From Sulfurifustis variabilis (lineage in GTDB: Bacteria > Pseudomonadota > Gammaproteobacteria > Acidiferrobacterales > Sulfurifustaceae): a DNA stretch of 64,000 nucleotides. The DNA lies in NCBI RefSeq assembly GCF_002355415.1, contig NZ_AP014936.1, forward strand, positions 2,790,001-2,854,000, in the 5' to 3' direction. This document shows, in pieces, positions 1 through 64,000 of the stretch (position 1 is the first letter of the stretch; the number at the start of each line of letters is the position of its first letter). Below the pieces are notes generated by a model. That model did no database searches, had not been told where the DNA came from, and was given only the letters and a program-made list of their open reading frames with translations. The position numbers were made by a program, and so were the translations under genes.

Positions 1-1
1 C

Positions 2-796
2 TTCGTGAGCCTCGAGGTGTCGCCGCACTTCGCCGATTATGCGGACGCGACCGTGCGCGAAGCGAAGCGGCTCTGGGCGGCGTTCGACCGCCCGAATGCC
101 ATGATCAAGGTGCCGGGCACGCACGCCGGCCTGACCGCCGTCCGTGCCCTGCTGCGCGATGGCGTGAACGTCAACGTGACGCTGCTGTTCGGGCTCAGCC
201 GCTACCGCGAGGTGGCGGAGTCGTTCCTTGCCGGTCTCGAGGCGCGCCTGGCCGACGGCCGCCCGGTGGATCGCGTCGCCTCCGTAGCGAGCTTTTTCCT
301 CAGCCGCATCGACACGCTCGTCGACAGGAAGCTCGACGAAATAGGGACGGCCCCGGCGCGCGCGCTGCGGGGCCGGGCGGCGATCGCGAGCGCACGGCTC
401 GCGTACCGGCACTACCGGGGCTGGACGGCCGGCGAGCGCTGGCGGCGCCTGGCCGCGGCAGGCGCGCGGGCGCAGCGGCTGCTCTGGGCCTCGACCTCTA
501 CCAAGGACCCGGCCTACGCGGACACCAAGTACGTCGAGGCGCTGATCGGTCCGGAGACGATCAACACGATGCCGCTCGGTACGCTGACGGCGTACCGGGA
601 CCACGGGCGCCCGGCACCGCGCCTGGAGGAAGACCTCCAGGGGGCGCTCGACCTGCCCGATGACCTGGCCGGGCTCGGCATCAATCTCGATCGCACCGCC
701 GAGCAGCTCGAGCGCGACGGCGTACAGAAGTTCATCGAGCCGTTCGATGCGCTGCACGCGGCGCTCGCCCGCCGCCAGCGGGAACTCCGGTCGTAA
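2..796 (+). CDS. tal: Transaldolase, 3' part (5' end outside window)
   Basis: Transaldolase moves a dihydroxyacetone unit between sedoheptulose 7-phosphate and glyceraldehyde 3-phosphate in the cytosolic non-oxidative pentose phosphate pathway. About 264 codons are visible and the reading frame is open to the left edge, so the true start lies outside. The visible part begins with the conserved segment VSLEVSPHFA and contains NAMIKVPGT, whose lysine forms the Schiff base with substrate. It also has NVNVTLLFG and the late motif TSTKDPAYADTKYVEALIG. The long C-terminal region fits the long bacterial form of about 360-370 residues. The gene ends at a TAA and faces the next gene tail to tail. Function is confident; only the N-terminus is missing. 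Confidence 0.93.
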   Translation, partial: FVSLEVSPHFADYADATVREAKRLWAAFDRPNAMIKVPGTHAGLTAVRALLRDGVNVNVTLLFGLSRYREVAESFLAGLEARLADGRPVDRVASVASFFLSRIDTLVDRKLDEIGTAPARALRGRAAIASARLAYRHYRGWTAGERWRRLAAAGARAQRLLWASTSTKDPAYADTKYVEALIGPETINTMPLGTLTAYRDHGRPAPRLEEDLQGALDLPDDLAGLGINLDRTAEQLERDGVQKFIEPFDALHAALARRQRELRS

Positions 797-870
797 TTGG
801 ATTCGAAGATCGACCGCCCGGGACCGCTGCGCGGTGGGCCGTTCCCCATGCCGCCTGCGCACTCCGAACG

Positions 871-2430
871 CTACGATCCTCCGGCGTCCGCAGACGGCTT
901 GCGCGCGCCGCTCGCGTAGAGCCGGCACGCGGTGCGCCACCGCGCCAGGCAGCGGCGCAGACCCGGAAGGCGCTCCACCTTGTGCGGATTGATCGGCTCG
1001 CAGAGGACCTCCGGCCACAACTTCTCGATGATGCGCCGGAAGAGCGTGTAACCGGGCGCCCGCCGGTGGCGGTCGTGCACGGCGAGCAGGTTGGCGAGCA
1101 CGTCACGGCAGTTGTAGGCGGCGATGATGTCGCGCCACGCCGTGTCGAACTCGAGCTGTGTCATCGCCAGCCAGTTGCCGTGCTCCTGCTCCCACTCGTA
1201 GAGCTCGATGGCCGACGTGCCGTGGAGCGGGCCCAGACCGTTCAGCCAGGCACGATTGGCCTCGATGACGAAGTCGTTGCCGCCGTATCCCTTCACGTAA
1301 GCGAGGTACCCGGGGCTCAACGGTTGCCGCGGCCGTATGAATTCCAGGTACGGGCTGCGGCCGATTTCGGCGCCGCTCCCCGTGACCGCCACCCGGCGCA
1401 GCGCGAAGTGCGCGTAGATGGCCTCCGCGTCCGCGCCGTAGTGGTCGTGCGCGAGGAAGACGTGCCGCTTGAAGAAGCTGCTGAACTCGGCGGACATGGA
1501 CGCGGCGGCGCGGATGGTTTCGTGCTCGAGCCCGAGCCGCGCGAGCAGTCGCGGCGGGATCGAGAGGTCGGCGCTGTCGTCCGCCATCCGCCCCTGGCGC
1601 ACCGTGAAGTAGACCGCGCGATGCCTGATGTCGCGCGAGGCGGCCAGCACGAGGCGGCTGTCGAGACCGGCGGTGACGGGAATCGCGAGCTCGAAGCGCT
1701 CCGCCGCCGCCAGAAGCAGACCGCGCAGCGTGGCCGCGACCCGCTCCGCCCCTTCCTCGACGCCGAGCCGCGGCAACGGCCGCTTCGGCCAGTAACGCTC
1801 CGCGCGGCCGCTCTCGAGATCCAGACAGTGGTTGGGCAGCAGATGGCGGACCTCGCGGTACGGCGTCGTATCCCCGGGCCACCAGAACTCCTGCTGCCGG
1901 CGGAACGCGTACGAGTCCATGAATCGCGCGGCCGCCTCGGAAACGCGAAAGTCGAGCAGGTCCGCGAGCAGCTTCGGCTGCGAGGCCGCCCAGCACGCGC
2001 CGCTGCGCGCGTCGATCGTGTAGAAGAGCTGACGCAGCCCGATGGCGTCGTTCAGCACGATCCGGCGTTTCCGATCGGAGGCGATCAGGGCCCAACGTCC
2101 GCCGAGCCCGGCGGTACGCGCGACGATGTCCTCGACGCGCGCGCACCCGTCGGCGAGGGAACGAAGGATCTCGACGTCCGTTCTGCCGGGAAACACCGGA
2201 TCGAGCATGAAGCCCGCGAGCGTCAGCGCGACACCCGCCCCGCTCACCCGGGTCACGCCCAGATCGGGATGGAACGTGAGCCGGACACCGCCCTCGAGCA
2301 CCATGGTGGGCCATCCCGCGACGTCGACGGGAGGGCCCAGAATGAACTGCCCGCGATGAAGAAGAGAGTCGAAGTTTCGATGCGACGTGTCGAACCGGAC
2401 GCTATAGTTATCCGCCATCAATCGGCTCAT
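871..2430 (-). CDS. Asparagine synthase-like protein
   Basis: A 519-residue protein of the asparagine-synthetase-related family. The middle carries a PP-loop ATP-pyrophosphatase signature in modified form (PVTAGLDSRLVLA around residues 250-262, versus SGGLDSS). That points to adenylate chemistry on an unknown substrate. The N-terminal half resembles the glutaminase fold of AsnB (segments GRWALIASDRKRR and NDAIGLRQLFYT), but no catalytic Cys directly follows the initiator Met, so glutamine hydrolysis is unlikely. The ATG at 2430 was chosen because a G-rich ribosome-binding stretch lies just upstream; another ATG lies at 2418. Relatives are often found in polysaccharide or peptide-modification clusters, but nothing of that kind is adjacent here. 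It is divergent from rlmI. Confidence 0.72.
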   Translation of the reverse strand: MSRLMADNYSVRFDTSHRNFDSLLHRGQFILGPPVDVAGWPTMVLEGGVRLTFHPDLGVTRVSGAGVALTLAGFMLDPVFPGRTDVEILRSLADGCARVEDIVARTAGLGGRWALIASDRKRRIVLNDAIGLRQLFYTIDARSGACWAASQPKLLADLLDFRVSEAAARFMDSYAFRRQQEFWWPGDTTPYREVRHLLPNHCLDLESGRAERYWPKRPLPRLGVEEGAERVAATLRGLLLAAAERFELAIPVTAGLDSRLVLAASRDIRHRAVYFTVRQGRMADDSADLSIPPRLLARLGLEHETIRAAASMSAEFSSFFKRHVFLAHDHYGADAEAIYAHFALRRVAVTGSGAEIGRSPYLEFIRPRQPLSPGYLAYVKGYGGNDFVIEANRAWLNGLGPLHGTSAIELYEWEQEHGNWLAMTQLEFDTAWRDIIAAYNCRDVLANLLAVHDRHRRAPGYTLFRRIIEKLWPEVLCEPINPHKVERLPGLRRCLARWRTACRLYASGARKPSADAGGS

Positions 2431-2615
2431 GGCCGACCCCCGTATGCATTGTTGTTGTCTCCCGCATGACAAGACTGTCGCCTGCCGGCGTCAATGCGGA
2501 TTTACGCGGGGATCGGTATGCCGCGCACGGACCGCGGCTGATGCCCGACGCTGTGCCGCCGGGAACGAGGCGGATTTGCGGCTATGATTAGTCCCTCTTG
2601 CCTGCGGAAAGAACG

Positions 2616-3809
2616 ATGACTCTCGCGCGTCTCCGGCTCAACAAGAATGAAGATCGGCGCATAAGGGCCGGCCACGTCTGGGTTTTCAGCAACGAGGTGA
2701 ACACGAGCGTCACCCCGCTGGCCCAGTTCGAGCCCGGTCAGCCCGTCCTGATCGAAGACGCGAATGGCCATGCGCTCGGCGCGGGGTACGTGAACCCGCA
2801 CGCCCTGATCTGCGCGCGCCTGGTGTCGCGGCACTCGGACCACCTGCTCGATCAGTCGCTCATCACGCACCGCCTCAACGTCGCGCTGAGCCTGCGCGAG
2901 CGCCTTTACGAGGCGCCTTATTACCGCCTCGTCTTCGGCGACAGCGACGGCCTTCCGGGGCTCGTCGTCGATCGCTACGGCGAACTGGTCGTCGCGCAGA
3001 TCACGACCGCGGGCATGGAGCGACTGAAGCCGGAGATCGCCGCGGCGCTCCAGAAGGTCGTCCACCCGAGCGCCCTGCTGTTCCGCAACGACAGCGCCTC
3101 GCGCGAGCTGGAAGGGTTGCCGCGGTACGTGGAGACCGCCTTCGGCGAGGTGCCCGAGAGCGTGATGCTCGAAGAACACGGCGTCCGGTTCGCCGTCTCG
3201 CCCCAGACCGGCCAGAAGACCGGCTGGTTCTACGATCAGCGGCCGAACCGCATGCGGCTTCGACACTATGTCAAGGAACTGAAGGTTCTCGATGTCTTCA
3301 GCTACCTGGGCGCGTGGGGCATCCAGGCGGCCGCGGCCGGCGCCGAGTCGGTACTGTGCATCGAAAGCTCCCAGCGCGCCGCCGAGGCGATACGCGCGAA
3401 CGCCGAGCTCAACGGCGTGGGCGCGCGCGTGTCGACGCTGCGCGCGGACGCGTTCGAGGCGCTGCGCGACCTGCGCTCCGCGCGCGAGCGTTTCGACGTC
3501 GTGGTCCTCGATCCGCCGGCGTTTATCAAGCGCAAGAAAGACGTCCGAGAGGGCACGCAGGCATACCAGCGCGTGAACCAGATGGCGATGCAGGTGCTCG
3601 CGAAAGACGGCGTGCTGGTGTCGTGCTCCTGTTCCTATCACATGCAGCGCGACGCCCTCGTGAGCGTGCTGCTGCGCACCGGCCACCACCTGGACCGTTT
3701 CCTGGAGATCGTCGAGGAAGGGCACCAGGGGCCGGACCACCCGGTGCACCCGGCTATTCCCGAGACCTCGTACCTGAAGTGCTTCTTCGCCCGCGTGCTG
3801 CCCGGCTGA
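2616..3809 (+). CDS. rlmI: 23S rRNA (cytosine-C5) methyltransferase RlmI-type
   Basis: A 397-residue class I SAM-dependent RNA methyltransferase, matching the length of RlmI (about 396), which makes m5C1962 in 23S rRNA. The N-terminal 75 residues look like a PUA RNA-binding domain (RRIRAGHVWVFSNEV). The Rossmann fold shows motif I as LDVFSYLGAWGIQAAAAGA, motif IV as VVLDPPAF, and the cysteine segment SCSCSYH. The ATG at 2616 was preferred over an upstream TTG at 2598 because a GGAAAGA sequence precedes it and the family starts near this point. It is transcribed divergently from the asparagine-synthase-like gene. It could in principle act on a neighbouring rRNA cytosine, since RlmI relatives differ in site. 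Confidence 0.9.
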   Translation: MTLARLRLNKNEDRRIRAGHVWVFSNEVNTSVTPLAQFEPGQPVLIEDANGHALGAGYVNPHALICARLVSRHSDHLLDQSLITHRLNVALSLRERLYEAPYYRLVFGDSDGLPGLVVDRYGELVVAQITTAGMERLKPEIAAALQKVVHPSALLFRNDSASRELEGLPRYVETAFGEVPESVMLEEHGVRFAVSPQTGQKTGWFYDQRPNRMRLRHYVKELKVLDVFSYLGAWGIQAAAAGAESVLCIESSQRAAEAIRANAELNGVGARVSTLRADAFEALRDLRSARERFDVVVLDPPAFIKRKKDVREGTQAYQRVNQMAMQVLAKDGVLVSCSCSYHMQRDALVSVLLRTGHHLDRFLEIVEEGHQGPDHPVHPAIPETSYLKCFFARVLPG

Positions 3810-3968
3810 CGCCCGGCGCCGCCTCTTTCCTCTCGCGCGCGACGTTCAGCAACGCTTGCTTTCGCGACCAAAGCCCGCGTCGCTCTCGCGGCTGCTCGTT
3901 CGCTGCCCGCCACTGGTCCGTCGCGATACTCCGCGCGTCCACCGCGCCGCGCCTGGCCCGTCTGGTTC

Positions 3969-3982
3969 TTGATCCGGATCAA
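3969..3982. promoter_or_regulatory. Perfect FNR/ANR-type box
   Basis: The 14-bp palindrome TTGATCCGGATCAA matches the FNR consensus TTGAT-N4-ATCAA in every fixed position. Its centre is 67 bp before the ATG of the receiver gene at 4043. A class II promoter, with the box centred about 41 bp before transcription start, would begin near 4017 and leave a 25-nt leader. That suggests activation of the receiver gene when oxygen is low. Seen directly: the palindrome and spacing. Inferred: the regulator. Confidence 0.7.
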
Positions 3983-4042
3983 TGCGAGGCCGAAGATGAT
4001 CAAGAAAATGAAAAAACTCTCGCCGGCATCTCTTTGCAACGC

Positions 4043-4468
4043 ATGGAGCGCGAGCAAATGCGAATTCTGATCGTGGATGACAACCGGGACATTGCGGAAA
4101 GTCTTTGTGTGCTGCTCGGGATGGAAGGTTACGATGCACGCGCCGCCTTCAGCGGCGAAAGCGCCCTGACGCAGGCGCGGGCATTCCAGCCGGACGTCGC
4201 GATCGTCGATCTGTTGCTTCCCGACATCGACGGGTTCGAGCTGGCCGGGCGGCTGAGGCAGGAGGCGGGTTGCAGGCACACCCGTCTCATCGCCTGCTCC
4301 GGTCACATCAGCCAGGCGACCGCCGGCCGCGCCTACGCCGCGGGAATGGATCCGTTCCTCATCAAGCCTTTCGACCCCGAGGTGTTGTTGCTGATCCTCG
4401 ACCGCGTCAACGCACTGCTGGGCGCACCGCGCCGGGAATCGGCGCACCCTCTGGCCTCGCGGCCCTGA
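4043..4468 (+). CDS. Single-domain response regulator
   Basis: A 141-residue CheY-like protein made of one receiver domain and no output domain. The acidic pair is in ILIVDDN, the phosphoacceptor Asp is in VAIVDLLLPDIDGFEL, the conserved Ser/Thr position is in LIACSGH, and the lysine is in FLIKPF. It probably acts by protein-protein contact or phosphotransfer with a hybrid kinase. A large CheB-CheR hybrid kinase elsewhere in the window (47099-51229) shares the same kind of upstream FNR box, so the two may be partners. Starts at 4043 and 4058 are both possible. The 233 bp upstream hold no other gene. Confidence 0.88.
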   Translation: MEREQMRILIVDDNRDIAESLCVLLGMEGYDARAAFSGESALTQARAFQPDVAIVDLLLPDIDGFELAGRLRQEAGCRHTRLIACSGHISQATAGRAYAAGMDPFLIKPFDPEVLLLILDRVNALLGAPRRESAHPLASRP

Positions 4469-4507
4469 ATCTTCCGCGCGGCCGGCGCCCCGCCGGGCAT
4501 CGGGCGG

Positions 4508-4991
4508 TCAGCGTCCGCCGTCCAGCCTCCTGGTCATGCGCACGGTGCGCTCCGCGACGCCCAAGGCTACGTAGAACCCGAACTCCGGCTCGTTGCCCGC
4601 CAGCACGTCGAGCTTCGATTTTGGACGCGCCGGGCGCCCGCGCGCGGGCGCCCGGCTTCGTCGACCAGGCGCCTGCCCACGCCCCGGCGCCTGTGCGCGG
4701 GAACGACGTACAGCTCGGAGATGTACGCATGGCGCTCGTCGGGTTCGTCGGGCGGCATCGGTCCGAACAGGCAGAGGTAGCCGACGACCTCGTCCGCCCC
4801 GTCGACGGCCAGCAGAAGACGCCCACCCGTATCGCGGATTCCCGACAGCAGGTAGCGGAAGTACGCCTCGACGATGGATTCGGCCGGCGGCAAGGAGGGA
4901 TCGTAGCGCCGCACCCCGGAATGCAACGCGGACACCAGCCCCTTGAGAACGGGCAGATCGGCCCGGGTGTTGAGGGACGAATCCGGATCAT
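4508..4991 (-). pseudogene. GNAT-family N-acetyltransferase gene with two frameshifts
   Basis: Three frames must be joined to read a GNAT acetyltransferase. The first begins at 4991 with the usual first strand MIRIRPSTP. The second continues with ADLPVLKGLVSAL and the acetyl-CoA loop region VVPAHRRRGVGRRL. The third ends at 4508 with LAGNEPEFGFYVALGV. The first switch falls near 4960-4968 at GCCCGGGT. The second falls within or beside a 28-bp all-GC palindrome at 4629-4656. Each switch equals the loss of one base. Either the gene is decayed or both joins are sequencing errors in self-complementary GC tracts. The substrate of the intact enzyme cannot be told. Confidence 0.75.
4629..4656. repeat. 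28-bp perfect GC-only palindrome
   Basis: A perfect self-complementary run of 28 bases composed only of G and C, beginning GCCGGGCGCC and ending with the mirror image. It lies inside the GNAT reading frame at its second frameshift. Such a hairpin favours polymerase slippage or base-calling errors, which may explain the broken frame. Confidence 0.85.
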
Positions 4992-5080
4992 CTCGGTGTC
5001 TCCGCACGGGAACCGCGCAAGCAGGGAAACTACGGGGAAGCGCCCCGGTCATCTGAGATGATCACTCCGAGGAAGCCTCC

Positions 5081-5302
5081 ATGCCACACCAGGAAGACAC
5101 GCTGCGCAGCACGAAGTATTACGCGAAGAACGAGCGCGAGCAGATTCTCCAGCAGGGCGGGGACGAGCTGGTACCCGAATCGGAAGAGACACGGCCGCCG
5201 GAAAGCGCGGAAAACCAGCGCGTGAACCGGGAGAAGCTGGGTGTGAACGAGGAACACAAGACCGAAGAGATGCAGCGGCAGCGGCGGGGAACGTTCCCCT
5301 GA
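5081..5302 (+). CDS. Small hydrophilic protein, unknown function
   Basis: A 73-residue, highly charged protein with no membrane segment or cysteine. It is rich in Glu, Gln and Arg (for example NEREQILQQGGDELVPE) and looks largely disordered. A GAGGAAG ribosome-binding sequence lies about 7 bases upstream of the ATG. The low-complexity acidic and basic composition would suit a small stress or nucleic-acid-associated protein, but that is a guess. It is divergent from the GNAT pseudogene and runs toward the Sel1 gene. Its reality rests on the start signal and on sensible amino acid composition; I do not recognise the family. Confidence 0.6.
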   Translation: MPHQEDTLRSTKYYAKNEREQILQQGGDELVPESEETRPPESAENQRVNREKLGVNEEHKTEEMQRQRRGTFP

Positions 5303-5333
5303 GCGTCCGCGCCCGCAAAAGCGGGCCCGGCGG

Positions 5334-5954
5334 TCAGAGCGCCTGCGGACCGGCCTGTTCCTCGGCGTCCTTCTTGAGCTCTGCGAGCTCTTCCTCGGAG
5401 AGGTGTTCCGCCGCCTCGTCGCGGATACGGGCGGCGGTCTCCGCTTCGTCTTCGACGAGGTTGTTGTGCGCCATGGTCGCCCAGCGGTAGGCGGCGGCGT
5501 AGTCCTGCTCCAGGCCCTTCCCTTGCAGGTACATCTCGGCGAGCGCGAGCTGCCCCTCGCCCTGATCCTGTTCCGCGGCGAGGCGGTACCACTTTGCCGC
5601 CTTCGTCGGATCGGGGGCGGTCCCGATGCCATCGCGGTACATCTTCGCGACCTCGAGCTGCGCCTCGGGGAGTCCCTTCTTGAACCGGGCGCGCCGGATG
5701 TCGGGCTTCGCGGCGCGAAGGAAGAAGTCGAGCGCTTTCGCGGGGTCCCGGGCCACGCCTTTGCCGTCGCGATAAAACTCGGCGAGCTGGCGCGCCGCGC
5801 GGAGGTCGCCGCGCCGCGCCTCCTTCTTCATGATCTCGATCGCGGCGGGGTAGTCTTCGGCCGCCAGCGCCTCGTCCGCGGACGAGTACTTCGCGTCCTG
5901 GCCCCAGGCCGCGTTCGAAAGAAACACCAGGAGTACGATCGCCGCTCTGTTCAT
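5334..5954 (-). CDS. Periplasmic Sel1-repeat protein
   Basis: A 206-residue protein with an N-terminal signal peptide (AIVLLVFLSNAAWG, cleavage near residue 19). Several Sel1-like (TPR-related) helical repeats follow, such as AARQLAEFYRDGKGVARDPA, VAKMYRDGIGTAPDPTKAA and LALAEMYLQGKGLEQDYAAA. Sel1 repeats usually form protein-protein scaffolds. The C-terminus is a charged helix (EHLSEEELAELKKDAEE). The ATG at 5954 follows GAGGAACCGGA, a good ribosome-binding site. The gene lies between the small ORF at 5081 and dcd. The binding partner is unknown. Confidence 0.82.
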   Translation of the reverse strand: MNRAAIVLLVFLSNAAWGQDAKYSSADEALAAEDYPAAIEIMKKEARRGDLRAARQLAEFYRDGKGVARDPAKALDFFLRAAKPDIRRARFKKGLPEAQLEVAKMYRDGIGTAPDPTKAAKWYRLAAEQDQGEGQLALAEMYLQGKGLEQDYAAAYRWATMAHNNLVEDEAETAARIRDEAAEHLSEEELAELKKDAEEQAGPQAL

Positions 5955-6013
5955 TCCGGTTCCTCGCATCCCGAGTAGAGGCGCGCGCCAGACCCAAGTT
6001 CCGCCCCGGCCGG

Positions 6014-6580
6014 TCAGATCTTGGGCAGCGTGACGCCCTGCTGGCCCTGGTACTTCCCGCCGCGGTCCTTGTACGAGGTCTCGCACACTTCGTCGGCCTC
6101 GAGAAAGATCACCTGCGCCACCCCTTCGTTCGCGTAGATCCGCGCGGGGAGCGGCGTGGTGTTCGAGAACTCCAGGGTGACGTGCCCTTCCCACTCCGGT
6201 TCGAGCGGCGTCACGTTGACGATGATGCCGCAGCGCGCGTAGGTGCTCTTGCCCAGGCAGATGGTGAGCACGTTGCGCGGGATGCGGAAATACTCGACGG
6301 TTCGCGCGAGCGCGAAGGAGTTGGGCGGGATGATGCACACCTCGCCCTTGAAGTCGACGAAGCTGTTCGCCGCAAAATGCTTGGGATCGACGATCGCGGC
6401 GTTGATGTTGGTGAAGATCTTGAATTCGTCCGAGCAGCGGATGTCGTAGCCGTAGCTCGAGGTGCCGTAGGAGACGATCGGCCCGTTCCCGTTGCGCTTC
6501 ACCTGCCCGGGCTCGAACGGCTCGATCATGCGGTGGGATTCCGCCATGCGGCGGATCCACTTGTCGGATTTGATGCTCAT
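6014..6580 (-). CDS. dcd: dCTP deaminase
   Basis: Deaminates dCTP to dUTP, the first step of the main route to dTMP in enteric bacteria. The 188-residue length matches the family. Conserved segments include [13 protein letters not shown] near the N-terminus, [10 protein letters not shown], the catalytic Glu region [16 protein letters not shown] and the C-terminal [12 protein letters not shown] that closes over the nucleotide. It lies 177 bp downstream of apbC on the same strand, a neighbour pairing often seen in Gammaproteobacteria together with metG. The function is secure. Confidence 0.95.
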
Positions 6581-6757
6581 TCGGGCGCTGTACCGCCAAG
6601 GGACGCTGGAGACGCGGGGAATTCTACCAGAAAAGATGCGATTTCCCGGCCGTCCGGCGGAGGGGCGGACAGGGGGAGCCGGAAGCGGGGGACCGAGCGC
6701 CGCGCCGCTCGTCCGTGTCGCTGTCCGGGCCCGGGCGGTCCAACCCGCCCGCTCTCG

Positions 6758-7849
6758 CTAGGTGTTCTGGATGACGATGCTCGGGAACTTCGCCGCGTAG
6801 TCCTTCTTCTGCAGCGACAGCCTCGCGGCCACCCGGCGGGCGATCTCCCGGTAAAGCTGCGAGATGCGGCAGTCCGGGTCGGCCACGACGGTCGGCTTGC
6901 CGCTGTCGGTCTCCTCGCGGATGCGCCGGTCGAGCGGAAGGGCACCGAGAAAGTCGACGTCGTTCTCCTCGGCCATGCGCCGGCCGCCGCCTTCCGAGAA
7001 GATGTGGTCCTCGTGGCCGCACTTCGGGCAGATGTAGATGCTCATGTTCTCGACGATGCCGAGCACCGGGATCTCCACCTTCTCGAACATCTTGAGGCCC
7101 TTGCGGGCGTCGAGGAGCGCGATGTCCTGCGGCGTCGTCACGATCACCGCGCCGGTGACGGGGACTTTCTGTGCGAGCGTGAGCTGCGTGTCGCCGGTGC
7201 CGGGCGGCAGGTCGACGATGAGGTAGTCGAGGTCCTTCCAGTTGGTGTCGCGCAGCAGCTGCTCGAGCGCCTGGGTCACCATCGGGCCGCGCCAGATCAT
7301 CGGTGTCTCCTCGTCGATGAGGAAGCCGATGGACATGGCCTGGAGGTGGTAGCTGTGGATCGGCTCGAGGCTCTTGCCGTCCTTCGACTCGGGTTTCATT
7401 TTCACGCCGAGCATGCGCGGCTGCGAGGGGCCGTAGATGTCCGCGTCGAGGATGCCGACGTTCGCGCCCTCGACCGAGAGCGCGAGCGCGAGGTTCACGG
7501 AAACCGTCGATTTGCCGACGCCGCCCTTGCCCGAGGCGACGGCGATGATGTTCTTGATACCGGGGATGGGCTTCACGCCCTTCTGGACGCTGTGCGAGAC
7601 GATGCTCGCTGCGATGTTGATCGCGACGTCCTTGACCCCTTCGATCGCGGCAACCTTCTCCTTCAGCTTGGCCGCGAGCTCGTCCTTCCAGCCCTTGGCC
7701 GGGTAGCCCAGCTGGACGTCGACGGTCACCTTGCCGCCGTCCACGGTGATCTTCTTCACCGCCTTGGCCGTGACCAGGTCCTGTTCCAGGTACGGGTCGA
7801 TGACCTGCTTGAGCGCGGTCTCGACCTGCAGCTGCGACAGCTCTGCCAT
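6758..7849 (-). CDS. apbC: Iron-sulfur carrier ATPase ApbC/Mrp
   Basis: A 363-residue P-loop NTPase of the Mrp/ApbC/NBP35 family that carries [4Fe-4S] clusters to apoproteins in the cytosol. An N-terminal DUF59/MIP18-like domain (residues about 1-85) precedes the deviant Walker A GKGGVGKST near residue 108. Also visible are the switch segment LDADIYGPSQPRMLG, the Walker B region LIVDLPPGTGDTQL and the cluster-binding pair CPKCG. The gene is divergent from metG with 166 bp between the starts, the arrangement commonly found in proteobacteria. A DUF59-fused form is typical of this family. Confidence 0.95.
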   Translation of the reverse strand: MAELSQLQVETALKQVIDPYLEQDLVTAKAVKKITVDGGKVTVDVQLGYPAKGWKDELAAKLKEKVAAIEGVKDVAINIAASIVSHSVQKGVKPIPGIKNIIAVASGKGGVGKSTVSVNLALALSVEGANVGILDADIYGPSQPRMLGVKMKPESKDGKSLEPIHSYHLQAMSIGFLIDEETPMIWRGPMVTQALEQLLRDTNWKDLDYLIVDLPPGTGDTQLTLAQKVPVTGAVIVTTPQDIALLDARKGLKMFEKVEIPVLGIVENMSIYICPKCGHEDHIFSEGGGRRMAEENDVDFLGALPLDRRIREETDSGKPTVVADPDCRISQLYREIARRVAARLSLQKKDYAAKFPSIVIQNT

Positions 7850-8015
7850 CGAAAAACTCTCCGGAGATTTGCGTCTGAAGGGGGCGACATGCTACACCGG
7901 GGCCCCGAAAATGTCATGATTCCGAGGCGACTTCGCCGCTTCTTTCCCTTATGATCGCTAAGGATGAAGCGCCGCCCACGAAGGCGGCGCCCGCGTTTCG
8001 TCGATACCCGATCGC

Positions 8016-10106
8016 ATGACCGCCGCCCGACGTCGAATTCTCGTCACCAGCGCCCTGCCCTACGCCAACGGGCCGATTCACCTGGGCCACCTGGTCGAGT
8101 ACATCCAGACGGACATCTGGGTCCGCTTCCAGAAGATGCGCGGACACGAGTGCTGGTACGTCTGCGCGGACGACACCCACGGCACGCCGATCATGCTCCG
8201 CGCCGAGCAGGAGGGCGTGACGCCCGAGGAGCTGATCCGGCGCATGCACGCGGAGCACACCCGCGACTTCGCGGCGTTCCGGGTCGCCTTCGACAACTAC
8301 TACTCCACGCACTCCGAGGAGAACCGCGTGCTCGCGGCCGACATCTACCGTCGGCTCCAGGAGGCGGGGCATATCGCCAAGCGCACGATCAAGCAGGCCT
8401 ACGACCCGGTGAAGCAGATGTTCCTGCCCGATCGCTTCATCCGCGGCGAGTGCCCGCGCTGCGGCGCCAGGGACCAGTACGGGGACGCCTGCGAGGTGTG
8501 CGGCGCCACGTATGCGCCCACCGACCTCAAGAATCCCGTCTCGGCGCTGTCCGGCGCGACGCCGGTCGAGAAGGAGTCCGAGCACTACTTCTTCAGGCTC
8601 GGCGACTTCGAGGGGAGGCTCCGCGAGTGGCTGCACCCGGACATCACGGCCGTGCGGCACGTGCAGCCGGAGGTCGCGAACAAGCTCACCGAGTGGTTTG
8701 CCGCGGGGCTCAAGGACTGGGACATCTCGCGCGACGCGCCCTACTTCGGCTTCGAGATCCCCGGCGCGCCCGGGAAGTACTTCTACGTCTGGCTCGACGC
8801 GCCCATCGGCTACATGGCGAGCTTCCGGAACCTCGCTGACCGCGCCGGGCTCGACTTCGACGAATGGTGGCGGGCGGGAAGCCCGACGGAGCTCTATCAC
8901 TTCATCGGCAAGGACATCCTCTATTTCCACGCGCTCTTCTGGCCGGCGATGCTCGAAGGCGCCGGTTACCGCAAGCCCACCGCGGTGTGGGCGCACGGGT
9001 TCCTCACGGTCGCCGGGCAGAAGATGTCGAAGTCGCGCGGCACGTTCATCAATGCGCGCACCTATCTCGAACACCTCGATCCGGAATACCTGCGCTACTA
9101 CTTCGCGGCCAAGCTCAACGGCCACGTCGAGGACATCGACCTCAACTTCGACGACTTCATCGCGCGCATCAATAGCGACTTGATTGGCAAGTACGTAAAC
9201 ATTGCAAGTCGAGCTGCGGGCTTCATCACTAAATTTTTTCAGGGAAAGCTAATTGAGAGCTCTCGCCGTGATCAGTACATACAAGACTCACAAGTAAGTA
9301 CTGATTTAGGGCTAGCAATCAGGTTGCTCGGTTCAGAGGATTTTATTGCCGAAGCCTACGAAGAGCGGGAATACCATAAGGTGGTGCGAGAGGTCATGCG
9401 GTTGGCTGACCTAGTGAATCAGTTTTTCGACAAGAATAAGCCTTGGGAGCTAGCGAAAAACACGAACCAAAGACTTCGACTGCACCAAGTCTGCAGTGAA
9501 TCGATCAATGCCTTTCGCATTCTAACGATCTACCTAAAGCCGATTCTCCCATCTCTAGCGGAGAAAGTAAGAAAGTTTCTCAATCTCGATGAATCTCTAC
9601 GTTGGGAGGATCTCCAGTATTACTACGAGATGAAGATCAACACTTATGAGCACCTAGCAACTCGCGTGGAGATGAAATCAATCGAAGCGATGCTGGAACA
9701 ATCTAAAGAGAGCCTGAGCATGAAGACGACGACCCCGGAGACGCCCGCCGCGGGCGCCGCGATCGAGCCGATCAAGCCCGAGATCACGATCGACGAGTTC
9801 GGAAAGCTCGACCTGCGGATCGCGAGGATCGTGAAGGCGGCCCACGTCGAGGGCGCGGACAAGCTGCTGCAGCTCACCGTCGACATCGGCGAGGGCCGCA
9901 CGCGCAACGTCTTCGCCGGCATCCGCTCCGCCTACGAGCCCTCCGCGCTCGAGGGCCGGCTGACCGTGGTCGTCGCGAACCTGGCGCCCCGCAAGATGAA
10001 GTTCGGCGTCTCCGAAGGCATGGTCCTGGCCGCCGGGCCGGGCGGCCAGGAGCTGTGGATCCTCTCCCCGGACAGCGGCGCGCAACCCGGAATGCGCGTG
10101 AAGTAA
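8016..10106 (+). CDS. metG: Methionyl-tRNA synthetase with low-GC anticodon-binding segment
   Basis: Charges tRNA-Met. At 696 residues it has the full long-form layout. The HIGH-type motif is HLGH (residues 21-24), a zinc knuckle starts with CPRCG, and the KMSKS loop is near residue 336. A helical anticodon-binding domain covers about residues 385-568 and a C-terminal OB-fold tRNA-binding domain follows ([16 protein letters not shown]). Bases from about 9170 to 9718 drop to roughly 45-48% G+C with different codon choice (CTA, ATA, TTA-type codons). Both flanks are near 68%. The anticodon region therefore looks imported by recombination, while the reading frame stays intact and key residues such as KPWELAK remain. 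An IS element begins 42 bp after the stop. Confidence 0.96.
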
Positions 10107-10224
10107 TCGCCCGCCGCCCTGGCGCGGACCGGTCAAGGGCCCGATAAACGTAAGCTTCCCCGCTTCGTAGACAAGCGGCAAGTAGAACTTTCTGGCAATC
10201 TTAACCTGTCAGGGGGTTCGAACA

Positions 10225-10491
10225 ATGAAGAAATCGCGGTTCACGGAGAGCCAGATCGTGGCGATCCTCAGGGAGGCGGAGTCGGGCGTGCCGGTGAACG
10301 AGATCTGGCGAAGACACGGCATCAGCTCGGCGACGTACTACAAGTGGAAGGCCAAGTACGGGGGCCTCGACGTCGCGGAGCTCAAGCGCATGAAGGAGCT
10401 CGAGACGGAGAACGCCCGGTTGAAGCGCATGTTCGCCGAGCTCTCACTCGAGAACCACGCGCTTAAGGATCTCATCCAAAAAAAGCACTGA
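10225..10491 (+). CDS. IS3-family transposase OrfA
   Basis: An 88-residue OrfA with a helix-turn-helix domain (FTESQIVAILREAESG through ISSATYYKWKAKYGG) that binds the terminal repeats. A leucine-zipper-like helix follows (LETENARLKRMFAELSLENHAL) for multimerisation. The ribosome-binding sequence is weak. The gene ends in a run of seven A and a G at 10478-10485. The heptamer A-AAA-AAG (10479-10485) is a textbook -1 slippery site that would join OrfA to OrfB. Confidence 0.93.
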   Translation: MKKSRFTESQIVAILREAESGVPVNEIWRRHGISSATYYKWKAKYGGLDVAELKRMKELETENARLKRMFAELSLENHALKDLIQKKH

Positions 10492-10526
10492 GCCCCGCCG
10501 AGCGCCGCGAATCGGCGGCCTACCTG

Positions 10527-11348
10527 GTGGGACAACACGGGTTAGCGGTGCGACGGGCCTGTACGGCGGTCGGGCTCTCCCGCGCCGCCTATTACCGGGT
10601 CCCCGTACCCGCCGCCGAGCGCGACCGCGAGGTCATCACGGCACTGAGCGGTGTGGTCGAACGGCATCACCGCTGGGGGTTCTGGATGTGTTTTGACCAT
10701 CTGAAGCGGGTGCAGAATCATCCCTGGAACCACAAACGGGTGTGGCGAATCTACTGCGCCCTCAAGCTCAACCTTCCCCGGCGTACCAAGAAGCGGCTTC
10801 CCAAACGCGATTCCTTGCCGCTTCAGGCGCCATCGGCCATCAACACCGTCTGGGCGCTCGACTTCATGAGCGATGCCCTTTACCGCGGGCGGACCTTCCG
10901 CCTGCTCAACATCCTGGACGAAGGCGCCCGCGAGGCTCTGGCGATCGAGGTGGACACCAACCTCCCGGCCGAGCGGGTTATCCGCGTGCTCGAACAGCTC
11001 AAGGCCTGGCGCGGCCTCCCGAAGCGCCTGCGGCTCGACAACGGGCCAGAGTTCACCGCGCAGCGCCTCGTTAAGTGGTGCGCCGACCACGGCATCGAGC
11101 TCGCCTACATCGCGCCGGGCAAGCCGAACCAGAACGCCTTCGTCGAACGCTTCAACCGCAGCCTGCGTCACGAGCTGCTCGATGCCTACCTGTTCGAGGA
11201 TCTCGACCAGGTGCGGGAGATGGTGTGGTGGTGGCTGTGCAGTTACAACGCGGAGCGACCGCACCGGTCGTTGAACCGCATACCGCCGATGATGTACCGG
11301 CAACAGGTGTTGGAACGGCGAAGTTCTACTTCTGGAGTGTCTGCTTGA
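10527..11348 (+). CDS. IS3-family transposase OrfB (DDE integrase)
   Basis: The catalytic part of the transposase, in the -1 frame relative to OrfA. It is probably made mainly as an OrfAB fusion after slippage at 10479-10485, because the frame is open back to that point. The annotated GTG at 10527 gives 273 residues. The DDE triad is visible as WALDFMSDAL, RLRLDNGPEF and NAFVERFNRS. An HTH_21-like N-terminal part and the C-terminal YNAERPHRSLN motif are present. No disruption is seen, so the element may be active. Confidence 0.92.
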   Translation: MGQHGLAVRRACTAVGLSRAAYYRVPVPAAERDREVITALSGVVERHHRWGFWMCFDHLKRVQNHPWNHKRVWRIYCALKLNLPRRTKKRLPKRDSLPLQAPSAINTVWALDFMSDALYRGRTFRLLNILDEGAREALAIEVDTNLPAERVIRVLEQLKAWRGLPKRLRLDNGPEFTAQRLVKWCADHGIELAYIAPGKPNQNAFVERFNRSLRHELLDAYLFEDLDQVREMVWWWLCSYNAERPHRSLNRIPPMMYRQQVLERRSSTSGVSA

Positions 11349-11386
11349 CGGGGAAGCTTACGTAAACACACACCCGGAGCAATGAT

Positions 11387-11421
11387 TTAGCCGTCAGCCG
11401 GAGGGCGGCGGAAACGGCTAA
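11387..11421. repeat. Inverted repeat upstream of sigma-54 promoter
   Basis: Two 8-bp arms, TTAGCCGT (11387-11394) and ACGGCTAA (11414-11421), are perfect reverse complements with a 19-bp spacer. They lie about 75-110 bp before the predicted start of transcription, where sigma-54 activators usually bind. The IS ends only 24 bp upstream of the first arm. Confidence 0.45.
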
Positions 11422-11470
11422 GCAGCGAAAGTGCTGATTTTCCGGCGGTTTCGGGATCCCCCCGGGCCGG

Positions 11471-11484
11471 GGCATGCTTCTTGC
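11471..11484 (+). promoter_or_regulatory. Sigma-54 (-24/-12) promoter
   Basis: GGCATGCTTCTTGC has the invariant GG and GC dinucleotides at exactly the required spacing. It differs from the consensus GGCACG-N4-TTGC only by T for C at one position. Transcription would start near 11496, some 30 bp before the TTG start at 11527. Sigma-54 promoters need an enhancer-binding activator, and none is encoded nearby. Confidence 0.7.
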
Positions 11485-11526
11485 TCCCCCGAAGGCTAAA
11501 AAGAAGGCCCAGAGGGAGACCCGCTT

Positions 11527-12471
11527 TTGAAACCCGCGACACTGTCCTTGCGCACGGTCCTGCTGTGCGCGTGCCTGTCCTGCGCGCCCGCATCCCGCGG
11601 GGAGGACCGGTCCGTCGAGCACCTCAAGTCGGGGGAGATCTGCCCGACGCCGCTCGTCACGGACGAGGCTCCGGCGCCTCCGGCACCGGCCGGCATAACG
11701 ACCGTCACCGGCGCCGGCGAGCACTTCACCTGGGTGCTGCTCGACGCCGTGCGGCCCCGGCTCGAGCGCGATTTCAAGATCAACCTGCACCTGATCGGGC
11801 GCGAGTCGATGCTCGGCCACGGCTGCAACCACGGCGTGCGCAAGGCGCAGGAGAACCGCCCGGGGAACGAGACGTTCGGCTTCGTGTGCTGCCCCCTCTC
11901 GCGTGAGGAGGTGGAGCGCGAACGGCTGACGGTGCACCCGATCGCGCTCGAGCCGCTGCTCATCCTCGTAAACCGCGCCAACCCGGTCTCGGATATACCG
12001 GCCGAGAAGGTGCGGGCGATCCTGCGCGGCGAGATCCGCAACTGGAAGGAGGTGGGCGGCGAAGACCGGCCCATCGTGCTGGTCATGCGCCCGCACTGCC
12101 CGCAGCGGCCGGGGCACTGGAAGACGATCGTCCCCACGCTCGAGCAGCTGCGAAAGGACCGGATCGACGTGAAGGCCGAGGCCGAGGTCGTGCAGGGCGT
12201 GTCCGACTTCGTCGAGGGCATCGGCAACATCGGCTCGACGTGGATCTTCGAGGACCGGCACCAGGTCAAGGTCGTGACGGTCGGCGGCGTCGCGCCGACC
12301 GCGGAGAACCTGCGCACCGGCCGCTACCCGTTCTACCAGGAGCAGTCGATCGTCACGCACGGCCCGCTCTCGACGAAGCTCGCGGGGATGATACGCGAGG
12401 TGCAGACGGGCCCGGCCTTTCGCGCGGTCATGAAGAAGTACGAGCTCCTGCCGCTCACCGCGGCGCGCTGA
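11527..12471 (+). CDS. Periplasmic PstS-like substrate-binding protein
   Basis: A 314-residue exported protein resembling phosphate-type (PBP-like) solute-binding proteins. A signal peptide covers about the first 25 residues. Family-like segments are TVTGAGEHFTWVLL near the mature start, then VNRANPVSDIPAEKVRAILRG (the strongest match to PstS-type proteins) and IGNIGSTWIFED. Unusually, at least five cysteines occur in the mature part (GHGCNHG, FVCCPLS, RPHCPQ). No ABC permease or ATPase genes follow. Instead the stop codon overlaps the start of a diguanylate cyclase (TGATG), so the protein may serve as a ligand sensor for that enzyme. The TTG start is supported by GAGGGAG upstream. The ligand is unknown. 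Confidence 0.75.
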   Translation: MKPATLSLRTVLLCACLSCAPASRGEDRSVEHLKSGEICPTPLVTDEAPAPPAPAGITTVTGAGEHFTWVLLDAVRPRLERDFKINLHLIGRESMLGHGCNHGVRKAQENRPGNETFGFVCCPLSREEVERERLTVHPIALEPLLILVNRANPVSDIPAEKVRAILRGEIRNWKEVGGEDRPIVLVMRPHCPQRPGHWKTIVPTLEQLRKDRIDVKAEAEVVQGVSDFVEGIGNIGSTWIFEDRHQVKVVTVGGVAPTAENLRTGRYPFYQEQSIVTHGPLSTKLAGMIREVQTGPAFRAVMKKYELLPLTAAR

Positions 12472-14027
12472 TGTTCGGGCTGCACACCTACCGCGCCCGG
12501 CTGGTCATCTACGTGGGCCTGCTGCTCGCGTTTCTGCTCGGCGTCCTGAGCTTTTCCTATTACTCCAGTCGCGGCGTGATCCGAGGAGAGGCGGAGCGCA
12601 ACGTGGCGCGCGTCGCGCAGCAGATCGAGGGGCAGATGGCGCGCGAGGCGCGCGACCTGCTCGAGCGGGTCAAGATGGTTCGCGACAACAGCTCGCTCGT
12701 CGAATATATCCATGTCGTGCTTTGGCTCGGCACGGACGGCGGCGCGGTGCGCGAGCTCTACCAGCGACAGTTCGGCTGGCTTCCGGTCCACCGGGTCGTG
12801 CTGCTCGCCCCCGACGGCAGGCCGCTGCTCGGCGGCGAGCACGCCGACCTCGCCGCCCGGCTGAGCGCGCTGAACCGCGGCGACCCGCCCGACGGCCACT
12901 TCTACTTCCGTGGCGCGCGCGGCCTCGAGCTCGTCGCGTACGCGACCGTGCGCTACCGCTCGCAGGTGCTCGGGATCGCGGCGATCACCCGCGCGATCGA
13001 CCGCGCCTGGCTCCTCGCGGCGCGCGAGGCGGGCGGCGGGCAGTTGTTCCTGGTCGAAGACGGCAGGATCGCGCTCGGCACCGGCGACGCCTCCTTCACG
13101 GGGCTCGGTTTCGCGCCCGCCGGGAACGCCATTACGCTGCGCGACGAAGGCTACCTCGTCCGGCCGATCGCCTTCGCCGCATCGCCGGCGGCGCTTCCGA
13201 CGCTGTGGTTCGGGCTCTCCGACGCGGAGCTGCTGCGCCAGCTCACCGAGCAGCGCAACGTCATCCTCGGCCTCGCCATCGCCGGGAGCCTCGGCATCCT
13301 GCTCGTGGGCTTCATGCTGTTGCGCAATTTCAGCGCTCCGCTGACCCGGCTGGTCGGCGTCATGCAGGCGGTGAGCGAGGGCCGGTTTCCGGAGGTCGGT
13401 GAGACGAGCGCGCGCGACGAGTTCGGCTACCTGCTGAACCGGTTTTCGGCCATGGTCGCCAGCCTCCGGGAGAAACAGGAGGAGATCCGGCGCGTCCATA
13501 CGCAGCTGGCCGAGCAGGCGACGACGGACGCCCTCACGGGGTTCTACAACCGCCGCTACCTCTACGAGCTCTACCCGAAGCTCTGGTCCGAGGCGTTGCG
13601 CAGCGACCAGCACCTCGTGGTGCTGCTCATCGACCTCGATCTGTTCAAGCAGATCAACGACCGCCACGGCCATATGGCGGGAGACGAGGTCCTGCGCCAT
13701 TTCGCGCGGGCGCTGCGGGACAGCTGCCGCGTCAGCGACTTCGTGTTCCGGATGGGCGGCGAGGAGTTCCTCGTCCTGAACCACGGTGATCTCGACGGCG
13801 CGCAGGTCCAGGCCGAGAAGATCCGGGCGGCGGTCGAGCGCGTGGCGGTGACCCACGAGAAAGGCAGCATCCGCGTCACGGCGAGCATCGGCGTGGCGCG
13901 GGCGGAGCGCGTCGACGGACTGAACAGCCTGAGCGCCGTCCTCCGGCGGGCGGACACGGCGCTCTACGCGGCCAAGCAGGCCGGCCGCAACCGCGTGGCC
14001 GTCGCGGAGGCGCCTGCGTGCGCCTGA
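12471..14027 (+). CDS. Membrane diguanylate cyclase (CHASE-like sensor, HAMP, GGDEF)
   Basis: A 518-residue inner-membrane protein that should make cyclic di-GMP from two GTP. A first membrane helix at residues about 11-30 and a second at about 260-282 enclose a periplasmic sensor domain. A HAMP domain (FSAPLTRLVGVMQAVSEGR) and a coiled coil follow. The GGDEF domain has the active motif GGEEF, and RVSD sits exactly five residues before it, which is the product-inhibition I-site. Its ATG overlaps the stop of the binding-protein gene, so the two are translationally coupled. That coupling suggests the periplasmic protein delivers the signal. No EAL domain is present. Confidence 0.92.
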   Translation: MFGLHTYRARLVIYVGLLLAFLLGVLSFSYYSSRGVIRGEAERNVARVAQQIEGQMAREARDLLERVKMVRDNSSLVEYIHVVLWLGTDGGAVRELYQRQFGWLPVHRVVLLAPDGRPLLGGEHADLAARLSALNRGDPPDGHFYFRGARGLELVAYATVRYRSQVLGIAAITRAIDRAWLLAAREAGGGQLFLVEDGRIALGTGDASFTGLGFAPAGNAITLRDEGYLVRPIAFAASPAALPTLWFGLSDAELLRQLTEQRNVILGLAIAGSLGILLVGFMLLRNFSAPLTRLVGVMQAVSEGRFPEVGETSARDEFGYLLNRFSAMVASLREKQEEIRRVHTQLAEQATTDALTGFYNRRYLYELYPKLWSEALRSDQHLVVLLIDLDLFKQINDRHGHMAGDEVLRHFARALRDSCRVSDFVFRMGGEEFLVLNHGDLDGAQVQAEKIRAAVERVAVTHEKGSIRVTASIGVARAERVDGLNSLSAVLRRADTALYAAKQAGRNRVAVAEAPACA

Positions 14028-14119
14028 TCGCCTGACGGGACGACGCGAGGGATACCGCCGCGGCCCGGCGCCGCATAATATGGTGAGCGACCGGGAGCAG
14101 CGTCCGGCACGGAGGCACC

Positions 14120-16498
14120 CTGACCGCGTTCCTCGCCACGACGTTCCTCAGCGCCTTTCTGCTGTTCCAGGTGCAGATGGTGATCGCGAAGTTCATCCTG
14201 CCCTGGTACGGCGGCGTGCCGGCGGTATGGACGACCGCCATGCTGTTCTTCCAGTGCCTGCTCCTCGGCGGCTACGCCTACGCGCACTGGCTCACCGGCC
14301 GCACCGGGGCGATGCAGCGGCGCCTGCACCTGCTCCTTCTCGGCGCCTCGCTCGCGGCGCTCCTCGCGGGAGCGCTCGCGTGGGGCTCACCGCTCCTGCC
14401 CTCCGCCTCGTGGAAGCCGCTCGGCGACGAGGAACCGGTATGGCATATCGTCGTGCTCCTCGCCGGGTCCGTGGGCGCGCCGTTCTTCGTGCTCTCCGCC
14501 ACCGCGCCGCTGGTGCAGACCTGGTTCAGCCGCACCCGCGGGAGTCCGCCCTGGCGGCTATACGCGCTCTCGAACCTCGGCTCGCTCCTGGGCCTGCTGA
14601 CCTACCCGTTCCTCGTGGAGGTGTTCGTGCCGCTGCGACTGCAGGCGACGGCCTGGGCGGTCGGCTACGTTCTTTTCGCCGGGGGGGTCGGCTACATCGC
14701 CTTCCGCCACGCGACGGCCGGCGAAACCCCGGCGCGCGTCCGGCCGCGCGGCGCCGCGGAGCCCGTTCCCGGCGCCGGCACGCGCGTCCTCTGGTTCGCG
14801 CTCGCCGCGTGCGCCTCGGTCCTCCTCCTCGCCGTCACCAACCAGCTTTCGCAGGAGATCGCGGTCGTGCCGCTGCTCTGGGTACTGCCGCTCTCGCTGT
14901 ACCTGCTCTCGTTCGTCCTGTGCTTCGACGGCGATCGCTGGTACGCGCGGCCGGTCTACCTCGCGCTGCTCGTGCCCGCGCTCGCGCTCGCGACGCTCGC
15001 TCTTCAGCACGGCGTGCACGGCGAGATGCTCTCGCAGCTCGTGCTCTACTCGGGCGCGCTGTTCGTCGCCTGCATGGTGTGCCACGGCGAGCTTGCGCGG
15101 CTGAAGCCGGCGCCGCGCCACCTCACGGCCTTCTATCTCACGGTCACGGCCGGCGGGGCGGCCGGCGGCGTGTTCGTCGCACTGATCGCGCCGGCGCTCT
15201 TTTCGGGGTACTGGGAGCTGTCGCTCGGCCTGTGGAGCTGCGCGGCCCTCGCGATCGTCGCCCTGTGGCGGGATCCGGTCCCGGCTCCACCCCGCACCGG
15301 CAACGCCGCTTCGCATCTCGCGCTGTTCGGAGCCGTGCTGCTCGCGACGCTCGTGTTCTCCGACCTGCTGCGCACGGCCGCGCAGAACGCCATGAGCCAT
15401 CCGCTCGCGCTCGGCGCCTCGACCGCGGCGGCCCTGGGCGCGGGCCTGCTCTATGCCCAGGCGCGCGGGGCCGCCGCTTTGGGCCCGGGGTTCGCGCGCG
15501 CCACCGTGCGCCTCGAGTCCTTGCTGAGCCGGGGTGCGCGCAGCCGGATGCCGGCGCTTTGGGTCGCTCTCGCGGTCTTCGGCGCGATCCACCTCGCCTT
15601 CGCCCTCGAGTCGCGCCATCTTCCGATCGCTGCGTCGCGCAACTTCTTCGGCGTGTTCCAGGTGTTCGCCGAAGAGGGCGAGGACGGGGACATCGTCCTC
15701 GCGCTGCGCCACGGCCGTACGGTCCACGGCATGCAGTCGCTCGCAGCGCAGCGGCGCGCCGAGCCGAACACCTATTACACCGCGGCGAGCGGGATCGCCC
15801 TCGCCTTGCGCCGGCACCCGCGACGACGCGAAGGGCTGCCCCTGCGCATCGGGGTCGTGGGCCTCGGAACCGGGACGCTCGCGGCGTACGGCCGGGCCGG
15901 CGATTACCTGCGCTTCTACGAGATCAACCCGGCGGTCGCGAGCCTGGCGGGCGCGCGCGAAGGGGCGCTGTTCACCTTCCTGCGCGACACGCCGGCGGCC
16001 GTGAGCGTCGTGCTCGGCGACGCCCGGCTGGCGCTCGAGCGCGAGCTGCGCAAGGGCCGGCCGCAGGGGTTCGACGTGCTCGTGCTCGACGCCTTCAACA
16101 GCGGCTCGATCCCCGTGCACCTGCTGACCCGGGAGGCGGTCGCGCTTTACGTCCGGCATCTGGAGCCGGAAAACGGGGTCATCGCCCTGCACGTCAGCAA
16201 CCGTTACCTGGACCTCCGCCCGCTCGTCGCGGCGCTCGCCGGGGAGCTCGGGCTCTCGCACGCGATCAGTCACCACGACGACCGGGGGCTGTGGAGCAGC
16301 ACCTGGGCCTTCCTCGCCCGGCGCCCGGAGGCCCTGCCCGTGCCGCCCGGACCCGCCCCGGCGCGCCTGGCGACCGCCTGGCGCGACGACCACAGCAACC
16401 TCCTGCCGCTGCTGCGCGGCCGGCCCGCCCCGGGCGGCGCGGCCCAAAGCCTGACCACGCTCGAATCGGAGGCGATCGCCCTCGACCCGGCGCGCTGA
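14120..16498 (+). CDS. Membrane-fused spermidine-synthase-like protein, CTG start
   Basis: A protein of about 792 residues with a multi-helix membrane domain followed by a spermidine-synthase-like Rossmann domain (residues about 570-760). The nucleotide-binding segment is VVGLGTGTLAAYG, then FYEINPAV and VLDAFNSGSIPVHLLT. Such proteins may aminopropylate or otherwise modify amines at the membrane, but the substrate is unproven. The family begins with the helix FLATTFLSAFLLFQVQ, which lies upstream of the first ATG (14171). In that frame the only start-like codon preceded by a ribosome-binding site is CTG at 14120, with GGAGG at 14111-14115; an in-frame TGA lies at 14084. It stands between two c-di-GMP genes on the same strand. 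Confidence 0.82.
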   Translation: MTAFLATTFLSAFLLFQVQMVIAKFILPWYGGVPAVWTTAMLFFQCLLLGGYAYAHWLTGRTGAMQRRLHLLLLGASLAALLAGALAWGSPLLPSASWKPLGDEEPVWHIVVLLAGSVGAPFFVLSATAPLVQTWFSRTRGSPPWRLYALSNLGSLLGLLTYPFLVEVFVPLRLQATAWAVGYVLFAGGVGYIAFRHATAGETPARVRPRGAAEPVPGAGTRVLWFALAACASVLLLAVTNQLSQEIAVVPLLWVLPLSLYLLSFVLCFDGDRWYARPVYLALLVPALALATLALQHGVHGEMLSQLVLYSGALFVACMVCHGELARLKPAPRHLTAFYLTVTAGGAAGGVFVALIAPALFSGYWELSLGLWSCAALAIVALWRDPVPAPPRTGNAASHLALFGAVLLATLVFSDLLRTAAQNAMSHPLALGASTAAALGAGLLYAQARGAAALGPGFARATVRLESLLSRGARSRMPALWVALAVFGAIHLAFALESRHLPIAASRNFFGVFQVFAEEGEDGDIVLALRHGRTVHGMQSLAAQRRAEPNTYYTAASGIALALRRHPRRREGLPLRIGVVGLGTGTLAAYGRAGDYLRFYEINPAVASLAGAREGALFTFLRDTPAAVSVVLGDARLALERELRKGRPQGFDVLVLDAFNSGSIPVHLLTREAVALYVRHLEPENGVIALHVSNRYLDLRPLVAALAGELGLSHAISHHDDRGLWSSTWAFLARRPEALPVPPGPAPARLATAWRDDHSNLLPLLRGRPAPGGAAQSLTTLESEAIALDPAR

Positions 16499-16508
16499 GG
16501 CGGTCATG

Positions 16509-16530
16509 CCCCCTTCTGCCGGGGGTCTTT
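16509..16530 (+). terminator. Possible weak terminator
   Basis: A 5-bp stem, CCCCC paired with GGGGG (16509-16513 and 16521-16525), with a 7-nt loop is followed by TCTTT. It lies 10 bp after the stop of the spermidine-synthase-like gene. The stem is short and the T-run interrupted, so termination may be partial. Confidence 0.3.
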
Positions 16531-16582
16531 CGTGGACTCCCGCGCGCTCTCTTCTATGCTTGGTCTAAAGGGAGAGACTCGC

Positions 16583-18868
16583 ATGGGGCGGTGCACGGTC
16601 CGCCGGAGAACCGCGTTGGACTTTTGCGGCCTGCTGGCCGCGGCCGTGGCGCTTTTTGCCGCCGCTTTCCCCGGGAAGGGCTTCGCCGACGGCGCCGAGC
16701 GCGCGGTCCGCGTCGGCGTCTGGGACAACCCGCCCATCGTTTTCCGTGATGCCGCAGGCCGCCACGCGGGCATCGCCATCGACGTGCTCGAGCAGATCGC
16801 GCGCGCGGAGGGCTGGGAGCTCGTGTACGAGCACGCACCCTGGGGCGAACTGCTCGAGCGCATGGAACGCGGCGAGATCGATCTGCTCACCGGCATCGGG
16901 TACAGCGCCGAGCGCGCCGGCCGCTTCGTGTTCACCGGCGAGAGCCTGATCGGGAACTGGGGCGTGGTGTACAAGGGCCGCGGGCTGCCGATCGCTTCTC
17001 CGCTCGACCTCGCGAACCGGCGTGTGGCGTTCATGCGCAACGCCATACACTCGGACGCCTTCGCCGACCTGCTGCGGCGGTTTCAGGTCCGCTTCACCGC
17101 CCTGTACACGGACAGTTACGAGGACGCGCTCAAGGCGGTGGCGACGGGCGCGGCGGACGCGGCCGTCGTCAACCGCGTCTTCGGCACGATGCACGCGCAC
17201 CGCTACGCGGTGGACATCACCGGCATCGTCTTCAACCCGGTCTACGTGCACTACGCCGGCCACGCGGGAACGGCCGGACTCGTCGCGCGCATCGACGGAC
17301 ACCTCGCCCGGCTCAAGGCCCAGCCCGACTCGCCGTATTACGCGTCGCTCGAACGCTGGCTCACCGAGCACGAGGTGCGGGCGCCGACGTGGCTCCCGGC
17401 CGCGATCGCCGGCGGCGCCCTGGCCCTGACGCTGGTGGGCGGCGGCGCGTGGCTGCTGCGCATGCAGGTGCAGCGCCGCACGCGCGAGCTCGCGCTGCGC
17501 TCGAACGAGCTCGAAGCCGCGATCGAGCAGCGCCGCGAGGCGCAGGAGCGGCTCAAGCACTTCGCGCTCTACGACGCGCTCACGGGCCTCCCCAACCGCG
17601 CCTCGTTCCTCGAGCGCTTTCCCGTCTTCGTCGCGGAGCCCGAGCGCCAGAAGAGTCGCGCGGCGGTGCTCTTCATCGACATCGATCATCTCAAGACCGT
17701 CAACGAGAGCCTGGGGCACGCGGCGGGCGACGAACTGATCCGTGCGGTCGCAGAACGCCTCCGTGCCTGTCTGCGCGCGAACGACAGCATCTTTCGATTC
17801 GGCGGCGACGAGTTTCTGGTCGCGGCGAACCAGATCCATTCCATCGGCGACGCGGAGGCGGTCGCGTCGCGTCTGCTGCGGAGCCTCAAACAGCCGGTGG
17901 ACATCGCGGGCCGACCGGTGTATGCGTCGGCCAGCATCGGCATCGCCGTCTACCCGGACGACGAAACGACCGTCGAAGGCCTGCTCAAGTGCGCGGACGC
18001 GGCGATGTACCACGCGAAGGAACACGGCCGCAACCGATACCAGCTCTACCGCTCCGGCCTGATCGACGCGGTGGTCGAGCGCCTCGACATCGACACCCGC
18101 CTGCGGCAGGCGCTCGAGCGCGCCGAGCTCACGCTGCACTACCAGCCGATCGTCGCGCTCGCGGACGGACGCGTCATCGGCACCGAGGCGCTGATACGAT
18201 GGAACGACCCCGAGCACGGGCTGATGCGCCCCGACGTCTTCATCCCGCACGCGGAGCGCAGCGGCGCGATCGTTCCGGTCGGCGCGTGGGTGCTCTCCGA
18301 GGCTTGCCGCCAGGCGATCGCGTGGCACCAGGACAGCCCCGAGCCGCTCAGCGTCTCGGTCAACGTTTCCGCCCGCCAGTTCCAGGAGCCCAACTTCGTG
18401 GGCACGGTCGAGCAGGCGCTCGTCGACTCCGGCCTGCCCCCGAGCCGGTTGCAGCTCGAGATTACCGAAGGCCTGCTGCTCGTCGTCAATATCAACGTGG
18501 CGGACACGCTGCACGCGCTGAAGCGCCTCGGCGTCAGGCTGTCGATCGACGACTTCGGCACGGGGTACTCGAGCCTCGCCTATCTCAAGCAGCTGCCGAT
18601 CGACGTGCTCAAGATCGACCGGTCGTTCGTGGCCGGCATCCCGGAACGCATGGACGACGCGCAGATCGCCACGACCATCATCACGATGGCGCACGGGCTC
18701 GGCCTGCGGGTCGTGGCGGAAGGCATCGAGACCGAGCGGCAGGTGCACTTCCTGCGCGAGCACGGCTGCGACTACGGACAGGGGTACTTCATCGCGCGCC
18801 CGCTGCCGGAGAAGGAAATCGCGCGCTGGTTCCCCAAGGACCACCACTGGCGCGCGGCGCAGAACTGA
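16583..18868 (+). CDS. SBP-domain GGDEF-EAL c-di-GMP enzyme
   Basis: A 761-residue bifunctional c-di-GMP protein. A signal or anchor helix at the N-terminus is followed by a periplasmic family-3 solute-binding domain (residues about 35-265, VGVWDNPPIVFRDAAGRHAG). A membrane helix lies near 280-300, then a short coiled coil, a GGDEF domain and an EAL domain. The GGDEF motif is canonical and RAND lies five residues before it, an intact I-site. The EAL domain keeps EALIRW, EITEG, IDDFGTGYSSL, KIDRSF and AEGIET, so phosphodiesterase activity is likely. The start at 16583 has GGGAGAG upstream. The binding domain suggests control by an amino acid or amine in the periplasm. Confidence 0.92.
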   Translation: MGRCTVRRRTALDFCGLLAAAVALFAAAFPGKGFADGAERAVRVGVWDNPPIVFRDAAGRHAGIAIDVLEQIARAEGWELVYEHAPWGELLERMERGEIDLLTGIGYSAERAGRFVFTGESLIGNWGVVYKGRGLPIASPLDLANRRVAFMRNAIHSDAFADLLRRFQVRFTALYTDSYEDALKAVATGAADAAVVNRVFGTMHAHRYAVDITGIVFNPVYVHYAGHAGTAGLVARIDGHLARLKAQPDSPYYASLERWLTEHEVRAPTWLPAAIAGGALALTLVGGGAWLLRMQVQRRTRELALRSNELEAAIEQRREAQERLKHFALYDALTGLPNRASFLERFPVFVAEPERQKSRAAVLFIDIDHLKTVNESLGHAAGDELIRAVAERLRACLRANDSIFRFGGDEFLVAANQIHSIGDAEAVASRLLRSLKQPVDIAGRPVYASASIGIAVYPDDETTVEGLLKCADAAMYHAKEHGRNRYQLYRSGLIDAVVERLDIDTRLRQALERAELTLHYQPIVALADGRVIGTEALIRWNDPEHGLMRPDVFIPHAERSGAIVPVGAWVLSEACRQAIAWHQDSPEPLSVSVNVSARQFQEPNFVGTVEQALVDSGLPPSRLQLEITEGLLLVVNINVADTLHALKRLGVRLSIDDFGTGYSSLAYLKQLPIDVLKIDRSFVAGIPERMDDAQIATTIITMAHGLGLRVVAEGIETERQVHFLREHGCDYGQGYFIARPLPEKEIARWFPKDHHWRAAQN

Positions 18869-18880
18869 CGAAGCCGCGCC

Positions 18881-20311
18881 TTACCTCGTCGAGACGGCGC
18901 GTATCGCGAGCACGACGCCGCTGCCCTCCTGCCAGGCACCGGCCGGCGGCGGGGCAATCGAGCGGATTCCTCCGCCCTCGACGCTCCCTTTGCGCAGCAC
19001 GCGACCGTCCCGCGCGTCCTGCCAGCGGTAGACGTAGCGGCCCCCCGGCAGCTTCAGAACCAGGGGCGTGCCCGCGGGCCGCCCCCAGAACCAGGCGATG
19101 TAGGCGCGGCCGGGATCGGCCATCATCCGGCTCCCGGCCGCGGGCGCCTGCCTGATCAGGCGGTCGTAGGGCCGGCCGCGGCGGTCGACCGGCGAGAGCT
19201 TCCTGAAATCGACCGATTCCGCCGTCTCCCGCAGCACCTGCAGGCGCTTCGCCATGGCGCGCCATTGCGGCGACCCGATGCGCGCGACGTCGTCCTCGTA
19301 GGCAGCGAAGTGCCCGCCGCTGAGGAACATCGCCCACGCGTAGCGCGTCGCCCCGTCCAGGTCCTGGTGGAAGTCGAACGGCGCCTCGTTGATCGCGAGG
19401 ATCCGCCCGCTCCGCAGGAACGGGCGCAGACGCTCCCCGATCTCCTCGGGCGTCGATTCCGGCAGGCGGAAGTTGAGCACGTCGACCGCCGGCTCGTCCG
19501 CGTAGTACCGGGCGCCCTTGCCTTTCCCGTCCGCGTCCGCGTGCACCCCGATCGGCCGATCGGTCAGCGCCGCGGCGGCGCGCGCCCAGTGGCGCTGCCA
19601 CGGGTATATGCGCTCGATCGCGCCGGCCGGGGCGCCCCAGCCCTCGACCGCGAACTCGTTGGCGATCTCGAAGTACACGTTGTCGAAGGCGCCCAGTTCC
19701 GAAACGGTTTTCTCGACCAGCGCGCGCTGATAGTCCCGAAGCCGCTTGCCCCGCTCGGCGTAGTCGAGGTCGTAGAACTGCGGATAGAAATGGCCTTCGG
19801 CGTTGGTCGTGAACACGCCGTTCACGTTGTGCTCGGCGTTCCAGGCGTTGCGCACATCGGGATCGCCCCACCAGTAGCCGGGCCGGTTCGGGTACGGCGC
19901 GAAGACGGTGACCTCGACGAAAATGCGGCGCTTCCGCGCGGCGGCCACCACGTCGCGCACGCGCGCCCAGTACCGCTCGTCGAAGCGCTCCAGGTCGTGG
20001 CGCCCGCTCGCGTCGCGTACCCACGGGGTCAGCGCGCCGAAGCGGGTCGTGCCGAACCAGCAGTAGGTCCAGATGCGAACCTTGTTGAGGCGATAGCGCG
20101 CAAGCTCGTCGAGCGCGCGTTCGTAGTCGAGGGCGGGATTGCAGGCGAGCTCCTGGACGTCGAAGCCAACGAGGTACACCGGCCTGCCCTCGTAGGCGAA
20201 CCAGCGGCCGCTGCGATGCAGGCCCGCGCCGGCGATCGCGTCGGCCGACCAGGCGGCCGCGAGCAGCAGTCCGTAAAGCGCAACGAGGTACCCGGCGCGT
20301 GCGCGTCCCAT
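18881..20311 (-). CDS. Exported glycoside hydrolase-like (clan A) protein
   Basis: A 476-residue protein with a signal peptide (about residues 8-27) and a TIM-barrel resembling clan GH-A glycosidases such as GH5. The likely acid/base pair Asn-Glu is in VYFEIANEFAVEG near residue 217, and a candidate nucleophile Glu is in AINEAPFDFHQ near residue 308. Aromatic stretches (RIWTYCWFGTTRFGALTPW, YPNRPGYWWGD) would line a sugar-binding cleft. The C-terminal 100 residues look like a beta-sandwich (GGRYVYRWQDARDGRVLRKG). The substrate is not evident. The gene is 64 bp downstream of an ICMT-family gene on the same strand and converges on the GGDEF-EAL gene. Confidence 0.68.
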   Translation of the reverse strand: MGRARAGYLVALYGLLLAAAWSADAIAGAGLHRSGRWFAYEGRPVYLVGFDVQELACNPALDYERALDELARYRLNKVRIWTYCWFGTTRFGALTPWVRDASGRHDLERFDERYWARVRDVVAAARKRRIFVEVTVFAPYPNRPGYWWGDPDVRNAWNAEHNVNGVFTTNAEGHFYPQFYDLDYAERGKRLRDYQRALVEKTVSELGAFDNVYFEIANEFAVEGWGAPAGAIERIYPWQRHWARAAAALTDRPIGVHADADGKGKGARYYADEPAVDVLNFRLPESTPEEIGERLRPFLRSGRILAINEAPFDFHQDLDGATRYAWAMFLSGGHFAAYEDDVARIGSPQWRAMAKRLQVLRETAESVDFRKLSPVDRRGRPYDRLIRQAPAAGSRMMADPGRAYIAWFWGRPAGTPLVLKLPGGRYVYRWQDARDGRVLRKGSVEGGGIRSIAPPPAGAWQEGSGVVLAIRAVSTR

Positions 20312-20375
20312 CGGCGTGTCCCTGCCCCAAAAGTCCCGTGCCGCACAGGGTCGGGTGACCCGCAACCGGGCGGCG

Positions 20376-20870
20376 CTAATATAACCAGGGAACGAACTTC
20401 GCGACAGCGCGCCGGTACGCGGCGTACTCCGGGTAGGCGGCGAGCAGGCGCGCCTCTTCGCGCGCCGCCTTCCGGTCGAAGAAGAGAAAGACGAGGCCGG
20501 CGTACGCGACCCCGCCCGCGCTCAACCACCAGAGCGACCACCCGAGCGTGGCGACGATGAGCCCTGCGTAGATCGGGTGGCGCACGCGCGCGTAGAGGCC
20601 GTCGGTACGCAGCCGCGCGCCCGCGCGCGGCGCCGGGAACGGCGTGAGCGCCTCGCCCAGGCGGACGAGGCCGGCGATCGAAAGCCCGACGCCGAACGCG
20701 GTCAGCGCGGCGCCGAGCATCGGAAGCCCCGCCGCGGGCGCCCAGCCGCCCGCTCCGGTGGCGACCGGCAGCAGCGCCGCCACGAGCATGACCGGGATCT
20801 GCGCGAGCACCCACCACCCGCCGCGCGCGGTGAAGGAACCGGTCCGGCCGTCGCCCGCTGAATCCGCCAT
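20376..20870 (-). CDS. Isoprenylcysteine carboxyl methyltransferase-family protein
   Basis: A 164-residue membrane protein with about four or five hydrophobic helices. It has the C-terminal family signature RVRHPIYAGL followed by FLFFDRKAAREEARLLAAYPEYAAYR, typical of bacterial ICMT/PEMT-like methyltransferases. Members methylate lipids or small molecules with SAM at the membrane; the substrate is unknown. The ATG at 20870 was chosen as the start of a sensible helix order. It is probably cotranscribed with the downstream glycosidase-like gene. Confidence 0.8.
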   Translation of the reverse strand: MADSAGDGRTGSFTARGGWWVLAQIPVMLVAALLPVATGAGGWAPAAGLPMLGAALTAFGVGLSIAGLVRLGEALTPFPAPRAGARLRTDGLYARVRHPIYAGLIVATLGWSLWWLSAGGVAYAGLVFLFFDRKAAREEARLLAAYPEYAAYRRAVAKFVPWLY

Positions 20871-21017
20871 CGTGCGTATTGTAGGGGGAACGGCCTCCGC
20901 CGTGCTCCACCGGCCCGGCTCGGCGCGAGCATTCCGACGCGAACGCGTGCGTCGTTCCGGCCGGGTGGGGAGAATGCCGCATTGAGATCGACGCGCGGCG
21001 CGTGCCAAAGTCGATCC

Positions 21018-22394
21018 ATGCGAGCCGTCCCCGGTCGTCGTGGCGCCATCCTCGCGGCGCTCCTGCTGTTCCTCGCCCCGATCGCGTCGGCCCGCGTCGC
21101 GCTGGTCGGCGGCACGGTGATCGACGGTTTTCGGCGCGTGCCTCTCGACGACGCCGTCGTACTCGTCGACGGGGACCGCATCGCCGCGGTCGGTCCCCGG
21201 TCGGAGACCCCGATCCCGCCGGACACCGAGATCGTGGAGACGACCGGAAAATATCTGGTCCCGGGGCTCATCGACGCGCACGTCCATCTCTTCCAGTCGG
21301 GCGGGCTGTACACGCGGCCCGACGTGATCGATCTGCGCGACCGTCGCTCGTACGAGGACGAGACCGCGATGGTGCGCGCCAAGATCCCGGACACGCTGCG
21401 CCGCTACCTGGCGAGCGGCGTCACCTCGGTGCTCGACGCCGGCGGCCCGCGCTGGATTCTCGAAGCGCGCCGGCGCGCCCGCGAGGTCGAGACGACGCCG
21501 ACGGTGGTCGCCGCCGGACCGCTGCTCGCGACCCATGCGCCGCCGGAGCTGGAGCAGGACGATCCGCCGATCCTGCGCATGCGCTCGGTGGAGCACGCGC
21601 GCGAGCTGGTCGCCAGGAACCTCGCGGCGCAGGCGGACCTCATCAAGATCTGGTTCGTTCCCGTGCCGGGCGAGCCGCTCGCGCCGCACGCCGAGCGGCT
21701 GCGCGCGGCGATCGACGAAACGCACCGGCGCGGTGCCCGCGTCGCCGTGCACGCCACGCAGCTCGCGCTCGCGCGCCTCGCCGTCGCGGCGGGCGCGGAC
21801 ATCCTCGCGCACGGCATCGAGGACGCGCGCATCGACACCGCCCTCGTGCGCGAGATCGTGGACCGGCGGGTGGTCTACGTGACGACCCTCGCCGTGAAAG
21901 AGGGTTACCGCGAGGCGCTGTCGGGAAAGCTCGCCCTCTCGCCGTTCGCGCGGCGCTTCGGCGATCCCGAGGCGATCGCGACACTCGAGGACATCGCCTG
22001 GATCCCGGCGAAGCGCCGCGGACCGGCCCCGAAGGGCATCACGCCGGCGATGACGTGGAACCTGCGGCGCCTGCAGGCCGCCGGGGCGATCGTCGCGGCC
22101 GGTTCCGACGCGGGCAACATCGGCACGCTGCACGGGCCGGGCCTGCACCGGGAGCTCGAGCTGCTCGTGGCCGCCGGCCTCTCGCCCCTCGAGGCGCTGC
22201 GCGCCGCGACGCTCGGCGGAGCCGCCGCGCTCGGCCGGAACGAGCTGCGCCGGGTCGCGCCGGGCCAGGCGGCCGACCTGCTCGTCCTCGACGCGGATCC
22301 GCTCGCCGACATCACTCACCTCCAGCGCATCCATCGCGTGATGAAGAGCGGCCGGCTGCACGATCCTTCGGAGCTGGTCCCCGGACGCGACTGA
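21018..22394 (+). CDS. Exported imidazolonepropionase-like amidohydrolase
   Basis: A 458-residue metal-dependent amidohydrolase with a signal peptide (AILAALLLFLAPIASA), so probably periplasmic. The barrel carries the metal motif DAHVHLF. A possible carbamylated lysine is in ADLIKIWF, metal-binding histidines are in AVHATQ and AHGIED, and the catalytic Asp is in AGSDAGNIG. The C-terminal strand APGQAADLLVLDADPLADI is typical of the prolidase/imidazolonepropionase-like subgroup, which often hydrolyses dipeptides or lactams. The ATG at 21018 was selected because it directly precedes the signal peptide; an earlier frame extension to 20982 is unlikely. Confidence 0.86.
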   Translation: MRAVPGRRGAILAALLLFLAPIASARVALVGGTVIDGFRRVPLDDAVVLVDGDRIAAVGPRSETPIPPDTEIVETTGKYLVPGLIDAHVHLFQSGGLYTRPDVIDLRDRRSYEDETAMVRAKIPDTLRRYLASGVTSVLDAGGPRWILEARRRAREVETTPTVVAAGPLLATHAPPELEQDDPPILRMRSVEHARELVARNLAAQADLIKIWFVPVPGEPLAPHAERLRAAIDETHRRGARVAVHATQLALARLAVAAGADILAHGIEDARIDTALVREIVDRRVVYVTTLAVKEGYREALSGKLALSPFARRFGDPEAIATLEDIAWIPAKRRGPAPKGITPAMTWNLRRLQAAGAIVAAGSDAGNIGTLHGPGLHRELELLVAAGLSPLEALRAATLGGAAALGRNELRRVAPGQAADLLVLDADPLADITHLQRIHRVMKSGRLHDPSELVPGRD

Positions 22395-22431
22395 AATTGC
22401 CTCGCCGGCCAGGCGCGGGCACACTGGGGGC

Positions 22432-23085
22432 ATGGCTCCGGAGGACCTCGTCGGCCGCATCGACGCCTGCCTGCCGCAGACGCAGTGTACCCGCTGCGGC
22501 TACCCGCGCTGCCGCGCCTATGCGGAGGCGGTCGCGCGCGGCGAGGCGGACCTCAACCGCTGCCCGCCGGGCGGGGACTACACGCTCCACTCGCTCGCGC
22601 GGCTGCTCGGCGTTCCGCCGAAGCCGCTCGATCCCGGGGTCGGAGCGCCGCGGCCGCGCGTGCGCGCGGCCGTCGACGAGGCGCGCTGCATCGGCTGCCG
22701 AAAGTGTCTGGACGTCTGCCCGGTCGACGCCATCGTCGGAAGCCGGCGGCAGATGCACACCGTCATCGCTCCGCTCTGCACCGGCTGCGAGCTCTGCGTG
22801 CCGCCCTGCCCCGTCGACTGCATCCTGCTCGTCCCCGCCCCGCCGGCGGCGGCCGCGCCGTGGAACGAGTACGCCCGGGCGGAAGCGGACGAGTGGCGCG
22901 AGCGCACCGGGTCGCGGCTCCTGCGCCTCGGTGCGCGCAGGGAGCGGGTCCGGCGTCGAAGCGCGGAGCCGACGCTCGCGGACATTCCGCCGCCCGAGCA
23001 GATCCGCCGCGACCTCGAGGCCGCGCTCGAGCGCTCGCGGCAAAGACGCGCGAGCGCACGCCCGCGGGGCACGGCGCCGGAATGA
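22432..23085 (+). CDS. rnfB: RnfB-type iron-sulfur electron carrier
   Basis: A 217-residue ferredoxin-like protein. An N-terminal Fe-S motif (TQCTRCGYPRCRAYAEA with the fourth Cys in NRCPPGG) is the signature of RnfB. Two CxxCxxCxxxCP clusters follow (CIGCRKCLDVCP and CTGCELCVPPCP). The N-terminal membrane helix of full RnfB is absent and no other rnf genes are adjacent, so this is the solitary cytosolic form common next to nth. The C-terminal 80 residues are charged and helical. It may pass electrons to an Fe-S repair or redox partner; the partner is unknown. Confidence 0.87.
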   Translation: MAPEDLVGRIDACLPQTQCTRCGYPRCRAYAEAVARGEADLNRCPPGGDYTLHSLARLLGVPPKPLDPGVGAPRPRVRAAVDEARCIGCRKCLDVCPVDAIVGSRRQMHTVIAPLCTGCELCVPPCPVDCILLVPAPPAAAAPWNEYARAEADEWRERTGSRLLRLGARRERVRRRSAEPTLADIPPPEQIRRDLEAALERSRQRRASARPRGTAPE

Positions 23086-23110
23086 CGAGGACGGCGCTCG
23101 CGCGAATGTC

Positions 23111-23190
23111 GAATATTCAATACGCAATGTTGAATTAATGAGGCGAGCGCAGCGCCTACGGCAATTCAACATCAAAGATTCAAGACTCGA
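23111..23190. repeat. AT-rich intergenic nested inverted repeat
   Basis: Between rnfB and nth an AT-rich patch stands out in GC-rich DNA. Arms ATGTTGAATT (23127-23136) and AATTCAACAT (23163-23172) are perfect complements. Inside the loop a GC stem AGGCG/CGCCT (23141-23145, 23153-23157) forms a second hairpin. The hexamer ATTCAA or its complement recurs at least four times. It resembles a small non-coding dispersed repeat. Its effect on the downstream nth leader is unknown. Confidence 0.6.
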
Positions 23191-23205
23191 GATCGCGTCG
23201 ATCCC

Positions 23206-23886
23206 ATGAACGCCACCGCCAGGCGGGCCGTCGCCGGCCCCGTCTCCCTGCTTTCGGAAAGCGAGCGCCGCGAGCTGTTTCGCCGGCTGAAGCGCGCGAA
23301 CCCGGCGCCCACGACCGAGCTCGAATACCGCACGCCCTTCGAGCTGCTGGTCGCCGTCATCCTCTCGGCGCAGGCCACCGACCGCAGCGTCAACAGGGCG
23401 ACCGCGGAGCTCTTCAGGATCGCGCGCACGCCGGAGGCGATGCTGGCGCTCGGCCTGCGCGGGCTCAAGCGCCATATCAAGAGCATCGGCCTCTACAACA
23501 CCAAGGCCGCGAACATTCTGAAGACGTCGAAGGTGCTCGCGGACAGGTACGCCGGCGAGGTGCCTCGCACGCGCGAGGAGCTGGAAGCCCTGCCCGGAGT
23601 CGGGCGAAAGACGGCGAACGTGATCCTGAACACCGCGTTCGGCGAATCGACGATCGCGGTCGATACGCACATCTTCCGCGTGGCCAACCGCACGGGGCTG
23701 GCCCCCGGGCGCCACGTACGCGAGGTCGAGGACCGGCTGATGCAGGCCGTGCCGCGGCCGTACCGGCGGCACGCGCACCACTGGCTGATTCTGCACGGCC
23801 GCTACACCTGCACCGCGCGCGTGCCGCACTGCGAACGCTGTGTCATCTATGATTTGTGCAGGTACGGCGATAAAGTAAAAAAATGA
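23206..23886 (+). CDS. nth: Endonuclease III
   Basis: DNA glycosylase/AP lyase that removes oxidised pyrimidines in base excision repair. At 226 residues it is slightly longer than the E. coli enzyme at the N-terminus. The helix-hairpin-helix LPGVGRKTANVIL with the catalytic Lys is followed by the catalytic Asp in AVDTHIFRV. The C-terminal [4Fe-4S] motif is complete: Cys-x6-Cys-x2-Cys-x5-Cys (CTARVPHCERCVIYDLC). Its stop overlaps the start of the FIST gene (ATGA), so the two are coupled. Confidence 0.95.
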   Translation: MNATARRAVAGPVSLLSESERRELFRRLKRANPAPTTELEYRTPFELLVAVILSAQATDRSVNRATAELFRIARTPEAMLALGLRGLKRHIKSIGLYNTKAANILKTSKVLADRYAGEVPRTREELEALPGVGRKTANVILNTAFGESTIAVDTHIFRVANRTGLAPGRHVREVEDRLMQAVPRPYRRHAHHWLILHGRYTCTARVPHCERCVIYDLCRYGDKVKK

Positions 23887-24989
23887 GGGCACCGGCCGCG
23901 ACAGGGTTGAGCTACGGCGGGCGCGCAGAGGCCGAGCACGCGGCGCGCGCGGTCTCCCGGGCGCTCAAGCGGGCACGGCTCGAGCGGGCGGGCGCGGTGC
24001 TCCTCTTCCTCACGCCGCACTACGCGGCCAACCCCGGTCCCGCGATCCGCGCGGCCGCGCGCGCCGCCGGCAGCCTGCAGGTCATCGGCGCGACGGCGGC
24101 CGGCATACTGACGGAAGAGGAATGGGTGCTGGACAGTCCCGGTGCCGCCGCAATGGTGTTCGCGGCCCCGGTCACGCCGGCCCCCATCGGTCCCGCGCCG
24201 CTGGACGACGAGGCGATCATCCTCAGCCTGTGCACGCCCGCCGGGCTCACCGCCGACTGGCTCGACGTGCCCGTGAAGCGCGTCGGCGCGGTCTCCGGCG
24301 ATCTCTTCGGGCACGGTCCGTTCAAGGTCTGGGCGGGCGGCCGCGAAGCCGAATCCGGCCGCGCGGACGCGATCCTGCTCGGCGTGCGCGGCGTGCTGCG
24401 CGCCTCGCAGGGCGTGCGGGCGCTGACGTCCCCGATCGAGGTCGCCGAGGTGCAGGGCTACGACGTGAAGCGCCTCGGCAACTACCCGGCGCTCAACGTG
24501 CTCGTGAAGTCCCTGCCCGTCGGCGTGCGCGAGCTGGAACGCATCCCGCTGCACCTCATCATGGGCGGCGTCACGTTCGGCGATCCGCTCACGGCGATCC
24601 GCGAGGGCCGCTACCGGCTGAACCACATCGTCGCGGCGAATCTCGGCGACCAGTCGATCACGCTCTCGCACCCGCTGAGCCGCGGCGAGCGGCTCTTCTG
24701 GGCGATGCGCGACGCGCTCACCGCCGAGCGCGACATGCGTCAGACCATCGAGGACGCGGCGCGTGCGCTCGGCGACGCGCCGAGCTTCGCGCTGCTCTTC
24801 CCGTGCATGGGACGCGGCCCGCACTTCTACGGCAACCGGGACCGCGACCTCGAGCTCCTCACCGCGCGCTTCCCCGGACTGCCCGTGATCGGCATGTACG
24901 GGAACGGGGAGATCGGTCCGCTCGACGACGCCAACCACCTGTACCAGTACTCGGCGGTACTCGGGCTGTTCCGCACCCAGGCGGCGTGA
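23883..24989 (+). CDS. FIST-domain sensory protein
   Basis: A 368-residue protein made of FIST_N and FIST_C domains, a predicted small-molecule (possibly amino acid) sensor in the cytosol. Recognisable segments are QVIGATAAGILTE in FIST_N, and PALNVLVKSLP, LFPCMGRGPHFYG and IGMYGNGEIGPL in FIST_C. No kinase, GGDEF or methyl-accepting domain is attached. It overlaps nth by 4 bp and the next gene by 1 bp, so it is part of an nth operon. The function of this conserved grouping is not known. Confidence 0.88.
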   Translation: MRAPAATGLSYGGRAEAEHAARAVSRALKRARLERAGAVLLFLTPHYAANPGPAIRAAARAAGSLQVIGATAAGILTEEEWVLDSPGAAAMVFAAPVTPAPIGPAPLDDEAIILSLCTPAGLTADWLDVPVKRVGAVSGDLFGHGPFKVWAGGREAESGRADAILLGVRGVLRASQGVRALTSPIEVAEVQGYDVKRLGNYPALNVLVKSLPVGVRELERIPLHLIMGGVTFGDPLTAIREGRYRLNHIVAANLGDQSITLSHPLSRGERLFWAMRDALTAERDMRQTIEDAARALGDAPSFALLFPCMGRGPHFYGNRDRDLELLTARFPGLPVIGMYGNGEIGPLDDANHLYQYSAVLGLFRTQAA

Positions 24990-25426
24990 TGTACGGAACG
25001 GACCGCGCGGGGCTGCGCGAGGTGTTCTTCCGGGCCTGGCGCCGGCACCGCGCGAACGAGCCGCTGGAAGGGGTGGAGCGGCTCGTGGTCGACGTGGCCC
25101 TGCGGCACCCCGAGTACCACCGTTTCCTCGATCACCCCGAGGCGCACGCCGATCGCGACTTTCCGGCCGGGCTCGGGGAGACGAACCCGTTCATGCACCT
25201 CGCCATGCACCTCGCGATCGAGGAAGGCCTCGCCATCGACCAGCCGCGCGGGATGCGCGAGCGATACCGGACGCTCCGGCAGAAGCTCCCCGACGACCAC
25301 GCCGTGCAGCACGCGATCATGGACTGCCTCGCCGAGATGCTCTGGCGCGCGCAGCGCGCGGGGACGCCGCCGGAAGACGCCGGGTTCCTCGACTGCCTCG
25401 AGCGGCTGGAGCGCGGCGTACGCTGA
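24989..25426 (+). CDS. DUF1841 family protein
   Basis: A 145-residue, mainly helical cytosolic protein of the DUF1841 family. Conserved features include YHRFLDHPEAH, the stretch GETNPFMHLAMHLAIEEGL and the acidic C-terminal helix. It has no signal or membrane segment. The start ATG overlaps the FIST stop (TGATG), showing translational coupling. The family is widespread next to nth or rnf genes in beta- and gammaproteobacteria but has no established role. Confidence 0.85.
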   Translation: MYGTDRAGLREVFFRAWRRHRANEPLEGVERLVVDVALRHPEYHRFLDHPEAHADRDFPAGLGETNPFMHLAMHLAIEEGLAIDQPRGMRERYRTLRQKLPDDHAVQHAIMDCLAEMLWRAQRAGTPPEDAGFLDCLERLERGVR

Positions 25427-25486
25427 TGCGCCGGCGTCGCGGGCGCGCGTGTTTCCGGTCGCCGCGCGGGGTAGGATAATCGTCCG

Positions 25487-26482
25487 ATGGCGACCCGCGC
25501 GATTCCGATCACCGAACTGCGCTCGCCGCGCGGCTTCCGCGCGGTGCTGTCCCGCCACGGCGAGGGCGCGCTCCTGCGTGCGCCCCTGAGCGAGCTGCAG
25601 GTCAATGTCGGACGCCTGTGCAACCAGGCGTGCTCGCACTGCCACGTCGACGCCGGACCGAAGCGCACCGAAGTCATGACGTGGGAGACGATGGCGCGCA
25701 TCCTCGACTGGGCGCGACGCTCGGGGATCCGGCAGGTCGACATCACCGGCGGCGCGCCGGAGACGAACCCCGAATTCCGGCGCTTCGTCGACGGCTTCCT
25801 GGCGCTCGGCTGCGCGGTCACCTCGCGCTGCAACCTCACGATCCTCACCGAGCCGGGGCAGGAGGACCTCGCGACCTGGTACGCCGCGCGGGGCGTGCGC
25901 CTCGTCGGCTCGCTGCCCTGCTACACGCGCGACAACGTCGACGCGCAGCGCGGCAAGGGCGTGTTCGACAAGAGCATCCGCGCCCTGCGCGCCCTGAACG
26001 ACGCCGGCTACGCCCGCGAGCCCCGCCTCGCGCTCGACCTGGTGTACAACCCCGGCGGCGCGTACCTGCCGGGAGACCAGCGAAAGCTCGAGGCGGACTA
26101 CAAGCGCCGGCTGGCAGACGAGTTCGGGATCGTGTTCAACCGCCTGCTCACCCTCGCCAACCTCCCCATCAACCGCTTCGCGCACTACCTCGAACGCACC
26201 GGCGAGTACGGGCGCTACATGGCGCTCCTCGAAGAGAGCTTCAACCCGGCCACGCTTCCGGGCCTCATGTGCCGGCACCTGCTTTCGGTCGACTGGCTCG
26301 GACGCGTGTACGACTGCGACTTCAACCAGATGCTGGACCTGCCGCTCGCCGCCCGGCCGCACCGATACCTCTGGGACGTCGACGCGTCGTCGCTCGCCGG
26401 ACAGCCGATCGCCACGGACGTGCACTGCCTCGGTTGCACGGCCGGCGCGGGCAGCAGCTGCGGCGGCGCCCTCGTCGACTGA
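25487..26482 (+). CDS. arsS: Arsenosugar biosynthesis radical SAM protein ArsS
   Basis: A 331-residue radical SAM enzyme of the ArsS family, proposed to join the 5'-deoxyadenosyl group of SAM to methylated arsenic in arsenosugar synthesis. The cluster motif CNQACSHC is at residues 44-51. GGAPETNPEFR and the DUF3641-type C-terminus with CDFNQ and a cysteine cluster (CLGCTAGAGSSCGG) follow. The family name rests on genome association with arsM; no arsM is visible here. Two glycosyltransferase genes of the types linked to ArsS lie 4.5 kb downstream. A role in a different thiol or nucleoside modification is possible. Confidence 0.85.
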   Translation: MATRAIPITELRSPRGFRAVLSRHGEGALLRAPLSELQVNVGRLCNQACSHCHVDAGPKRTEVMTWETMARILDWARRSGIRQVDITGGAPETNPEFRRFVDGFLALGCAVTSRCNLTILTEPGQEDLATWYAARGVRLVGSLPCYTRDNVDAQRGKGVFDKSIRALRALNDAGYAREPRLALDLVYNPGGAYLPGDQRKLEADYKRRLADEFGIVFNRLLTLANLPINRFAHYLERTGEYGRYMALLEESFNPATLPGLMCRHLLSVDWLGRVYDCDFNQMLDLPLAARPHRYLWDVDASSLAGQPIATDVHCLGCTAGAGSSCGGALVD

Positions 26483-26500
26483 TTCCAGATCCCGGCGCCT

Positions 26501-26516
26501 GTTGACGGCCGTCAAC
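26501..26516. promoter_or_regulatory. 16-bp palindrome, candidate activator site
   Basis: GTTGACGGCCGTCAAC is a perfect 16-bp palindrome. It lies just after arsS and about 75-90 bp before the expected transcription start of a sigma-54-like promoter at 26564. That is a typical distance for an enhancer-binding protein site. The regulator is unknown. Confidence 0.45.
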
Positions 26517-26533
26517 GGGAAAACGATTTTCCC
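26517..26533 (+). terminator. Hairpin after arsS
   Basis: GGGAAAA (26517-26523) and TTTTCCC (26527-26533) form a perfect 7-bp stem with a CGA loop, directly abutting the 16-bp palindrome. It could end arsS transcription, since the right arm supplies a short T-run, or form part of a compound operator. Confidence 0.4.
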
Positions 26534-26563
26534 TCTTGTTCATGATCACCTGATCGGATAGCG

Positions 26564-26577
26564 CGCACGCTTCTTGC
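26564..26577 (+). promoter_or_regulatory. Near-consensus sigma-54 promoter
   Basis: CGCACGCTTCTTGC matches GGCACG-N4-TTGC at all positions except the first G. It shares its N4 spacer (CTTC) with the promoter at 11471. A transcript would start near 26589, about 50 bp before the ATG at 26638. Loss of one G of the -24 pair would weaken it, so confidence is moderate. Confidence 0.45.
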
Positions 26578-26637
26578 TACATCTGTAGGGAGGCGCCGAG
26601 AACGGCCCGGCGCCCGATTCACAGCGAGGACTGCGTC

Positions 26638-27051
26638 ATGATCCGATCCCCCCATCTCATCCGGCGAGGTGTCGTCGCGCTGCTGGCCTCCCTGGCGCTC
26701 GGCGCCGTGATCGCCGGCGCGCCGCCCCCGGCGGAGGCAGACGATTACCTGAGCGCCATCAACGCGGAAGGCGACCGGCTGGAGTCCCTCGGCAAGGCAC
26801 GCCGCGAGCGCGAGCTGCTCGAACGGCGCGTGAGCCAGCCGGCGGCCGCGACCCCGGTGGCCGCCGATCAGGCGCAGTTCGAGCGGGAGCTCAACGCGGA
26901 GTTTCCGGCGAGCTACGCGCTCTACTCCATGATGGGCGCCGACGACCGAACGAAGGTCTACGCCGAATACCGGGAGTCGCGCTCCGGGGGAGCCGCCCGT
27001 TTCTTCCCCGTGCTGAACCGCATCATCGCGCTTTCGACCAAGAACCGTTGA
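26638..27051 (+). CDS. Small exported protein, unknown function
   Basis: A 137-residue protein with a clear signal peptide (GVVALLASLALGAVIAG, cleavage near residue 36). The mature part is helical and hydrophilic. It has no cysteine or known motif; the most notable stretch is ELNAEFPASYALYSMMGADDR. It is followed after 10 bp by the exported rhodanese-like protein, so the two are probably one operon and may act together in the periplasm. GAGGA precedes the ATG. I do not recognise the family. Confidence 0.72.
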   Translation: MIRSPHLIRRGVVALLASLALGAVIAGAPPPAEADDYLSAINAEGDRLESLGKARRERELLERRVSQPAAATPVAADQAQFERELNAEFPASYALYSMMGADDRTKVYAEYRESRSGGAARFFPVLNRIIALSTKNR

Positions 27052-27061
27052 GGAACGCTTC

Positions 27062-27790
27062 ATGAAAAAGATCCTGCTCACCAGCCTGCTGCTCGGCTCC
27101 TCTCTCGGCGCCGCGCCCGCCCCGGCCAAGGACGTCAACATCACCGAGTACCTGCCGGAAGTCACGTTCTTCGCCCAGGGCAAGAAGTACACGATCGAAC
27201 GCGTGCAGGACCCGGAGCACGAGCTCAGCGGGGGCTTCGCGAAGACCTCGCGCAAGTGCCCGCCCTTTTGCGTGCACCCGATGCAGATCGCGCCCGGGGT
27301 CAACACCGTGGCCGAGCTCGAGCTGCTCGAGTTCGCCAAGAACAAGCTGGAAAAAGGCAACGGCGTCCTGGTCGACGCCCGCACGCCGTCCTGGTACCAG
27401 AAGGGCACCATCCCCGGGTCGATCAACATCCCGTTCACGGTGTTCGACCTGAGGGAAACCGATCCGGAGCTCGTGAAGACCCTGGAGCTCCTCGGCGTCC
27501 GCAAGGGCCAGTCGGTCAACTACGCGGACATGGAGCACCGGGCGATGGACGAGCTGGGCGAGGCAAAGCGGGCGTTCCCCTACGACTTCTCGCGCGCGAA
27601 GGACGTGCTCCTCTTCTGCAACGGCCCCTGGTGCGACCAGTCGCCCCGCGCGATCCGCGCGCTGGTGAAGCTCGGTTACCCCACGAACAAAATCTACTAC
27701 TACCGCGGCGGCATGCAGGTGTGGCTCCTGCTCGGCTTCAACGCCTACGTGCCCGACGCCCCGCCGGTCAAAACCGCCGAAAAGCGCTAG
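27062..27790 (+). CDS. Periplasmic rhodanese-domain protein
   Basis: A 242-residue exported protein (signal peptide about residues 1-22) with a C-terminal rhodanese-like domain at about residues 95-235. The active-site cysteine is in VLLFCNGPWCDQSPRA, and a second Cys four residues on could form a disulfide. An N-terminal extension contains KTSRKCPPFCVHP, with two more cysteines. A role in transferring sulfane sulfur or in thiol redox in the periplasm is plausible. It is in an operon with the small exported protein upstream. The loop (Cys-Asn-Gly-Pro-Trp-Cys) differs from classic thiosulfate sulfurtransferases. Confidence 0.82.
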   Translation: MKKILLTSLLLGSSLGAAPAPAKDVNITEYLPEVTFFAQGKKYTIERVQDPEHELSGGFAKTSRKCPPFCVHPMQIAPGVNTVAELELLEFAKNKLEKGNGVLVDARTPSWYQKGTIPGSINIPFTVFDLRETDPELVKTLELLGVRKGQSVNYADMEHRAMDELGEAKRAFPYDFSRAKDVLLFCNGPWCDQSPRAIRALVKLGYPTNKIYYYRGGMQVWLLLGFNAYVPDAPPVKTAEKR

Positions 27791-27799
27791 TCCGACGCC

Positions 27800-27831
27800 C
27801 GCCCTCTCCCCCGCGCCGGGGAGAGGGCGGA
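27800..27831. repeat. Long GC hairpin of the CCCTCTCC type
   Basis: Arms CCGCCCTCTCCCC and its exact complement (13 bp each, 27800-27812 and 27819-27831) enclose a 6-nt loop just after the rhodanese stop. There is no T-run, so it is more like an intergenic repeat of the CCCTCTCC/GGAGAGGG kind seen in GC-rich proteobacteria than a classic terminator. It could still stabilise or end the transcript. Confidence 0.65.
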
Positions 27832-28036
27832 CGGGGGCACGGCCAGACGCCGCGCTCCAACGCCCGCCTCGCCTTCTCCCGCCGGCTCGCGCGTTCGCCT
27901 CCCGCTGTCTATAAAGAGAGGAAACACCGACGGATCACGCCGCGCCGCGCGAACGGCGACGCGCCGGCGCGCGCCGGGTGCGCCGGCCCGCCGACCGTGC
28001 CCACCGGTGAACGACCGCAACGAGGAGCAGAACGTC

Positions 28037-29059
28037 ATGTCCATGGCGAACGAGGATCTCAAGAAGAAGCCCGCCATCAAGCAGCCGCCGGTGCTGTTCG
28101 AAAAGACCCAGGCCATCATCGAGAAGATCCAGAACGTGCTGGACGGCACCCTGATCGCCTACTGGAACAATCCCCGGGGATCGGTCTGCCAGGACGACGT
28201 GGTCGCCCTTTACGAGCTGCTGGAAGGCCTCGGGAAACGCGACCGGATCTTTCTTTTCATCAAGTCGAACGGCGGCACGGGCCGCGCCTCGCTGCGCATC
28301 GTCAACCTGATCCGCCAGTACTGCCGGGAGCTGGTCGCGCTCATTCCGATCGAGTGCGCCTCGGCGGCCACCATGATGGCCCTGGGCTGCAACGAGATCC
28401 GGATGGGTCCCATGGCGTACCTGACCTCCGTCGACACCTCGCTGACCCACGATCTCTCCCCCATCGATCGCGACAACGACCGCGTCAGCGTCAGCCTGGA
28501 CGAGCTGATGCGCGTCGTGCGGCTGTGGCGCAGCGAGAAAGGCAGCGAGGAATCGAACCCGTACCACGCCCTCTTCCAGTACGTCCACCCACTCGTGATC
28601 GGCGCCGTCGACCGTGCCGAGTCGCTGTCGATCATGCTCTGCCGGGAGCTGCTCTCCTACCACATCGACGACCAGGCGAGGGCCGAGCAGATCGCCAACA
28701 CGCTCAACGCCAAGTATCCGTCGCACAACTACCCGATCCTCTTCGAGGAAGCGCGCAAGATCGGCCTGAACGCGACCCAGATGGAGAAGGAAACCAACTC
28801 CCTGCTGCTCGATCTCAACGAGCTTTACAGCGAAATGGGACAGAAGGCGACGACGGACTTCGACGAGATTCGCGCGCACGGCAACGAGATCCTGAACATA
28901 CTCGAGACCCCGGGCGCGCAGATCTACTACCAGCAGGACAAGGACTGGTTCTACCGTACCGAAGAGCGGCGCTGGATCACCATGAACGACAACAGCAGCT
29001 GGCGGAAGATCGTGAAGAAGGACGGCAAGATGCGCATGTCCGTCCTGCACATCGCCTGA
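28037..29059 (+). CDS. SDH-type serine protease-like protein (ClpP/crotonase fold)
   Basis: A 340-residue cytosolic protein of the serine dehydrogenase proteinase family, with the ClpP/SppA fold. The glycine-rich oxyanion region is SNGGTGRASLR. A likely nucleophilic Ser sits in ECASAATMMALGCNEIRMG, followed by GPMAYLTSVDTSL. The N-terminal 40 residues are charged; there is no signal peptide. The ATG at 28037 has GAGGAG 9 bases upstream; an earlier GTG at 28007 is less likely. Upstream, TATAAAG near 27910 may be a -10 element. Family members resemble membrane-associated SppA enzymes but lack the helix, and their substrates are unknown. Confidence 0.75.
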   Translation: MSMANEDLKKKPAIKQPPVLFEKTQAIIEKIQNVLDGTLIAYWNNPRGSVCQDDVVALYELLEGLGKRDRIFLFIKSNGGTGRASLRIVNLIRQYCRELVALIPIECASAATMMALGCNEIRMGPMAYLTSVDTSLTHDLSPIDRDNDRVSVSLDELMRVVRLWRSEKGSEESNPYHALFQYVHPLVIGAVDRAESLSIMLCRELLSYHIDDQARAEQIANTLNAKYPSHNYPILFEEARKIGLNATQMEKETNSLLLDLNELYSEMGQKATTDFDEIRAHGNEILNILETPGAQIYYQQDKDWFYRTEERRWITMNDNSSWRKIVKKDGKMRMSVLHIA

Positions 29060-29136
29060 GGCGCCAAGGCGCGCCCGACAGCCGGGGACGGACGCACCGG
29101 AGGCGACCTCGGCCCGGCGGCGCGTCGCGCCCCCGG

Positions 29137-30141
29137 TCAGCGATCTCGACCCTCGATCGCCTTGCGCAGCCCTTCCGTGAACCTCAGCCGCCCGCTGTCG
29201 TCGATCAGCAGCGCGTCGACGCCCGGCATCCGTTCCACCAGCCGCATTCCCCGCTCCGCGCCCAGCACGAACACGCTCGTCGACAGCGCGTCGGTCGTGG
29301 TGCTGTCCGGTCCGAGTATGCTCACGCTGCGCAGGCCTCGCGCCGACTTCCCGGTCTTCGGGTCGAGGATATGGTGATAGCGCACGCCGTCCCGTTCGAA
29401 GTACCGCTCGTAGTCGCCCGAGGTGGAGATCGCGGCGTTGACGAGCGGCAGGACCGCGACCACGTCCTCGCGGCGGCGCGGATCGCGGATGCCGATCATC
29501 CACGGGCGTCCCCGGTGATCGCCGAGCACGCGGCTGTCGCCGCCCGCCGTGACGATGGCGGCGGCGACGCCGCGCCCGGCGAGCAGCGCGATGCTCCGGT
29601 CGACCGCATGGCCCTTGGCGATGCCGCCGAGGTCGATACGGACGCCCGCGCGCGCGTAACGCACGGTGGTCGTGGCCGCGTCGAGCACGACGTGGCGATA
29701 GTCGATCGCGTCCAGTCGCCGCGCGATCTCCTCCTCGCTCGGCGCGACGCCGCGCGGGTAGTCGTAGAGGTACCCGACGCTCGAGTAGGTGACGTCGAAC
29801 GCGCCGCCGGTGAGCCGCGAGAACTCGAGCGCGCGGGTGATGAGATCGAAAAGCTCGCGGCTCACGCGCACCGGGCCGCGGGCCGCCTCGCGGTTCAGGC
29901 GCGACAGCTCGCTCTCGGGCTTGTACGTGCTCATGAGGCGATCGATGCGCCGCATCTCCTCCATCACCGCGGCGATTCCCGCGCGGCCCGCGTCCGGGTC
30001 CTCGTGCCACAGCTCGACGCGCACCTCGGTCCCCATGATCGCTTCGTGCCCGCTCAGCCATTCGGCGAGCGCGGGCCGCGCCGCGGGCAGCACGAGCGCC
30101 ACGGCGAGCGCGAAAGAGGATGCGACGCGCGGTCGGATCAA
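29137..30141 (-). CDS. apbE: FAD:protein FMN transferase ApbE-like, TTG start
   Basis: A 334-residue exported flavin transferase (signal segment ALAVALVLPAARPALA) that attaches FMN to Thr residues of target proteins in the periplasm. Conserved features are IMGTEVRVELW, TGGAFDVTYSSVG, the ligand motif RIDLGGIAKGHAVDRS, TAGGDSRVLG and HHILDPKTGKSARG. The late TTTDALSTSVFVLG contributes the magnesium site. The start is a TTG whose last two bases overlap the stop of the upstream gene (TTGA). It is last in a five-gene operon. The nearby rnfB is a separate unit and lacks rnfG/rnfD targets, so the substrate protein is not visible. Confidence 0.9.
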   Translation of the reverse strand: MIRPRVASSFALAVALVLPAARPALAEWLSGHEAIMGTEVRVELWHEDPDAGRAGIAAVMEEMRRIDRLMSTYKPESELSRLNREAARGPVRVSRELFDLITRALEFSRLTGGAFDVTYSSVGYLYDYPRGVAPSEEEIARRLDAIDYRHVVLDAATTTVRYARAGVRIDLGGIAKGHAVDRSIALLAGRGVAAAIVTAGGDSRVLGDHRGRPWMIGIRDPRRREDVVAVLPLVNAAISTSGDYERYFERDGVRYHHILDPKTGKSARGLRSVSILGPDSTTTDALSTSVFVLGAERGMRLVERMPGVDALLIDDSGRLRFTEGLRKAIEGRDR

Positions 30142-30764
30142 AGGAAGCGCATCAACGGCTCGTATCCCCGGCCGATGAGCCAGAGGTCCGCGGCGGTGTC
30201 GATGTCGCGCAGGCGGGAGAGCAACTCGAAGTGGAGACCGATCGCGGCCGCGCGCGCGAGCGTCTCCTCGAGGACGGTCGCGCCGCCCCACGGCATGCGG
30301 GCGAACAGCGCGTCGTGCGCCTCGGTCAGCCCGATGAGATAGTAGCCGCCGTCCTCGGTGGGACCCAGCACGTTGCGCCCCTTGGCCAGGTGCGCGTTCG
30401 CCTCGTCGAGCACGTCCCAACGGCAGTGGGGCACGTCGGAGCCGAGCACGGCGGCCGCGCCGTGGCGCTCGATGCCGAAACGCAGCGCCGCGAGCATCCG
30501 CGCGCCGAGATCGGCGCCCGTCTGGTCGAGGAGCCGCAGCCGGAAGTCGCGCGCGAGCTCCTCGAACAGCGGGTGGTCGGTGTCGGGCGCGCCGCAGAGG
30601 TAGATATCGCCGGGCCAGCTCGAGACGGCGAGGCCGACCGTTTCGCGGATCATCACCTCCGCGATTGCCGCCGCCTGCTCGGGCGAGTAATCGGGAAGAA
30701 GGCGGGTCTTCGTCTGCCCGGGCAATGGCTGCTTCGCGAAAATCATCAGCGCCGGCTGGGGCAT
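30138..30764 (-). CDS. Glycosyltransferase, DUF2064/TIGR04282 type
   Basis: A 208-residue GT-A fold protein of the DUF2064 family (TIGR04282, named for co-occurrence with arsenosugar synthesis). Marks are IFAKQPLPGQTKTRLLP near the N-terminus (nucleotide binding), AVLGSDVPHC, GPTEDGGYYLIGL and ETLARAAAIGL. It may be a nucleotidyl- or glycosyl-transferase acting on a sugar precursor. It overlaps apbE downstream and follows the TIGR04283 gene after 3 bp. This pair of glycosyltransferases is a recognised combination. The true substrate is unproven. Confidence 0.87.
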   Translation of the reverse strand: MPQPALMIFAKQPLPGQTKTRLLPDYSPEQAAAIAEVMIRETVGLAVSSWPGDIYLCGAPDTDHPLFEELARDFRLRLLDQTGADLGARMLAALRFGIERHGAAAVLGSDVPHCRWDVLDEANAHLAKGRNVLGPTEDGGYYLIGLTEAHDALFARMPWGGATVLEETLARAAAIGLHFELLSRLRDIDTAADLWLIGRGYEPLMRFL

Positions 30765-30767
30765 GGC

Positions 30768-31490
30768 CTACTTATACCATTGGGCCAGCCGCCCGGGGGA
30801 GACGCCGATTCCGTAGAGGCCGCGCAGTAGCCACATCCTGACCACGGTCCGGGCGACGCCGTCGCGCTCCCAGCGCCGGCTCGACGCCACGACCCGGTCG
30901 CGCAGCCGCGCCGGCCGCTCCACCCACTTGAGGCGCGTCGAGAGCGCGATATCCTCCATGAGCGGGATGGCCGGAAAACCGCCGAGCATCCGAAAGACGT
31001 CGCGCCGCACGAAGATCGCCTGGTCCCCCGTCGCTATGCCCGTGACGGCGGAGCGCCAATTCATCAGCCACTCGATCGCCCGGAAGACCGCAGCGCCGCC
31101 CGACAGGCGCACGTCGAAGCGCCCCCACGCCCGCCCGCCGGCGACGACCTCGCGGACTCGCGCGAGGGCGCCGGGCGGCAACCGCGTATCCGCATGCAGG
31201 AAGAGCAGCACGTCGGCCCCCGCCGCGCGGGCGCCGCGGTTCATCTGCGCGGCGCGTCCACGCGGCGCGGACAGGCGCCGGGGCGGCAGCGGGCCGATTC
31301 CGATCTTCGCCGTCCGGGCATCGAGCGCGGCGCCGGTCACGGCGTCGCCCGCGACCTCGACCAGGATGAGCTCGTCGGGGATATTGTCGCCGGAAAGGGA
31401 ATCGAGCGCGGCGGGCTCGCTCTCCCGCCACAACGGCACGATGACCGCGATCGACGGCCGGCGCCCCGGCCTCTCGCCGGGCGGACTCAA
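30768..31490 (-). CDS. Glycosyltransferase family 2, TIGR04283 type, TTG start
   Basis: A 240-residue GT2 enzyme of the TIGR04283 type, associated by co-occurrence with ArsS. Seen are SIAVIVPLWRE at the N-terminus, the acidic metal-binding segment LLFLHADTRLP, and GDQAIFVRRDVFRMLGGFP with PLMEDIALSTRLK. The start is TTG overlapping the upstream stop as TTGA. Together with the TIGR04282 protein it may glycosylate an arsenic- or lipid-linked intermediate. The sequence supports the family, but the reaction is inferred from genome associations. Confidence 0.87.
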   Translation of the reverse strand: MSPPGERPGRRPSIAVIVPLWRESEPAALDSLSGDNIPDELILVEVAGDAVTGAALDARTAKIGIGPLPPRRLSAPRGRAAQMNRGARAAGADVLLFLHADTRLPPGALARVREVVAGGRAWGRFDVRLSGGAAVFRAIEWLMNWRSAVTGIATGDQAIFVRRDVFRMLGGFPAIPLMEDIALSTRLKWVERPARLRDRVVASSRRWERDGVARTVVRMWLLRGLYGIGVSPGRLAQWYK

Positions 31491-31741
31491 TGGGTCGGGT
31501 GCGAGGCGGCGCGCCCGCGGCGCGCGAGCTTGAGCACGAGCAGCACCGGAAGCGCCGCGTGCATGAGGAGATCGAAGATGTCGAGCGGGCGCGAGAGCTG
31601 CCCCGCGGCGAGCATCTTGATCTTCTGCCAGACGTGCGGCTCCGGCGTGAAGGGCGCAAGGCCCAGGAACAGGGCGCCGATCGCGAGCGGGATCAGCGGA
31701 ACGCTGTCCAGCCACGCGAGCAGCTCACGCGGCGGCGCCAC
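31487..31741 (-). CDS. Small conserved membrane protein
   Basis: An 84-residue protein with two hydrophobic segments: [17 protein letters not shown] near residues 15-31 and [16 protein letters not shown] near 60-75. A conserved-looking motif [19 protein letters not shown] lies between them. Similar short proteins are sometimes labelled RND transporter without evidence. It starts with GTG at 31741 inside the end of gloA and overlaps the glycosyltransferase start, so it is tightly coupled in the operon. The role is unknown. Confidence 0.72.
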
Positions 31742-32129
31742 CCTGCGTTCCTTTCTGGATCAGCTCGATCTTGTACCCGTCGGGATCCTGGACGAACGCG
31801 ATCACGCTGGTCCCGTGCTTCATCGGCCCGGCCTCGCGGACGACGTTGCCGCCCCGGCGCTTGATCTCCTCGCAGGCCGCGTACGCGTCGTCGACCTCGA
31901 CGGCGATATGCCCGAAGGCGTTACCCATGTCGTACTTCTCCGTTCCCCAGTTGTAGGTGAGCTCGATGACGGCGTGCTCGGCCTCCGACCCGTATCCCAC
32001 GAACGCGAGCGTGAACTTGCCGTCCGGATACTCCTTACGGCGCAGCAGCTTCATGCCCAGAACCTCGGTGTAGAAGCGCAGCGAGCGCTCGAGATCGCCC
32101 ACCCGTATCATCGTATGCAGAACGCGCAT
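31725..32129 (-). CDS. gloA: Lactoylglutathione lyase (glyoxalase I)
   Basis: A 134-residue glyoxalase I that converts the hemithioacetal of methylglyoxal and glutathione to S-lactoylglutathione. Metal ligands are visible at His in VLHTMIRV, Glu in AVIELTYN, His in FGHIAVEV and Glu in YKIELIQ, the pattern of nickel-type enzymes. [18 protein letters not shown] is almost diagnostic. It heads a tightly overlapping operon with a membrane protein, two glycosyltransferases and apbE, which is an odd setting for a detoxification enzyme. Confidence 0.95.
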
Positions 32130-32212
32130 GACACCCCCCGATGCAGGCGCGGGAGAGTACTCCGGATGGCGGGGGACTTCAAACCGGCGAGAGCCGCGCC
32201 GGCGCCCGGCGG

Positions 32213-33523
32213 CTAGTGCTGCGCCAGCTGTCCCGGATCGAGCGTGTGGGTATAAAGAACGTAGTCGAGCCGGCGGCGCTTGGCGCTGTACATCGCGACG
32301 TCGGCGCGCCGCATCAGGAGGCTCGGGTCCGTGCCGTCCTGCGGATAGCGCGCGACGCCGATGCTCGCGCCGACGGACACCGTGCGTGCGCCGATGCGGA
32401 CCGGATGCTCGAACACCGCCGGCACCCGATCGAAGGCGCGGGTCGCGCTGGCGAGATCGCCGGCGCCGGGCAGCAGCAGCGCGAACTCGTCGCCGCCGAG
32501 GCGCGCGACCGTGGCCGAAGGCTCGACGGCCGTGCGCAGACGAACGGCGATCTGCTGCAGGGCGAGGTCGCCGGCATGATGACCGAGCGTGTCGTTGATC
32601 TCCTTGAATCCGTTGAAATCGAGGATGGCGAGCGCGAAACCCCTCCCCGACCGGCGCGCCTCCTCGATCGTCTCCGCGAGGCGGGCATGGAACAGCGCGC
32701 GGTTGGGAAGCGACGTCAGCGGATCGTACAGGGCCTGGCGCTCGATCTTGCGGTACGCCTGCTCCAGCTCCTCGGTGCGCTGCTCCACCCGGCGCTCCAG
32801 GTCCTGGTTCAGCGCGATGAGCTCGGCCTCCGCGCGCATCCGCTCGCGAAACGCCTGCTTGAGCATGTTCGACATGCCGTTGAAGGCGCGCGCCGTCTCG
32901 GCGAGCTCGTCGTTGCCGCGCACCTCCACCTCGTAGCCCGGCTCGCCGCCGGCGATGCGCTGCGCACCCACCTTGATCGCGTCGAGCGCGTGGGTGAGAT
33001 AGATCACGAGCATGTACGAAAACGCCACGACCAGCATGACCTCGAGCGCCGCGATCGTGACGGTCTTTCGGCTGGCCTCGAGCAGCACGGTCCGCAGCCC
33101 GTCGGTGGCAAAACCGAGCTCGATGCGCCCGAAGCGCACGCCCGACTCGCCGATGTCGGCGAACGTGTGGAACACGCCGTCGCGCATCTCTTCCGGCCGC
33201 GGGTCCGGCAGGGCGGTCGGCGTAGGCGCGACCGGCGACCCCGCCTGGGCGAGGACGCGGCCGGCCGAATCCCGCACCCGCGCGTACAGCGCACCCGTAT
33301 GCTCAATGGCGGTGCGGAGGACGTGGTCGAGCGCGGCGGCATCCTGCGCGAGCACGGCGGTGCGCGTGGTGGCCGCGAGCAGCGTCGCGGTGGTGTGCGC
33401 GCGCGCCGTGAATTCGGCGACGTTCGAGTTCTTGAGCAGCTGCAGGCTGTAGAAGACGAGCAGGAAGAGCAGGACGGATTCGATCAGGGCGACGCCGACG
33501 ATCGTCTTCAGCCGGAACGACAA
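32213..33523 (-). CDS. Membrane diguanylate cyclase (HAMP-GGDEF)
   Basis: A protein of about 436 residues with a membrane helix ([17 protein letters not shown]), a periplasmic sensor region, a second helix near residue 190, a HAMP domain, a coiled coil and a GGDEF domain ([10 protein letters not shown]). It should make c-di-GMP. Unlike the other cyclases here it lacks an RxxD inhibitory site five residues before the motif, so feedback may be weaker. The chosen TTG at 33523 has GAGGG upstream. The frame is open to 33784, but the extra residues look like translated non-coding DNA. Confidence 0.85.
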
Positions 33524-33802
33524 GCCGGCGCCCTCAGCGCGCGCCGCCGCGGCCGCGACCGGCCGCCGTCGGTGTCCGACTCGGGTCCGCGCGGATCGTT
33601 CGCGTCGTCTCGAGGTTCGGGCCGCGGATGGGGCCCGTCGCCACGGAGTCTCCCCGCTCCACTGCCGTCCTCCTTTTCGTCGGGATACGAATGAGTATAA
33701 CGAGGGGTCGCGACGCGCACGGTTCGCCGGTCGAACCGATTCCGCCGCCCGGCGCCCGCCATGCGGGAATGGCCCCGACGCCATCGGGGGCGGGATGAGG
33801 TA

Positions 33803-34111
33803 TCAGTCGAAGTGGCAGACGTAATCGAGAAAATCGACGACCTCGATCTCGAAATGCGAGTGGCCGGGGATCGAGAACGTCTCTCCCTCCTGATAGTCGG
33901 TCCAGCCGCTGTCCTCGGCGCGCTTCACCCGGCAGTGGCCTTGCGTGATGTCGATGCGCTCGGGCGCCTCGGTACTGAACCGGTATACGCCGGGCAGCAT
34001 CACCCCGAGCGTTTTCATTTCGCCGTCGGGGGTGATCACCGTGCGGCTCGTCACCTTGCCGCCGTGATAGACGTTCGCCTTCTTCCGGACTTCGACGTTC
34101 CTGAAGCTCAT
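33803..34111 (-). CDS. ppnP: Pyrimidine/purine nucleoside phosphorylase PpnP
   Basis: A 102-residue cupin-fold protein (DUF1255, YaiE/PpnP family) that splits nucleosides with phosphate. Family marks are ANVYHGGKVTSRTV, KTLGVMLPGVYRF and the C-terminal GETFSIPGHSHFEIEV with DYVCHF. Length matches (about 94 in E. coli). The start is 1 bp after the stop of the EamA gene, with GGGAGGTGAC forming the ribosome-binding site, so they are cotranslated. Confidence 0.92.
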   Translation of the reverse strand: MSFRNVEVRKKANVYHGGKVTSRTVITPDGEMKTLGVMLPGVYRFSTEAPERIDITQGHCRVKRAEDSGWTDYQEGETFSIPGHSHFEIEVVDFLDYVCHFD

Positions 34112-34112
34112 G

Positions 34113-35015
34113 TCACCTCCCGCCCAGGCTTGCGTTGCGCGCGGTCGCGATGCCGGACAGCACCAGCGCGGCCCCCGCGAGCTGCCACGCGCCGAGCGGC
34201 TCGTCGAGGATGAGAAACGCGAAGAGCGCGGCGGCCACCGGCTGCCACAGCAGGCTCACGGCGCCGAACGCGGCCGGCAAGTGCGCGAGCGCGTACGCGA
34301 TGAGCCCCTGCCCCGCGGCGTGCGACACGAAGGCGAGGCCGGACAGCACGAGCCACCCGCGCGTCGTCGCGGGAACGAGATTCTCGCCGGAGAGCAGGGC
34401 GAGCGGCAACAGCGCCGCCGCGCTCGCCGCGCTGGTGACGAACATCACGATCGCCGTCGCGTAACGGCTGCGGCTGCGCGCGACGAGCGTGAGGTAGCCG
34501 GCATAGAAGACGGCGGTGAGCAGCCCGAGGGCATCGCCGCCGAGTCGCCGCGTATCGAGCGTGAGGCTGTGGGCCATGAGCACGGCCGCCCCGCCGAACG
34601 CCAGCAGGAAGCCAAGCGCCAGGCCCGACCGGACGCGCTCGCGCCACCAGAGCCAGCCGGCGGCGGCGACGAAGACCGGCGCGAAGTTGGCCAGCAGCGT
34701 CGCGTTCGCGACCGAAGTGATGCCGATGGCGCGGTGCCACACGGCGAGGTCCGCGGCGAAGAAAAGGCCGGCGGCGAAAAGCGCGTGCATCCCGCGGCCG
34801 GGGATGCCGCCGGCGGCCGGTCCCGCGACCCTCGCCCAGGACAGCCACAGGGCGAGGACGGGCAGGGAGAGAAACTGCCGGTGAAACGCGGTCGCGGTCG
34901 GCCCGAGCTCGGACAGCCGGACGAAGATCGGAGCGAGGCCGATCGCGGTGGCGCCGGCGAGCAGCGCGGCGAGGGGAAACCGCCCCCGCCGCTCGACCAT
35001 GCCGGCGTCACTCAC
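34113..35015 (-). CDS. EamA/DMT-family exporter
   Basis: A 300-residue inner-membrane protein with about ten hydrophobic helices in two EamA repeats (residues about 15-140 and 155-290). The first repeat contains GLAPIFVRLSELGPTATAFHR and NATLLANFAPVF. The second contains LWQPVAAALFAFLILDEPLG. Members export amino acids, nucleobases or drugs. Coupling to ppnP suggests, but does not prove, a nucleoside or nucleobase substrate. Confidence 0.88.
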   Translation of the reverse strand: MSDAGMVERRGRFPLAALLAGATAIGLAPIFVRLSELGPTATAFHRQFLSLPVLALWLSWARVAGPAAGGIPGRGMHALFAAGLFFAADLAVWHRAIGITSVANATLLANFAPVFVAAAGWLWWRERVRSGLALGFLLAFGGAAVLMAHSLTLDTRRLGGDALGLLTAVFYAGYLTLVARSRSRYATAIVMFVTSAASAAALLPLALLSGENLVPATTRGWLVLSGLAFVSHAAGQGLIAYALAHLPAAFGAVSLLWQPVAAALFAFLILDEPLGAWQLAGAALVLSGIATARNASLGGR

Positions 35016-35060
35016 AGGCTTGCGACGGCGGCGTCGGCCCCGGAGAGAACGGCGACGCCG

Positions 35061-35264
35061 CTACTTCTTTTTCTTGGCGCGCCGTTTCTTTTTCGGGGGC
35101 GGCACCTTCTCGCCTTCGCGCCGGGCTTCGGACAGCCCGATGGCGATGGCCTGCTTGCGGCTCTTGACCTTCTTGCCCGACCGCCCGCTCTTAAGCGTTC
35201 CCTTCTTGCGTTCGCGCATCGCTCTGGCGACTTTTTTCGACGCCTTCTTGCTGTACCTGGCCAT
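35061..35264 (-). CDS. Small Lys/Arg-rich DUF6496-like protein
   Basis: A 67-residue, very basic protein (MARYSKKASKKVARAMRERK, ending in a run of lysines). The central RSGKKVKSRKQAIAIGLSEA is characteristic of DUF6496-type small proteins. Such composition suits nucleic-acid binding. A perfect AAGGAGG lies ahead of the ATG, so expression may be high. It is divergent from the ABC ATPase gene at 35499 with 234 bp between them, in which I see no other gene. Confidence 0.82.
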   Translation of the reverse strand: MARYSKKASKKVARAMRERKKGTLKSGRSGKKVKSRKQAIAIGLSEARREGEKVPPPKKKRRAKKKK

Positions 35265-35498
35265 GCCTGTCCTCCTTGCTGTTTGTGGTTGTCGAGAGCA
35301 CGACGCCGCGCAGCGTACCAACATCGCGCGCTTCGTGAATAGTGTCCTCGCGCAACACCGAACCGACATCGTCGCCGACCACGACGTGACGTTCTCGCCG
35401 GTTGCCGGTGTTTATCCATGACGTCGCGCGGCCTATCGGGGGATTGCCAGGCCTGCCGCTCTATGACCAAATGCCGGGTCGCCCGGAGCCGGTCCACG

Positions 35499-36251
35499 AT
35501 GCCCGACGCCACCCAGGTCCTTTCGGTCGCCCGCCTCAGCAAACAGTTCGGCCACACAAAGGCCGTGGACGACGTCTCGTTCGATGTCCGGCACAACGAG
35601 ATCGTCGGTCTCCTCGGACCGAACGGCGCGGGCAAGACCACGACCATCAACATGATTCTCGGGGTGCTGGAACCGACGTCGGGCCGCATCCGCATCGAAG
35701 GGCGGGACGTCGCGACCGAAAGGTCGCGCGCCCTCGCCTGCACCAACTTCACCGCCGTCTACGCACCGCTGCCCGGTAACCTGACGGTCTACCAGAATCT
35801 GCGCTTCTTCGGACTGATCTACGGCGTGCCCCGGCTGGCCGCGCGCATCGACAGCCTGCTCGAGCAGTTCGATCTCGGCCCCTTTCGGGACACGAAGTGC
35901 GGCCTGCTCTCGTCGGGCGAGCAGTCGCGCGCCCAGCTCGCGAAGGCCATGCTCAACGGCCCGCACCTCCTGCTGCTGGACGAGCCGACGGCGTCGCTCG
36001 ACCCGGCCACCGCGCGGGAAACCCGCGCGAAGATCCGCGACCTCACGCGGCGCGAGGGCGGCGGCGTGCTCTGGACGTCCCACAACATGTACGAGGTCCA
36101 GGAGGTCTGCGACCGCGTGCTGTTCCTCTCGCACGGGCGCATCCTGCTCGAAGGCGACCCGAAGACGCTGCCCCGCGCGCACGGCAAGAGCACCCTGGAG
36201 GAGCTCTTCATCACCGTCGCGCGCGAGCCGCTGACGCTCGAGACCGCCTGA
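35499..36251 (+). CDS. ABC-2 exporter ATPase
   Basis: A 250-residue ABC ATPase with Walker A GPNGAGKT (about residue 42), signature LSSGEQSRAQLAKAML instead of LSGGQ, Walker B LLLLDEPTASLDP and the switch His in LWTSHNMYEVQ. It is followed after 2 bp by its permease, so together they form an exporter of the lipid or polysaccharide/drug type. The ATG at 35499 was preferred because it starts the usual N-terminal strand (VLSVARLSKQFG); the frame is open further upstream. Confidence 0.88.
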   Translation: MPDATQVLSVARLSKQFGHTKAVDDVSFDVRHNEIVGLLGPNGAGKTTTINMILGVLEPTSGRIRIEGRDVATERSRALACTNFTAVYAPLPGNLTVYQNLRFFGLIYGVPRLAARIDSLLEQFDLGPFRDTKCGLLSSGEQSRAQLAKAMLNGPHLLLLDEPTASLDPATARETRAKIRDLTRREGGGVLWTSHNMYEVQEVCDRVLFLSHGRILLEGDPKTLPRAHGKSTLEELFITVAREPLTLETA

Positions 36252-36253
36252 CC

Positions 36254-37057
36254 GTGCGCCCCGACCGCGTCGCCGCCCTCGTGCTGCGCCAGTTCTATCT
36301 CATGCGCGGAAGTCCGGCGCGGGTCGTGCCGCTGGTCGTCTGGGTGGCGATCGACATCGTGCTTTGGGGCTTCATCACCCGGTACCTCCACGCGGTCACC
36401 TCGCCCGGCTTCAGCTTCGTCTCCACGCTCCTCGGCGCCGTGCTGCTCTGGGACTTCTTCGGCCGGGTCATGCAGGGCGTCACGATCGCCTTCTTCGAGG
36501 ACGTGTGGTCGCGCAATTTCCTGAACGTCTTCGCTTCGCCGCTGTCGATCGCGGAGTACGTCGCCGGCCTCGTCGTCACCAGTATCGCGACGAGCGCCAT
36601 CGGCCTCGTGGTAATGGTTGCGCTCGCCACCGCGGTGTTCGGTCTCTCGTTCTTCGCCTACGGCCTGATGCTCGTGCCGTTCCTGCTCGTCCTCTTCCTG
36701 TTCGGCATCGCCCTCGGGATCTTCGCGAGCGCCGTCGTCCTGCGGCTCGGCCCGGCGTCCGAGTGGCTCGTCTGGCCGGTCCCGGCGCTGCTCTCCCCGT
36801 TCGTGGGCGTCTTCTACCCGCTCTCGACGCTCCCCGGCTGGATGCAGCAGATCGGCTACCTGCTGCCGCCCTCCTACGTGTTCGAGGCGATGCGCGCGAT
36901 CGTACTGGACGGAACGGTCTCGCAGACGGCGCTGCTGTGGAGCGGAGGCCTCGCGGCGCTCTACATCGTGGCGGCCTCCTGGTTCTTCGTGCGCGTCTAC
37001 CGTTATGCCGCGCGCAGCGGCCTGCTCGCGCGCTACAGCGCGGAGAGCGTGAGTTGA
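36254..37057 (+). CDS. ABC-2 family permease
   Basis: A 267-residue inner-membrane protein with six predicted helices and the ABC-2 type layout. The first helix is VVPLVVWVAIDIVLWGF, and the late PPSYVFEAMRAIV precedes the last helices. It starts with GTG two bases after the ATPase stop, so the two are an operon. The substrate is not evident. It is a separate system from the exporter encoded on the opposite strand at 37808-39519. Confidence 0.86.
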   Translation: MRPDRVAALVLRQFYLMRGSPARVVPLVVWVAIDIVLWGFITRYLHAVTSPGFSFVSTLLGAVLLWDFFGRVMQGVTIAFFEDVWSRNFLNVFASPLSIAEYVAGLVVTSIATSAIGLVVMVALATAVFGLSFFAYGLMLVPFLLVLFLFGIALGIFASAVVLRLGPASEWLVWPVPALLSPFVGVFYPLSTLPGWMQQIGYLLPPSYVFEAMRAIVLDGTVSQTALLWSGGLAALYIVAASWFFVRVYRYAARSGLLARYSAESVS

Positions 37058-37173
37058 CGCGAGCGGGCCGTGCCCGAAAACCCGCAACCTCGGCCTGCTT
37101 TTTCGTGCGGCGAGTCCGGCCGGCGCGGGTCGGTCAAAAACGGGGAGCAGGCGAGGACCAACGGCCCCGCTCC

Positions 37174-37192
37174 CGGCGGGGCGAAGCCAAGG
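37174..37192 (+). repeat. GC hairpin in leader of the 37203 gene
   Basis: GCCCCGC and GCGGGGC (37174-37180 and 37186-37192) form a perfect 7-bp stem with a 5-nt loop. It ends a few bases before the AAGGAGG of the next gene, so it could modulate access to the ribosome-binding site. Confidence 0.4.
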
Positions 37193-37202
37193 AGGCAACG
37201 CG

Positions 37203-37718
37203 ATGAATCAGGCGCTGGAAAACATCATCAAGGGCTGGCCCAAGGAACCGCAGGCGTCGGCGCGCAGGCTCGTCGAATACTACGGAGAGCCGGAGGAGTA
37301 CTCCCCGTCGCGCCTGATCTGGCGCAACACGCGCGACGGATGGAAGCGGACGGAACTGGCGAGGGACGAGGTGCCGCACGACTTCCCGTCGCACCACACC
37401 GACTTTCTCGAGCAGTTCATCGACTACAAGGTGCCGGTCGACAAGTACTCGACGCTCGCGGAGTTCGACGGCAGCGTGATCGCGGAACGCACCAAGGGCG
37501 AGCTCTCGGCGCGCTGCGGCGGCACCTCGATGAACTTCGTGGCGATCAACCTCGCGCACGACATCGTCACCGGCAAGCGCACGGTCGCCGAAGCGCGCCA
37601 GGAGTACACGCGGCTGTACGAGGCGTACAAAAGGGGCGAAAAACCGCCGTACACGCAGTCGTTCCAGTTTTCGCTGCCGAAGGGAGACACGGGAGACCGC
37701 GACCACCCGACGCTGTGA
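37203..37718 (+). CDS. Conserved hypothetical protein
   Basis: A 171-residue soluble protein with no signal peptide or membrane segment. Aromatic and charged clusters stand out (RRLVEYYGEPEEYSPSRLIW, DFPSHHTDFLEQFIDYKVP, RCGGTSMNFVAINLAHDIV). A C-terminal YTRLYEAYKRGEKPPYTQ suggests a folded, partly helical domain. A perfect AAGGAGG lies 6 bases before the ATG, so it is probably well expressed. I do not recognise the family. It lies between two ABC exporters and converges with the second. Confidence 0.75.
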   Translation: MNQALENIIKGWPKEPQASARRLVEYYGEPEEYSPSRLIWRNTRDGWKRTELARDEVPHDFPSHHTDFLEQFIDYKVPVDKYSTLAEFDGSVIAERTKGELSARCGGTSMNFVAINLAHDIVTGKRTVAEARQEYTRLYEAYKRGEKPPYTQSFQFSLPKGDTGDRDHPTL

Positions 37719-37807
37719 CGGCCGGCGTGCGGGACCGCGCGCGGCCGGGCGCGGCACACGACTTGCCGTTCCGCGTCACGCGCGGCCCTGCCTGCCCCCG
37801 GCCGCGG

Positions 37808-38596
37808 TCAGCTCTTCAACCGGTATCCGGTCCGGAAGATCCACCACACGAGCGCCAGACAGACCGCGAGGAAGCCGAGGATCATGGCGAGGCTCACGCC
37901 GACGCCCACGTCCGACGTCCCGTAGAAGCTCCAGCGGAAGCCGCTGATCACGTAGACGATCGGGTTGAAGAGGCTCACGGTGCGCCATCCCGGCGGCAGC
38001 ATGTCGATCGAATAGAAGGCGCCGCCGAGGAAGGTGAGCGGCGTGATGACGAGCATCGGGATGAACTGCAGCTGCTCGAAGCCCTTAGCCCATACGCCGA
38101 TGATGAACCCGGCCAGGCTGAAGGTGGCCGCGATCAGCACGAGGAACGCGATCATCCAGGCGGGATGCAGGACGTGGATCGGCACGAACAGGCTCGCGGT
38201 CCCGAGGATCACGAGCCCGAGGATGACGGACTTGGTCGCGGCCGCGCCGACGTAGGCGAGCACGACCTCGAAGGCCGACACCGGCGCCGACAGGACTTCG
38301 TAGATGGTCCCGGTGAACTTCGGCATGTGGATGCCGAACGCGGCGTTGTTCAGGCTCTCGGTGAACAGCGACAGCATCATGAGCCCGGGAACGATGAAGG
38401 AGCCGTAGGTGACGCCCTCGATCTGGCCCATGCGCGAGCCGATCGCGGCGCCGAACACCACGAAGTAGAGCGAGGTGATGATCACCGGCGTCGCCAGGCT
38501 CTGCCAGAGCGTCCGCCGGAAGCGCGCCATCTCGAACTTGTAGATCGCCAGCACGCCGTGGCGGTTGAACCGCAGGGTCCCGCTTGCCGCGTTCAT
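37808..38596 (-). CDS. ABC-2 family permease
   Basis: A 262-residue permease with six hydrophobic helices. The ABC-2 signature region is [20 protein letters not shown] followed by [12 protein letters not shown]. The N-terminal part [19 protein letters not shown] is typical of the YadH/NodJ-like group. Its ATG overlaps the stop of the ATPase gene (ATGA), so the two form a coupled export pair. The substrate is unknown. Confidence 0.9.
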
Positions 38597-39519
38597 GTTC
38601 GTTCGCTCACCAGACTGACAAAGATGTCCTCGAGCGAGCTCTGGCGCGTGTTGAGGTCCTTGAACTCGATCCCGAGGTCGCTTATCCGCCGCAGGAGCGC
38701 CGGAATGACGGTGCCCTCCTCGGTCGCGTCGAAGCTGTACTCCAGTTCGCTGCCGCCGTTGTGGAGCGTCAGGTTCCACCCGCCGAGGCCGGGCGGAATC
38801 GCCGCCATCGGTTCCTGCAGATGCAGGGTCAGCTGCTTCTTGCCGAGCTTCTTCATCAGCTCGGCCTTGGCCTCGACCAGGATCAGCTCGCCCCGGTTGA
38901 TGACGCCGATCCGGTCCGCCATCTCCTCGGCCTCGTCGATGTAGTGCGTGGTGAGAATGATGGTCACGCCGCTGTCGCGCAGCCGCCGCACCAGCGCCCA
39001 CATGTCGCGGCGCAGCTCCACGTCCACGCCCGCCGTCGGCTCGTCGAGAAACAGGATCTCCGGCTCGTGCGCGAGCGCCTTGGCGATCAGCACCCGCCGC
39101 TTCATGCCGCCCGACAGGGTCATGATCCTGTCGTTGCGCTTTCCCCAGAGCGACAGGTCGCGCAGCACTTTCTCCAGGTGCACCGGGTTCGGCGGAAGGC
39201 CGAAGAGGCCCCGGCTGAAGCTGACCGTGGCCCAGACCGTCTCGAACATGTCGGTATGGAGCTCCTGCGGTACCAGGCCGATCTTCGCGCGCGCGGCGCG
39301 GTAGTCGCGCGCGATGTCGTGGCCGTCGACGAGAACCGTGCCCGCGGTCGGCGTCACGATCCCGCAGACGATGCTGATGAGCGTGGTCTTCCCCGCGCCG
39401 TTTGGCCCGAGCAGCGCGAAGATCTCGCCCCGGCGGATCTCGAGATCCACGTGCCTCAGCGCCTGGAGGCCCGAGGCGTACGTCTTGGTCAATCCCGAAA
39501 TGGAGAGCATCGGTCGCAT
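38593..39519 (-). CDS. ABC-2 exporter ATPase (YadG-like)
   Basis: A 308-residue ABC ATPase with Walker [10 protein letters not shown], signature [15 protein letters not shown], Walker [19 protein letters not shown] and switch His in [16 protein letters not shown]-terminal extension of about 80 residues ends in [15 protein letters not shown], a common feature of YadG-type exporters. It pairs with the permease directly downstream. Length and motifs are complete. Confidence 0.92.
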
Positions 39520-39679
39520 CGGATGAAGTTTAACGCCATTCCCGCGCTTGCCGTCCGTGGAGTGCGACGAACAAGGGGTCGCGATTTCGACCGCGCCGGG
39601 TCCGGATCGGGGCGCAACCGGCGGGCGGCCTCCGCGGGAATCCGGACAGTCGCACGCCGCTGCCCGCCGGGCCGCCGCG

Positions 39680-40510
39680 TCAGAGCCGTCTGACCGCGCC
39701 GAAAAACAGCAGCCGCGACGTCCGGTCCGGGACGATCGGGCTGTCCGCCACCCCGTCGCCGAAGCGGGTGGCATGGAAGGCCCCGAGCAGCGACCAGCCC
39801 CGGTTCAACAGGTAGGCACCCGTCAGCCCGAGCGTCACGTTGACCGTCGCTCGTCCGTCGTAAGCGGGGCGGAACGACGTCGCCTCCGACGGCCGGACGC
39901 CGTAGTAGTAATCCACGAGCTCGTCGCTCTGCCGTTCGACGCCGAGACTCGGCGTCAGTCGGATCCTCGGGTCGACGAGAAACGTGCGCGAGAGCCGAAG
40001 CGACGCAAAGGAACCGTCGCTGACGTCGAGAAGGTCGCGGTAGTAATTGAGGCCCACGTCCACGACGGGCGTCTTCCACAGGAGGTTCAGCGAACCGTCC
40101 ACGGACGTGTCGCGTCTGTCCATGCCGGCGAGGAGCGGGTCGTCTTCCGGTCGCCAACCCGCGTGCAGCTTGACGCCCACGCCGAGGTGCAACGAGCGGT
40201 CGGTCGAGCGTATCCACACGCCGCCCCCGGCTATGCTCCAGTAGGCCCAGTCGTCGTAGGTCATGAGGAGGACCGGCAGCACGAGGGTGCGGCGCTCTCC
40301 GTCGCCGACGACTTCCTCGGCGCTCGCCAGGCCCAGGCCGACGACCGCGCGCCAACCGGCGGGCGGTTCGCGCTCCTGCCCCGGCACGCCGGCCGCCGCG
40401 TACACCTCCGTGATGTCGGCCACCCGATCCGCCAGCGCGGTATGACAAAGACAACAGAGGAGCAGCGCGCCGAACGGTCGCGTGCCGGCCAAGGGCTTTC
40501 GCATGAGCAT
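39680..40510 (-). CDS. MipA/OmpV-family outer membrane protein
   Basis: A 276-residue exported protein with a signal peptide ([15 protein letters not shown]). The beta-rich mature part fits an outer-membrane barrel: alternating strands such as [29 protein letters not shown] and [19 protein letters not shown], and a hydrophobic C-terminal strand [12 protein letters not shown]. The layout resembles MipA/OmpV proteins, some of which scaffold murein enzymes. Start at 40510 was chosen for the signal peptide. The exact role is open. Confidence 0.72.
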
Positions 40511-40681
40511 GCTCGAGAAAGGGTTGTTATTGTCGTTCGCGCGGTGAGCCGGCGAACCGGATCGCACGGTGCCAGCTTCCGGGCTGTTTCGCAATACGGG
40601 CGACCCGACCTTGCCGGCGGCGGCGCCCGGGCTGCCCGCGACGGCGCCGGGCGGAGCACGAACGACGCGCGCTTTCCCGAC

Positions 40682-41296
40682 TCACCGGCCGGGCGCCGGC
40701 TCCCCGAGCAGTTCCTCCAGCTTCGCTTCCAGCGCGCGGGCGCGCGCCTGGCCCGCGTGCGTCTCGCCGACGTAGTAGGCGCGGATGTCCCCGCGCCGGT
40801 CGATGAGATAGTAGGCAGGCCAGAACCGGTTGTTGAGCGCATCCCAATAGGAAAAGTCGTTGTCGAGCATGACCGGGTGCCCGATCCCGAACTCCTTCAC
40901 CTTTCCTTCGACGGCGCTTCGATCGCGCTCGTGGTCGAACTCGGGGCTGTGCACCCCGATCACCTGCAGCCCTCGCGAGGCGTACCGGCTCTCCACGCCC
41001 TTCAGCCACGGGATCGAGCGGTAGCAGTTCCAGCAGTCGAAGGTCCACACATCGAGCAGCACGACCCGCCCGCGTAGAGCACGAAGGTCGAGCGGCGGCG
41101 AGTTGATCCACTCGGACGCGTCGCGGTGCGTAAAGGCCGGCGCCGGCCGAGGCGCCTCGAGTTCCTCCACGCCGGTCGCGACGACGTAGCGGTAACCGAA
41201 CGCGAACGCGCCCCCGACGAGCAGCGCGATCGCCGCCGTGCGCAGCACGGCGCCGCGGCTCGGGCGTGCGAAAAATGCGTCGTGGCTGGCGCTCAT
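40682..41296 (-). CDS. Membrane-anchored thioredoxin-like (TlpA/redoxin) protein
   Basis: A 204-residue protein with an N-terminal membrane anchor (AALLV-type helix around residues 20-40) and a periplasmic thioredoxin fold. The redox motif is CWNC in VWTFDCWNCYRSIPWL. HPVMLDNDFSYWDALNNRFWPAYYLID is typical of AhpC/TSA-redoxin proteins with a cis-Pro later. It may reduce or shuttle disulfides, for example in cytochrome c maturation. It is divergent from a c-type cytochrome gene, which is suggestive. Confidence 0.87.
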   Translation of the reverse strand: MSASHDAFFARPSRGAVLRTAAIALLVGGAFAFGYRYVVATGVEELEAPRPAPAFTHRDASEWINSPPLDLRALRGRVVLLDVWTFDCWNCYRSIPWLKGVESRYASRGLQVIGVHSPEFDHERDRSAVEGKVKEFGIGHPVMLDNDFSYWDALNNRFWPAYYLIDRRGDIRAYYVGETHAGQARARALEAKLEELLGEPAPGR

Positions 41297-41527
41297 GGTC
41301 GGCGTACGGGGCCGGAGGAGGCCGCCGTTCCAAGAATAGACCCGCCTGGTCCCCCATCCATTACGCGCCGGTCGTGCGACGCCGTGGCCGGGCGCCCGCC
41401 CCGGGGAAGAACGTCCGGGGCGGGTTAAGAAATATTTAGGGATTCCTGAGCCAACATTTAGCAACGGCCTCCGAAGCACGGACCTAAGCTCTGCGCCGTG
41501 CAATCCACCACTTGTCGAGGAGCCCCC

Positions 41528-42028
41528 ATGAAATCCCGTTCGTTGCGGCCTTCCCTGCTGCTGTTCGCCGCCCTGTCGGCGTCCGCCCAGGCGGGCGAGC
41601 CCCCGTCCGAACAAAGCGTTCTCGACCGTGGCCGCTACCTGTTCCAGGTCGGCGGGTGCCACGACTGTCACACGCCGAACTACCCGGAGAGGGCCGGCAA
41701 CGTGCCCCGGGACCGTTGGCTCACGGGCAACACCGTGGGCTTCCAGGGCCCGTGGGGAACGAGCTATCCGGTCAACCTCCGCCTGTACGCGCAGCAGATG
41801 AGCGAGGCGCAGTGGCTCGCGCGCGTCCGCCAGCCGATGCGCCCGCCGATGCCCTGGTTCAACCTGCGCGACATGACCGACGGCGATCTGATTGCGATGT
41901 ATCGCTTTCTCCACGCGTTGGGACCGTCGGGCGAGCCGGCGCCCGCCGCGGCCGGCCCCGGGGTTCCGGTGGCCACGCCGTACTTCGAGTTCGTGCCGAA
42001 GAACCTGCCGAAGCGCGCCAGCCGCTAG
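41528..42028 (+). CDS. Exported c-type cytochrome
   Basis: A 166-residue exported protein with a signal peptide (LLLFAALSASAQA) and one covalent heme site, CHDCH in QVGGCHDCHTPNYP. A possible methionine ligand lies in MRPPMPWFN. Its layout matches a diheme-fragment-like or monoheme cytochrome c used as a periplasmic electron carrier. It is followed after 15 bp by genes for a 2-oxoacid dehydrogenase E1, so it may be coexpressed. The divergent upstream gene encodes a thioredoxin-like protein. Confidence 0.87.
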   Translation: MKSRSLRPSLLLFAALSASAQAGEPPSEQSVLDRGRYLFQVGGCHDCHTPNYPERAGNVPRDRWLTGNTVGFQGPWGTSYPVNLRLYAQQMSEAQWLARVRQPMRPPMPWFNLRDMTDGDLIAMYRFLHALGPSGEPAPAAAGPGVPVATPYFEFVPKNLPKRASR

Positions 42029-42043
42029 ACACGGAGAAACGCC

Positions 42044-43021
42044 ATGAGCCCATCGAAGACGAGCTCGGACTCCGACCAGGACGGCCTCCGGCGGCTCGAA
42101 ACCATGATGCTGATCCGCGCGTACGAGGAGCGGCTCGCCGAGCTCCAGCGCAACGGCGCCCCGGGGACCTGCACCAGCGTCGGCCAGGAGGCATGCGCCG
42201 TCGGCGTGATCGAGGCGCTCGACGCGCGCGACCGGATCGTGACCAACCACCGCAGCGCCGGCCACCTCCTCGCGCGCGGCGCCGAGCCGGGCAGGCTCTA
42301 CGCCGAGGTGCTCGGCCGCCGCGACGGCTATTGCGGCGGCCGAAGCGGCAGCCTGCACATCTCGGCAAGCGCTCTCGGCGTCGTGCTCACGTCCACGATC
42401 GTCGGCGGCGAGCTCTCGATGGCGCCGGGCGTCGCGCTGGCGCAGCAGATGGGCCACGGCGAGCCGGGCGGCGTCGTCGCCGTCTTTTTCGGCGACGGCG
42501 CGGCGTGCGAGGGCATCTTCCACGAGGCGGTGAACCTCGCCGTCCAGTGGGAGCTGCCCCTGCTCTTCGTGTGCGAGAACAACCAGTGGCAGGCCTTCGT
42601 GCATCGCCTCGAAACCATGCGCGACGACGCCATCGCCTCGTGGGCGCGCGGGCACGGTCTGCCGGTGGAGCGCGTCGACGGCAACGACGTCGACGCGGTG
42701 CGCGCCGCGGCGGTCCGCGCGGTCACCGGCATCCGCGCGGACGGAAGGCCGCGGTTCCTGGAGCTCGTCACCTATCGCCTGCGCGGTCACGTGGAGCCCG
42801 ACGATCAATCGTACGTCGATGCGACCGAGCTTGCGCGCTGGCGCGAGCGCGACCCGATCGGCGTCCAGACCGCGCGCCTGGTCGCCGAAGGCGTCGTCGA
42901 CGCCGCCGGCCTCGCCGCCCTGAAGCGCCGGATCGACGAGCGCCTCGACGCCGCGCTGGCGTTCGCCCACGCCAGCCCCTGGCCCGCGTCCGAAACCCTG
43001 ACCGAACACGTCTACGCCTGA
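42044..43021 (+). CDS. Thiamine-diphosphate E1 alpha subunit (acetoin/2-oxoacid dehydrogenase type)
   Basis: A 325-residue E1 alpha subunit of the pyruvate/acetoin dehydrogenase family. The thiamine-diphosphate motif is GDGAACEGIFHEAVNLA to VCENNQW (residues about 147-178). The E1-alpha start MLIRAYEERL and the HRSAGHLLARG segment are present. It forms a pair with the E1 beta gene 14 bp downstream. The E2 and E3 components are not nearby, so the complex must use E2/E3 encoded elsewhere or pass electrons another way. Substrate cannot be told from the sequence. Confidence 0.9.
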   Translation: MSPSKTSSDSDQDGLRRLETMMLIRAYEERLAELQRNGAPGTCTSVGQEACAVGVIEALDARDRIVTNHRSAGHLLARGAEPGRLYAEVLGRRDGYCGGRSGSLHISASALGVVLTSTIVGGELSMAPGVALAQQMGHGEPGGVVAVFFGDGAACEGIFHEAVNLAVQWELPLLFVCENNQWQAFVHRLETMRDDAIASWARGHGLPVERVDGNDVDAVRAAAVRAVTGIRADGRPRFLELVTYRLRGHVEPDDQSYVDATELARWRERDPIGVQTARLVAEGVVDAAGLAALKRRIDERLDAALAFAHASPWPASETLTEHVYA

Positions 43022-43035
43022 ACGAGGAGGACCGA

Positions 43036-44031
43036 ATGCCCCGCATGACAGCGGAACAGGCCCTGCACCGGGCGCTGCGCGAGGAGATGCACCGCGACGC
43101 GCGCGTCCTGCTGATGGGCGAAGGCGTCGCGACCAAGCGCCGCGACCTCGTGCAGGATTTCGGCGCGGCGCGCGTGCGCAACACGCCGCTCGCCGAGGCC
43201 ATCATCGCCGGCACGGCCGTCGGCGCCGCCGCGAGCGGCCTGCGGCCGGTGATCGACCTGCTCTTCGCCCCGTTCCTGACGTACTCGATGGACGCCCTCG
43301 TCAACAGCGCCGGGAAGCTCCGCCACATCTCCAACGGGCAGTTCGCGTTCCCGATGGTCGCGATGAGCCTGACCGGCAGCGGCTGGTGCGTCGGCGCGCA
43401 GCACAACCACAACCTCGAGGCGATGTTCGTCCACGCGCCCGGGTTGAAGGTCGTGATGCCCTCGGAGGCGGCGGACTTCAAGGGCCTCCTCAAGGCCGCG
43501 ATCCGCGACGAGAACCCGGTGCTCTTCTTCACGGACATCGGGCTGCTCCACCGGGAAGGCGAGGTGCCGGAGGACGCCGACCACGTGGTGCCGCTGGGCG
43601 AGGCCGCGGTGCGCCGCCCGGGCGGCGACGTGACGCTCGTGAGCTACGCGAAGACCGTCGCGACCTGCCTGCAGGCCGCCGAGCAGTTGCAGGCGCGGGG
43701 CGTCTCGGCGGAGGTGATCGACCTGCGCAGCCTCAAGCCGCTGGACGAAGCGACCGTGTTGCGTTCGTTGCGCAAGACCGGGCGCCTCGTCGTCGTGCAC
43801 GAGGCGAGCGGGCTCTGCGGCATCGCGGCGGAGATCGCGGCGCTCGCGGTCACCCGGGCCTTCGACGCGCTCCGCGCTCCGGTCGTGCGACTGACCGGGC
43901 CCGACGCGCCGGCCGCGTCGTCGTGGGCGCTCGAGCAGGCGGCCGTGCCGCAGCCGGAGGCCGTCGTGCGCGCCGCGCTGGATCTCGTCGGCGAGGGGCG
44001 GGAAATGCGACGGAACGCGGCGATCGCCTAG
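43036..44031 (+). CDS. E1 beta subunit (2-oxoacid/acetoin dehydrogenase type)
   Basis: A 331-residue E1 beta subunit with the transketolase pyrimidine-binding and C-terminal domains. Family segments include RMTAEQALHRALREEMHRD, RNTPLAEAIIAGTAVGAA, VVMPSEAADFKGLLKAAIRD and the late VIDLRSLKPLDEATV. It follows E1 alpha with GAGGAGG before the ATG at 43036. The two subunits should form an alpha2-beta2 tetramer that decarboxylates a 2-oxo substrate. The gene is the last of a three-gene unit with the cytochrome. Confidence 0.92.
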   Translation: MPRMTAEQALHRALREEMHRDARVLLMGEGVATKRRDLVQDFGAARVRNTPLAEAIIAGTAVGAAASGLRPVIDLLFAPFLTYSMDALVNSAGKLRHISNGQFAFPMVAMSLTGSGWCVGAQHNHNLEAMFVHAPGLKVVMPSEAADFKGLLKAAIRDENPVLFFTDIGLLHREGEVPEDADHVVPLGEAAVRRPGGDVTLVSYAKTVATCLQAAEQLQARGVSAEVIDLRSLKPLDEATVLRSLRKTGRLVVVHEASGLCGIAAEIAALAVTRAFDALRAPVVRLTGPDAPAASSWALEQAAVPQPEAVVRAALDLVGEGREMRRNAAIA

Positions 44032-44090
44032 GCCGTTGCGGAGAAAGCGCGCGTTCTGTCCTCGCCACGACGGGCGCGGCGACCGCGCGG

Positions 44091-45437
44091 TCAGCGGCCG
44101 GGCGCGTCCTCGAGGCGCAGCGGCCGCCGGACGTTCAGCCGGAAACGGCCGCGCCCGGTCTTCTCGATGGCGAGGAGGCGGCTGCGCTCCGCCAGCCGGC
44201 GCTGCAGGAGAATCAAGCGGGCCTCGAGGTTGTCCGTGATGTCGGGCAGGCGCAGGGAGCGATCGAGGCGCAGCTCGCGGTTGGTGAACTCGCTTCGTCC
44301 GGCCTCGACGAAGTCGCGAACGAGCTTCCACAGGATCGCGCCGGCGACGCCCTTGATGAGGTAGTCGCTGTCGATGAACACGCTGTGGTCGGCGGCGAAA
44401 TGCCGGATCACGAGCGGCCGGCCGTCGACGACCTCCGGCGCCGGCGCGGCCTCGGCCGGCTCCTCCTGCTGCTCGGCGGCGTGGGACAAAAGCTCCGTGC
44501 GCAGCGCGAGGTGGCTCGCGAGCAGCACCAGCGCGTCCTCGTCCTCGTACGTGAAACGCAGCTCCTCGGGGCTTTCGACGTAGAGCATGCCGAGCAGGCG
44601 GGAGCCGACCGTCAGCGGCACGGCGAGCTGGCTGCTCGAGTCGGGCAGACCCGGAAAGGGAATCTCGGTCTCCAGGTCGTCCACCGACGCGCTGTCCGCG
44701 AAGCCCTGGCGCATGACCCGGCTGTAGAGGTACTCGCGCGCCGCGTAGCCGATGCGGATGGGCGTGCGCTCCCGGGCGGCCACGCCGATGATGCCTTCGC
44801 CGACGGCGATCTCCGATCCGACGCCCGACTCCGGGTAGCCGCGCGTGGCGACCGTGTACAGCCGGCGCCGGCGCTCGTCGTGCATGAGCAGCATCGCGTG
44901 CCGGATGCCGCAATGCCTGTTGAGCCCCTGCAGCGCGGCGTCGAACAGCCGCGCGAGGTCCTCGCACCCGGCGAGCCCCGAGAGGCACGCGCGCAACCCC
45001 GGCAGCAGGTGCTGATCCCGCTCGGCCACCGTCGCCGCGGGACCGAGGACGGCTTCGATGGCGAGGACCGCGTAGATGTCCGAGCCCAGCAGACGGAACA
45101 CCTTGCTCATCCCGGTGTGCGAGGCGATGCCGGCCAGCTTCGCCTTCATGTTCTCGAACAGCGGCCCCGCGGTCTCGGTGCGGAGATACCGGAGATGCAG
45201 GCGGTAGTGCGCGGCGGTGACCGGGTCCACCACCTGCACGGTCGCGCGCGGGTTGACGAGGATGTTCTTGCGCGTCGTGTTGAAGAACTGGTACGAGAGC
45301 GCCACGTGCTCTTCGTCGACGTAATGCACCTGCGAGAGATAGGCGACGTTGGGCGTGCCGTCCGGGGCGCAGGTGGCGATGGTCGAAGGCACCGCGCCCT
45401 CGAGGCAGCGGCGGATCGCGCCCGGGGTGAGTTTCAC
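44091..45437 (-). CDS. PNPOx-like plus GAF domain protein
   Basis: A 448-residue protein. The N-terminal 130 residues resemble the pyridoxamine-phosphate oxidase split-barrel (TIATCAPDGTPNVAYLSQVHY and RKNILVNPRATVQVVDPVT), a flavin or heme binding fold. A central GAF domain (about residues 165-320, HAMLLMHDERRRRLYTVATRGY) should sense a small ligand. The C-terminal region of about 110 residues, ADHSVFIDSDYLIKGVAGAIL onward, looks like a winged-helix output but is not recognised. It starts with GTG overlapping the upstream stop (GTGA), so it is coupled to a second small PNPOx-like protein. Confidence 0.72.
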   Translation of the reverse strand: MKLTPGAIRRCLEGAVPSTIATCAPDGTPNVAYLSQVHYVDEEHVALSYQFFNTTRKNILVNPRATVQVVDPVTAAHYRLHLRYLRTETAGPLFENMKAKLAGIASHTGMSKVFRLLGSDIYAVLAIEAVLGPAATVAERDQHLLPGLRACLSGLAGCEDLARLFDAALQGLNRHCGIRHAMLLMHDERRRRLYTVATRGYPESGVGSEIAVGEGIIGVAARERTPIRIGYAAREYLYSRVMRQGFADSASVDDLETEIPFPGLPDSSSQLAVPLTVGSRLLGMLYVESPEELRFTYEDEDALVLLASHLALRTELLSHAAEQQEEPAEAAPAPEVVDGRPLVIRHFAADHSVFIDSDYLIKGVAGAILWKLVRDFVEAGRSEFTNRELRLDRSLRLPDITDNLEARLILLQRRLAERSRLLAIEKTGRGRFRLNVRRPLRLEDAPGR

Positions 45438-45937
45438 GGAGCGGGCTCCAGGCGCCGGCCGGCGGTCGGGCCGGGCGTCTGCAGGAACGCCGCGGTCGGC
45501 TCGAACTCCACCCCGGTGGCGTCTTCGCCGACGGCGGACATGATCGCCGTGGCGAAGGGATCGCGGTAACCGAGGTGGCGGAGCTCGTCGATGAAGCTCG
45601 CCGCGTAGGCCTTCATGCATTCGCGGTCGCCGTCCTCGAGCGGGACGATCGCGGCCCGCGCGCCCTTGAGCTGGATCGTCTCGTGCGTGCTCGGCAGGCT
45701 GAAGACCACCGCGATGCCGCGGCCCGCGCGCAGGTCGTCGAGCAACGCCGTCGAGCGGGGGACCGACAGGAACACCGTAACCCGGCGGCGATCCGGCGAG
45801 ACGCGACATCCGACCGCGCGCGAGACCGAGGGCACGAGCTCAGCGCTGCACGACGCGACGTTGATCGCGACGCGGCGCGTGAGGAAGGCGGCTCGCGCTT
45901 CGTCGAGCAGCGGCACGCCGGTCGGGCTAGGGGTCAT
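45434..45937 (-). CDS. Small PNPOx-like protein
   Basis: A 167-residue protein that resembles the flavin-binding pyridoxamine-phosphate oxidase-like split barrel (residues about 15-125). Segments are VGCRVSPDRRRVTVFLSVPRS, RAGRGIAVVFSLPSTHETIQLKG and a C-terminal acidic tail. It is translationally coupled with the GAF protein downstream. Together they may sense redox state or a flavin or heme cofactor. An AT-rich GGCATAATGCC lies about 65 bp upstream and may be part of the promoter. Confidence 0.65.
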   Translation of the reverse strand: MTPSPTGVPLLDEARAAFLTRRVAINVASCSAELVPSVSRAVGCRVSPDRRRVTVFLSVPRSTALLDDLRAGRGIAVVFSLPSTHETIQLKGARAAIVPLEDGDRECMKAYAASFIDELRHLGYRDPFATAIMSAVGEDATGVEFEPTAAFLQTPGPTAGRRLEPAP

Positions 45938-45999
45938 CGAAGCACTCGCAATCAGAGCCGGGCAGCCGGATCGCCTTGGGCCGACGGTGCGCCGGGCAA

Positions 46000-46010
46000 G
46001 GCATAATGCC
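46000..46010. promoter_or_regulatory. Short palindrome in divergent promoter region
   Basis: GGCATAATGCC is an 11-bp palindrome with a central A, in the 286-bp gap between the PNPOx-like gene and the methyltransferase gene. On the minus strand it overlaps a -10-like TTATGC. The rest of the gap shows no gene or repeat. Confidence 0.3.
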
Positions 46011-46223
46011 TAAAGACCCACCCGATGACAAAGAGGGTCCCCGCCCCGGAGCGCCCGGGCGCCCTGCCGCGCGCCGACAAGCGCACGACCGTCGAAACAG
46101 CGCGAGTCGATCGGCCCGCGGTCGGCGACACGCCATGTACGCGTTCGACCGGGCTGGGCAGGGCCCCGGCCGCGGCGTATAACTTCGGAACGGACCCGAC
46201 CTGAATTCGGAGAGGAGGCGGCC

Positions 46224-47030
46224 ACGGAACAGCAGCCTCGACATCGAGACGTCTGGGCCGCCGGCGATCTCTACGAGCCCTATGTCGGGCGCTGGAGCCG
46301 GCAGGTGGCCCGGGCGTTCGTGGCGTGGTTGGCGGTGCCCGAACAGCGGGACTGGGTGGACGTGGGCTGCGGTACCGGAGCCCTCCTCCACGCGATCGCC
46401 GAAACGCGGAATCCGAGATCGATCGTGGGCATCGACGCCTCGCCGGGCTTCGTCGAGTACGCCAAAAGCCGCGTCGCGCACCCGGGCGTACGCTTCGAAG
46501 TCGGCGACGCCCGTTCCCTCCCCCGCGAAACTGGCAGCGCCGATGCCGCCGTCGCCGGCCTGCTCCTGAACTTCGTCCCGGAGCCCGTCCAGGCGCTCGC
46601 CGAGATGACGCGCGTCGTTCGCCCGGGCGGCGCCGTGGCGGCCTACGTCTGGGATTACGCCGGAAAGATGGAGCTGATGCGCTACTTCTGGGATGCGGCG
46701 GTGGCGCTCGACCCGGACGCCGAATCGCTCGACGAGGGCCGGCGCTTCCCGATCTGTCACCCGACGCCGCTGGCCGCCGTCATGGCGCAGGCCGGGTTGA
46801 CCGACGTGGAGGTGCGCCCGATCGACATTCCGACCCGCTTTCGCGATTTCGACGATTACTGGTCCCCGTTCCTCGGCGGCCAGGGGCCGGCGCCCGGCTA
46901 TGTCATGTCGTTGGAGGAGGGACGCCGGGCAGCCCTGCGGGAACGCATCCGCTCGACGCTCCCACGGACCTCGGGCGGCTCCATCGACCTCGTCGCCCGT
47001 GCCTGGGCCGTCCGCGGGCGGAGACGGTAA
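46224..47030 (+). CDS. Class I SAM-dependent methyltransferase, ACG start
   Basis: A protein of about 268 residues of the methyltransferase type 11 group. Motif I is WVDVGCGTGALLHAI, followed by GIDASPGFVEYA and the mid-domain GRSLP-like segment. The family start GDLYEPYVGRWSR lies upstream of the first GTG (46305), so the true start must be earlier. In frame, the best site is ACG at 46224 with AGGAGG exactly 5 bases before it. Either this is a rare ACG start or a mutated or misread ATG. It converges with the CheB-CheR kinase gene. The substrate is unknown. Confidence 0.75.
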   Translation, partial: TEQQPRHRDVWAAGDLYEPYVGRWSRQVARAFVAWLAVPEQRDWVDVGCGTGALLHAIAETRNPRSIVGIDASPGFVEYAKSRVAHPGVRFEVGDARSLPRETGSADAAVAGLLLNFVPEPVQALAEMTRVVRPGGAVAAYVWDYAGKMELMRYFWDAAVALDPDAESLDEGRRFPICHPTPLAAVMAQAGLTDVEVRPIDIPTRFRDFDDYWSPFLGGQGPAPGYVMSLEEGRRAALRERIRSTLPRTSGGSIDLVARAWAVRGRRR

Positions 47031-47098
47031 GGAGAAACTGTTCCCCCGGCGCGCAGCGCGCGGCAACCGGTGGCCGGGTACCGGCGGGAACGGCGTTC

Positions 47099-50000
47099 TC
47101 AGTCGTGGGCTGCGCGGGGCTCCGGAACATCTCCGAGCGACCTGTCGTCGATGGCACCGAGCAGGTCCAGCAGTTTCGCCAGGTCGGGCGGCTTCAGCAG
47201 GTGCTCGTCGAATCCGGCCTCGCTCAGGCGTGCCGCGTCCTTCTTGTAGCCGGTCAGGGCAACGAGAAGCATCCGCTTGCCCTGCTCCTCGCGGAGCTTC
47301 CGGGCAACCTGGTAGCCGTCCATCTTCGGCAGTCCCAAGTCCAGAATCACGACGTCGGGCTTGAAGGCGCGCGCCGTATCCAGTGCCGCGAGGCCGTCGG
47401 GCACCGTGCGGACGTCGTGCCCGCGGATCGTCAGGAGGTCCGCGAGGGACTGCGCGGCGTCATTCTCGTCTTCGACCACGAGGACTCGCCGGGAAAGAAC
47501 CGCGGGAAGTCCGGCTTCTCCGTCGCGGGGCCGCGGGACCTGACCGATGTGCAGCCGCGGCAACGTGACGACGAACTCGCTGCCCTGGCCCAACCCGGCG
47601 CTGTACGCGTCCACGTGTCCCCGATGCATCTCCACGAGGCTGCGCACGAGCGGCAGGCCGAGCCCCAAGCCGCCCTTGGCGCGGTGGAGACTTCGCGAGG
47701 CCTGCGTGAACAGATCGAAGACGTGATCGAGCATGTCCGGCTCGAGCCCGATGCCCGTGTCCCGGACCGAGAGCTTTACCGTGTCGCCGATGGCAGAGAC
47801 CGTAAGCCAGATCCGGCCGCCGGTCTCGGTGTACTTCACCGCGTTCCCCAGAAGGTTCTCCGCAACCTGCACCAGTCGAACACCGTCGCCAAGGACAAGC
47901 GCGGTCCCCTTCGGCGGGAGAGATACCGTCAGCTCGTGCCCGGCGGACTCGAGCATCGGCTGCACGGTTTCGACGGCGGCAGTGGCGGCGTCGACGACGT
48001 CGACCGCCTCCTGCGCCAGCGCGAACTTGCCCGAGCTGACCCGCGCGACGTCCAGGAGCTGGTCGAGCATCGCGGTCATGCGCCGGGTCTGCCGGGCCAT
48101 CATGGCGAGCGTTCGCTCGACGACATCCGCTTCGCCGCCCGCCGCCCGCAGGACAGTGAGGCCGTTTGCGAGCGCGGCCAGCGGGTTCCGCAGTTCGTGT
48201 CCCAGCATCGCGAGAAACTCGTCCTTGCGGCGATGGTCCTCCGCCAGCTCGTCGGCCCGCCGCTGCGCCGCCAGCTCGGCCTTGCGCAGATCCGTGACGT
48301 CCTCTATCGACACGAGAATGAGGTCGGGCTGGCTGGCGCGCTTCATCAGGTCGGCGTTGAGCCGCATGGCGCGCCAGCCGATGCTGTCGAACACGTGCTC
48401 CACGTCGTAGCTCCGCACGGCCCGCTCCGCGGGCAGGGCCTCCAGCAGGTGTCGCAGTTTCGGGATATCCCACTGGTGATTGCCCAGGTCGTAGATCCTG
48501 CGCCCCTCCGTTTCCCTGTCGCTCACCTGGAACGCCTCGTAGAAGGCTTCGTTGGCGGAAACGACGCGGAGTTCCGCATCGAGGACGAGCAGCGGCGTGC
48601 GGGACGTCCGGATGATGGCCTCGGCGAAAAGCCGCGCGTCCTCGATCTCGGCCGCCGCCCGCTTCTGCGCCGTGATGTCGTGAAACGTGATGCACACGCC
48701 GTCGACGCGTTCCTCGTCCGAGCGGTAGGTAAGCACTCTCCGGAAGAACCACCGACCGTCGTCGGTCGTTACCTCGGCCTCGATCGGCGCCAGATTCTCC
48801 AGCACGCGCCCGGCATCCGCGAGCAGGTCGTCGTCGCGGACCTGCATCTTGACGTGCTCGAACGAACGGCCGACGTCCGTCGGGACGACGCGCATGACCT
48901 GGGTGCACGCCGGCGTGAAGCGCCGGATGCGGAGCTGCCGATCCAGAAACAGCGTGGGGACGTTCGCGCTCACCAGCAGGTTGTTGAGATCCGAGGTGAT
49001 GGTGCGCAGCTCCGTGTTCCTTTCCTCGAGTTGGCGATTGGTGGTCGTCAGCTCCTCGTTCAGGGACTGCAGCTCCTCCTTGGACGTCTCGAGCTCCTCG
49101 TTGCTCGACTGCAGCTCCTCGTTCAGCGAGAGGAGCTCCTCGTGACTCGCATAATGCTCCTCGTTGACGTTCACGAGCTGCGCGACCGTGGTCTGCAGTT
49201 CCTGGCGCGCCTCCTGTAGCTCCTGCTCGAGCTGATGCACGAGCGCCTCGGCGGGCGCTCCGCCCTCGGCCGGCGGGCGGACTCGCGCCGGCTTCGGGAC
49301 GTCGCGAAAGGTAACGACGAACAATCCGTCGGCGCCGGGCACGGGCGTGGTCGGTTCGATCGTGGCGTCGACGCGCGCGCTTCCGGTATCGCGCTCGCGC
49401 CGCATGCCGGTGACGGTCACCTTGTGCCCGTGCTCCACCGCGTCGGCCAGCCCGGTCCGAAGCTTCGCGTACAACCCGGGCCGCGCCCAGGAGAGCAGGT
49501 CCATCCGGGCTTCGCCCACCGGCTGCGTCAGGTACTCGCCCGTCGGTCCGAAGAAGTAGAGGATGCGGAGATTCCGGTCGATCACCACGCAGGCCGAGGT
49601 ATAGCGCTGAAGAACCCATTGCTCGAGGCGACGGGCGATCTGCGGCGCCGTCGGCGGTCCCGCCGGCTCCGGCGGAAGTCCATGGATCGGCCCTCGCTCG
49701 GCCACCCAGTGGGGAACACGGTACCGCTCGGGTCGCGCGCGCCCGACCGATCGGTACATCCGGTGTTTGCCGGTGATCTCGTTGAAGCTGGCGCTCCGCC
49801 CACCTATCGTCTCGGCGCTGCCGAGCCACAGCACGCCATGGGGCCGCAGCGAGAAGTGAAACAGGTCGAGCAGCCGTTCCTGCGCGTGCGGCTCCAGGTA
49901 GATGAGCACGTTCCGGCAGCTCACCAGGTCGACGCCGGCGAACGGCGGATCGGCCAGCAGGTTGTGCGCCGCAAAGGTCACCCGCTCGCGCAAGTCGCGG

Positions 50001-51229
50001 TCCATTTGAAAATGCTCGCCCACGCGACGAAAAAACCGGCGCAGGCGCTCCGGCGGAACATCTTCTTCGATGCCGGCCGGATAGAGTCCGCGCCGCGCGA
50101 ACGCGAGGGCCTCATGGCTCACGTCGGAGGCGAACACCTGCAGCTTCAAGCGGCCGCCCGCGCGCTCGATATGCTCGAGAAAGACCATCGCGAGGCTGTA
50201 GGCCTCCTCGCCCGTCGCGCACCCCGCCGACCAGATTCGGACCGGCGCGTCGGCGTCGTGGCTCGCGAGCAGTTCCGGCACGACCTGTTGTTCGAGAAAT
50301 TTCCACTCCTCGGGATCGCGGAAGAACCGCGTCACGCCGATGAGGACGTCGCTGTACAGCGCCTCCGCCTCCTCGGGGTGCGCACGCAGGTACGCGAGAT
50401 AGTCCTGCCAGTCGGCGATCTGCTTCAGACCCATGCGTCGCTGCGTGCGGCGCTCAAGCGTATTCTTCTTGTAGTCGCGGAAGTCCACCCGGTACCGGTT
50501 GCCGAGCAGCGCCAGGATGGCGTCGAGCCCCTCGGCGCGCTCCTCGCTCGTCCGTCGTTCGGCCGGTTCCCGAACGCGCGGGCGAACGCCCGGAGCCCCG
50601 GCGTATTCGAGGAGTATCCGGCCCATCTCTTCGGCGGGCACGACGGCATCGGCCGCACCGGTTTCCACGGCGCTCCGCGGCATGCCGTCGTACTCGGCCG
50701 TCCCGGGGTCCTGAACGAGGCACAGTCCGCCCGCCGAGCGGATGTCCTTGAGACCGGCCGCCCCGTCGTTGCCGGTTCCGGAGAGCACGATGCCGACCGC
50801 GCGATCCCGCTGATCCGCTGCCAGCGCGGAGAAGAAGGCATCGATGGGTCTTGCCTTGTAGTGCGGCTTGGCCGGTTCGCCGACCTCCAGGATGCCGTCG
50901 CGGATGCCGAGCGAGGTGGCCGGCGCGATGACGTAGACGTGGTTGGGCTCGATGCGTTCCCTTCCGGCCACCTGCGTGACCGCCATGCGGGTGACCGTCT
51001 TAAAGATCGCGGCGACGTGGCTTTCCTGCGAGGGAGCCAGGTGCAGGACGACGACGAATGCGATGTTCTTGTCGGCGGGCGCGTCGGCGAGGAGCCTCCT
51101 GCACGGGTCGAGCCCGCCCGCGGAGGCGCCGACACCGACCACCAGGGTGGGTGCCGGACGCTCCGGACGCTTGGCGTTGTCCTGATCGTCCGAATCGCTG
51201 ATCAACCGGTGGGTCCCCTGTGATGGCAA
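47099..51229 (-). CDS. CheB-CheR-PAS-histidine kinase-receiver fusion
   Basis: A 1,376-residue signalling protein. In order there is a CheB methylesterase domain (residues about 28-205) with catalytic Ser in GVGASAGGL and Asp in GTGNDGAAG. A CheR methyltransferase domain (about 225-490) carries SAM site SAGCATGEEAYSL and CRNVLIYL. Then come a PAS region and a long coiled coil rich in EELQSLNEEL repeats (about 650-735). Two more PAS domains follow, then a HisKA domain with phosphoacceptor His in LGHELRNPL near 1010. An HATPase domain is next, and a C-terminal receiver (VLVVEDENDAAQS, Asp in VVILDLGLPKMDG). It starts with TTG at 51229. An FNR box and a 12-bp palindrome lie upstream. Confidence 0.92.
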   Translation of the reverse strand: MPSQGTHRLISDSDDQDNAKRPERPAPTLVVGVGASAGGLDPCRRLLADAPADKNIAFVVVLHLAPSQESHVAAIFKTVTRMAVTQVAGRERIEPNHVYVIAPATSLGIRDGILEVGEPAKPHYKARPIDAFFSALAADQRDRAVGIVLSGTGNDGAAGLKDIRSAGGLCLVQDPGTAEYDGMPRSAVETGAADAVVPAEEMGRILLEYAGAPGVRPRVREPAERRTSEERAEGLDAILALLGNRYRVDFRDYKKNTLERRTQRRMGLKQIADWQDYLAYLRAHPEEAEALYSDVLIGVTRFFRDPEEWKFLEQQVVPELLASHDADAPVRIWSAGCATGEEAYSLAMVFLEHIERAGGRLKLQVFASDVSHEALAFARRGLYPAGIEEDVPPERLRRFFRRVGEHFQMDRDLRERVTFAAHNLLADPPFAGVDLVSCRNVLIYLEPHAQERLLDLFHFSLRPHGVLWLGSAETIGGRSASFNEITGKHRMYRSVGRARPERYRVPHWVAERGPIHGLPPEPAGPPTAPQIARRLEQWVLQRYTSACVVIDRNLRILYFFGPTGEYLTQPVGEARMDLLSWARPGLYAKLRTGLADAVEHGHKVTVTGMRRERDTGSARVDATIEPTTPVPGADGLFVVTFRDVPKPARVRPPAEGGAPAEALVHQLEQELQEARQELQTTVAQLVNVNEEHYASHEELLSLNEELQSSNEELETSKEELQSLNEELTTTNRQLEERNTELRTITSDLNNLLVSANVPTLFLDRQLRIRRFTPACTQVMRVVPTDVGRSFEHVKMQVRDDDLLADAGRVLENLAPIEAEVTTDDGRWFFRRVLTYRSDEERVDGVCITFHDITAQKRAAAEIEDARLFAEAIIRTSRTPLLVLDAELRVVSANEAFYEAFQVSDRETEGRRIYDLGNHQWDIPKLRHLLEALPAERAVRSYDVEHVFDSIGWRAMRLNADLMKRASQPDLILVSIEDVTDLRKAELAAQRRADELAEDHRRKDEFLAMLGHELRNPLAALANGLTVLRAAGGEADVVERTLAMMARQTRRMTAMLDQLLDVARVSSGKFALAQEAVDVVDAATAAVETVQPMLESAGHELTVSLPPKGTALVLGDGVRLVQVAENLLGNAVKYTETGGRIWLTVSAIGDTVKLSVRDTGIGLEPDMLDHVFDLFTQASRSLHRAKGGLGLGLPLVRSLVEMHRGHVDAYSAGLGQGSEFVVTLPRLHIGQVPRPRDGEAGLPAVLSRRVLVVEDENDAAQSLADLLTIRGHDVRTVPDGLAALDTARAFKPDVVILDLGLPKMDGYQVARKLREEQGKRMLLVALTGYKKDAARLSEAGFDEHLLKPPDLAKLLDLLGAIDDRSLGDVPEPRAAHD

Positions 51230-51289
51230 TCCAGATGTTCGGACGCTACAGCGGGCATGCGGGCATTACCACACCCACTCTGCACGATA

Positions 51290-51301
51290 GACAATATTGT
51301 C
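51290..51301. promoter_or_regulatory. 12-bp palindrome near predicted -10
   Basis: GACAATATTGTC is a perfect 12-bp palindrome between the FNR box and the CheB-CheR start. If the box acts as a class II activator the transcript would begin near 51284, so this site overlaps the -10 region and could bind a second regulator. Confidence 0.4.
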
Positions 51302-51318
51302 CCCGTTCCGGGGCCACG

Positions 51319-51332
51319 TTGATACAGATCAA
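51319..51332. promoter_or_regulatory. Perfect FNR/ANR-type box
   Basis: TTGATACAGATCAA matches TTGAT-N4-ATCAA exactly. It lies about 90 bp upstream of the CheB-CheR kinase start and faces away from nhaA, whose stop is at 51389. A second perfect box at 3969 precedes the lone receiver gene. Confidence 0.7.
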
Positions 51333-51388
51333 AAAACCATCCAGACGGTCCCCGCTGGGACGGGAACGGACGTCCCGATTGCAAGGCG

Positions 51389-52738
51389 TCACCCGCGATC
51401 CCGGTCGGCTGGCTTTCGGCGCGCGGACAACCACGTCAGCAGCGCGAGGCCGGCCCCCGCGGAGACGGCCGATGCGAGGAAGATGCCCAGTTTGGCGCTG
51501 TCGATCAGATCCTTGCTGAACGCCAGGTGGGCGATGAACAGCGCCATCGTGAAGCCGATCCCGGCGAGCAGACCGCCGCCCGCCAGCAAGCGCCAATCGA
51601 GATCCGGGGGGCGTATCGCGATGCCCGAACGCACCGCCAGCCAGCCGAACGCCAGCACCCCGACGGGTTTGCCGAGAACGAACCCGACGAACACGGCGAA
51701 GGTGATAGAGGCGTCGACGTCGCCCGAAGACAGCGGGAAGCCGGCGTTGGCGAACGCAAAGAGCGGCATGACGACGAAACCGACCCAGGGATGCAGACTG
51801 ATCTCCAGCCGCTCGACCGGAGACAGCGTTTCGCGCGCCGCGATCTCGGCCACCTGCAGTGTCCGCCGATCCTTCGTGTCGCCGCTTCCCTCGTCACCGG
51901 CTGGATGCGCCACCACTCCGCCCAGGATCGCATACAAGCGCTCGTCGCTGACCCATCGGCGGGCCGGCGTCATCAACCCGAGTATCACACCCGTGACCGT
52001 GGCGTGGATCCCCGATGAGTCGACGGCGAGCCAGATGACGCCGCCCGCCGCGAAGTAGACCGGAATGCTTCGGACGCCCGTCAGCGCCATGGCGCGCACG
52101 ACGGCGACGCCAAGCGCGCCCAGGGCGAGCGCGCCCCACGCGATGTGGCTGCTGTAACCGATGGCCACGACCAGAATGGCGCCGATGTCGTCGACGATCG
52201 CGAGCGAGAGCATGAACACGCGCAGGCTTTGGGGAACGCGCGATCCCAGGAGCGCGAGGCAGCCGATGACGAACGCGGTGTCGGTGGCCATGACGGTGCC
52301 CCAACCCGCCTCGCCCGGCTGGCCCCATTGCAGCATCAGATACAACGCCGCGGGCACGAACATGCCGCCCAGGGCAGCGGCAATCGACAGCGCCGCCATG
52401 CGCGGGTTGTTCAGCTCGCCCAGGACCAGCTCTCGCTTGAGCTCCAGGGCGACGACAAAGAAAAACAGCGTCATCAGCCCGTCGTTGATCCAGTCTCTCA
52501 GCGAACGGCCGAACTCCAACGGGCCGAACTGAAGACCTATCCGGGTTTCCCAGGCGTCCAGGAAAAGATGGCCCCACGGGGAGTTGGACAGAACCAGGGC
52601 AGCGACGGTGAACAACAGAAGAACGGCGCCGCCGGCCGCCTCGATGCGCAAGAACCATGCAAACGGTCGGGTCAGCCGGTCGACAAGCTCCTTCGGCAGT
52701 CGAGCGAGATCGGTTGTAGCCGGCCGATCTTCACTCAC
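51389..52738 (-). CDS. nhaA: Na+/H+ antiporter NhaA
   Basis: A 449-residue inner-membrane antiporter with about 12 hydrophobic helices. It exports Na+ in exchange for H+ for pH and sodium homeostasis. The ion-binding aspartates are adjacent in SLAIVDDIGAILVV. Other family marks are LKRELVLGELNN, and AALALLGSRVPQSLRVF-like stretches. It is longer than the E. coli form (388), with an N-terminal extension and a larger loop between the last helices. No nhaR-type regulator is adjacent. Confidence 0.94.
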   Translation of the reverse strand: MSEDRPATTDLARLPKELVDRLTRPFAWFLRIEAAGGAVLLLFTVAALVLSNSPWGHLFLDAWETRIGLQFGPLEFGRSLRDWINDGLMTLFFFVVALELKRELVLGELNNPRMAALSIAAALGGMFVPAALYLMLQWGQPGEAGWGTVMATDTAFVIGCLALLGSRVPQSLRVFMLSLAIVDDIGAILVVAIGYSSHIAWGALALGALGVAVVRAMALTGVRSIPVYFAAGGVIWLAVDSSGIHATVTGVILGLMTPARRWVSDERLYAILGGVVAHPAGDEGSGDTKDRRTLQVAEIAARETLSPVERLEISLHPWVGFVVMPLFAFANAGFPLSSGDVDASITFAVFVGFVLGKPVGVLAFGWLAVRSGIAIRPPDLDWRLLAGGGLLAGIGFTMALFIAHLAFSKDLIDSAKLGIFLASAVSAGAGLALLTWLSARRKPADRDRG

Positions 52739-52859
52739 AGCGACCGGCTCGAAGGCTTTCCAAGAGCCGTGTCTTCCGATAGGCGCGGACGCTCAGGTGC
52801 TGCCACCGTTAATGAGTATGCCGGATTGAAGGAAATCTACAGTGTTCACACAACGAGCG

Positions 52860-53363
52860 TCAGTAATGCAAGCGGATGGTCAGACCCAGGTCGCGCCCGT
52901 CGTACAGGAAGCTGGCGGCGGAGAACGAAGGCGCGCCGAACGACGCTTTTGCGTCGTTTGAAAAGCCGTAGCCTTCCTTCGGGACTCCCAGCCAGTTGGT
53001 GTCGAGCTCGCCGTTCATATTCTCATCATGAATGGCGGCTATCGCATACGATCCCGGCGGAATGTCTTCAAAGGTGCAGCGCGCTTGTTCGTTGCGAATC
53101 TTTATTACCATGACATTCGTTGCCGAGCGCAGAAACTCGGTGGGAAAACCATCGGGTGATTCGAAAAGCGCACACGCTACGGTTCCCGCACTGCTTCTTA
53201 TGCCCAAAACCTGCACGTGGATGCCTGGGCACAGGGACGGGGTAGAGGCAACCGCGGCAAGATTCCCAAGCAGTAATACGGCAAACCACGCTCCACAGCG
53301 AACCCTCGGTGGACCCCGATCCTCCGGACGCAGCGCCGACTTCCGAATGGTCGACTCGTTCAT
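52860..53363 (-). CDS. Exported DUF2141 protein
   Basis: A 167-residue exported protein of the DUF2141 family with a signal peptide (FAVLLLGNLAAVAS). The beta-sandwich-like domain has the conserved segments GIRSSAGTVACALFESPDGF, FEDIPPGSYAIAAIHDENMNG and GYGFSNDAKASFGAPSF. Members are periplasmic and sometimes membrane-associated; function is unknown. The ATG at 53363 is preceded by GGGAGC. It is divergent from the stress-type genes downstream. Confidence 0.87.
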   Translation of the reverse strand: MNESTIRKSALRPEDRGPPRVRCGAWFAVLLLGNLAAVASTPSLCPGIHVQVLGIRSSAGTVACALFESPDGFPTEFLRSATNVMVIKIRNEQARCTFEDIPPGSYAIAAIHDENMNGELDTNWLGVPKEGYGFSNDAKASFGAPSFSAASFLYDGRDLGLTIRLHY

Positions 53364-53649
53364 CGAGCTCCCGCGCAAGCTCGCATCTGCCGCAGAAAAA
53401 CCCGCACGCTCTCGAGCAGCCCGACCGTTCTGTCCAGTCTACCCGCTATTCGAACCGAACGAACTCGTTACACGCGCCGACCCTGGATGATACGGACAAG
53501 ACGCACGACCGATGGAGAATCGTAAGTCTTACACGGGTGCAAAGCTATGTGCGTCACCGTACAGATCAAGGGTGCCGCCGCGCGCATACTGTGTGGCCAG
53601 TTTCAGATCATGGGTTATCCCGCATGAAGTCCGTCGTCCGGAGGCAGTC

Positions 53650-53823
53650 ATAAACACGCATCAGCTCAAAGGTCGAATCAGCCAAGCCAGCGGCAAGGTC
53701 AAGGAGATCACCGGCAGGCTTTTCGGCAAGAAGGCGCTGGAGGAGAAAGGACGGGCCGAGAAAACCGGCGGACGAATCCAGGCCGGGTATGGCGACGTCA
53801 AGGATGACATCAAGAGACACTGA
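53650..53823 (+). CDS. CsbD-family stress protein, ATA start
   Basis: A 57-residue CsbD-like protein (QLKGRISQASGKVKEITGRL, then ALEEKGRAEKTGGRIQAGYGD), a hydrophilic general-stress family. The family starts with a Met two residues before TH-QLKGR, and in the DNA that codon is ATA. GGAGG (53640-53644) lies exactly 5 bases before it. This is either a rare ATA start or a mutated ATG, which would reduce expression. A longer frame from an ATG at 53512 gives an unrelated N-terminus and is unlikely. Confidence 0.78.
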   Translation: MNTHQLKGRISQASGKVKEITGRLFGKKALEEKGRAEKTGGRIQAGYGDVKDDIKRH

Positions 53824-53930
53824 CCCCGCCGGCAATCCGCGATGAACCGCAAACGAGTTCAGTTTCGGAATTTCTTCGGTAGCGGCGCGGAAAGCCCGCG
53901 CGCGCAGTCGTGGTGACAGGAGACACAAAC

Positions 53931-54368
53931 ATGACCGACCAGGATCGAGACACCAAAGTGGCAGAGCGAGCGACAGACAACGATGTGCGTGGACCCGATA
54001 TGCGTCACGGGCCTGGACCGGAACTGATGGGCGCCAGCACGCTCATCGGCGACCATGTCCGCAACAAACAGGATGAAGAACTGGGCGACATCAAGGAAAT
54101 CATGCTGGACACGCGTACCGGCGAGGTCAGTTACGCGGTGCTGTCTTTCGGCGGCTTCCTCGGCATGGGGGACAAGCTCTTCGCCGTGCCGTGGGAAGCA
54201 TTGACGCTGGATACGGAGCACAAAGGCTTCCTGCTCGACGTTGACAGGGCACGGCTCAAGGACGCCCCCGGATTCGACAAGAGCAAGTGGCCCGACATGT
54301 CGGACCCCTCGTGGGTAAAGAGAGTCCGCAGCTACTACGGAAGCGGCACGAGCTCGGACCGCGCCTGA
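53931..54368 (+). CDS. PRC-barrel domain protein
   Basis: A 145-residue soluble protein with a PRC-barrel domain at about residues 40-115 (GASTLIGDHVRNKQDEELGDI, MLDTRTGEVSYAVLSFGGFL). Long charged tails lie on both sides. The PRC-barrel is a small beta-barrel seen in photosystem and stress proteins. ACAGGAGA precedes the ATG at 53931. It follows CsbD by 107 bp and probably belongs to the same stress-type set. Confidence 0.87.
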   Translation: MTDQDRDTKVAERATDNDVRGPDMRHGPGPELMGASTLIGDHVRNKQDEELGDIKEIMLDTRTGEVSYAVLSFGGFLGMGDKLFAVPWEALTLDTEHKGFLLDVDRARLKDAPGFDKSKWPDMSDPSWVKRVRSYYGSGTSSDRA

Positions 54369-54504
54369 ACACTCGTTCTCCCTCGTCGATGGGCTTCTTT
54401 CAGGGTGCTCATCGTCGGGCCATTGGGAACTCCACACCGCGCATTTCACCCGATCGCACGATGTATCATGCTCAAGAGCGGAAAAGGGAAATAAAGGAGT
54501 CGTC

Positions 54505-55140
54505 ATGGACAGACAAACAAGTTGGGTCGGCGTCATCGTCGTGGTTGCCGTTTCGGTGGCCGGCTGCGCGAGTACGCCGGTCGAGCGCAAAGAAGCGTCC
54601 CTGGTCGACCTGCACGACTCGATGGTGGCGATTCGGGGACAGATCGACAAGACGCTGGCGTCGCTCAATGGGCTGACGAGTGCTTCGCCGGACCGCCTCC
54701 CCGCGACCTACCAGCAGTTCGCCAAGGACACCGACAAGATCGCGGAACAGGCAGCGACGGTGGACGAGGAATCGCGGCAGCTGCAGACCCGAAGCGCCGA
54801 ATGGCTCGCGGGTTGGCGGAAGTCGCAGGCGGAGGTGCAGGACCCGGAGCTCAAGGCCTTGAGCGAGAGACGGCACGCCCAGGCCTTGGAGCGCATCCAG
54901 AACATCGACCGATCACTTGCGGAGGCGCGCGAGGCGTTCGCGCCCTTCGTTGCGAACCTGCAGGATGTCAAGCAGGTCGTCGGCAACGATCTCACGCCGA
55001 ACGGCGTCGCGGCCGTCTCAGGCACGGCGGTCGTGCAGAATGCGAATCAAGCCGGCGGCGCCGCCGCACGCGCGCTGGATGCGACGATCGCCGACCTTGA
55101 GGTGTTGACGCAGACGCTGACGCCGGTCTCCAGTCGCTGA
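54505..55140 (+). CDS. DUF2959 lipoprotein
   Basis: A 211-residue helical lipoprotein. The N-terminal lipobox is VAGCAS (residues about 18-23), so it is likely anchored in the outer membrane or inner membrane. The body is a long coiled coil (DLHDSMVAIRGQIDKTLASL through DRSLAEAREAFAPFVANLQD) typical of DUF2959. The short GTTGG-type leader before the ATG is unremarkable. It lies in the stress-type region between the PRC-barrel and Crp/Fnr genes and converges with the latter. Confidence 0.87.
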   Translation: MDRQTSWVGVIVVVAVSVAGCASTPVERKEASLVDLHDSMVAIRGQIDKTLASLNGLTSASPDRLPATYQQFAKDTDKIAEQAATVDEESRQLQTRSAEWLAGWRKSQAEVQDPELKALSERRHAQALERIQNIDRSLAEAREAFAPFVANLQDVKQVVGNDLTPNGVAAVSGTAVVQNANQAGGAAARALDATIADLEVLTQTLTPVSSR

Positions 55141-55162
55141 CGGAAACGCCGGCCGTAATGCG

Positions 55163-55197
55163 GTCGGAGTGGCGCATATGGAAGCCGTTACTCCGAC
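55163..55197. terminator. Possible bidirectional terminator or hairpin
   Basis: GTCGGAGT (55163-55170) and ACTCCGAC (55190-55197) are perfect complements with a 19-bp loop, spanning the gap between the convergent DUF2959 and Crp/Fnr genes and overlapping the end of the latter. No clear T-run is present on either side. Confidence 0.3.
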
Positions 55198-55931
55198 TCT
55201 TTGGTCTGGTGCTTGTAGTTTTCAAATCCGCCGAGCAACCGATCGGATTCCTTCTTGACCACCGCGTAGCACTCGCACACGCGCGCCTCCAGCCCGGGCC
55301 GATCGGTCACCACGATGTGGCCGCGGCTGTAGCGAATCAGTCCTGCTTCCTGCAGTTTGCCGGCCGCGTGCGTGACGCCTTCGCGGCGCACGCCGAGCAT
55401 GTTGGCGATGAGCTCCTGCGTCATGGTCAGCTCGTTCGAGGGCAGCCGGTCGAGGCTCAGCAGCAGCCAGCGGCAAAGTTGCTGCTCCACCGAGTGGTGG
55501 CGATTGCACACGGCGGTCTGCGCCATCTGGGTGATCAGCGCCTGGGTGTAGCGCAGGAGCAGATGCTGCAACTCCCCGCCGCGAGCGAATTCCTTTCTCA
55601 AGACATCGGCCTTCATCCGGTACGCCTGACCGGCGCTCTGCACCACTGCCCGGCTCGGCGTGCTCTCTCCGCCCATGAACAGCGAAATGCCGACCGCCCC
55701 TTCATTGCCCACCACCGCAATTTCCGCGGACGCCCCGTTCTGCATCACGTACAGCAACGACACGATGCCATCCGTCAGAAAGTAAACGTGCTGCAGCTCC
55801 GTGCCGGATTCGTAGAGCACGCCGCCCAGCGGCAGTGGCACCAGCTCCAGCTGCGGGAACAGGCGCCTGCGATCTCCGGGCGGCAGAGCGCCCAGGACGT
55901 GATTTCGATCGGGGTTGTTCGAGTCAGACAT
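55188..55931 (-). CDS. Crp/Fnr-family regulator (no Fe-S cysteines)
   Basis: A 247-residue cyclic-nucleotide-binding-type regulator. A cNMP-binding beta-roll (residues about 15-130, LPLGGVLYESGTELQHVYFL) is joined to a winged helix-turn-helix (TMTQELIANMLGVRREGVTHA). It lacks the N-terminal Cys cluster of Fnr and has RREGVT in place of the Fnr-type ESR recognition helix. Binding to TTGAT boxes is therefore unlikely. The ligand is unknown. ATG at 55931 has a GGGGAT site. It is close in sequence to the second such regulator at 57546 and is divergent from the GGDEF gene. Confidence 0.9.
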   Translation of the reverse strand: MSDSNNPDRNHVLGALPPGDRRRLFPQLELVPLPLGGVLYESGTELQHVYFLTDGIVSLLYVMQNGASAEIAVVGNEGAVGISLFMGGESTPSRAVVQSAGQAYRMKADVLRKEFARGGELQHLLLRYTQALITQMAQTAVCNRHHSVEQQLCRWLLLSLDRLPSNELTMTQELIANMLGVRREGVTHAAGKLQEAGLIRYSRGHIVVTDRPGLEARVCECYAVVKKESDRLLGGFENYKHQTKESE

Positions 55932-56100
55932 TAGGGGTAATCCCCAACAAGTGCCTCGAGGGTAGCGTCGATGGATGCATCGCGGGGTCAAGCGTATCAG
56001 AAACGGAACCGCGAAAAGAACGGTCTTTATGCATACTCGCGGGCCGCTCTACTGGTTAACCCTCGGACAGCGCCGCAATCGCGCCCGATTTATCAGAGGC

Positions 56101-56119
56101 GCGCTATGTGCGATAGCGC
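56101..56119. promoter_or_regulatory. Inverted repeat in divergent promoter region
   Basis: GCGCTAT and ATAGCGC (7 bp each) flank a 5-base spacer. The site lies between the divergent Crp/Fnr-like and GGDEF genes, about 80 bp before the GGDEF start. It may be an operator for the adjacent regulator; the rest of the 267-bp gap shows no gene. Confidence 0.4.
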
Positions 56120-56198
56120 ACGGACCGAGCGCAACGCCGCCGCTTATCCTGCCCGCCGTATTGGCACGTGCACTCTAATAATCCCGCCGGAGGAAGCC

Positions 56199-56924
56199 AT
56201 GGCGCTACGGTCCGCAACCAGCACCCGTGAAGCAACAGCGACAGAAACCCAAACCACGCCTTCATCGCTCGACACCCCACAGCCAGTCCACGCGCCGGCC
56301 CGCACGGAACGTGCGCTCAGAGCGATGGAAGAACAGCTCCGGACGGCGCAACAACAGATTGTCTGGCTGAGTGAAGGCAATGCCAGTCTGCGGTGCGAGC
56401 TCGCCCTGCTAGCCGACCGGGAGGCTCGGTCCCATCACGATGCCTATCACGACGAGCTCACCTGCCTGCCGAACCGCCGGTTATTGCTGGACCGTCTCAA
56501 CCAGGCGATCGCCCAGGCCGTGCGCCAGCGCAAGCTGGTCGTGCTGTTGCTGATCGATCTCGATGGATTCAAGGCGGTCAATGACAAACTCGGCCACGCA
56601 GCGGGAGACAAACTGTTGCAGACGGTCGCAGAGCGACTGGTCGCATGCATCCGCAGCGCCGACACCGCCTGCCGCTACGGCGGGGATGAATTCGTCGTGA
56701 TGTTGCCGGAGATCGACGGCGCGGAGTGCTGTGCCAGCGTGGAGCGGAAAATCCGCACGCGCCTGGCCGCGCCCTATTTCGTGGACGGGGTCGAGGTGAC
56801 GATGACCGTCAGCATCGGCACCGCCGTGTTTCCGGTTGACGCGCCAAATCGCTCGGAACTGTTGAAGCAGGCCGACGTCGCGATGTACCGCGCCAAAACG
56901 GGCGACCATGCGCCGACGCGATAA
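56199..56924 (+). CDS. Cytosolic GGDEF diguanylate cyclase
   Basis: A 241-residue soluble protein with a disordered N-terminus, a short coiled coil (residues about 45-65) and one GGDEF domain. The active motif GGDEF is preceded by RSAD five residues upstream, an intact I-site. Metal and substrate residues are present in LLLIDLDGFKAVNDKLGHAAG. GGAGGAAG lies before the ATG. It stands between two related Crp/Fnr-type genes, which may control it. No sensory domain is apparent beyond the N-terminal tail. Confidence 0.9.
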   Translation: MALRSATSTREATATETQTTPSSLDTPQPVHAPARTERALRAMEEQLRTAQQQIVWLSEGNASLRCELALLADREARSHHDAYHDELTCLPNRRLLLDRLNQAIAQAVRQRKLVVLLLIDLDGFKAVNDKLGHAAGDKLLQTVAERLVACIRSADTACRYGGDEFVVMLPEIDGAECCASVERKIRTRLAAPYFVDGVEVTMTVSIGTAVFPVDAPNRSELLKQADVAMYRAKTGDHAPTR

Positions 56925-57020
56925 GTGAGACGTTCTCCGTTGGCAGGTCGCCAAACAAGAATGCGCGAAAACGGAATCGCGCCTCGTCCTTCTGATCTCA
57001 TCGCGTAACGACGCGGTTCG

Positions 57021-57275
57021 CTACTTGCGTCTTGGCCGAGCCACGGGCGACACCGGCTGGCCCATGTAGCGCAAGGATTCATCCTGTCTGCGTTCGTCTC
57101 GCGAGTCGTCCTCATCCTCCTCCGTGCCATCTTTACCATCGCCATCCCGATCGATCGGTGGGGGAGTGCTCTGTTCTTTCCGCGGCGGAGAAGTCGGGGT
57201 AACGACGTCCAAGAGTCGGAGCGACAACCCGGCGACTGACATCGGTGGCTTTCGGTCGTATTCGGGTTGGTCCAT
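57021..57275 (-). CDS. Small charged protein, unknown function
   Basis: An 84-residue hydrophilic protein with a proline/acidic middle (DRDGDGKDGTEEDEDDSRDE) and a basic end. No signal peptide, membrane segment or known domain is visible, and it is probably disordered. GGGAG sits about 8 bases before the ATG. It lies in the stress-type region, divergent from the second Crp/Fnr-like gene. It may not be a real gene. Confidence 0.45.
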   Translation of the reverse strand: MDQPEYDRKPPMSVAGLSLRLLDVVTPTSPPRKEQSTPPPIDRDGDGKDGTEEDEDDSRDERRQDESLRYMGQPVSPVARPRRK

Positions 57276-57545
57276 ATGTGCTACTCCCGTCACTGCACGC
57301 GGATAAGCGGCGGTCGCGCATGAAGCGCCGTGCGCCGGGATGAGCGATGCCCGTGACGTTACGCCGAAGGCGGCCGCGGCTCTGTACGGTCGCGCACAGA
57401 GAGAGCATAAAAATTCCCCGGCTCCCCGGACGAGGGTGGCATGCGGGTGTATAGTGTGTCGACCAAGCAGACTTGAACTCGACATCGGGATCGGCCTCGC
57501 CCTCCCTCCTTGTGCCGTCTTGGTAAAGCAGGCGAAGGAGATCCC

Positions 57546-58253
57546 ATGTCATCCCTGAAGCGTGCCCCTCCCGCGAATCGTCTGATCGCCGCCCTCCCAC
57601 GCGCTGACCGTCAGCGAGTACTGACGAAGTGCAAAGCCGTCGAACTGACGTATGCCGAGGTGCTGTGCGAGCCGGGCCAGCGCATCGAACACGTTTACTT
57701 TCCCACCAGCGGCCTGATTTCCCTGCTGACCCCGGTCGATCGTCCTCCCGGCGTGGAAGTGGGCATGGTCGGGCGCGAGGGGGTCGCCGGGATGCCGCTG
57801 TTCCTGGGCGTGAACATATCGTCGGTGCGCGCGCTGGTCCAGGGTTCGGGCAGCGCATTGCGCATGACCGCCGCGTCGTTTCGAGGTCAGACCGCCCGCA
57901 GCTCGGGCTTGCGACGGGAGCTGAACCGTTATCTTTACAGCTTCATCGTGCAAGTGTCGCAGACCGCCGCCTGTAACAGCCGCCATCAGCTCGGGCCGCG
58001 TCTCGCGCGCTGGCTCTTGATGACGCATGACCGCGCGCAGTCGGATCGGTTTTACCTGACGCAGGAGTTCCTCGCACAGATGCTGAGCGTACAACGGGCC
58101 GGCGTCACCAGGGCAGCGAGCCTGCTGCAGAAAAAGAAACTGATCAGCTACAAGCGTGGCCACATCACGGTGCTCGATCGCCGCGGTCTCGAACGCGCAG
58201 CCTGCGCGTGCTATCGCGCGGTCAACAAAATCTGCGGCAAGCTCCCGCATTGA
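57546..58253 (+). CDS. Crp/Fnr-family regulator (no Fe-S cysteines)
   Basis: A 235-residue regulator with a cNMP-binding beta-roll (residues about 20-130, EVLCEPGQRIEHVYFPTSGL) and a winged helix-turn-helix (LTQEFLAQMLSVQRAGVTRAA). The RRAGVT-like recognition helix and missing N-terminal cysteines mark it as a non-Fnr Crp/Fnr protein. It resembles the protein at 55188 in layout. GAAGGAGATCCC precedes the ATG. The region upstream (57276-57545) holds no other gene. Confidence 0.9.
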   Translation: MSSLKRAPPANRLIAALPRADRQRVLTKCKAVELTYAEVLCEPGQRIEHVYFPTSGLISLLTPVDRPPGVEVGMVGREGVAGMPLFLGVNISSVRALVQGSGSALRMTAASFRGQTARSSGLRRELNRYLYSFIVQVSQTAACNSRHQLGPRLARWLLMTHDRAQSDRFYLTQEFLAQMLSVQRAGVTRAASLLQKKKLISYKRGHITVLDRRGLERAACACYRAVNKICGKLPH

Positions 58254-58292
58254 CCCTCTGACGTACGAACACCGCGTTTCGGCAGTCGCGGC

Positions 58293-59858
58293 TCACGAGC
58301 TGCAGGACAGCATCGAGCAGCCCGCCCGGTTCCGCGCCCAGTCGGGCCGGCGCTGCGCGAAGCGTTCCCGCCCCGGCTGTTCGTCGTACGGCCGGCGCAG
58401 CAGATCCAGCAGCTCGTGGATGCCGGCGTAGTCGCCCGCCTCTGCCCGGTCGATCGCCTGCTGGGCGAGGTAGTTGCGCAGCACGTAACGGGGGTTGGCG
58501 GCGTGCAGGCGCGCGCACCGCTCGGCGTGAGGCGTCCCGTCCTCGCGCGCCCGGGCGACATAGCGCGACAACCACTCGTTGAAGGGGCCTACGGCCGCCT
58601 CTCGTTTCCGTTCGTCGTAGAACGCCTCCGCGAACGGCGCGAGCGAGGGCGCGGCGAGATCGAGGTCCGCGAGCCCCCGGAAGAAGAGCGTCATGTCGAC
58701 CTCGGCGGAATGGAGCAGCGCGTAGAGCGCGTGCATGAGCTCGAGGTCGTCGTCGCGGCACGCGATCAGTCCCAGCTTGCGCGCGACGTTGTCGCGGTCG
58801 GCCGCGGTGTACGTCGTCACGAAGCGCTCGAGCCCCGACTCCAGCGCTTCGGTGTCGCCGAAGGCCGGCACCAGCGCGTTCGCGAGCTGCGCGACGTTCC
58901 AGTAGGCGATCTGCGGCTGGTTGCCGAAGCGGTAGCGGCGGCCCTGGGCGTCGGTGGTGTTCGGCGTCCAGTCGAGATCGAAGTCGTCGATCCAGCCGTA
59001 CGGACCGTAGTCGATGGTGAGGCCGAGGATCGACATGTTGTCCGTGTTCATCACGCCGTGCACGAAGCCGACGCGCATCCACGCCGCCACCGTCCGCGCG
59101 GTGCGCTCGCACACCTGGCCGAACCACTCCGCGCGCACCTCCGGGCTCCCGGGGTCGCCGCCGAGCTCCGGAAAATCCCGCCGGATCGTGAAGTCGATGA
59201 GCTCGTTCAGCAGCGCGACGTCCCCGCGCGACGACGGGAGCTGGAAGCTGCCGAAGCGGATGAACGACGGGGCGACGCGGCAGACGACGGCCCCGGGCTC
59301 GGGCACCGGATTGCCGTCGTAGAACATGTCGCGAACGACCTGCTCACCGGTCGTCACCAGGCTCAGCGCCCGCGTGGTCGGCACGCCGAGGTGGTGCATG
59401 GCCTCGCTGCACAGGAACTCGCGGATCGAGGAGCGCAGCACCGCGCGGCCGTCCGCCATGCGCGCGTACGGCGTCGGACCCGCACCCTTCAGTTGCAGTT
59501 CCCAGCGCTCGCCCGCCGCGCCGAGCACCTCGCCCAGCGTGATGGCCCGCCCGTCGCCGAGCTGTCCCGCCCAGACGCCGAACTGGTGGCCGCCGTAGTT
59601 CGCCGCGTACGGCTCCATTCCGTCCAGCAGCGCGTTGCCGCCGAACACCTGCGCGAACTCCGGCGAAGCGAGGTACGCGGCATCCAGCCCGAGCGCGTCG
59701 GCCATCTCCCGGGAGTACGCGACCAGCCGCGGGGCGGCCACCGGCGTCGGGTGGACCCGGGAGTACAGCGCGCGGTGCACCTGCCGCCGCTGCGTACCGG
59801 TTTCGGGATCGCCGGGCAGGTCGCGCACGAAGGCGTTGTCGAAGCGAAGGGTCGGCAT
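58293..59858 (-). CDS. selO: Protein adenylyltransferase SelO
   Basis: A 521-residue pseudokinase-fold enzyme that AMPylates proteins (YdiU/SelO family). Clear family segments are [54 protein letters not shown] and [20 protein letters not shown]. The C-terminal end is MLSCSS, where selenoprotein members carry Sec; here the codon is Cys, so no SECIS is needed. The role in redox stress is known for E. coli and yeast homologues. The ribosome-binding site is weak. Confidence 0.93.
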
Positions 59859-60004
59859 GGGAAAAGGAATCCGGCAAGCATGGCTCGAAGGACCGGTCAT
59901 TCAACCTCATCGCCTGGAGCGCGCGCAACCGCCTTCGCCCCGCATGCGGGCGAGCGCCATCTATATATATCCGCCGGCGCCGCGGTTTTGGTACGCTTTC
60001 GCCG

Positions 60005-60583
60005 ATGCCGGCCCCTCGGGTCCATTCGTTCGCGCTGACGCCTCATCCGGCAACGCCAAGCCGGGCGGTGCGCGCCGTCGGGGGCCGCGTGTCCCCGGTA
60101 CCGGGTGGCATGCTCGTGACGTATGTCCTCGAAGGGGACCTCGATCGGGTGCGCGTACCCGAGACGAAGGCGCCAGGCTTCGCCGACGACCTCTGGCGCC
60201 ACACCTGCTGCGAAGCCTTCGTCGCCGTTCGCGGCGAACCCGGTTACTGCGAGTTCAACTTTTCGCCTTCGGGCGAGTGGGCGGTCTACCGGTTCAAAAG
60301 GCCCCGGGAACGACAGGACCTCGATGCCGGCTGCGATCGCGAGGCGCTCGATCCGCACGTCACCGTCTGCCGAAGCGGAGACAGGCTCGAGCTCGACGCG
60401 GTGATGCGACTCGACCGCCTGTCGCCGGGCTGCCTCGGCGCACACGTCAGGCTCGGGCTCTCCGCCGTCGTCGAGGATCGCGACGGCGCGCTCTCCTACT
60501 GGGCGCTCCGCCATCCGCTCGACGCGCCCGATTTCCATCACCCCGAGGCATTCGCCCTGGAGCTCGATGAAGTTCGGGATTGA
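60005..60583 (+). CDS. DOMON-like domain protein
   Basis: A 192-residue protein resembling the DOMON-like beta-sandwich family. Characteristic segments are VTYVLEGDLDRVRVPET, RHTCCEAFVAVRGEPGYCEFNFSP and the C-terminal YWALRHPLDAPDFHHPEAF. It may bind a sugar, heme or lipid head group. Its end overlaps the start of the NamZ-type gene by 17 bp, so the two should be cotranslated. The start is ATG at 60005; no signal peptide is evident. Confidence 0.72.
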   Translation: MPAPRVHSFALTPHPATPSRAVRAVGGRVSPVPGGMLVTYVLEGDLDRVRVPETKAPGFADDLWRHTCCEAFVAVRGEPGYCEFNFSPSGEWAVYRFKRPRERQDLDAGCDREALDPHVTVCRSGDRLELDAVMRLDRLSPGCLGAHVRLGLSAVVEDRDGALSYWALRHPLDAPDFHHPEAFALELDEVRD

Positions 60584-61772
60584 CCGTCTGCTGGAGGACG
60601 CCCGGCTGCGCAGGCCGCTCGCGGGCCGGCGCGTGGCGTTGCTTGCGCACCCCGCATCGGTCACGCGCGAGCTCGTGCACGCGCTCGACGCGCTGGCCGC
60701 CCTCGGCGACGTCCGGCTCACGGCCGCCTTCGGTCCCCAGCACGGGCTGCGGGGCGACAAGCAGGACAACATGATCGAATCGCCCGACTACACCGATCCG
60801 GTCCACGGGATCCCGGTGTACAGCCTGTACGGCAAGGTCCGCCGGCCGACCGACGCGATGATGGACAGCTACGACGTGCTCCTCGTCGATCTCCAGGACC
60901 TCGGCTGCCGCATCTATACCTTTATTACGACGCTCCGCTACGTCCTCGAAGCCGCGGCGGCGCACCGCAAGGCCGTGTGGGTGCTCGACCGGCCGAACCC
61001 CGTGGGCCGCCCGGTCGAGGGTGTCACCCTGCGCGCCGGCTGGGAGAGCTTCGTCGGCGCCGGACCGCTCCCGATGCGTCACGGGCTCACCCTGGGCGAG
61101 CTCGCGAAATGGTTCATGCGTTCGCTGCGCCTCGACGTCGAGTGCGAGGTCGTGACGATGGAGGGCTGGAAGCCCGAAGCGGGACCCGGATACGGCTGGC
61201 CGCTCGGCGAACGCACCTGGATCAACCCGAGCCCCAACGCGCCGAACCTCTGGATGGCGCGCTGCTACGCGGGCACCGTGATGCTCGAAGGGACGACGCT
61301 GTCGGAGGGCCGGGGCACGACGCGCCCGCTCGAGTTGTTCGGCGCGCCGGACCTCGCGCCGCGAGAGCTGATCGCCCGCATGCAGGCGCTCGCGCCCTCG
61401 TGGCTGCGCGGCTGCCGGCTGCGCGAGTGCCGGTTCGAGCCGACCTTCCACAAGCACGCGGGCGCGCTCTGCGCCGGCATCCAGATCCACGTCGACGACC
61501 CGGCCTACGCGCACGAGGCGTTCCGGCCGTGGCGGCTGCAGGCCCTCGCGTTCAAGGCGCTGCGGGCCCTGCGCCCGGACTATCCGCTGTGGCGCGATTT
61601 TCCCTACGAGTACGAGCACGACCGGCTCGCGATCGACCTCATCAACGGCACGGAGCGGCTGCGCGAGTGGGTGGACGACACCGAGGCGACCCCCGCCGAT
61701 CTCGATGCGCTCGCTTCGCCCGACGAACAGGCGTGGCGCGCGGAACGCGACGCGGTCCTGCTCTACCGCTAG
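60567..61772 (+). CDS. namZ: NamZ-type (DUF1343) exo-N-acetylmuramidase
   Basis: A 401-residue DUF1343 protein. The related enzyme NamZ of Bacillus releases terminal N-acetylmuramic acid from peptidoglycan glycan strands. Conserved features are AFGPQHGLRGDKQDNM, IPVYSLYGKVRRPTD, LLVDLQDLGCRIYTF, LDRPNPVGRPVEG and EGTTLSEGRGTTRPLELFG. No signal peptide is evident, so it may act in the cytosol on recycled fragments or on other substrates. It overlaps the DOMON-like gene and shares a CTAG with the convergent gene, both using TAG stops. Confidence 0.85.
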   Translation: MKFGIDRLLEDARLRRPLAGRRVALLAHPASVTRELVHALDALAALGDVRLTAAFGPQHGLRGDKQDNMIESPDYTDPVHGIPVYSLYGKVRRPTDAMMDSYDVLLVDLQDLGCRIYTFITTLRYVLEAAAAHRKAVWVLDRPNPVGRPVEGVTLRAGWESFVGAGPLPMRHGLTLGELAKWFMRSLRLDVECEVVTMEGWKPEAGPGYGWPLGERTWINPSPNAPNLWMARCYAGTVMLEGTTLSEGRGTTRPLELFGAPDLAPRELIARMQALAPSWLRGCRLRECRFEPTFHKHAGALCAGIQIHVDDPAYAHEAFRPWRLQALAFKALRALRPDYPLWRDFPYEYEHDRLAIDLINGTERLREWVDDTEATPADLDALASPDEQAWRAERDAVLLYR

Positions 61773-62854
61773 TCTCCGGCGGGCGGGGGCCCTGACCGCT
61801 CCGCCTCCCGCCCCGCCCTGATTTTCCGGTCGGCCTCCTCGCGATCCTCCGCGCCGGCGGAGGGCTCCTCCTGCACCGTCGCGACATCGGGTCGAAACGC
61901 GAGCCGCACGAAGAACGGGAAGTGATCCGACCCGAACGCGGGCAGGCGCCGCAGCTCCGCCACGAGGAAGTGGTTGGAGTGGAAGACGTGATCGAGCGGC
62001 CAGCGCATCAGCGGGATCCGGGCGTGAAAGGTATTGAACATGCCCCGCCCCTTCCGGGGATCGAGCAGGCCGCTCGTTTTCTGAAAGAGCGTGGTGGTGT
62101 ACGACCAGGCGACGTCGTTGAGGTCGCCGGTGACGATCGTGGGCGCATCCCGGTCCTTGACCTCGCGCCCGACGATCAGCAGCTCGGCATCGCGCGGGGC
62201 GGACGTCTCCGCCTCGGTCGGCGACGGCGGCTCGGGGTGAATGCAGTACAGCCACGCGGCCGCGCCGGAGCGCAGCCGTATGCGCATGTGCATGGACGGA
62301 ACGCCCTCCCGCACCAGAAACCGGATCTCGGGATCGACCAGCGGCAGCCGCGAGTACAGCAGCATGCCGTAGCGATTGTCGCGCGGGTCCTTGACCGCGT
62401 ACGGATACGACGCTTCCAGCGCGCGCATCCGCTCTTCCCACCAGGCGTCGGGCTCGAGCAGCAGAACGACGTCCGGCCGGTAGGCGCGGACGAGGTCGAG
62501 CAGCCGGCCGGATTCACGATTGCCCATGAGCACGTTCGCCACGAACAGGGCCAGCGTCTCCTCGGGTCGGAAATCGCGCGCGGCGATCACCTCCTTGGGG
62601 GCGACCGGCGTGTAGGGATAGATGCGATGGACCTGGATCAGCAGGGCCGGAAGGAGGACAGCGAGCGCGAGCGCTCCGCTCCCGGCGCGCAGGTCACGGA
62701 AGCAGACGAGCGCGGCGAGCGCGACGAGACCGAGCGCGAGTATCTGCAGGCGCGGAAAGTCGAAGACCCGGATCCACCAGGCCTCCCTGCGGATCAGCGG
62801 CAGGTACGACGCCGCCGCGACGACGGCGACGAGCATCAGGACGACCGCCTTCAT
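61769..62854 (-). CDS. Membrane protein with endonuclease/exonuclease/phosphatase domain
   Basis: A 361-residue protein with two or three N-terminal helices (LMLVAVVAAASYLPLI, ILALGLVALAALVCF, ALALAVLLPALLI) and a periplasmic or extracytoplasmic endonuclease/exonuclease/phosphatase-fold domain. Catalytic residues are in FVANVLMGNRES, LLEPDAWWE and TGDLNDVAWS, with SDHFPFFVRL at the end. The family includes DNases, sphingomyelinases and inositol phosphatases; the substrate is not evident. Its TAG overlaps that of namZ tail to tail. Confidence 0.85.
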   Translation of the reverse strand: MKAVVLMLVAVVAAASYLPLIRREAWWIRVFDFPRLQILALGLVALAALVCFRDLRAGSGALALAVLLPALLIQVHRIYPYTPVAPKEVIAARDFRPEETLALFVANVLMGNRESGRLLDLVRAYRPDVVLLLEPDAWWEERMRALEASYPYAVKDPRDNRYGMLLYSRLPLVDPEIRFLVREGVPSMHMRIRLRSGAAAWLYCIHPEPPSPTEAETSAPRDAELLIVGREVKDRDAPTIVTGDLNDVAWSYTTTLFQKTSGLLDPRKGRGMFNTFHARIPLMRWPLDHVFHSNHFLVAELRRLPAFGSDHFPFFVRLAFRPDVATVQEEPSAGAEDREEADRKIRAGREAERSGPPPAGD

Positions 62855-63070
62855 GCTGGCACGGGCACGGCCTCGGAGCCTTTTCGTCACCCATTTGATC
62901 GCAGGCACGTCGCGGAAAGTAGAGGCGGAGCCTCGGGAATCCGCCCCGCCCTCGACGAGGGCTTTGTTTCGATACGCGCCGCCGACGCGTTTGCGCGTGT
63001 GCCGGCCGTGTTTGGGCGCCGCCCGGCAACCGGATACGATGTCCTTCGTGCAACGAGCGGTACGACGGCA

Positions 63071-63523
63071 GTGAGCGAGGACGAGCAGCGCCCGGAACCG
63101 TCGAAGGCGCCTTACGTGCATCTGCGGCGCGCGGCGCCGAAGCGGCGACCTCTGCGGCTCCTGGCGCCGCTCGTCTTCGCCGCGATCGTCGCGCTGATCC
63201 TCTACGACCGGGTTCCGGCCGTGCGAACCGCGGTCGACCGTATCGTGCGGCCGGCCGAGCACCAGGCACGCGAGGTCTGCCAGCAGACCGCGCTCGCGGC
63301 CGCCTCGGAGCCGCGCTATGCGCGCGTCGTGGCGCCCGGCGAAGTGCACCGGACGGGCGGCGCGTACTACGTGGAGCGCGTGGTGATCGGCGAGATGGGC
63401 GCCGACGGCAACGAGAGCCGCTTCACCTACAACTGCTACGTCGATCCCGCGGGCGCGCTCATCCGCGGCGCACGCGGCGCCCCGCCCGCGTCGGCGCCGG
63501 CCGCCTCGGAAAACCCGCCCTGA
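63071..63523 (+). CDS. Small single-helix membrane protein
   Basis: A 150-residue protein with one membrane helix (LLAPLVFAAIVALILYDRV, residues about 36-54), a basic cytosolic N-terminus and an extracytoplasmic domain with two Cys (EVCQQTALA and TYNCYVD) that could pair. It starts with GTG at 63071. I do not recognise the family. The 52 bp before the next gene hold nothing else. Confidence 0.6.
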   Translation: MSEDEQRPEPSKAPYVHLRRAAPKRRPLRLLAPLVFAAIVALILYDRVPAVRTAVDRIVRPAEHQAREVCQQTALAAASEPRYARVVAPGEVHRTGGAYYVERVVIGEMGADGNESRFTYNCYVDPAGALIRGARGAPPASAPAASENPP

Positions 63524-63575
63524 GCCGCCCCGCGACCTCGCGGCCGGCGCCCTCATGGCGCAAAATGACGGCCGC

Positions 63576-64000
63576 ATGAAAGTGCGCGGCTTCATTCTTC
63601 AGGCGAGCTACCGGGTCGTTACCGAGCCGGACGGGCGTCGCGTCCCGGTCGTCCACCTCTACGGTCGTCTCGAGGACGGGGGCACGTTCCTGGTCCGGGA
63701 CGATCGCCAGCGGCCGCACTTCTATATTCGCGCCGATCAGGCGGCCGCCGCTCGCGCGGTCGGGGCCCCGGAACCCGAGCCGAGCGACAAGCGCACGTTC
63801 GGCGGCCTCCCCGTCTGCCGGGTCGCGGTCGAAACGCCTCCGGACGTCCCCGGGCTCCGGGACCGCCTGCAGGCCGCCGGCATCGACACCTTCGAGGCCG
63901 ACGTGCGCTTCGCCGTCCGCTACCTGATCGAACGGGGCATCAAGGGAGGCTGCGAGATCGAGGGCGACGGCGTTCCGGGGACCGGCATCGCCTGGGTCTT
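63576..64000 (+). CDS. polB: Family-B DNA polymerase (Pol II-like), 5' part
   Basis: The first 141 codons of a gene running off the right edge. The N-terminus MKVRGFILQASYRVVTEPDG, followed by HLYGRLEDGGTFLVRDDRQR and PHFYIR, resembles the N-terminal domain of bacterial DNA polymerase II. FEADVRFAVRYLIERGIKGG also matches the uracil-read-ahead/N-terminal region. No polymerase or exonuclease motif is reached yet. Assignment rests on the N-terminal domain alone. Confidence 0.75.
   Translation, partial: MKVRGFILQASYRVVTEPDGRRVPVVHLYGRLEDGGTFLVRDDRQRPHFYIRADQAAAARAVGAPEPEPSDKRTFGGLPVCRVAVETPPDVPGLRDRLQAAGIDTFEADVRFAVRYLIERGIKGGCEIEGDGVPGTGIAWV

Follow-up and report, generated by a model that had tools for sequence, protein, structure and literature searches.

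The window analysed in this study is a 64-kb stretch of the single-contig Sulfurifustis variabilis skN76 genome, covering bases 2,790,001-2,854,000. On its forward strand, positions 8016-10106 hold metG, the gene for methionyl-tRNA synthetase (MetRS), as a single ORF of 696 codons plus a stop. In the product, Pfam placed the class I Met synthetase core (PF09334, 526 bits) at residues 8-400 and the C-terminal tRNA-binding domain at residues 600-693. The translation carries the KMSKS motif, and residues 5-695 align to 6wq6, a solved full-length MetRS. N395 and R399 lie in an NIASR motif (9198-9212, forward strand), where they align with E. coli positions 392 and 396 counting Met1. W477 (9444-9446, forward strand) comes directly after P476, the counterpart of E. 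coli P461 counting Met1, and thus matches W461 of the usual numbering. N395, R399 and W477 therefore correspond to N391, R395 and W461 in the usual numbering, which we take to be the anticodon contacts of E. coli MetRS, and all three are kept. Judged by its core, KMSKS motif and contact residues, the product is identified as a bacterial MetRS, with predicted charging of tRNA(Met).

The base composition of metG changes sharply at two points. GC and GC3 were 0.66 and 0.94 over residues 1-386, 0.45 and 0.52 over residues 388-568, and 0.71 and 0.97 over residues 569-696. A two-changepoint fit to GC3 delimited a segment at residues 386-564 (start 383-394, end 564-567; nucleotides 9171-9707), and its log-likelihood gain was 79.1; on a coarser grid, none of 100 permutations gained more than 9.4. 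When the whole 64 kb was scanned in 540-base segments at steps of 180, G+C was lowest at 9181-9720 (0.454). Leaving aside the segments across the edges of this one, the next-lowest value was 0.567, at 52741-53280. A second, milder low-GC stretch of the window extends over 52381-54540 (0.57-0.61). From the Pfam limits of the core and the C-terminal domain, the low-GC block of metG is therefore the helical anticodon-binding domain (ABD).

Four parts can be told apart along the forward strand of the gene. The native catalytic core ends at the GC3 changepoint and occupies 8016-9170 (residues 1-385, GC3 0.94). The imported ABD, delimited by the changepoint fit, GC3, trees and an AU test, occupies 9171-9707 (residues 386-564), with the left border within 9162-9195 and the right border within 9707-9716. 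It is followed by a linker of host composition (9708-9797) and by the native C-terminal tRNA-binding (OB) domain (9798-10103, residues 595-696, GC3 0.96). The original prediction had put the borders near 9170 and 9719, which agrees with the changepoints to 1 and 12 bp. Its claims that one frame continues intact across both borders, and that the switch points enclose the ABD and leave the core and the OB domain native, were likewise confirmed, the latter by Pfam limits, GC3, the core tree and OB identities. An in-frame Met codon lies in the linker at 9720-9722, and most of the relatives listed have one at the same or a nearby place. It could be an internal start or a trace of a fused Trbp111-like gene.

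Downstream of metG, an insertion sequence with inverted ends ACGTAAGCTTCCCCG, as read from the sequence, spans 10148-11363; we presume it to be IS3-like. Its inverted-repeat end at 10148 lies 42 positions past the last base of the stop codon, at the distance first reported. In its left part, a 52-base stretch also occurs at 441,491 and 2,665,888 of the genome. No evidence was found that ties the element to the domain replacement, and it lies beyond the native OB domain.

Separate histories of the parts of metG

The window metG was compared with those of 29 relatives, part by part. Identity was 69-84% in the core, 38-62% in the ABD and 74-91% in the OB domain, the last range leaving out L031 and L033, which are nearly without OB residues. 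Core and OB domain were closest to the genome's own family, as with G007 (core 83%, OB 91%), and the OB domain was only 75-78% identical to that of the Sulfuricella group. The ABD was closest to those of the Sulfurimicrobium/Sulfuricella group and G007, at 57-64%, and a single member reached 65% over 158 columns.

Trees were drawn from 129 sequences. The large ABD tree used 119 of them, 10 partial or duplicate sequences being left out, and the core tree used 62; a second ABD tree had 61 sequences, with L034 removed as a long branch, and the AU sets comprised 41 (ABD) and 40 (core). Core and ABD were compared by trees, and the OB domain by identities. The core fell with the genome's own relatives, and holding it with the Sulfuricella group was rejected (p-AU 1.2e-4). 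Conversely, a constraint grouping the window ABD with native-type ABDs from its family and close relatives was rejected (p-AU 7.1e-7). A grouping of the window, G007, the Sulfuricella group and L065 received support of 80/86 in the 61-sequence ABD tree; under other sampling it was missing from the best tree and was not rejected (p-AU 0.15). Because this grouping depends on sampling, the donor lineage is uncertain. The separate trees called for in the original prediction thus conflicted by AU tests in both directions, and together with the composition borders they bear out its reading of domain replacement by recombination. These results support the conclusion that the window metG is a chimeric gene formed by intragenic horizontal transfer.

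A close donor of the window ABD was searched for in 57 genomes of the order and 369 of the class. Among these genomes and the matches listed in a pattern scan of the genome contigs, the best reached 62-65% over the domain, and no close donor was found. The best phage and plasmid MetRS matches reached 41% and 48% identity, and none qualified as donor. The original prediction of a distant low-GC donor thus stood as regards distance; as regards composition, "low-GC" is ordinary composition beside a 67% GC host, since a GC3 of 0.52 is not extreme.

Further sources of the ABD were tried and rejected. IMG/VR scans with five ABDs gave no viral match for MetRS (two ABDs), LeuRS or GluRS and one weak CysRS-like match; this contig, IMGVR_UViG_3300012093_000008 (L445), carries a stretch 40% identical to part of a CysRS ABD. 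A metG gene is also present in several E. coli phage and plasmid records, about 108-112 kb in size. In the one phage compared, Cyrano, all three domains of metG (L349:2361-4394) were 98-100% E. coli-like, and this phage metG was set aside as a source. Conversion by a paralogue was likewise set aside, as the window genome has a single MetRS-core match at E <= 1e-100. Three weaker core matches exist in the genome, two of them at ileS and leuS. The low-GC ABDs did not behave as one mobile clade: six of the nine low-GC rows, the window included, fell in one 19-row group that also contains rows of ordinary composition, and the rest fell elsewhere. In the class genome G339, we observed two places matching the ABD (G339:C1:672591 and 2531093; L067) and two MetRS-core matches, and it probably has two metG.

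Recurrence in relatives and in other synthetases

The original prediction also called for a comparison with metG of close relatives, and this comparison revealed that the same kind of ABD replacement recurs among them. In genus g5, which includes Sulfuricaulis limicola (G004), the MetRS of G013 was 0.89-0.93 identical to those of five congeners in the core and 0.41-0.45 in the ABD. Its core lay within the genus at support of 100/99.9, and placing its ABD with its own genus was rejected (p-AU 6e-7). G015 of the same genus gave 0.87-0.89 in the core and 0.34-0.38 in the ABD against six congeners. Both proteins diverge from about residue 350, just after KMSKS, and are genus-like again from about residues 540-550; therefore, the exchanged tract is longer on the left than that of the window. 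In family f119, three members of one genus (G168, G284 and G422) share cores that are 95% identical and ABDs that are 43-53% identical. In genus g111, the pair G140/G263 showed identities of 0.94 (core), 0.54 (ABD) and 0.98 (OB). GC3 steps at the MetRS ABD were also seen at L065 (G096), L020 (G005), L066 (G381) and L081 (G284), as well as at L092 and L096, which come from two drafts of betaproteobacteria. Several of the f119 and g111 MetRS pairs were judged by identity rather than composition, and most of the relatives are many-contig drafts.

Among 236 sequences, with 5 duplicates out, 48 pairs had a core identity of at least 0.95. Their ABD identity had a median of 0.92 and a minimum of 0.46, and the median indicates that the ABD usually follows the core. 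A GC3 dip of over 0.15 at the MetRS ABD was found in 4 of 109 other class genomes (three of f119, one of g111), in a sample that leans to similar cores, being made up of the first 30 core-similarity matches and 80 further ones. ABD exchange is therefore not general. For the MetRS core, 111 rows (two of them the window) gave no dip of over 0.15 in the first or the second half, and for the OB domain 108 rows gave none. Two MetRS of unusual layout were also observed. That of G168 (G168:C53, L165, L276) stops at the end of the ABD and lacks the OB domain found in its f119 congeners, and that of G010 (G010:C32:5476-5948, L031) has an in-frame stretch of about 157 residues between its ABD and OB matches.

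Five control genes were examined in up to 16 genomes. The chosen controls were leuS, ileS, cysS and polA; valS came with the loci from the ileS search, and gltX was added as the neighbour of cysS. LeuRS ABDs foreign to the genus were found in G015 (GC3 0.48 versus 0.78 in the body of the protein) and G016 (0.51 versus 0.81). The LeuRS of the f119 genus g139 (G168 and G284), set against that of G423, showed identities of 0.35-0.36 in the ABD and 0.87 in the body, here without a composition step. In G014, CysRS is genus-like up to about residue 305 and beyond that point is divergent and lower in GC3, and from about the same residue the identity of the G140/G263 CysRS pair drops from 0.83-1.0 to 0.32-0.63. 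In the GluRS of G014, a genus-like catalytic part is followed by a foreign ABD that runs from about residue 375 to the C terminus (GC3 0.23-0.60). In G014, gltX adjoins cysS, and the foreign ABD blocks of the two genes (L414:10034-10522 and L414:8672-9082, both of lower G+C) have between them the genus-like catalytic part of cysS, with modestly higher G+C. No such foreign block was found in leuS, ileS, valS, cysS or gltX of the window genome. As separate observations, leuS of G168 (L295), G140 (L297) and G263 (L303) had stretches of 120 codons outside the ABD in which GC3 dipped by 0.19-0.25. In polA of f119 genomes (L398, L400, L402-L404), the middle (about residues 230-360) was far more divergent than the rest, with little G+C change and one GC3 dip of 0.16 (G381).

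To count such cases uniformly, a double test was applied to the worst 100-residue segment of each orthologue pair, requiring an identity deficit of over 0.3 versus the rest together with a dip in GC3 of 0.15 or more there in either member. Pairs were taken inside g5, four f119 genomes and g111. Those with fewer than 260 aligned residues, or with an identity below 0.75 outside the worst segment, were dropped, which left 379 pairs; G381, G007 and the window genome (G000) are left out of this count. The double test was passed by 16 of 28 pairs for metG, 11 of 28 for leuS, 4 of 22 for cysS and 6 of 23 for gltX, all six of the last involving G014. It was passed by none of the pairs for ileS (0/17), valS (0/28), polA (0/19) and 50 other orthologue groups (0/214), so that neither IleRS nor ValRS gave any sign of ABD replacement in these pairs. 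The nearest miss in the background, G015/G018 (deficit 0.29, dips 0.19 and 0.17), lay at the start of an untrimmed ORF. Counted by gene, 4 of 6 synthetases versus 0 of 51 others passed (Fisher p 3.8e-5), or 3 of 5 versus 0 of 51 once metG, the starting point of the comparison, is set aside (Fisher p 3.6e-4); these figures are rough, as pairs share genomes, synthetases enter in more pairs, and the background stretches lie near synthetases or polA. The genera were chosen as nearest or for their replaced-looking MetRS, and the metG counts are not rates.

Each half of the double test was also considered by itself. A deficit of over 0.3, whatever the dip, was present in 18 pairs for metG, 14 for leuS, 7 for cysS, 7 for gltX, 2 for polA, none for ileS or valS, and 7 of 214 in the background. 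With a 120-residue segment and no identity floor, such a deficit appeared in 9 of 32 polA pairs (the six listed all of f119), 2 of 26 valS pairs (the largest 0.32) and 0 of 26 ileS pairs. GC3 dips of over 0.15 also occurred in valS (G284, G263, G015) and ileS (G016). Since divergence and GC3 dips each occur alone elsewhere, neither alone proves import. It is the two together, in the ABD, that set metG, leuS, cysS and gltX apart. These results demonstrate that ABD exchange is recurrent, with independent cases in MetRS, LeuRS, CysRS and GluRS, and is absent from the sampled ordinary genes of the same genomes. Not every synthetase that has such a domain shows it, as no ileS or valS pair passed the double test.

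Origin of the exchanged domains

Two explanations would dispense with import. A misassembly, in which foreign reads were joined into metG, would account for the sharp borders, and an assembly chimera was the main alternative in the original prediction. The skN76 genome is a single contig of 3,958,814 bp with 67.46% G+C, assembled from PacBio RS II reads at 210x with 15-20 kb libraries (PMC5024460), and a 540 bp chimera is therefore very unlikely, as judged from this published assembly. The frame is intact across both borders, other genomes and other synthetases show replacement of this domain class, and none of the 214 background pairs passes the double test. From the published assembly and the recurrence in relatives, we regard an assembly chimera as exceedingly improbable.

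Alternatively, the ABD might have evolved fast in place while its composition drifted. It is the least conserved of the three parts among the relatives compared, and polA of f119 provides an example of a single domain diverging rapidly while its composition changes little. Against this, the GC3 change of metG has two sharp changepoints, and placement of the ABD with its kin was rejected. Furthermore, the congeners G011, G004 and G014 hold 0.81-0.82 identity in their worst 120-residue metG segment (two pairs). In f119, G168 and G284 carry an insertion after the PW motif that their congener G422 lacks and that f6 members, from another order, share. Evolution in place thus has a slim chance of being correct.

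We therefore consider it very probable that the metG chimera arose by in-frame replacement of its ABD from a lower-G+C proteobacterial donor, as one of a recurrent series in four synthetases. In this process, the MetRS ABD (about residues 386-564) would have been replaced by a homologous domain whose nearest type is that of Sulfuricella/Sulfurimicrobium, with core and OB domain staying native. The donor DNA was probably taken up by the cell, and recombination may have occurred between short conserved blocks that flank the ABD. The left border falls just after KMSKS, as in G013 and G015, or at a later conserved block, as in the window, and the right border near HLATRVDPK or slightly beyond. The ABD touches the tRNA and not the amino acid, and a foreign ABD can therefore work at once. 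The chimera would function because the ABD is a module that reads an invariant anticodon, and ABDs may behave as exchangeable alleles of essential enzymes in related bacteria.

What drives the exchange is a separate matter, and two of the drivers considered are compatible with import. Under neutral mosaicism, exchange would be random and the ABD would be the module in which a foreign copy survives visibly. This is quite plausible, and we hold it tentatively: the conserved flanks are natural anchors, and the ABD, which contacts only tRNA, tolerates replacement as a matter of general knowledge. The counts of zero weigh on the other side, namely those for the 214 background pairs, for either half of the MetRS core, and for IleRS and ValRS, whose anticodon domain presumably has the same fold as the exchanged ABDs. 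That IleRS and ValRS show no exchange speaks against a uniform process; a neutral process limited to tolerant modules still fits.

Diversifying selection, in which an agent that docks on the ABD (a toxin, a phage protein or an inhibitor) favours a foreign ABD, is possible and on balance unlikely. It would agree with the replacement of ABDs in four synthetases, with different enzymes affected in different species, and with ABDs that are 43-53% alike beside cores that are 95% alike inside one genus. No viral donor was found in the IMG/VR scans, no agent was found, and we know of none that docks on ABDs to drive such an exchange. In a rather speculative arms-race form, an agent would attack or mimic the tRNA-binding face and cells would escape by swapping the whole ABD, like antigenic cassettes. 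Co-change with the tRNA, by which the ABD would be replaced because tRNA(Met) or its modification had changed, is very improbable. The ABD does read the anticodon loop; nevertheless, the initiator anticodon stem-loop GGGCTCATAACCC was found exactly in 12 of 16 genomes, including G000, G015, G168 and G284 with replaced ABDs. In the drafts G013, G016, G422 and G423, the 17-base initiator pattern was found only at 3 mismatches, in 13 places versus 6 for the reversed pattern.

Relation to known systems and significance

Chimerism at the domain level is already known in synthetases. In chimeric GluRS2, horizontal transfer has given the catalytic and anticodon-binding domains separate origins (Dasgupta and Basu 2014, PMC3927822). 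GluRS2 resembles the window MetRS in having synthetase domains of different horizontal origins. It differs in being a second GluRS, specific for tRNA(Gln), whereas the enzyme here is MetRS (LeuRS, CysRS and GluRS in relatives), the exchange is repeated among congeners, and the anticodon-contact residues of MetRS are kept. The window enzyme shares with E. coli MetG (PDB 1qqt; full-length 6wq6) the full domain order and the anticodon-contact residues, and differs from it in that its ABD comes from another lineage than its core and OB domain. Mosaic housekeeping genes arise by homologous recombination in bacteria, and in these, too, part of a gene is replaced in frame by foreign homologous DNA. 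Here, by contrast, the donor is very distant and the block is one domain class, affecting several synthetases and not 50 other groups. Second, resistant types of MetRS spread by horizontal transfer, which is likewise a transfer of MetRS sequence; a whole gene is gained there, whereas only the ABD is gained here, beside a single core match at the threshold given above. In the titles and opening parts of abstracts of the open-licence papers listed by our searches, we found no report of repeated ABD replacement in MetRS, LeuRS or CysRS. Exchange that centres on the ABD and recurs across several synthetases in related bacteria appears to be a new form of the known domain-level chimerism.

Synthetases are textbook examples of genes that are inherited or transferred whole. 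Replacement of the ABD only, in four synthetases and among congeners whose MetRS cores are 87-95% alike, means that essential enzymes can evolve as exchangeable modules. Such exchange distorts trees built from whole synthetases, and the natural chimeras offer a way to examine how domains communicate and how tRNA is recognised. The recurrence points to a selective agent or to an unusually permissive module, and congeneric pairs that differ mainly in the ABD allow this to be tested.
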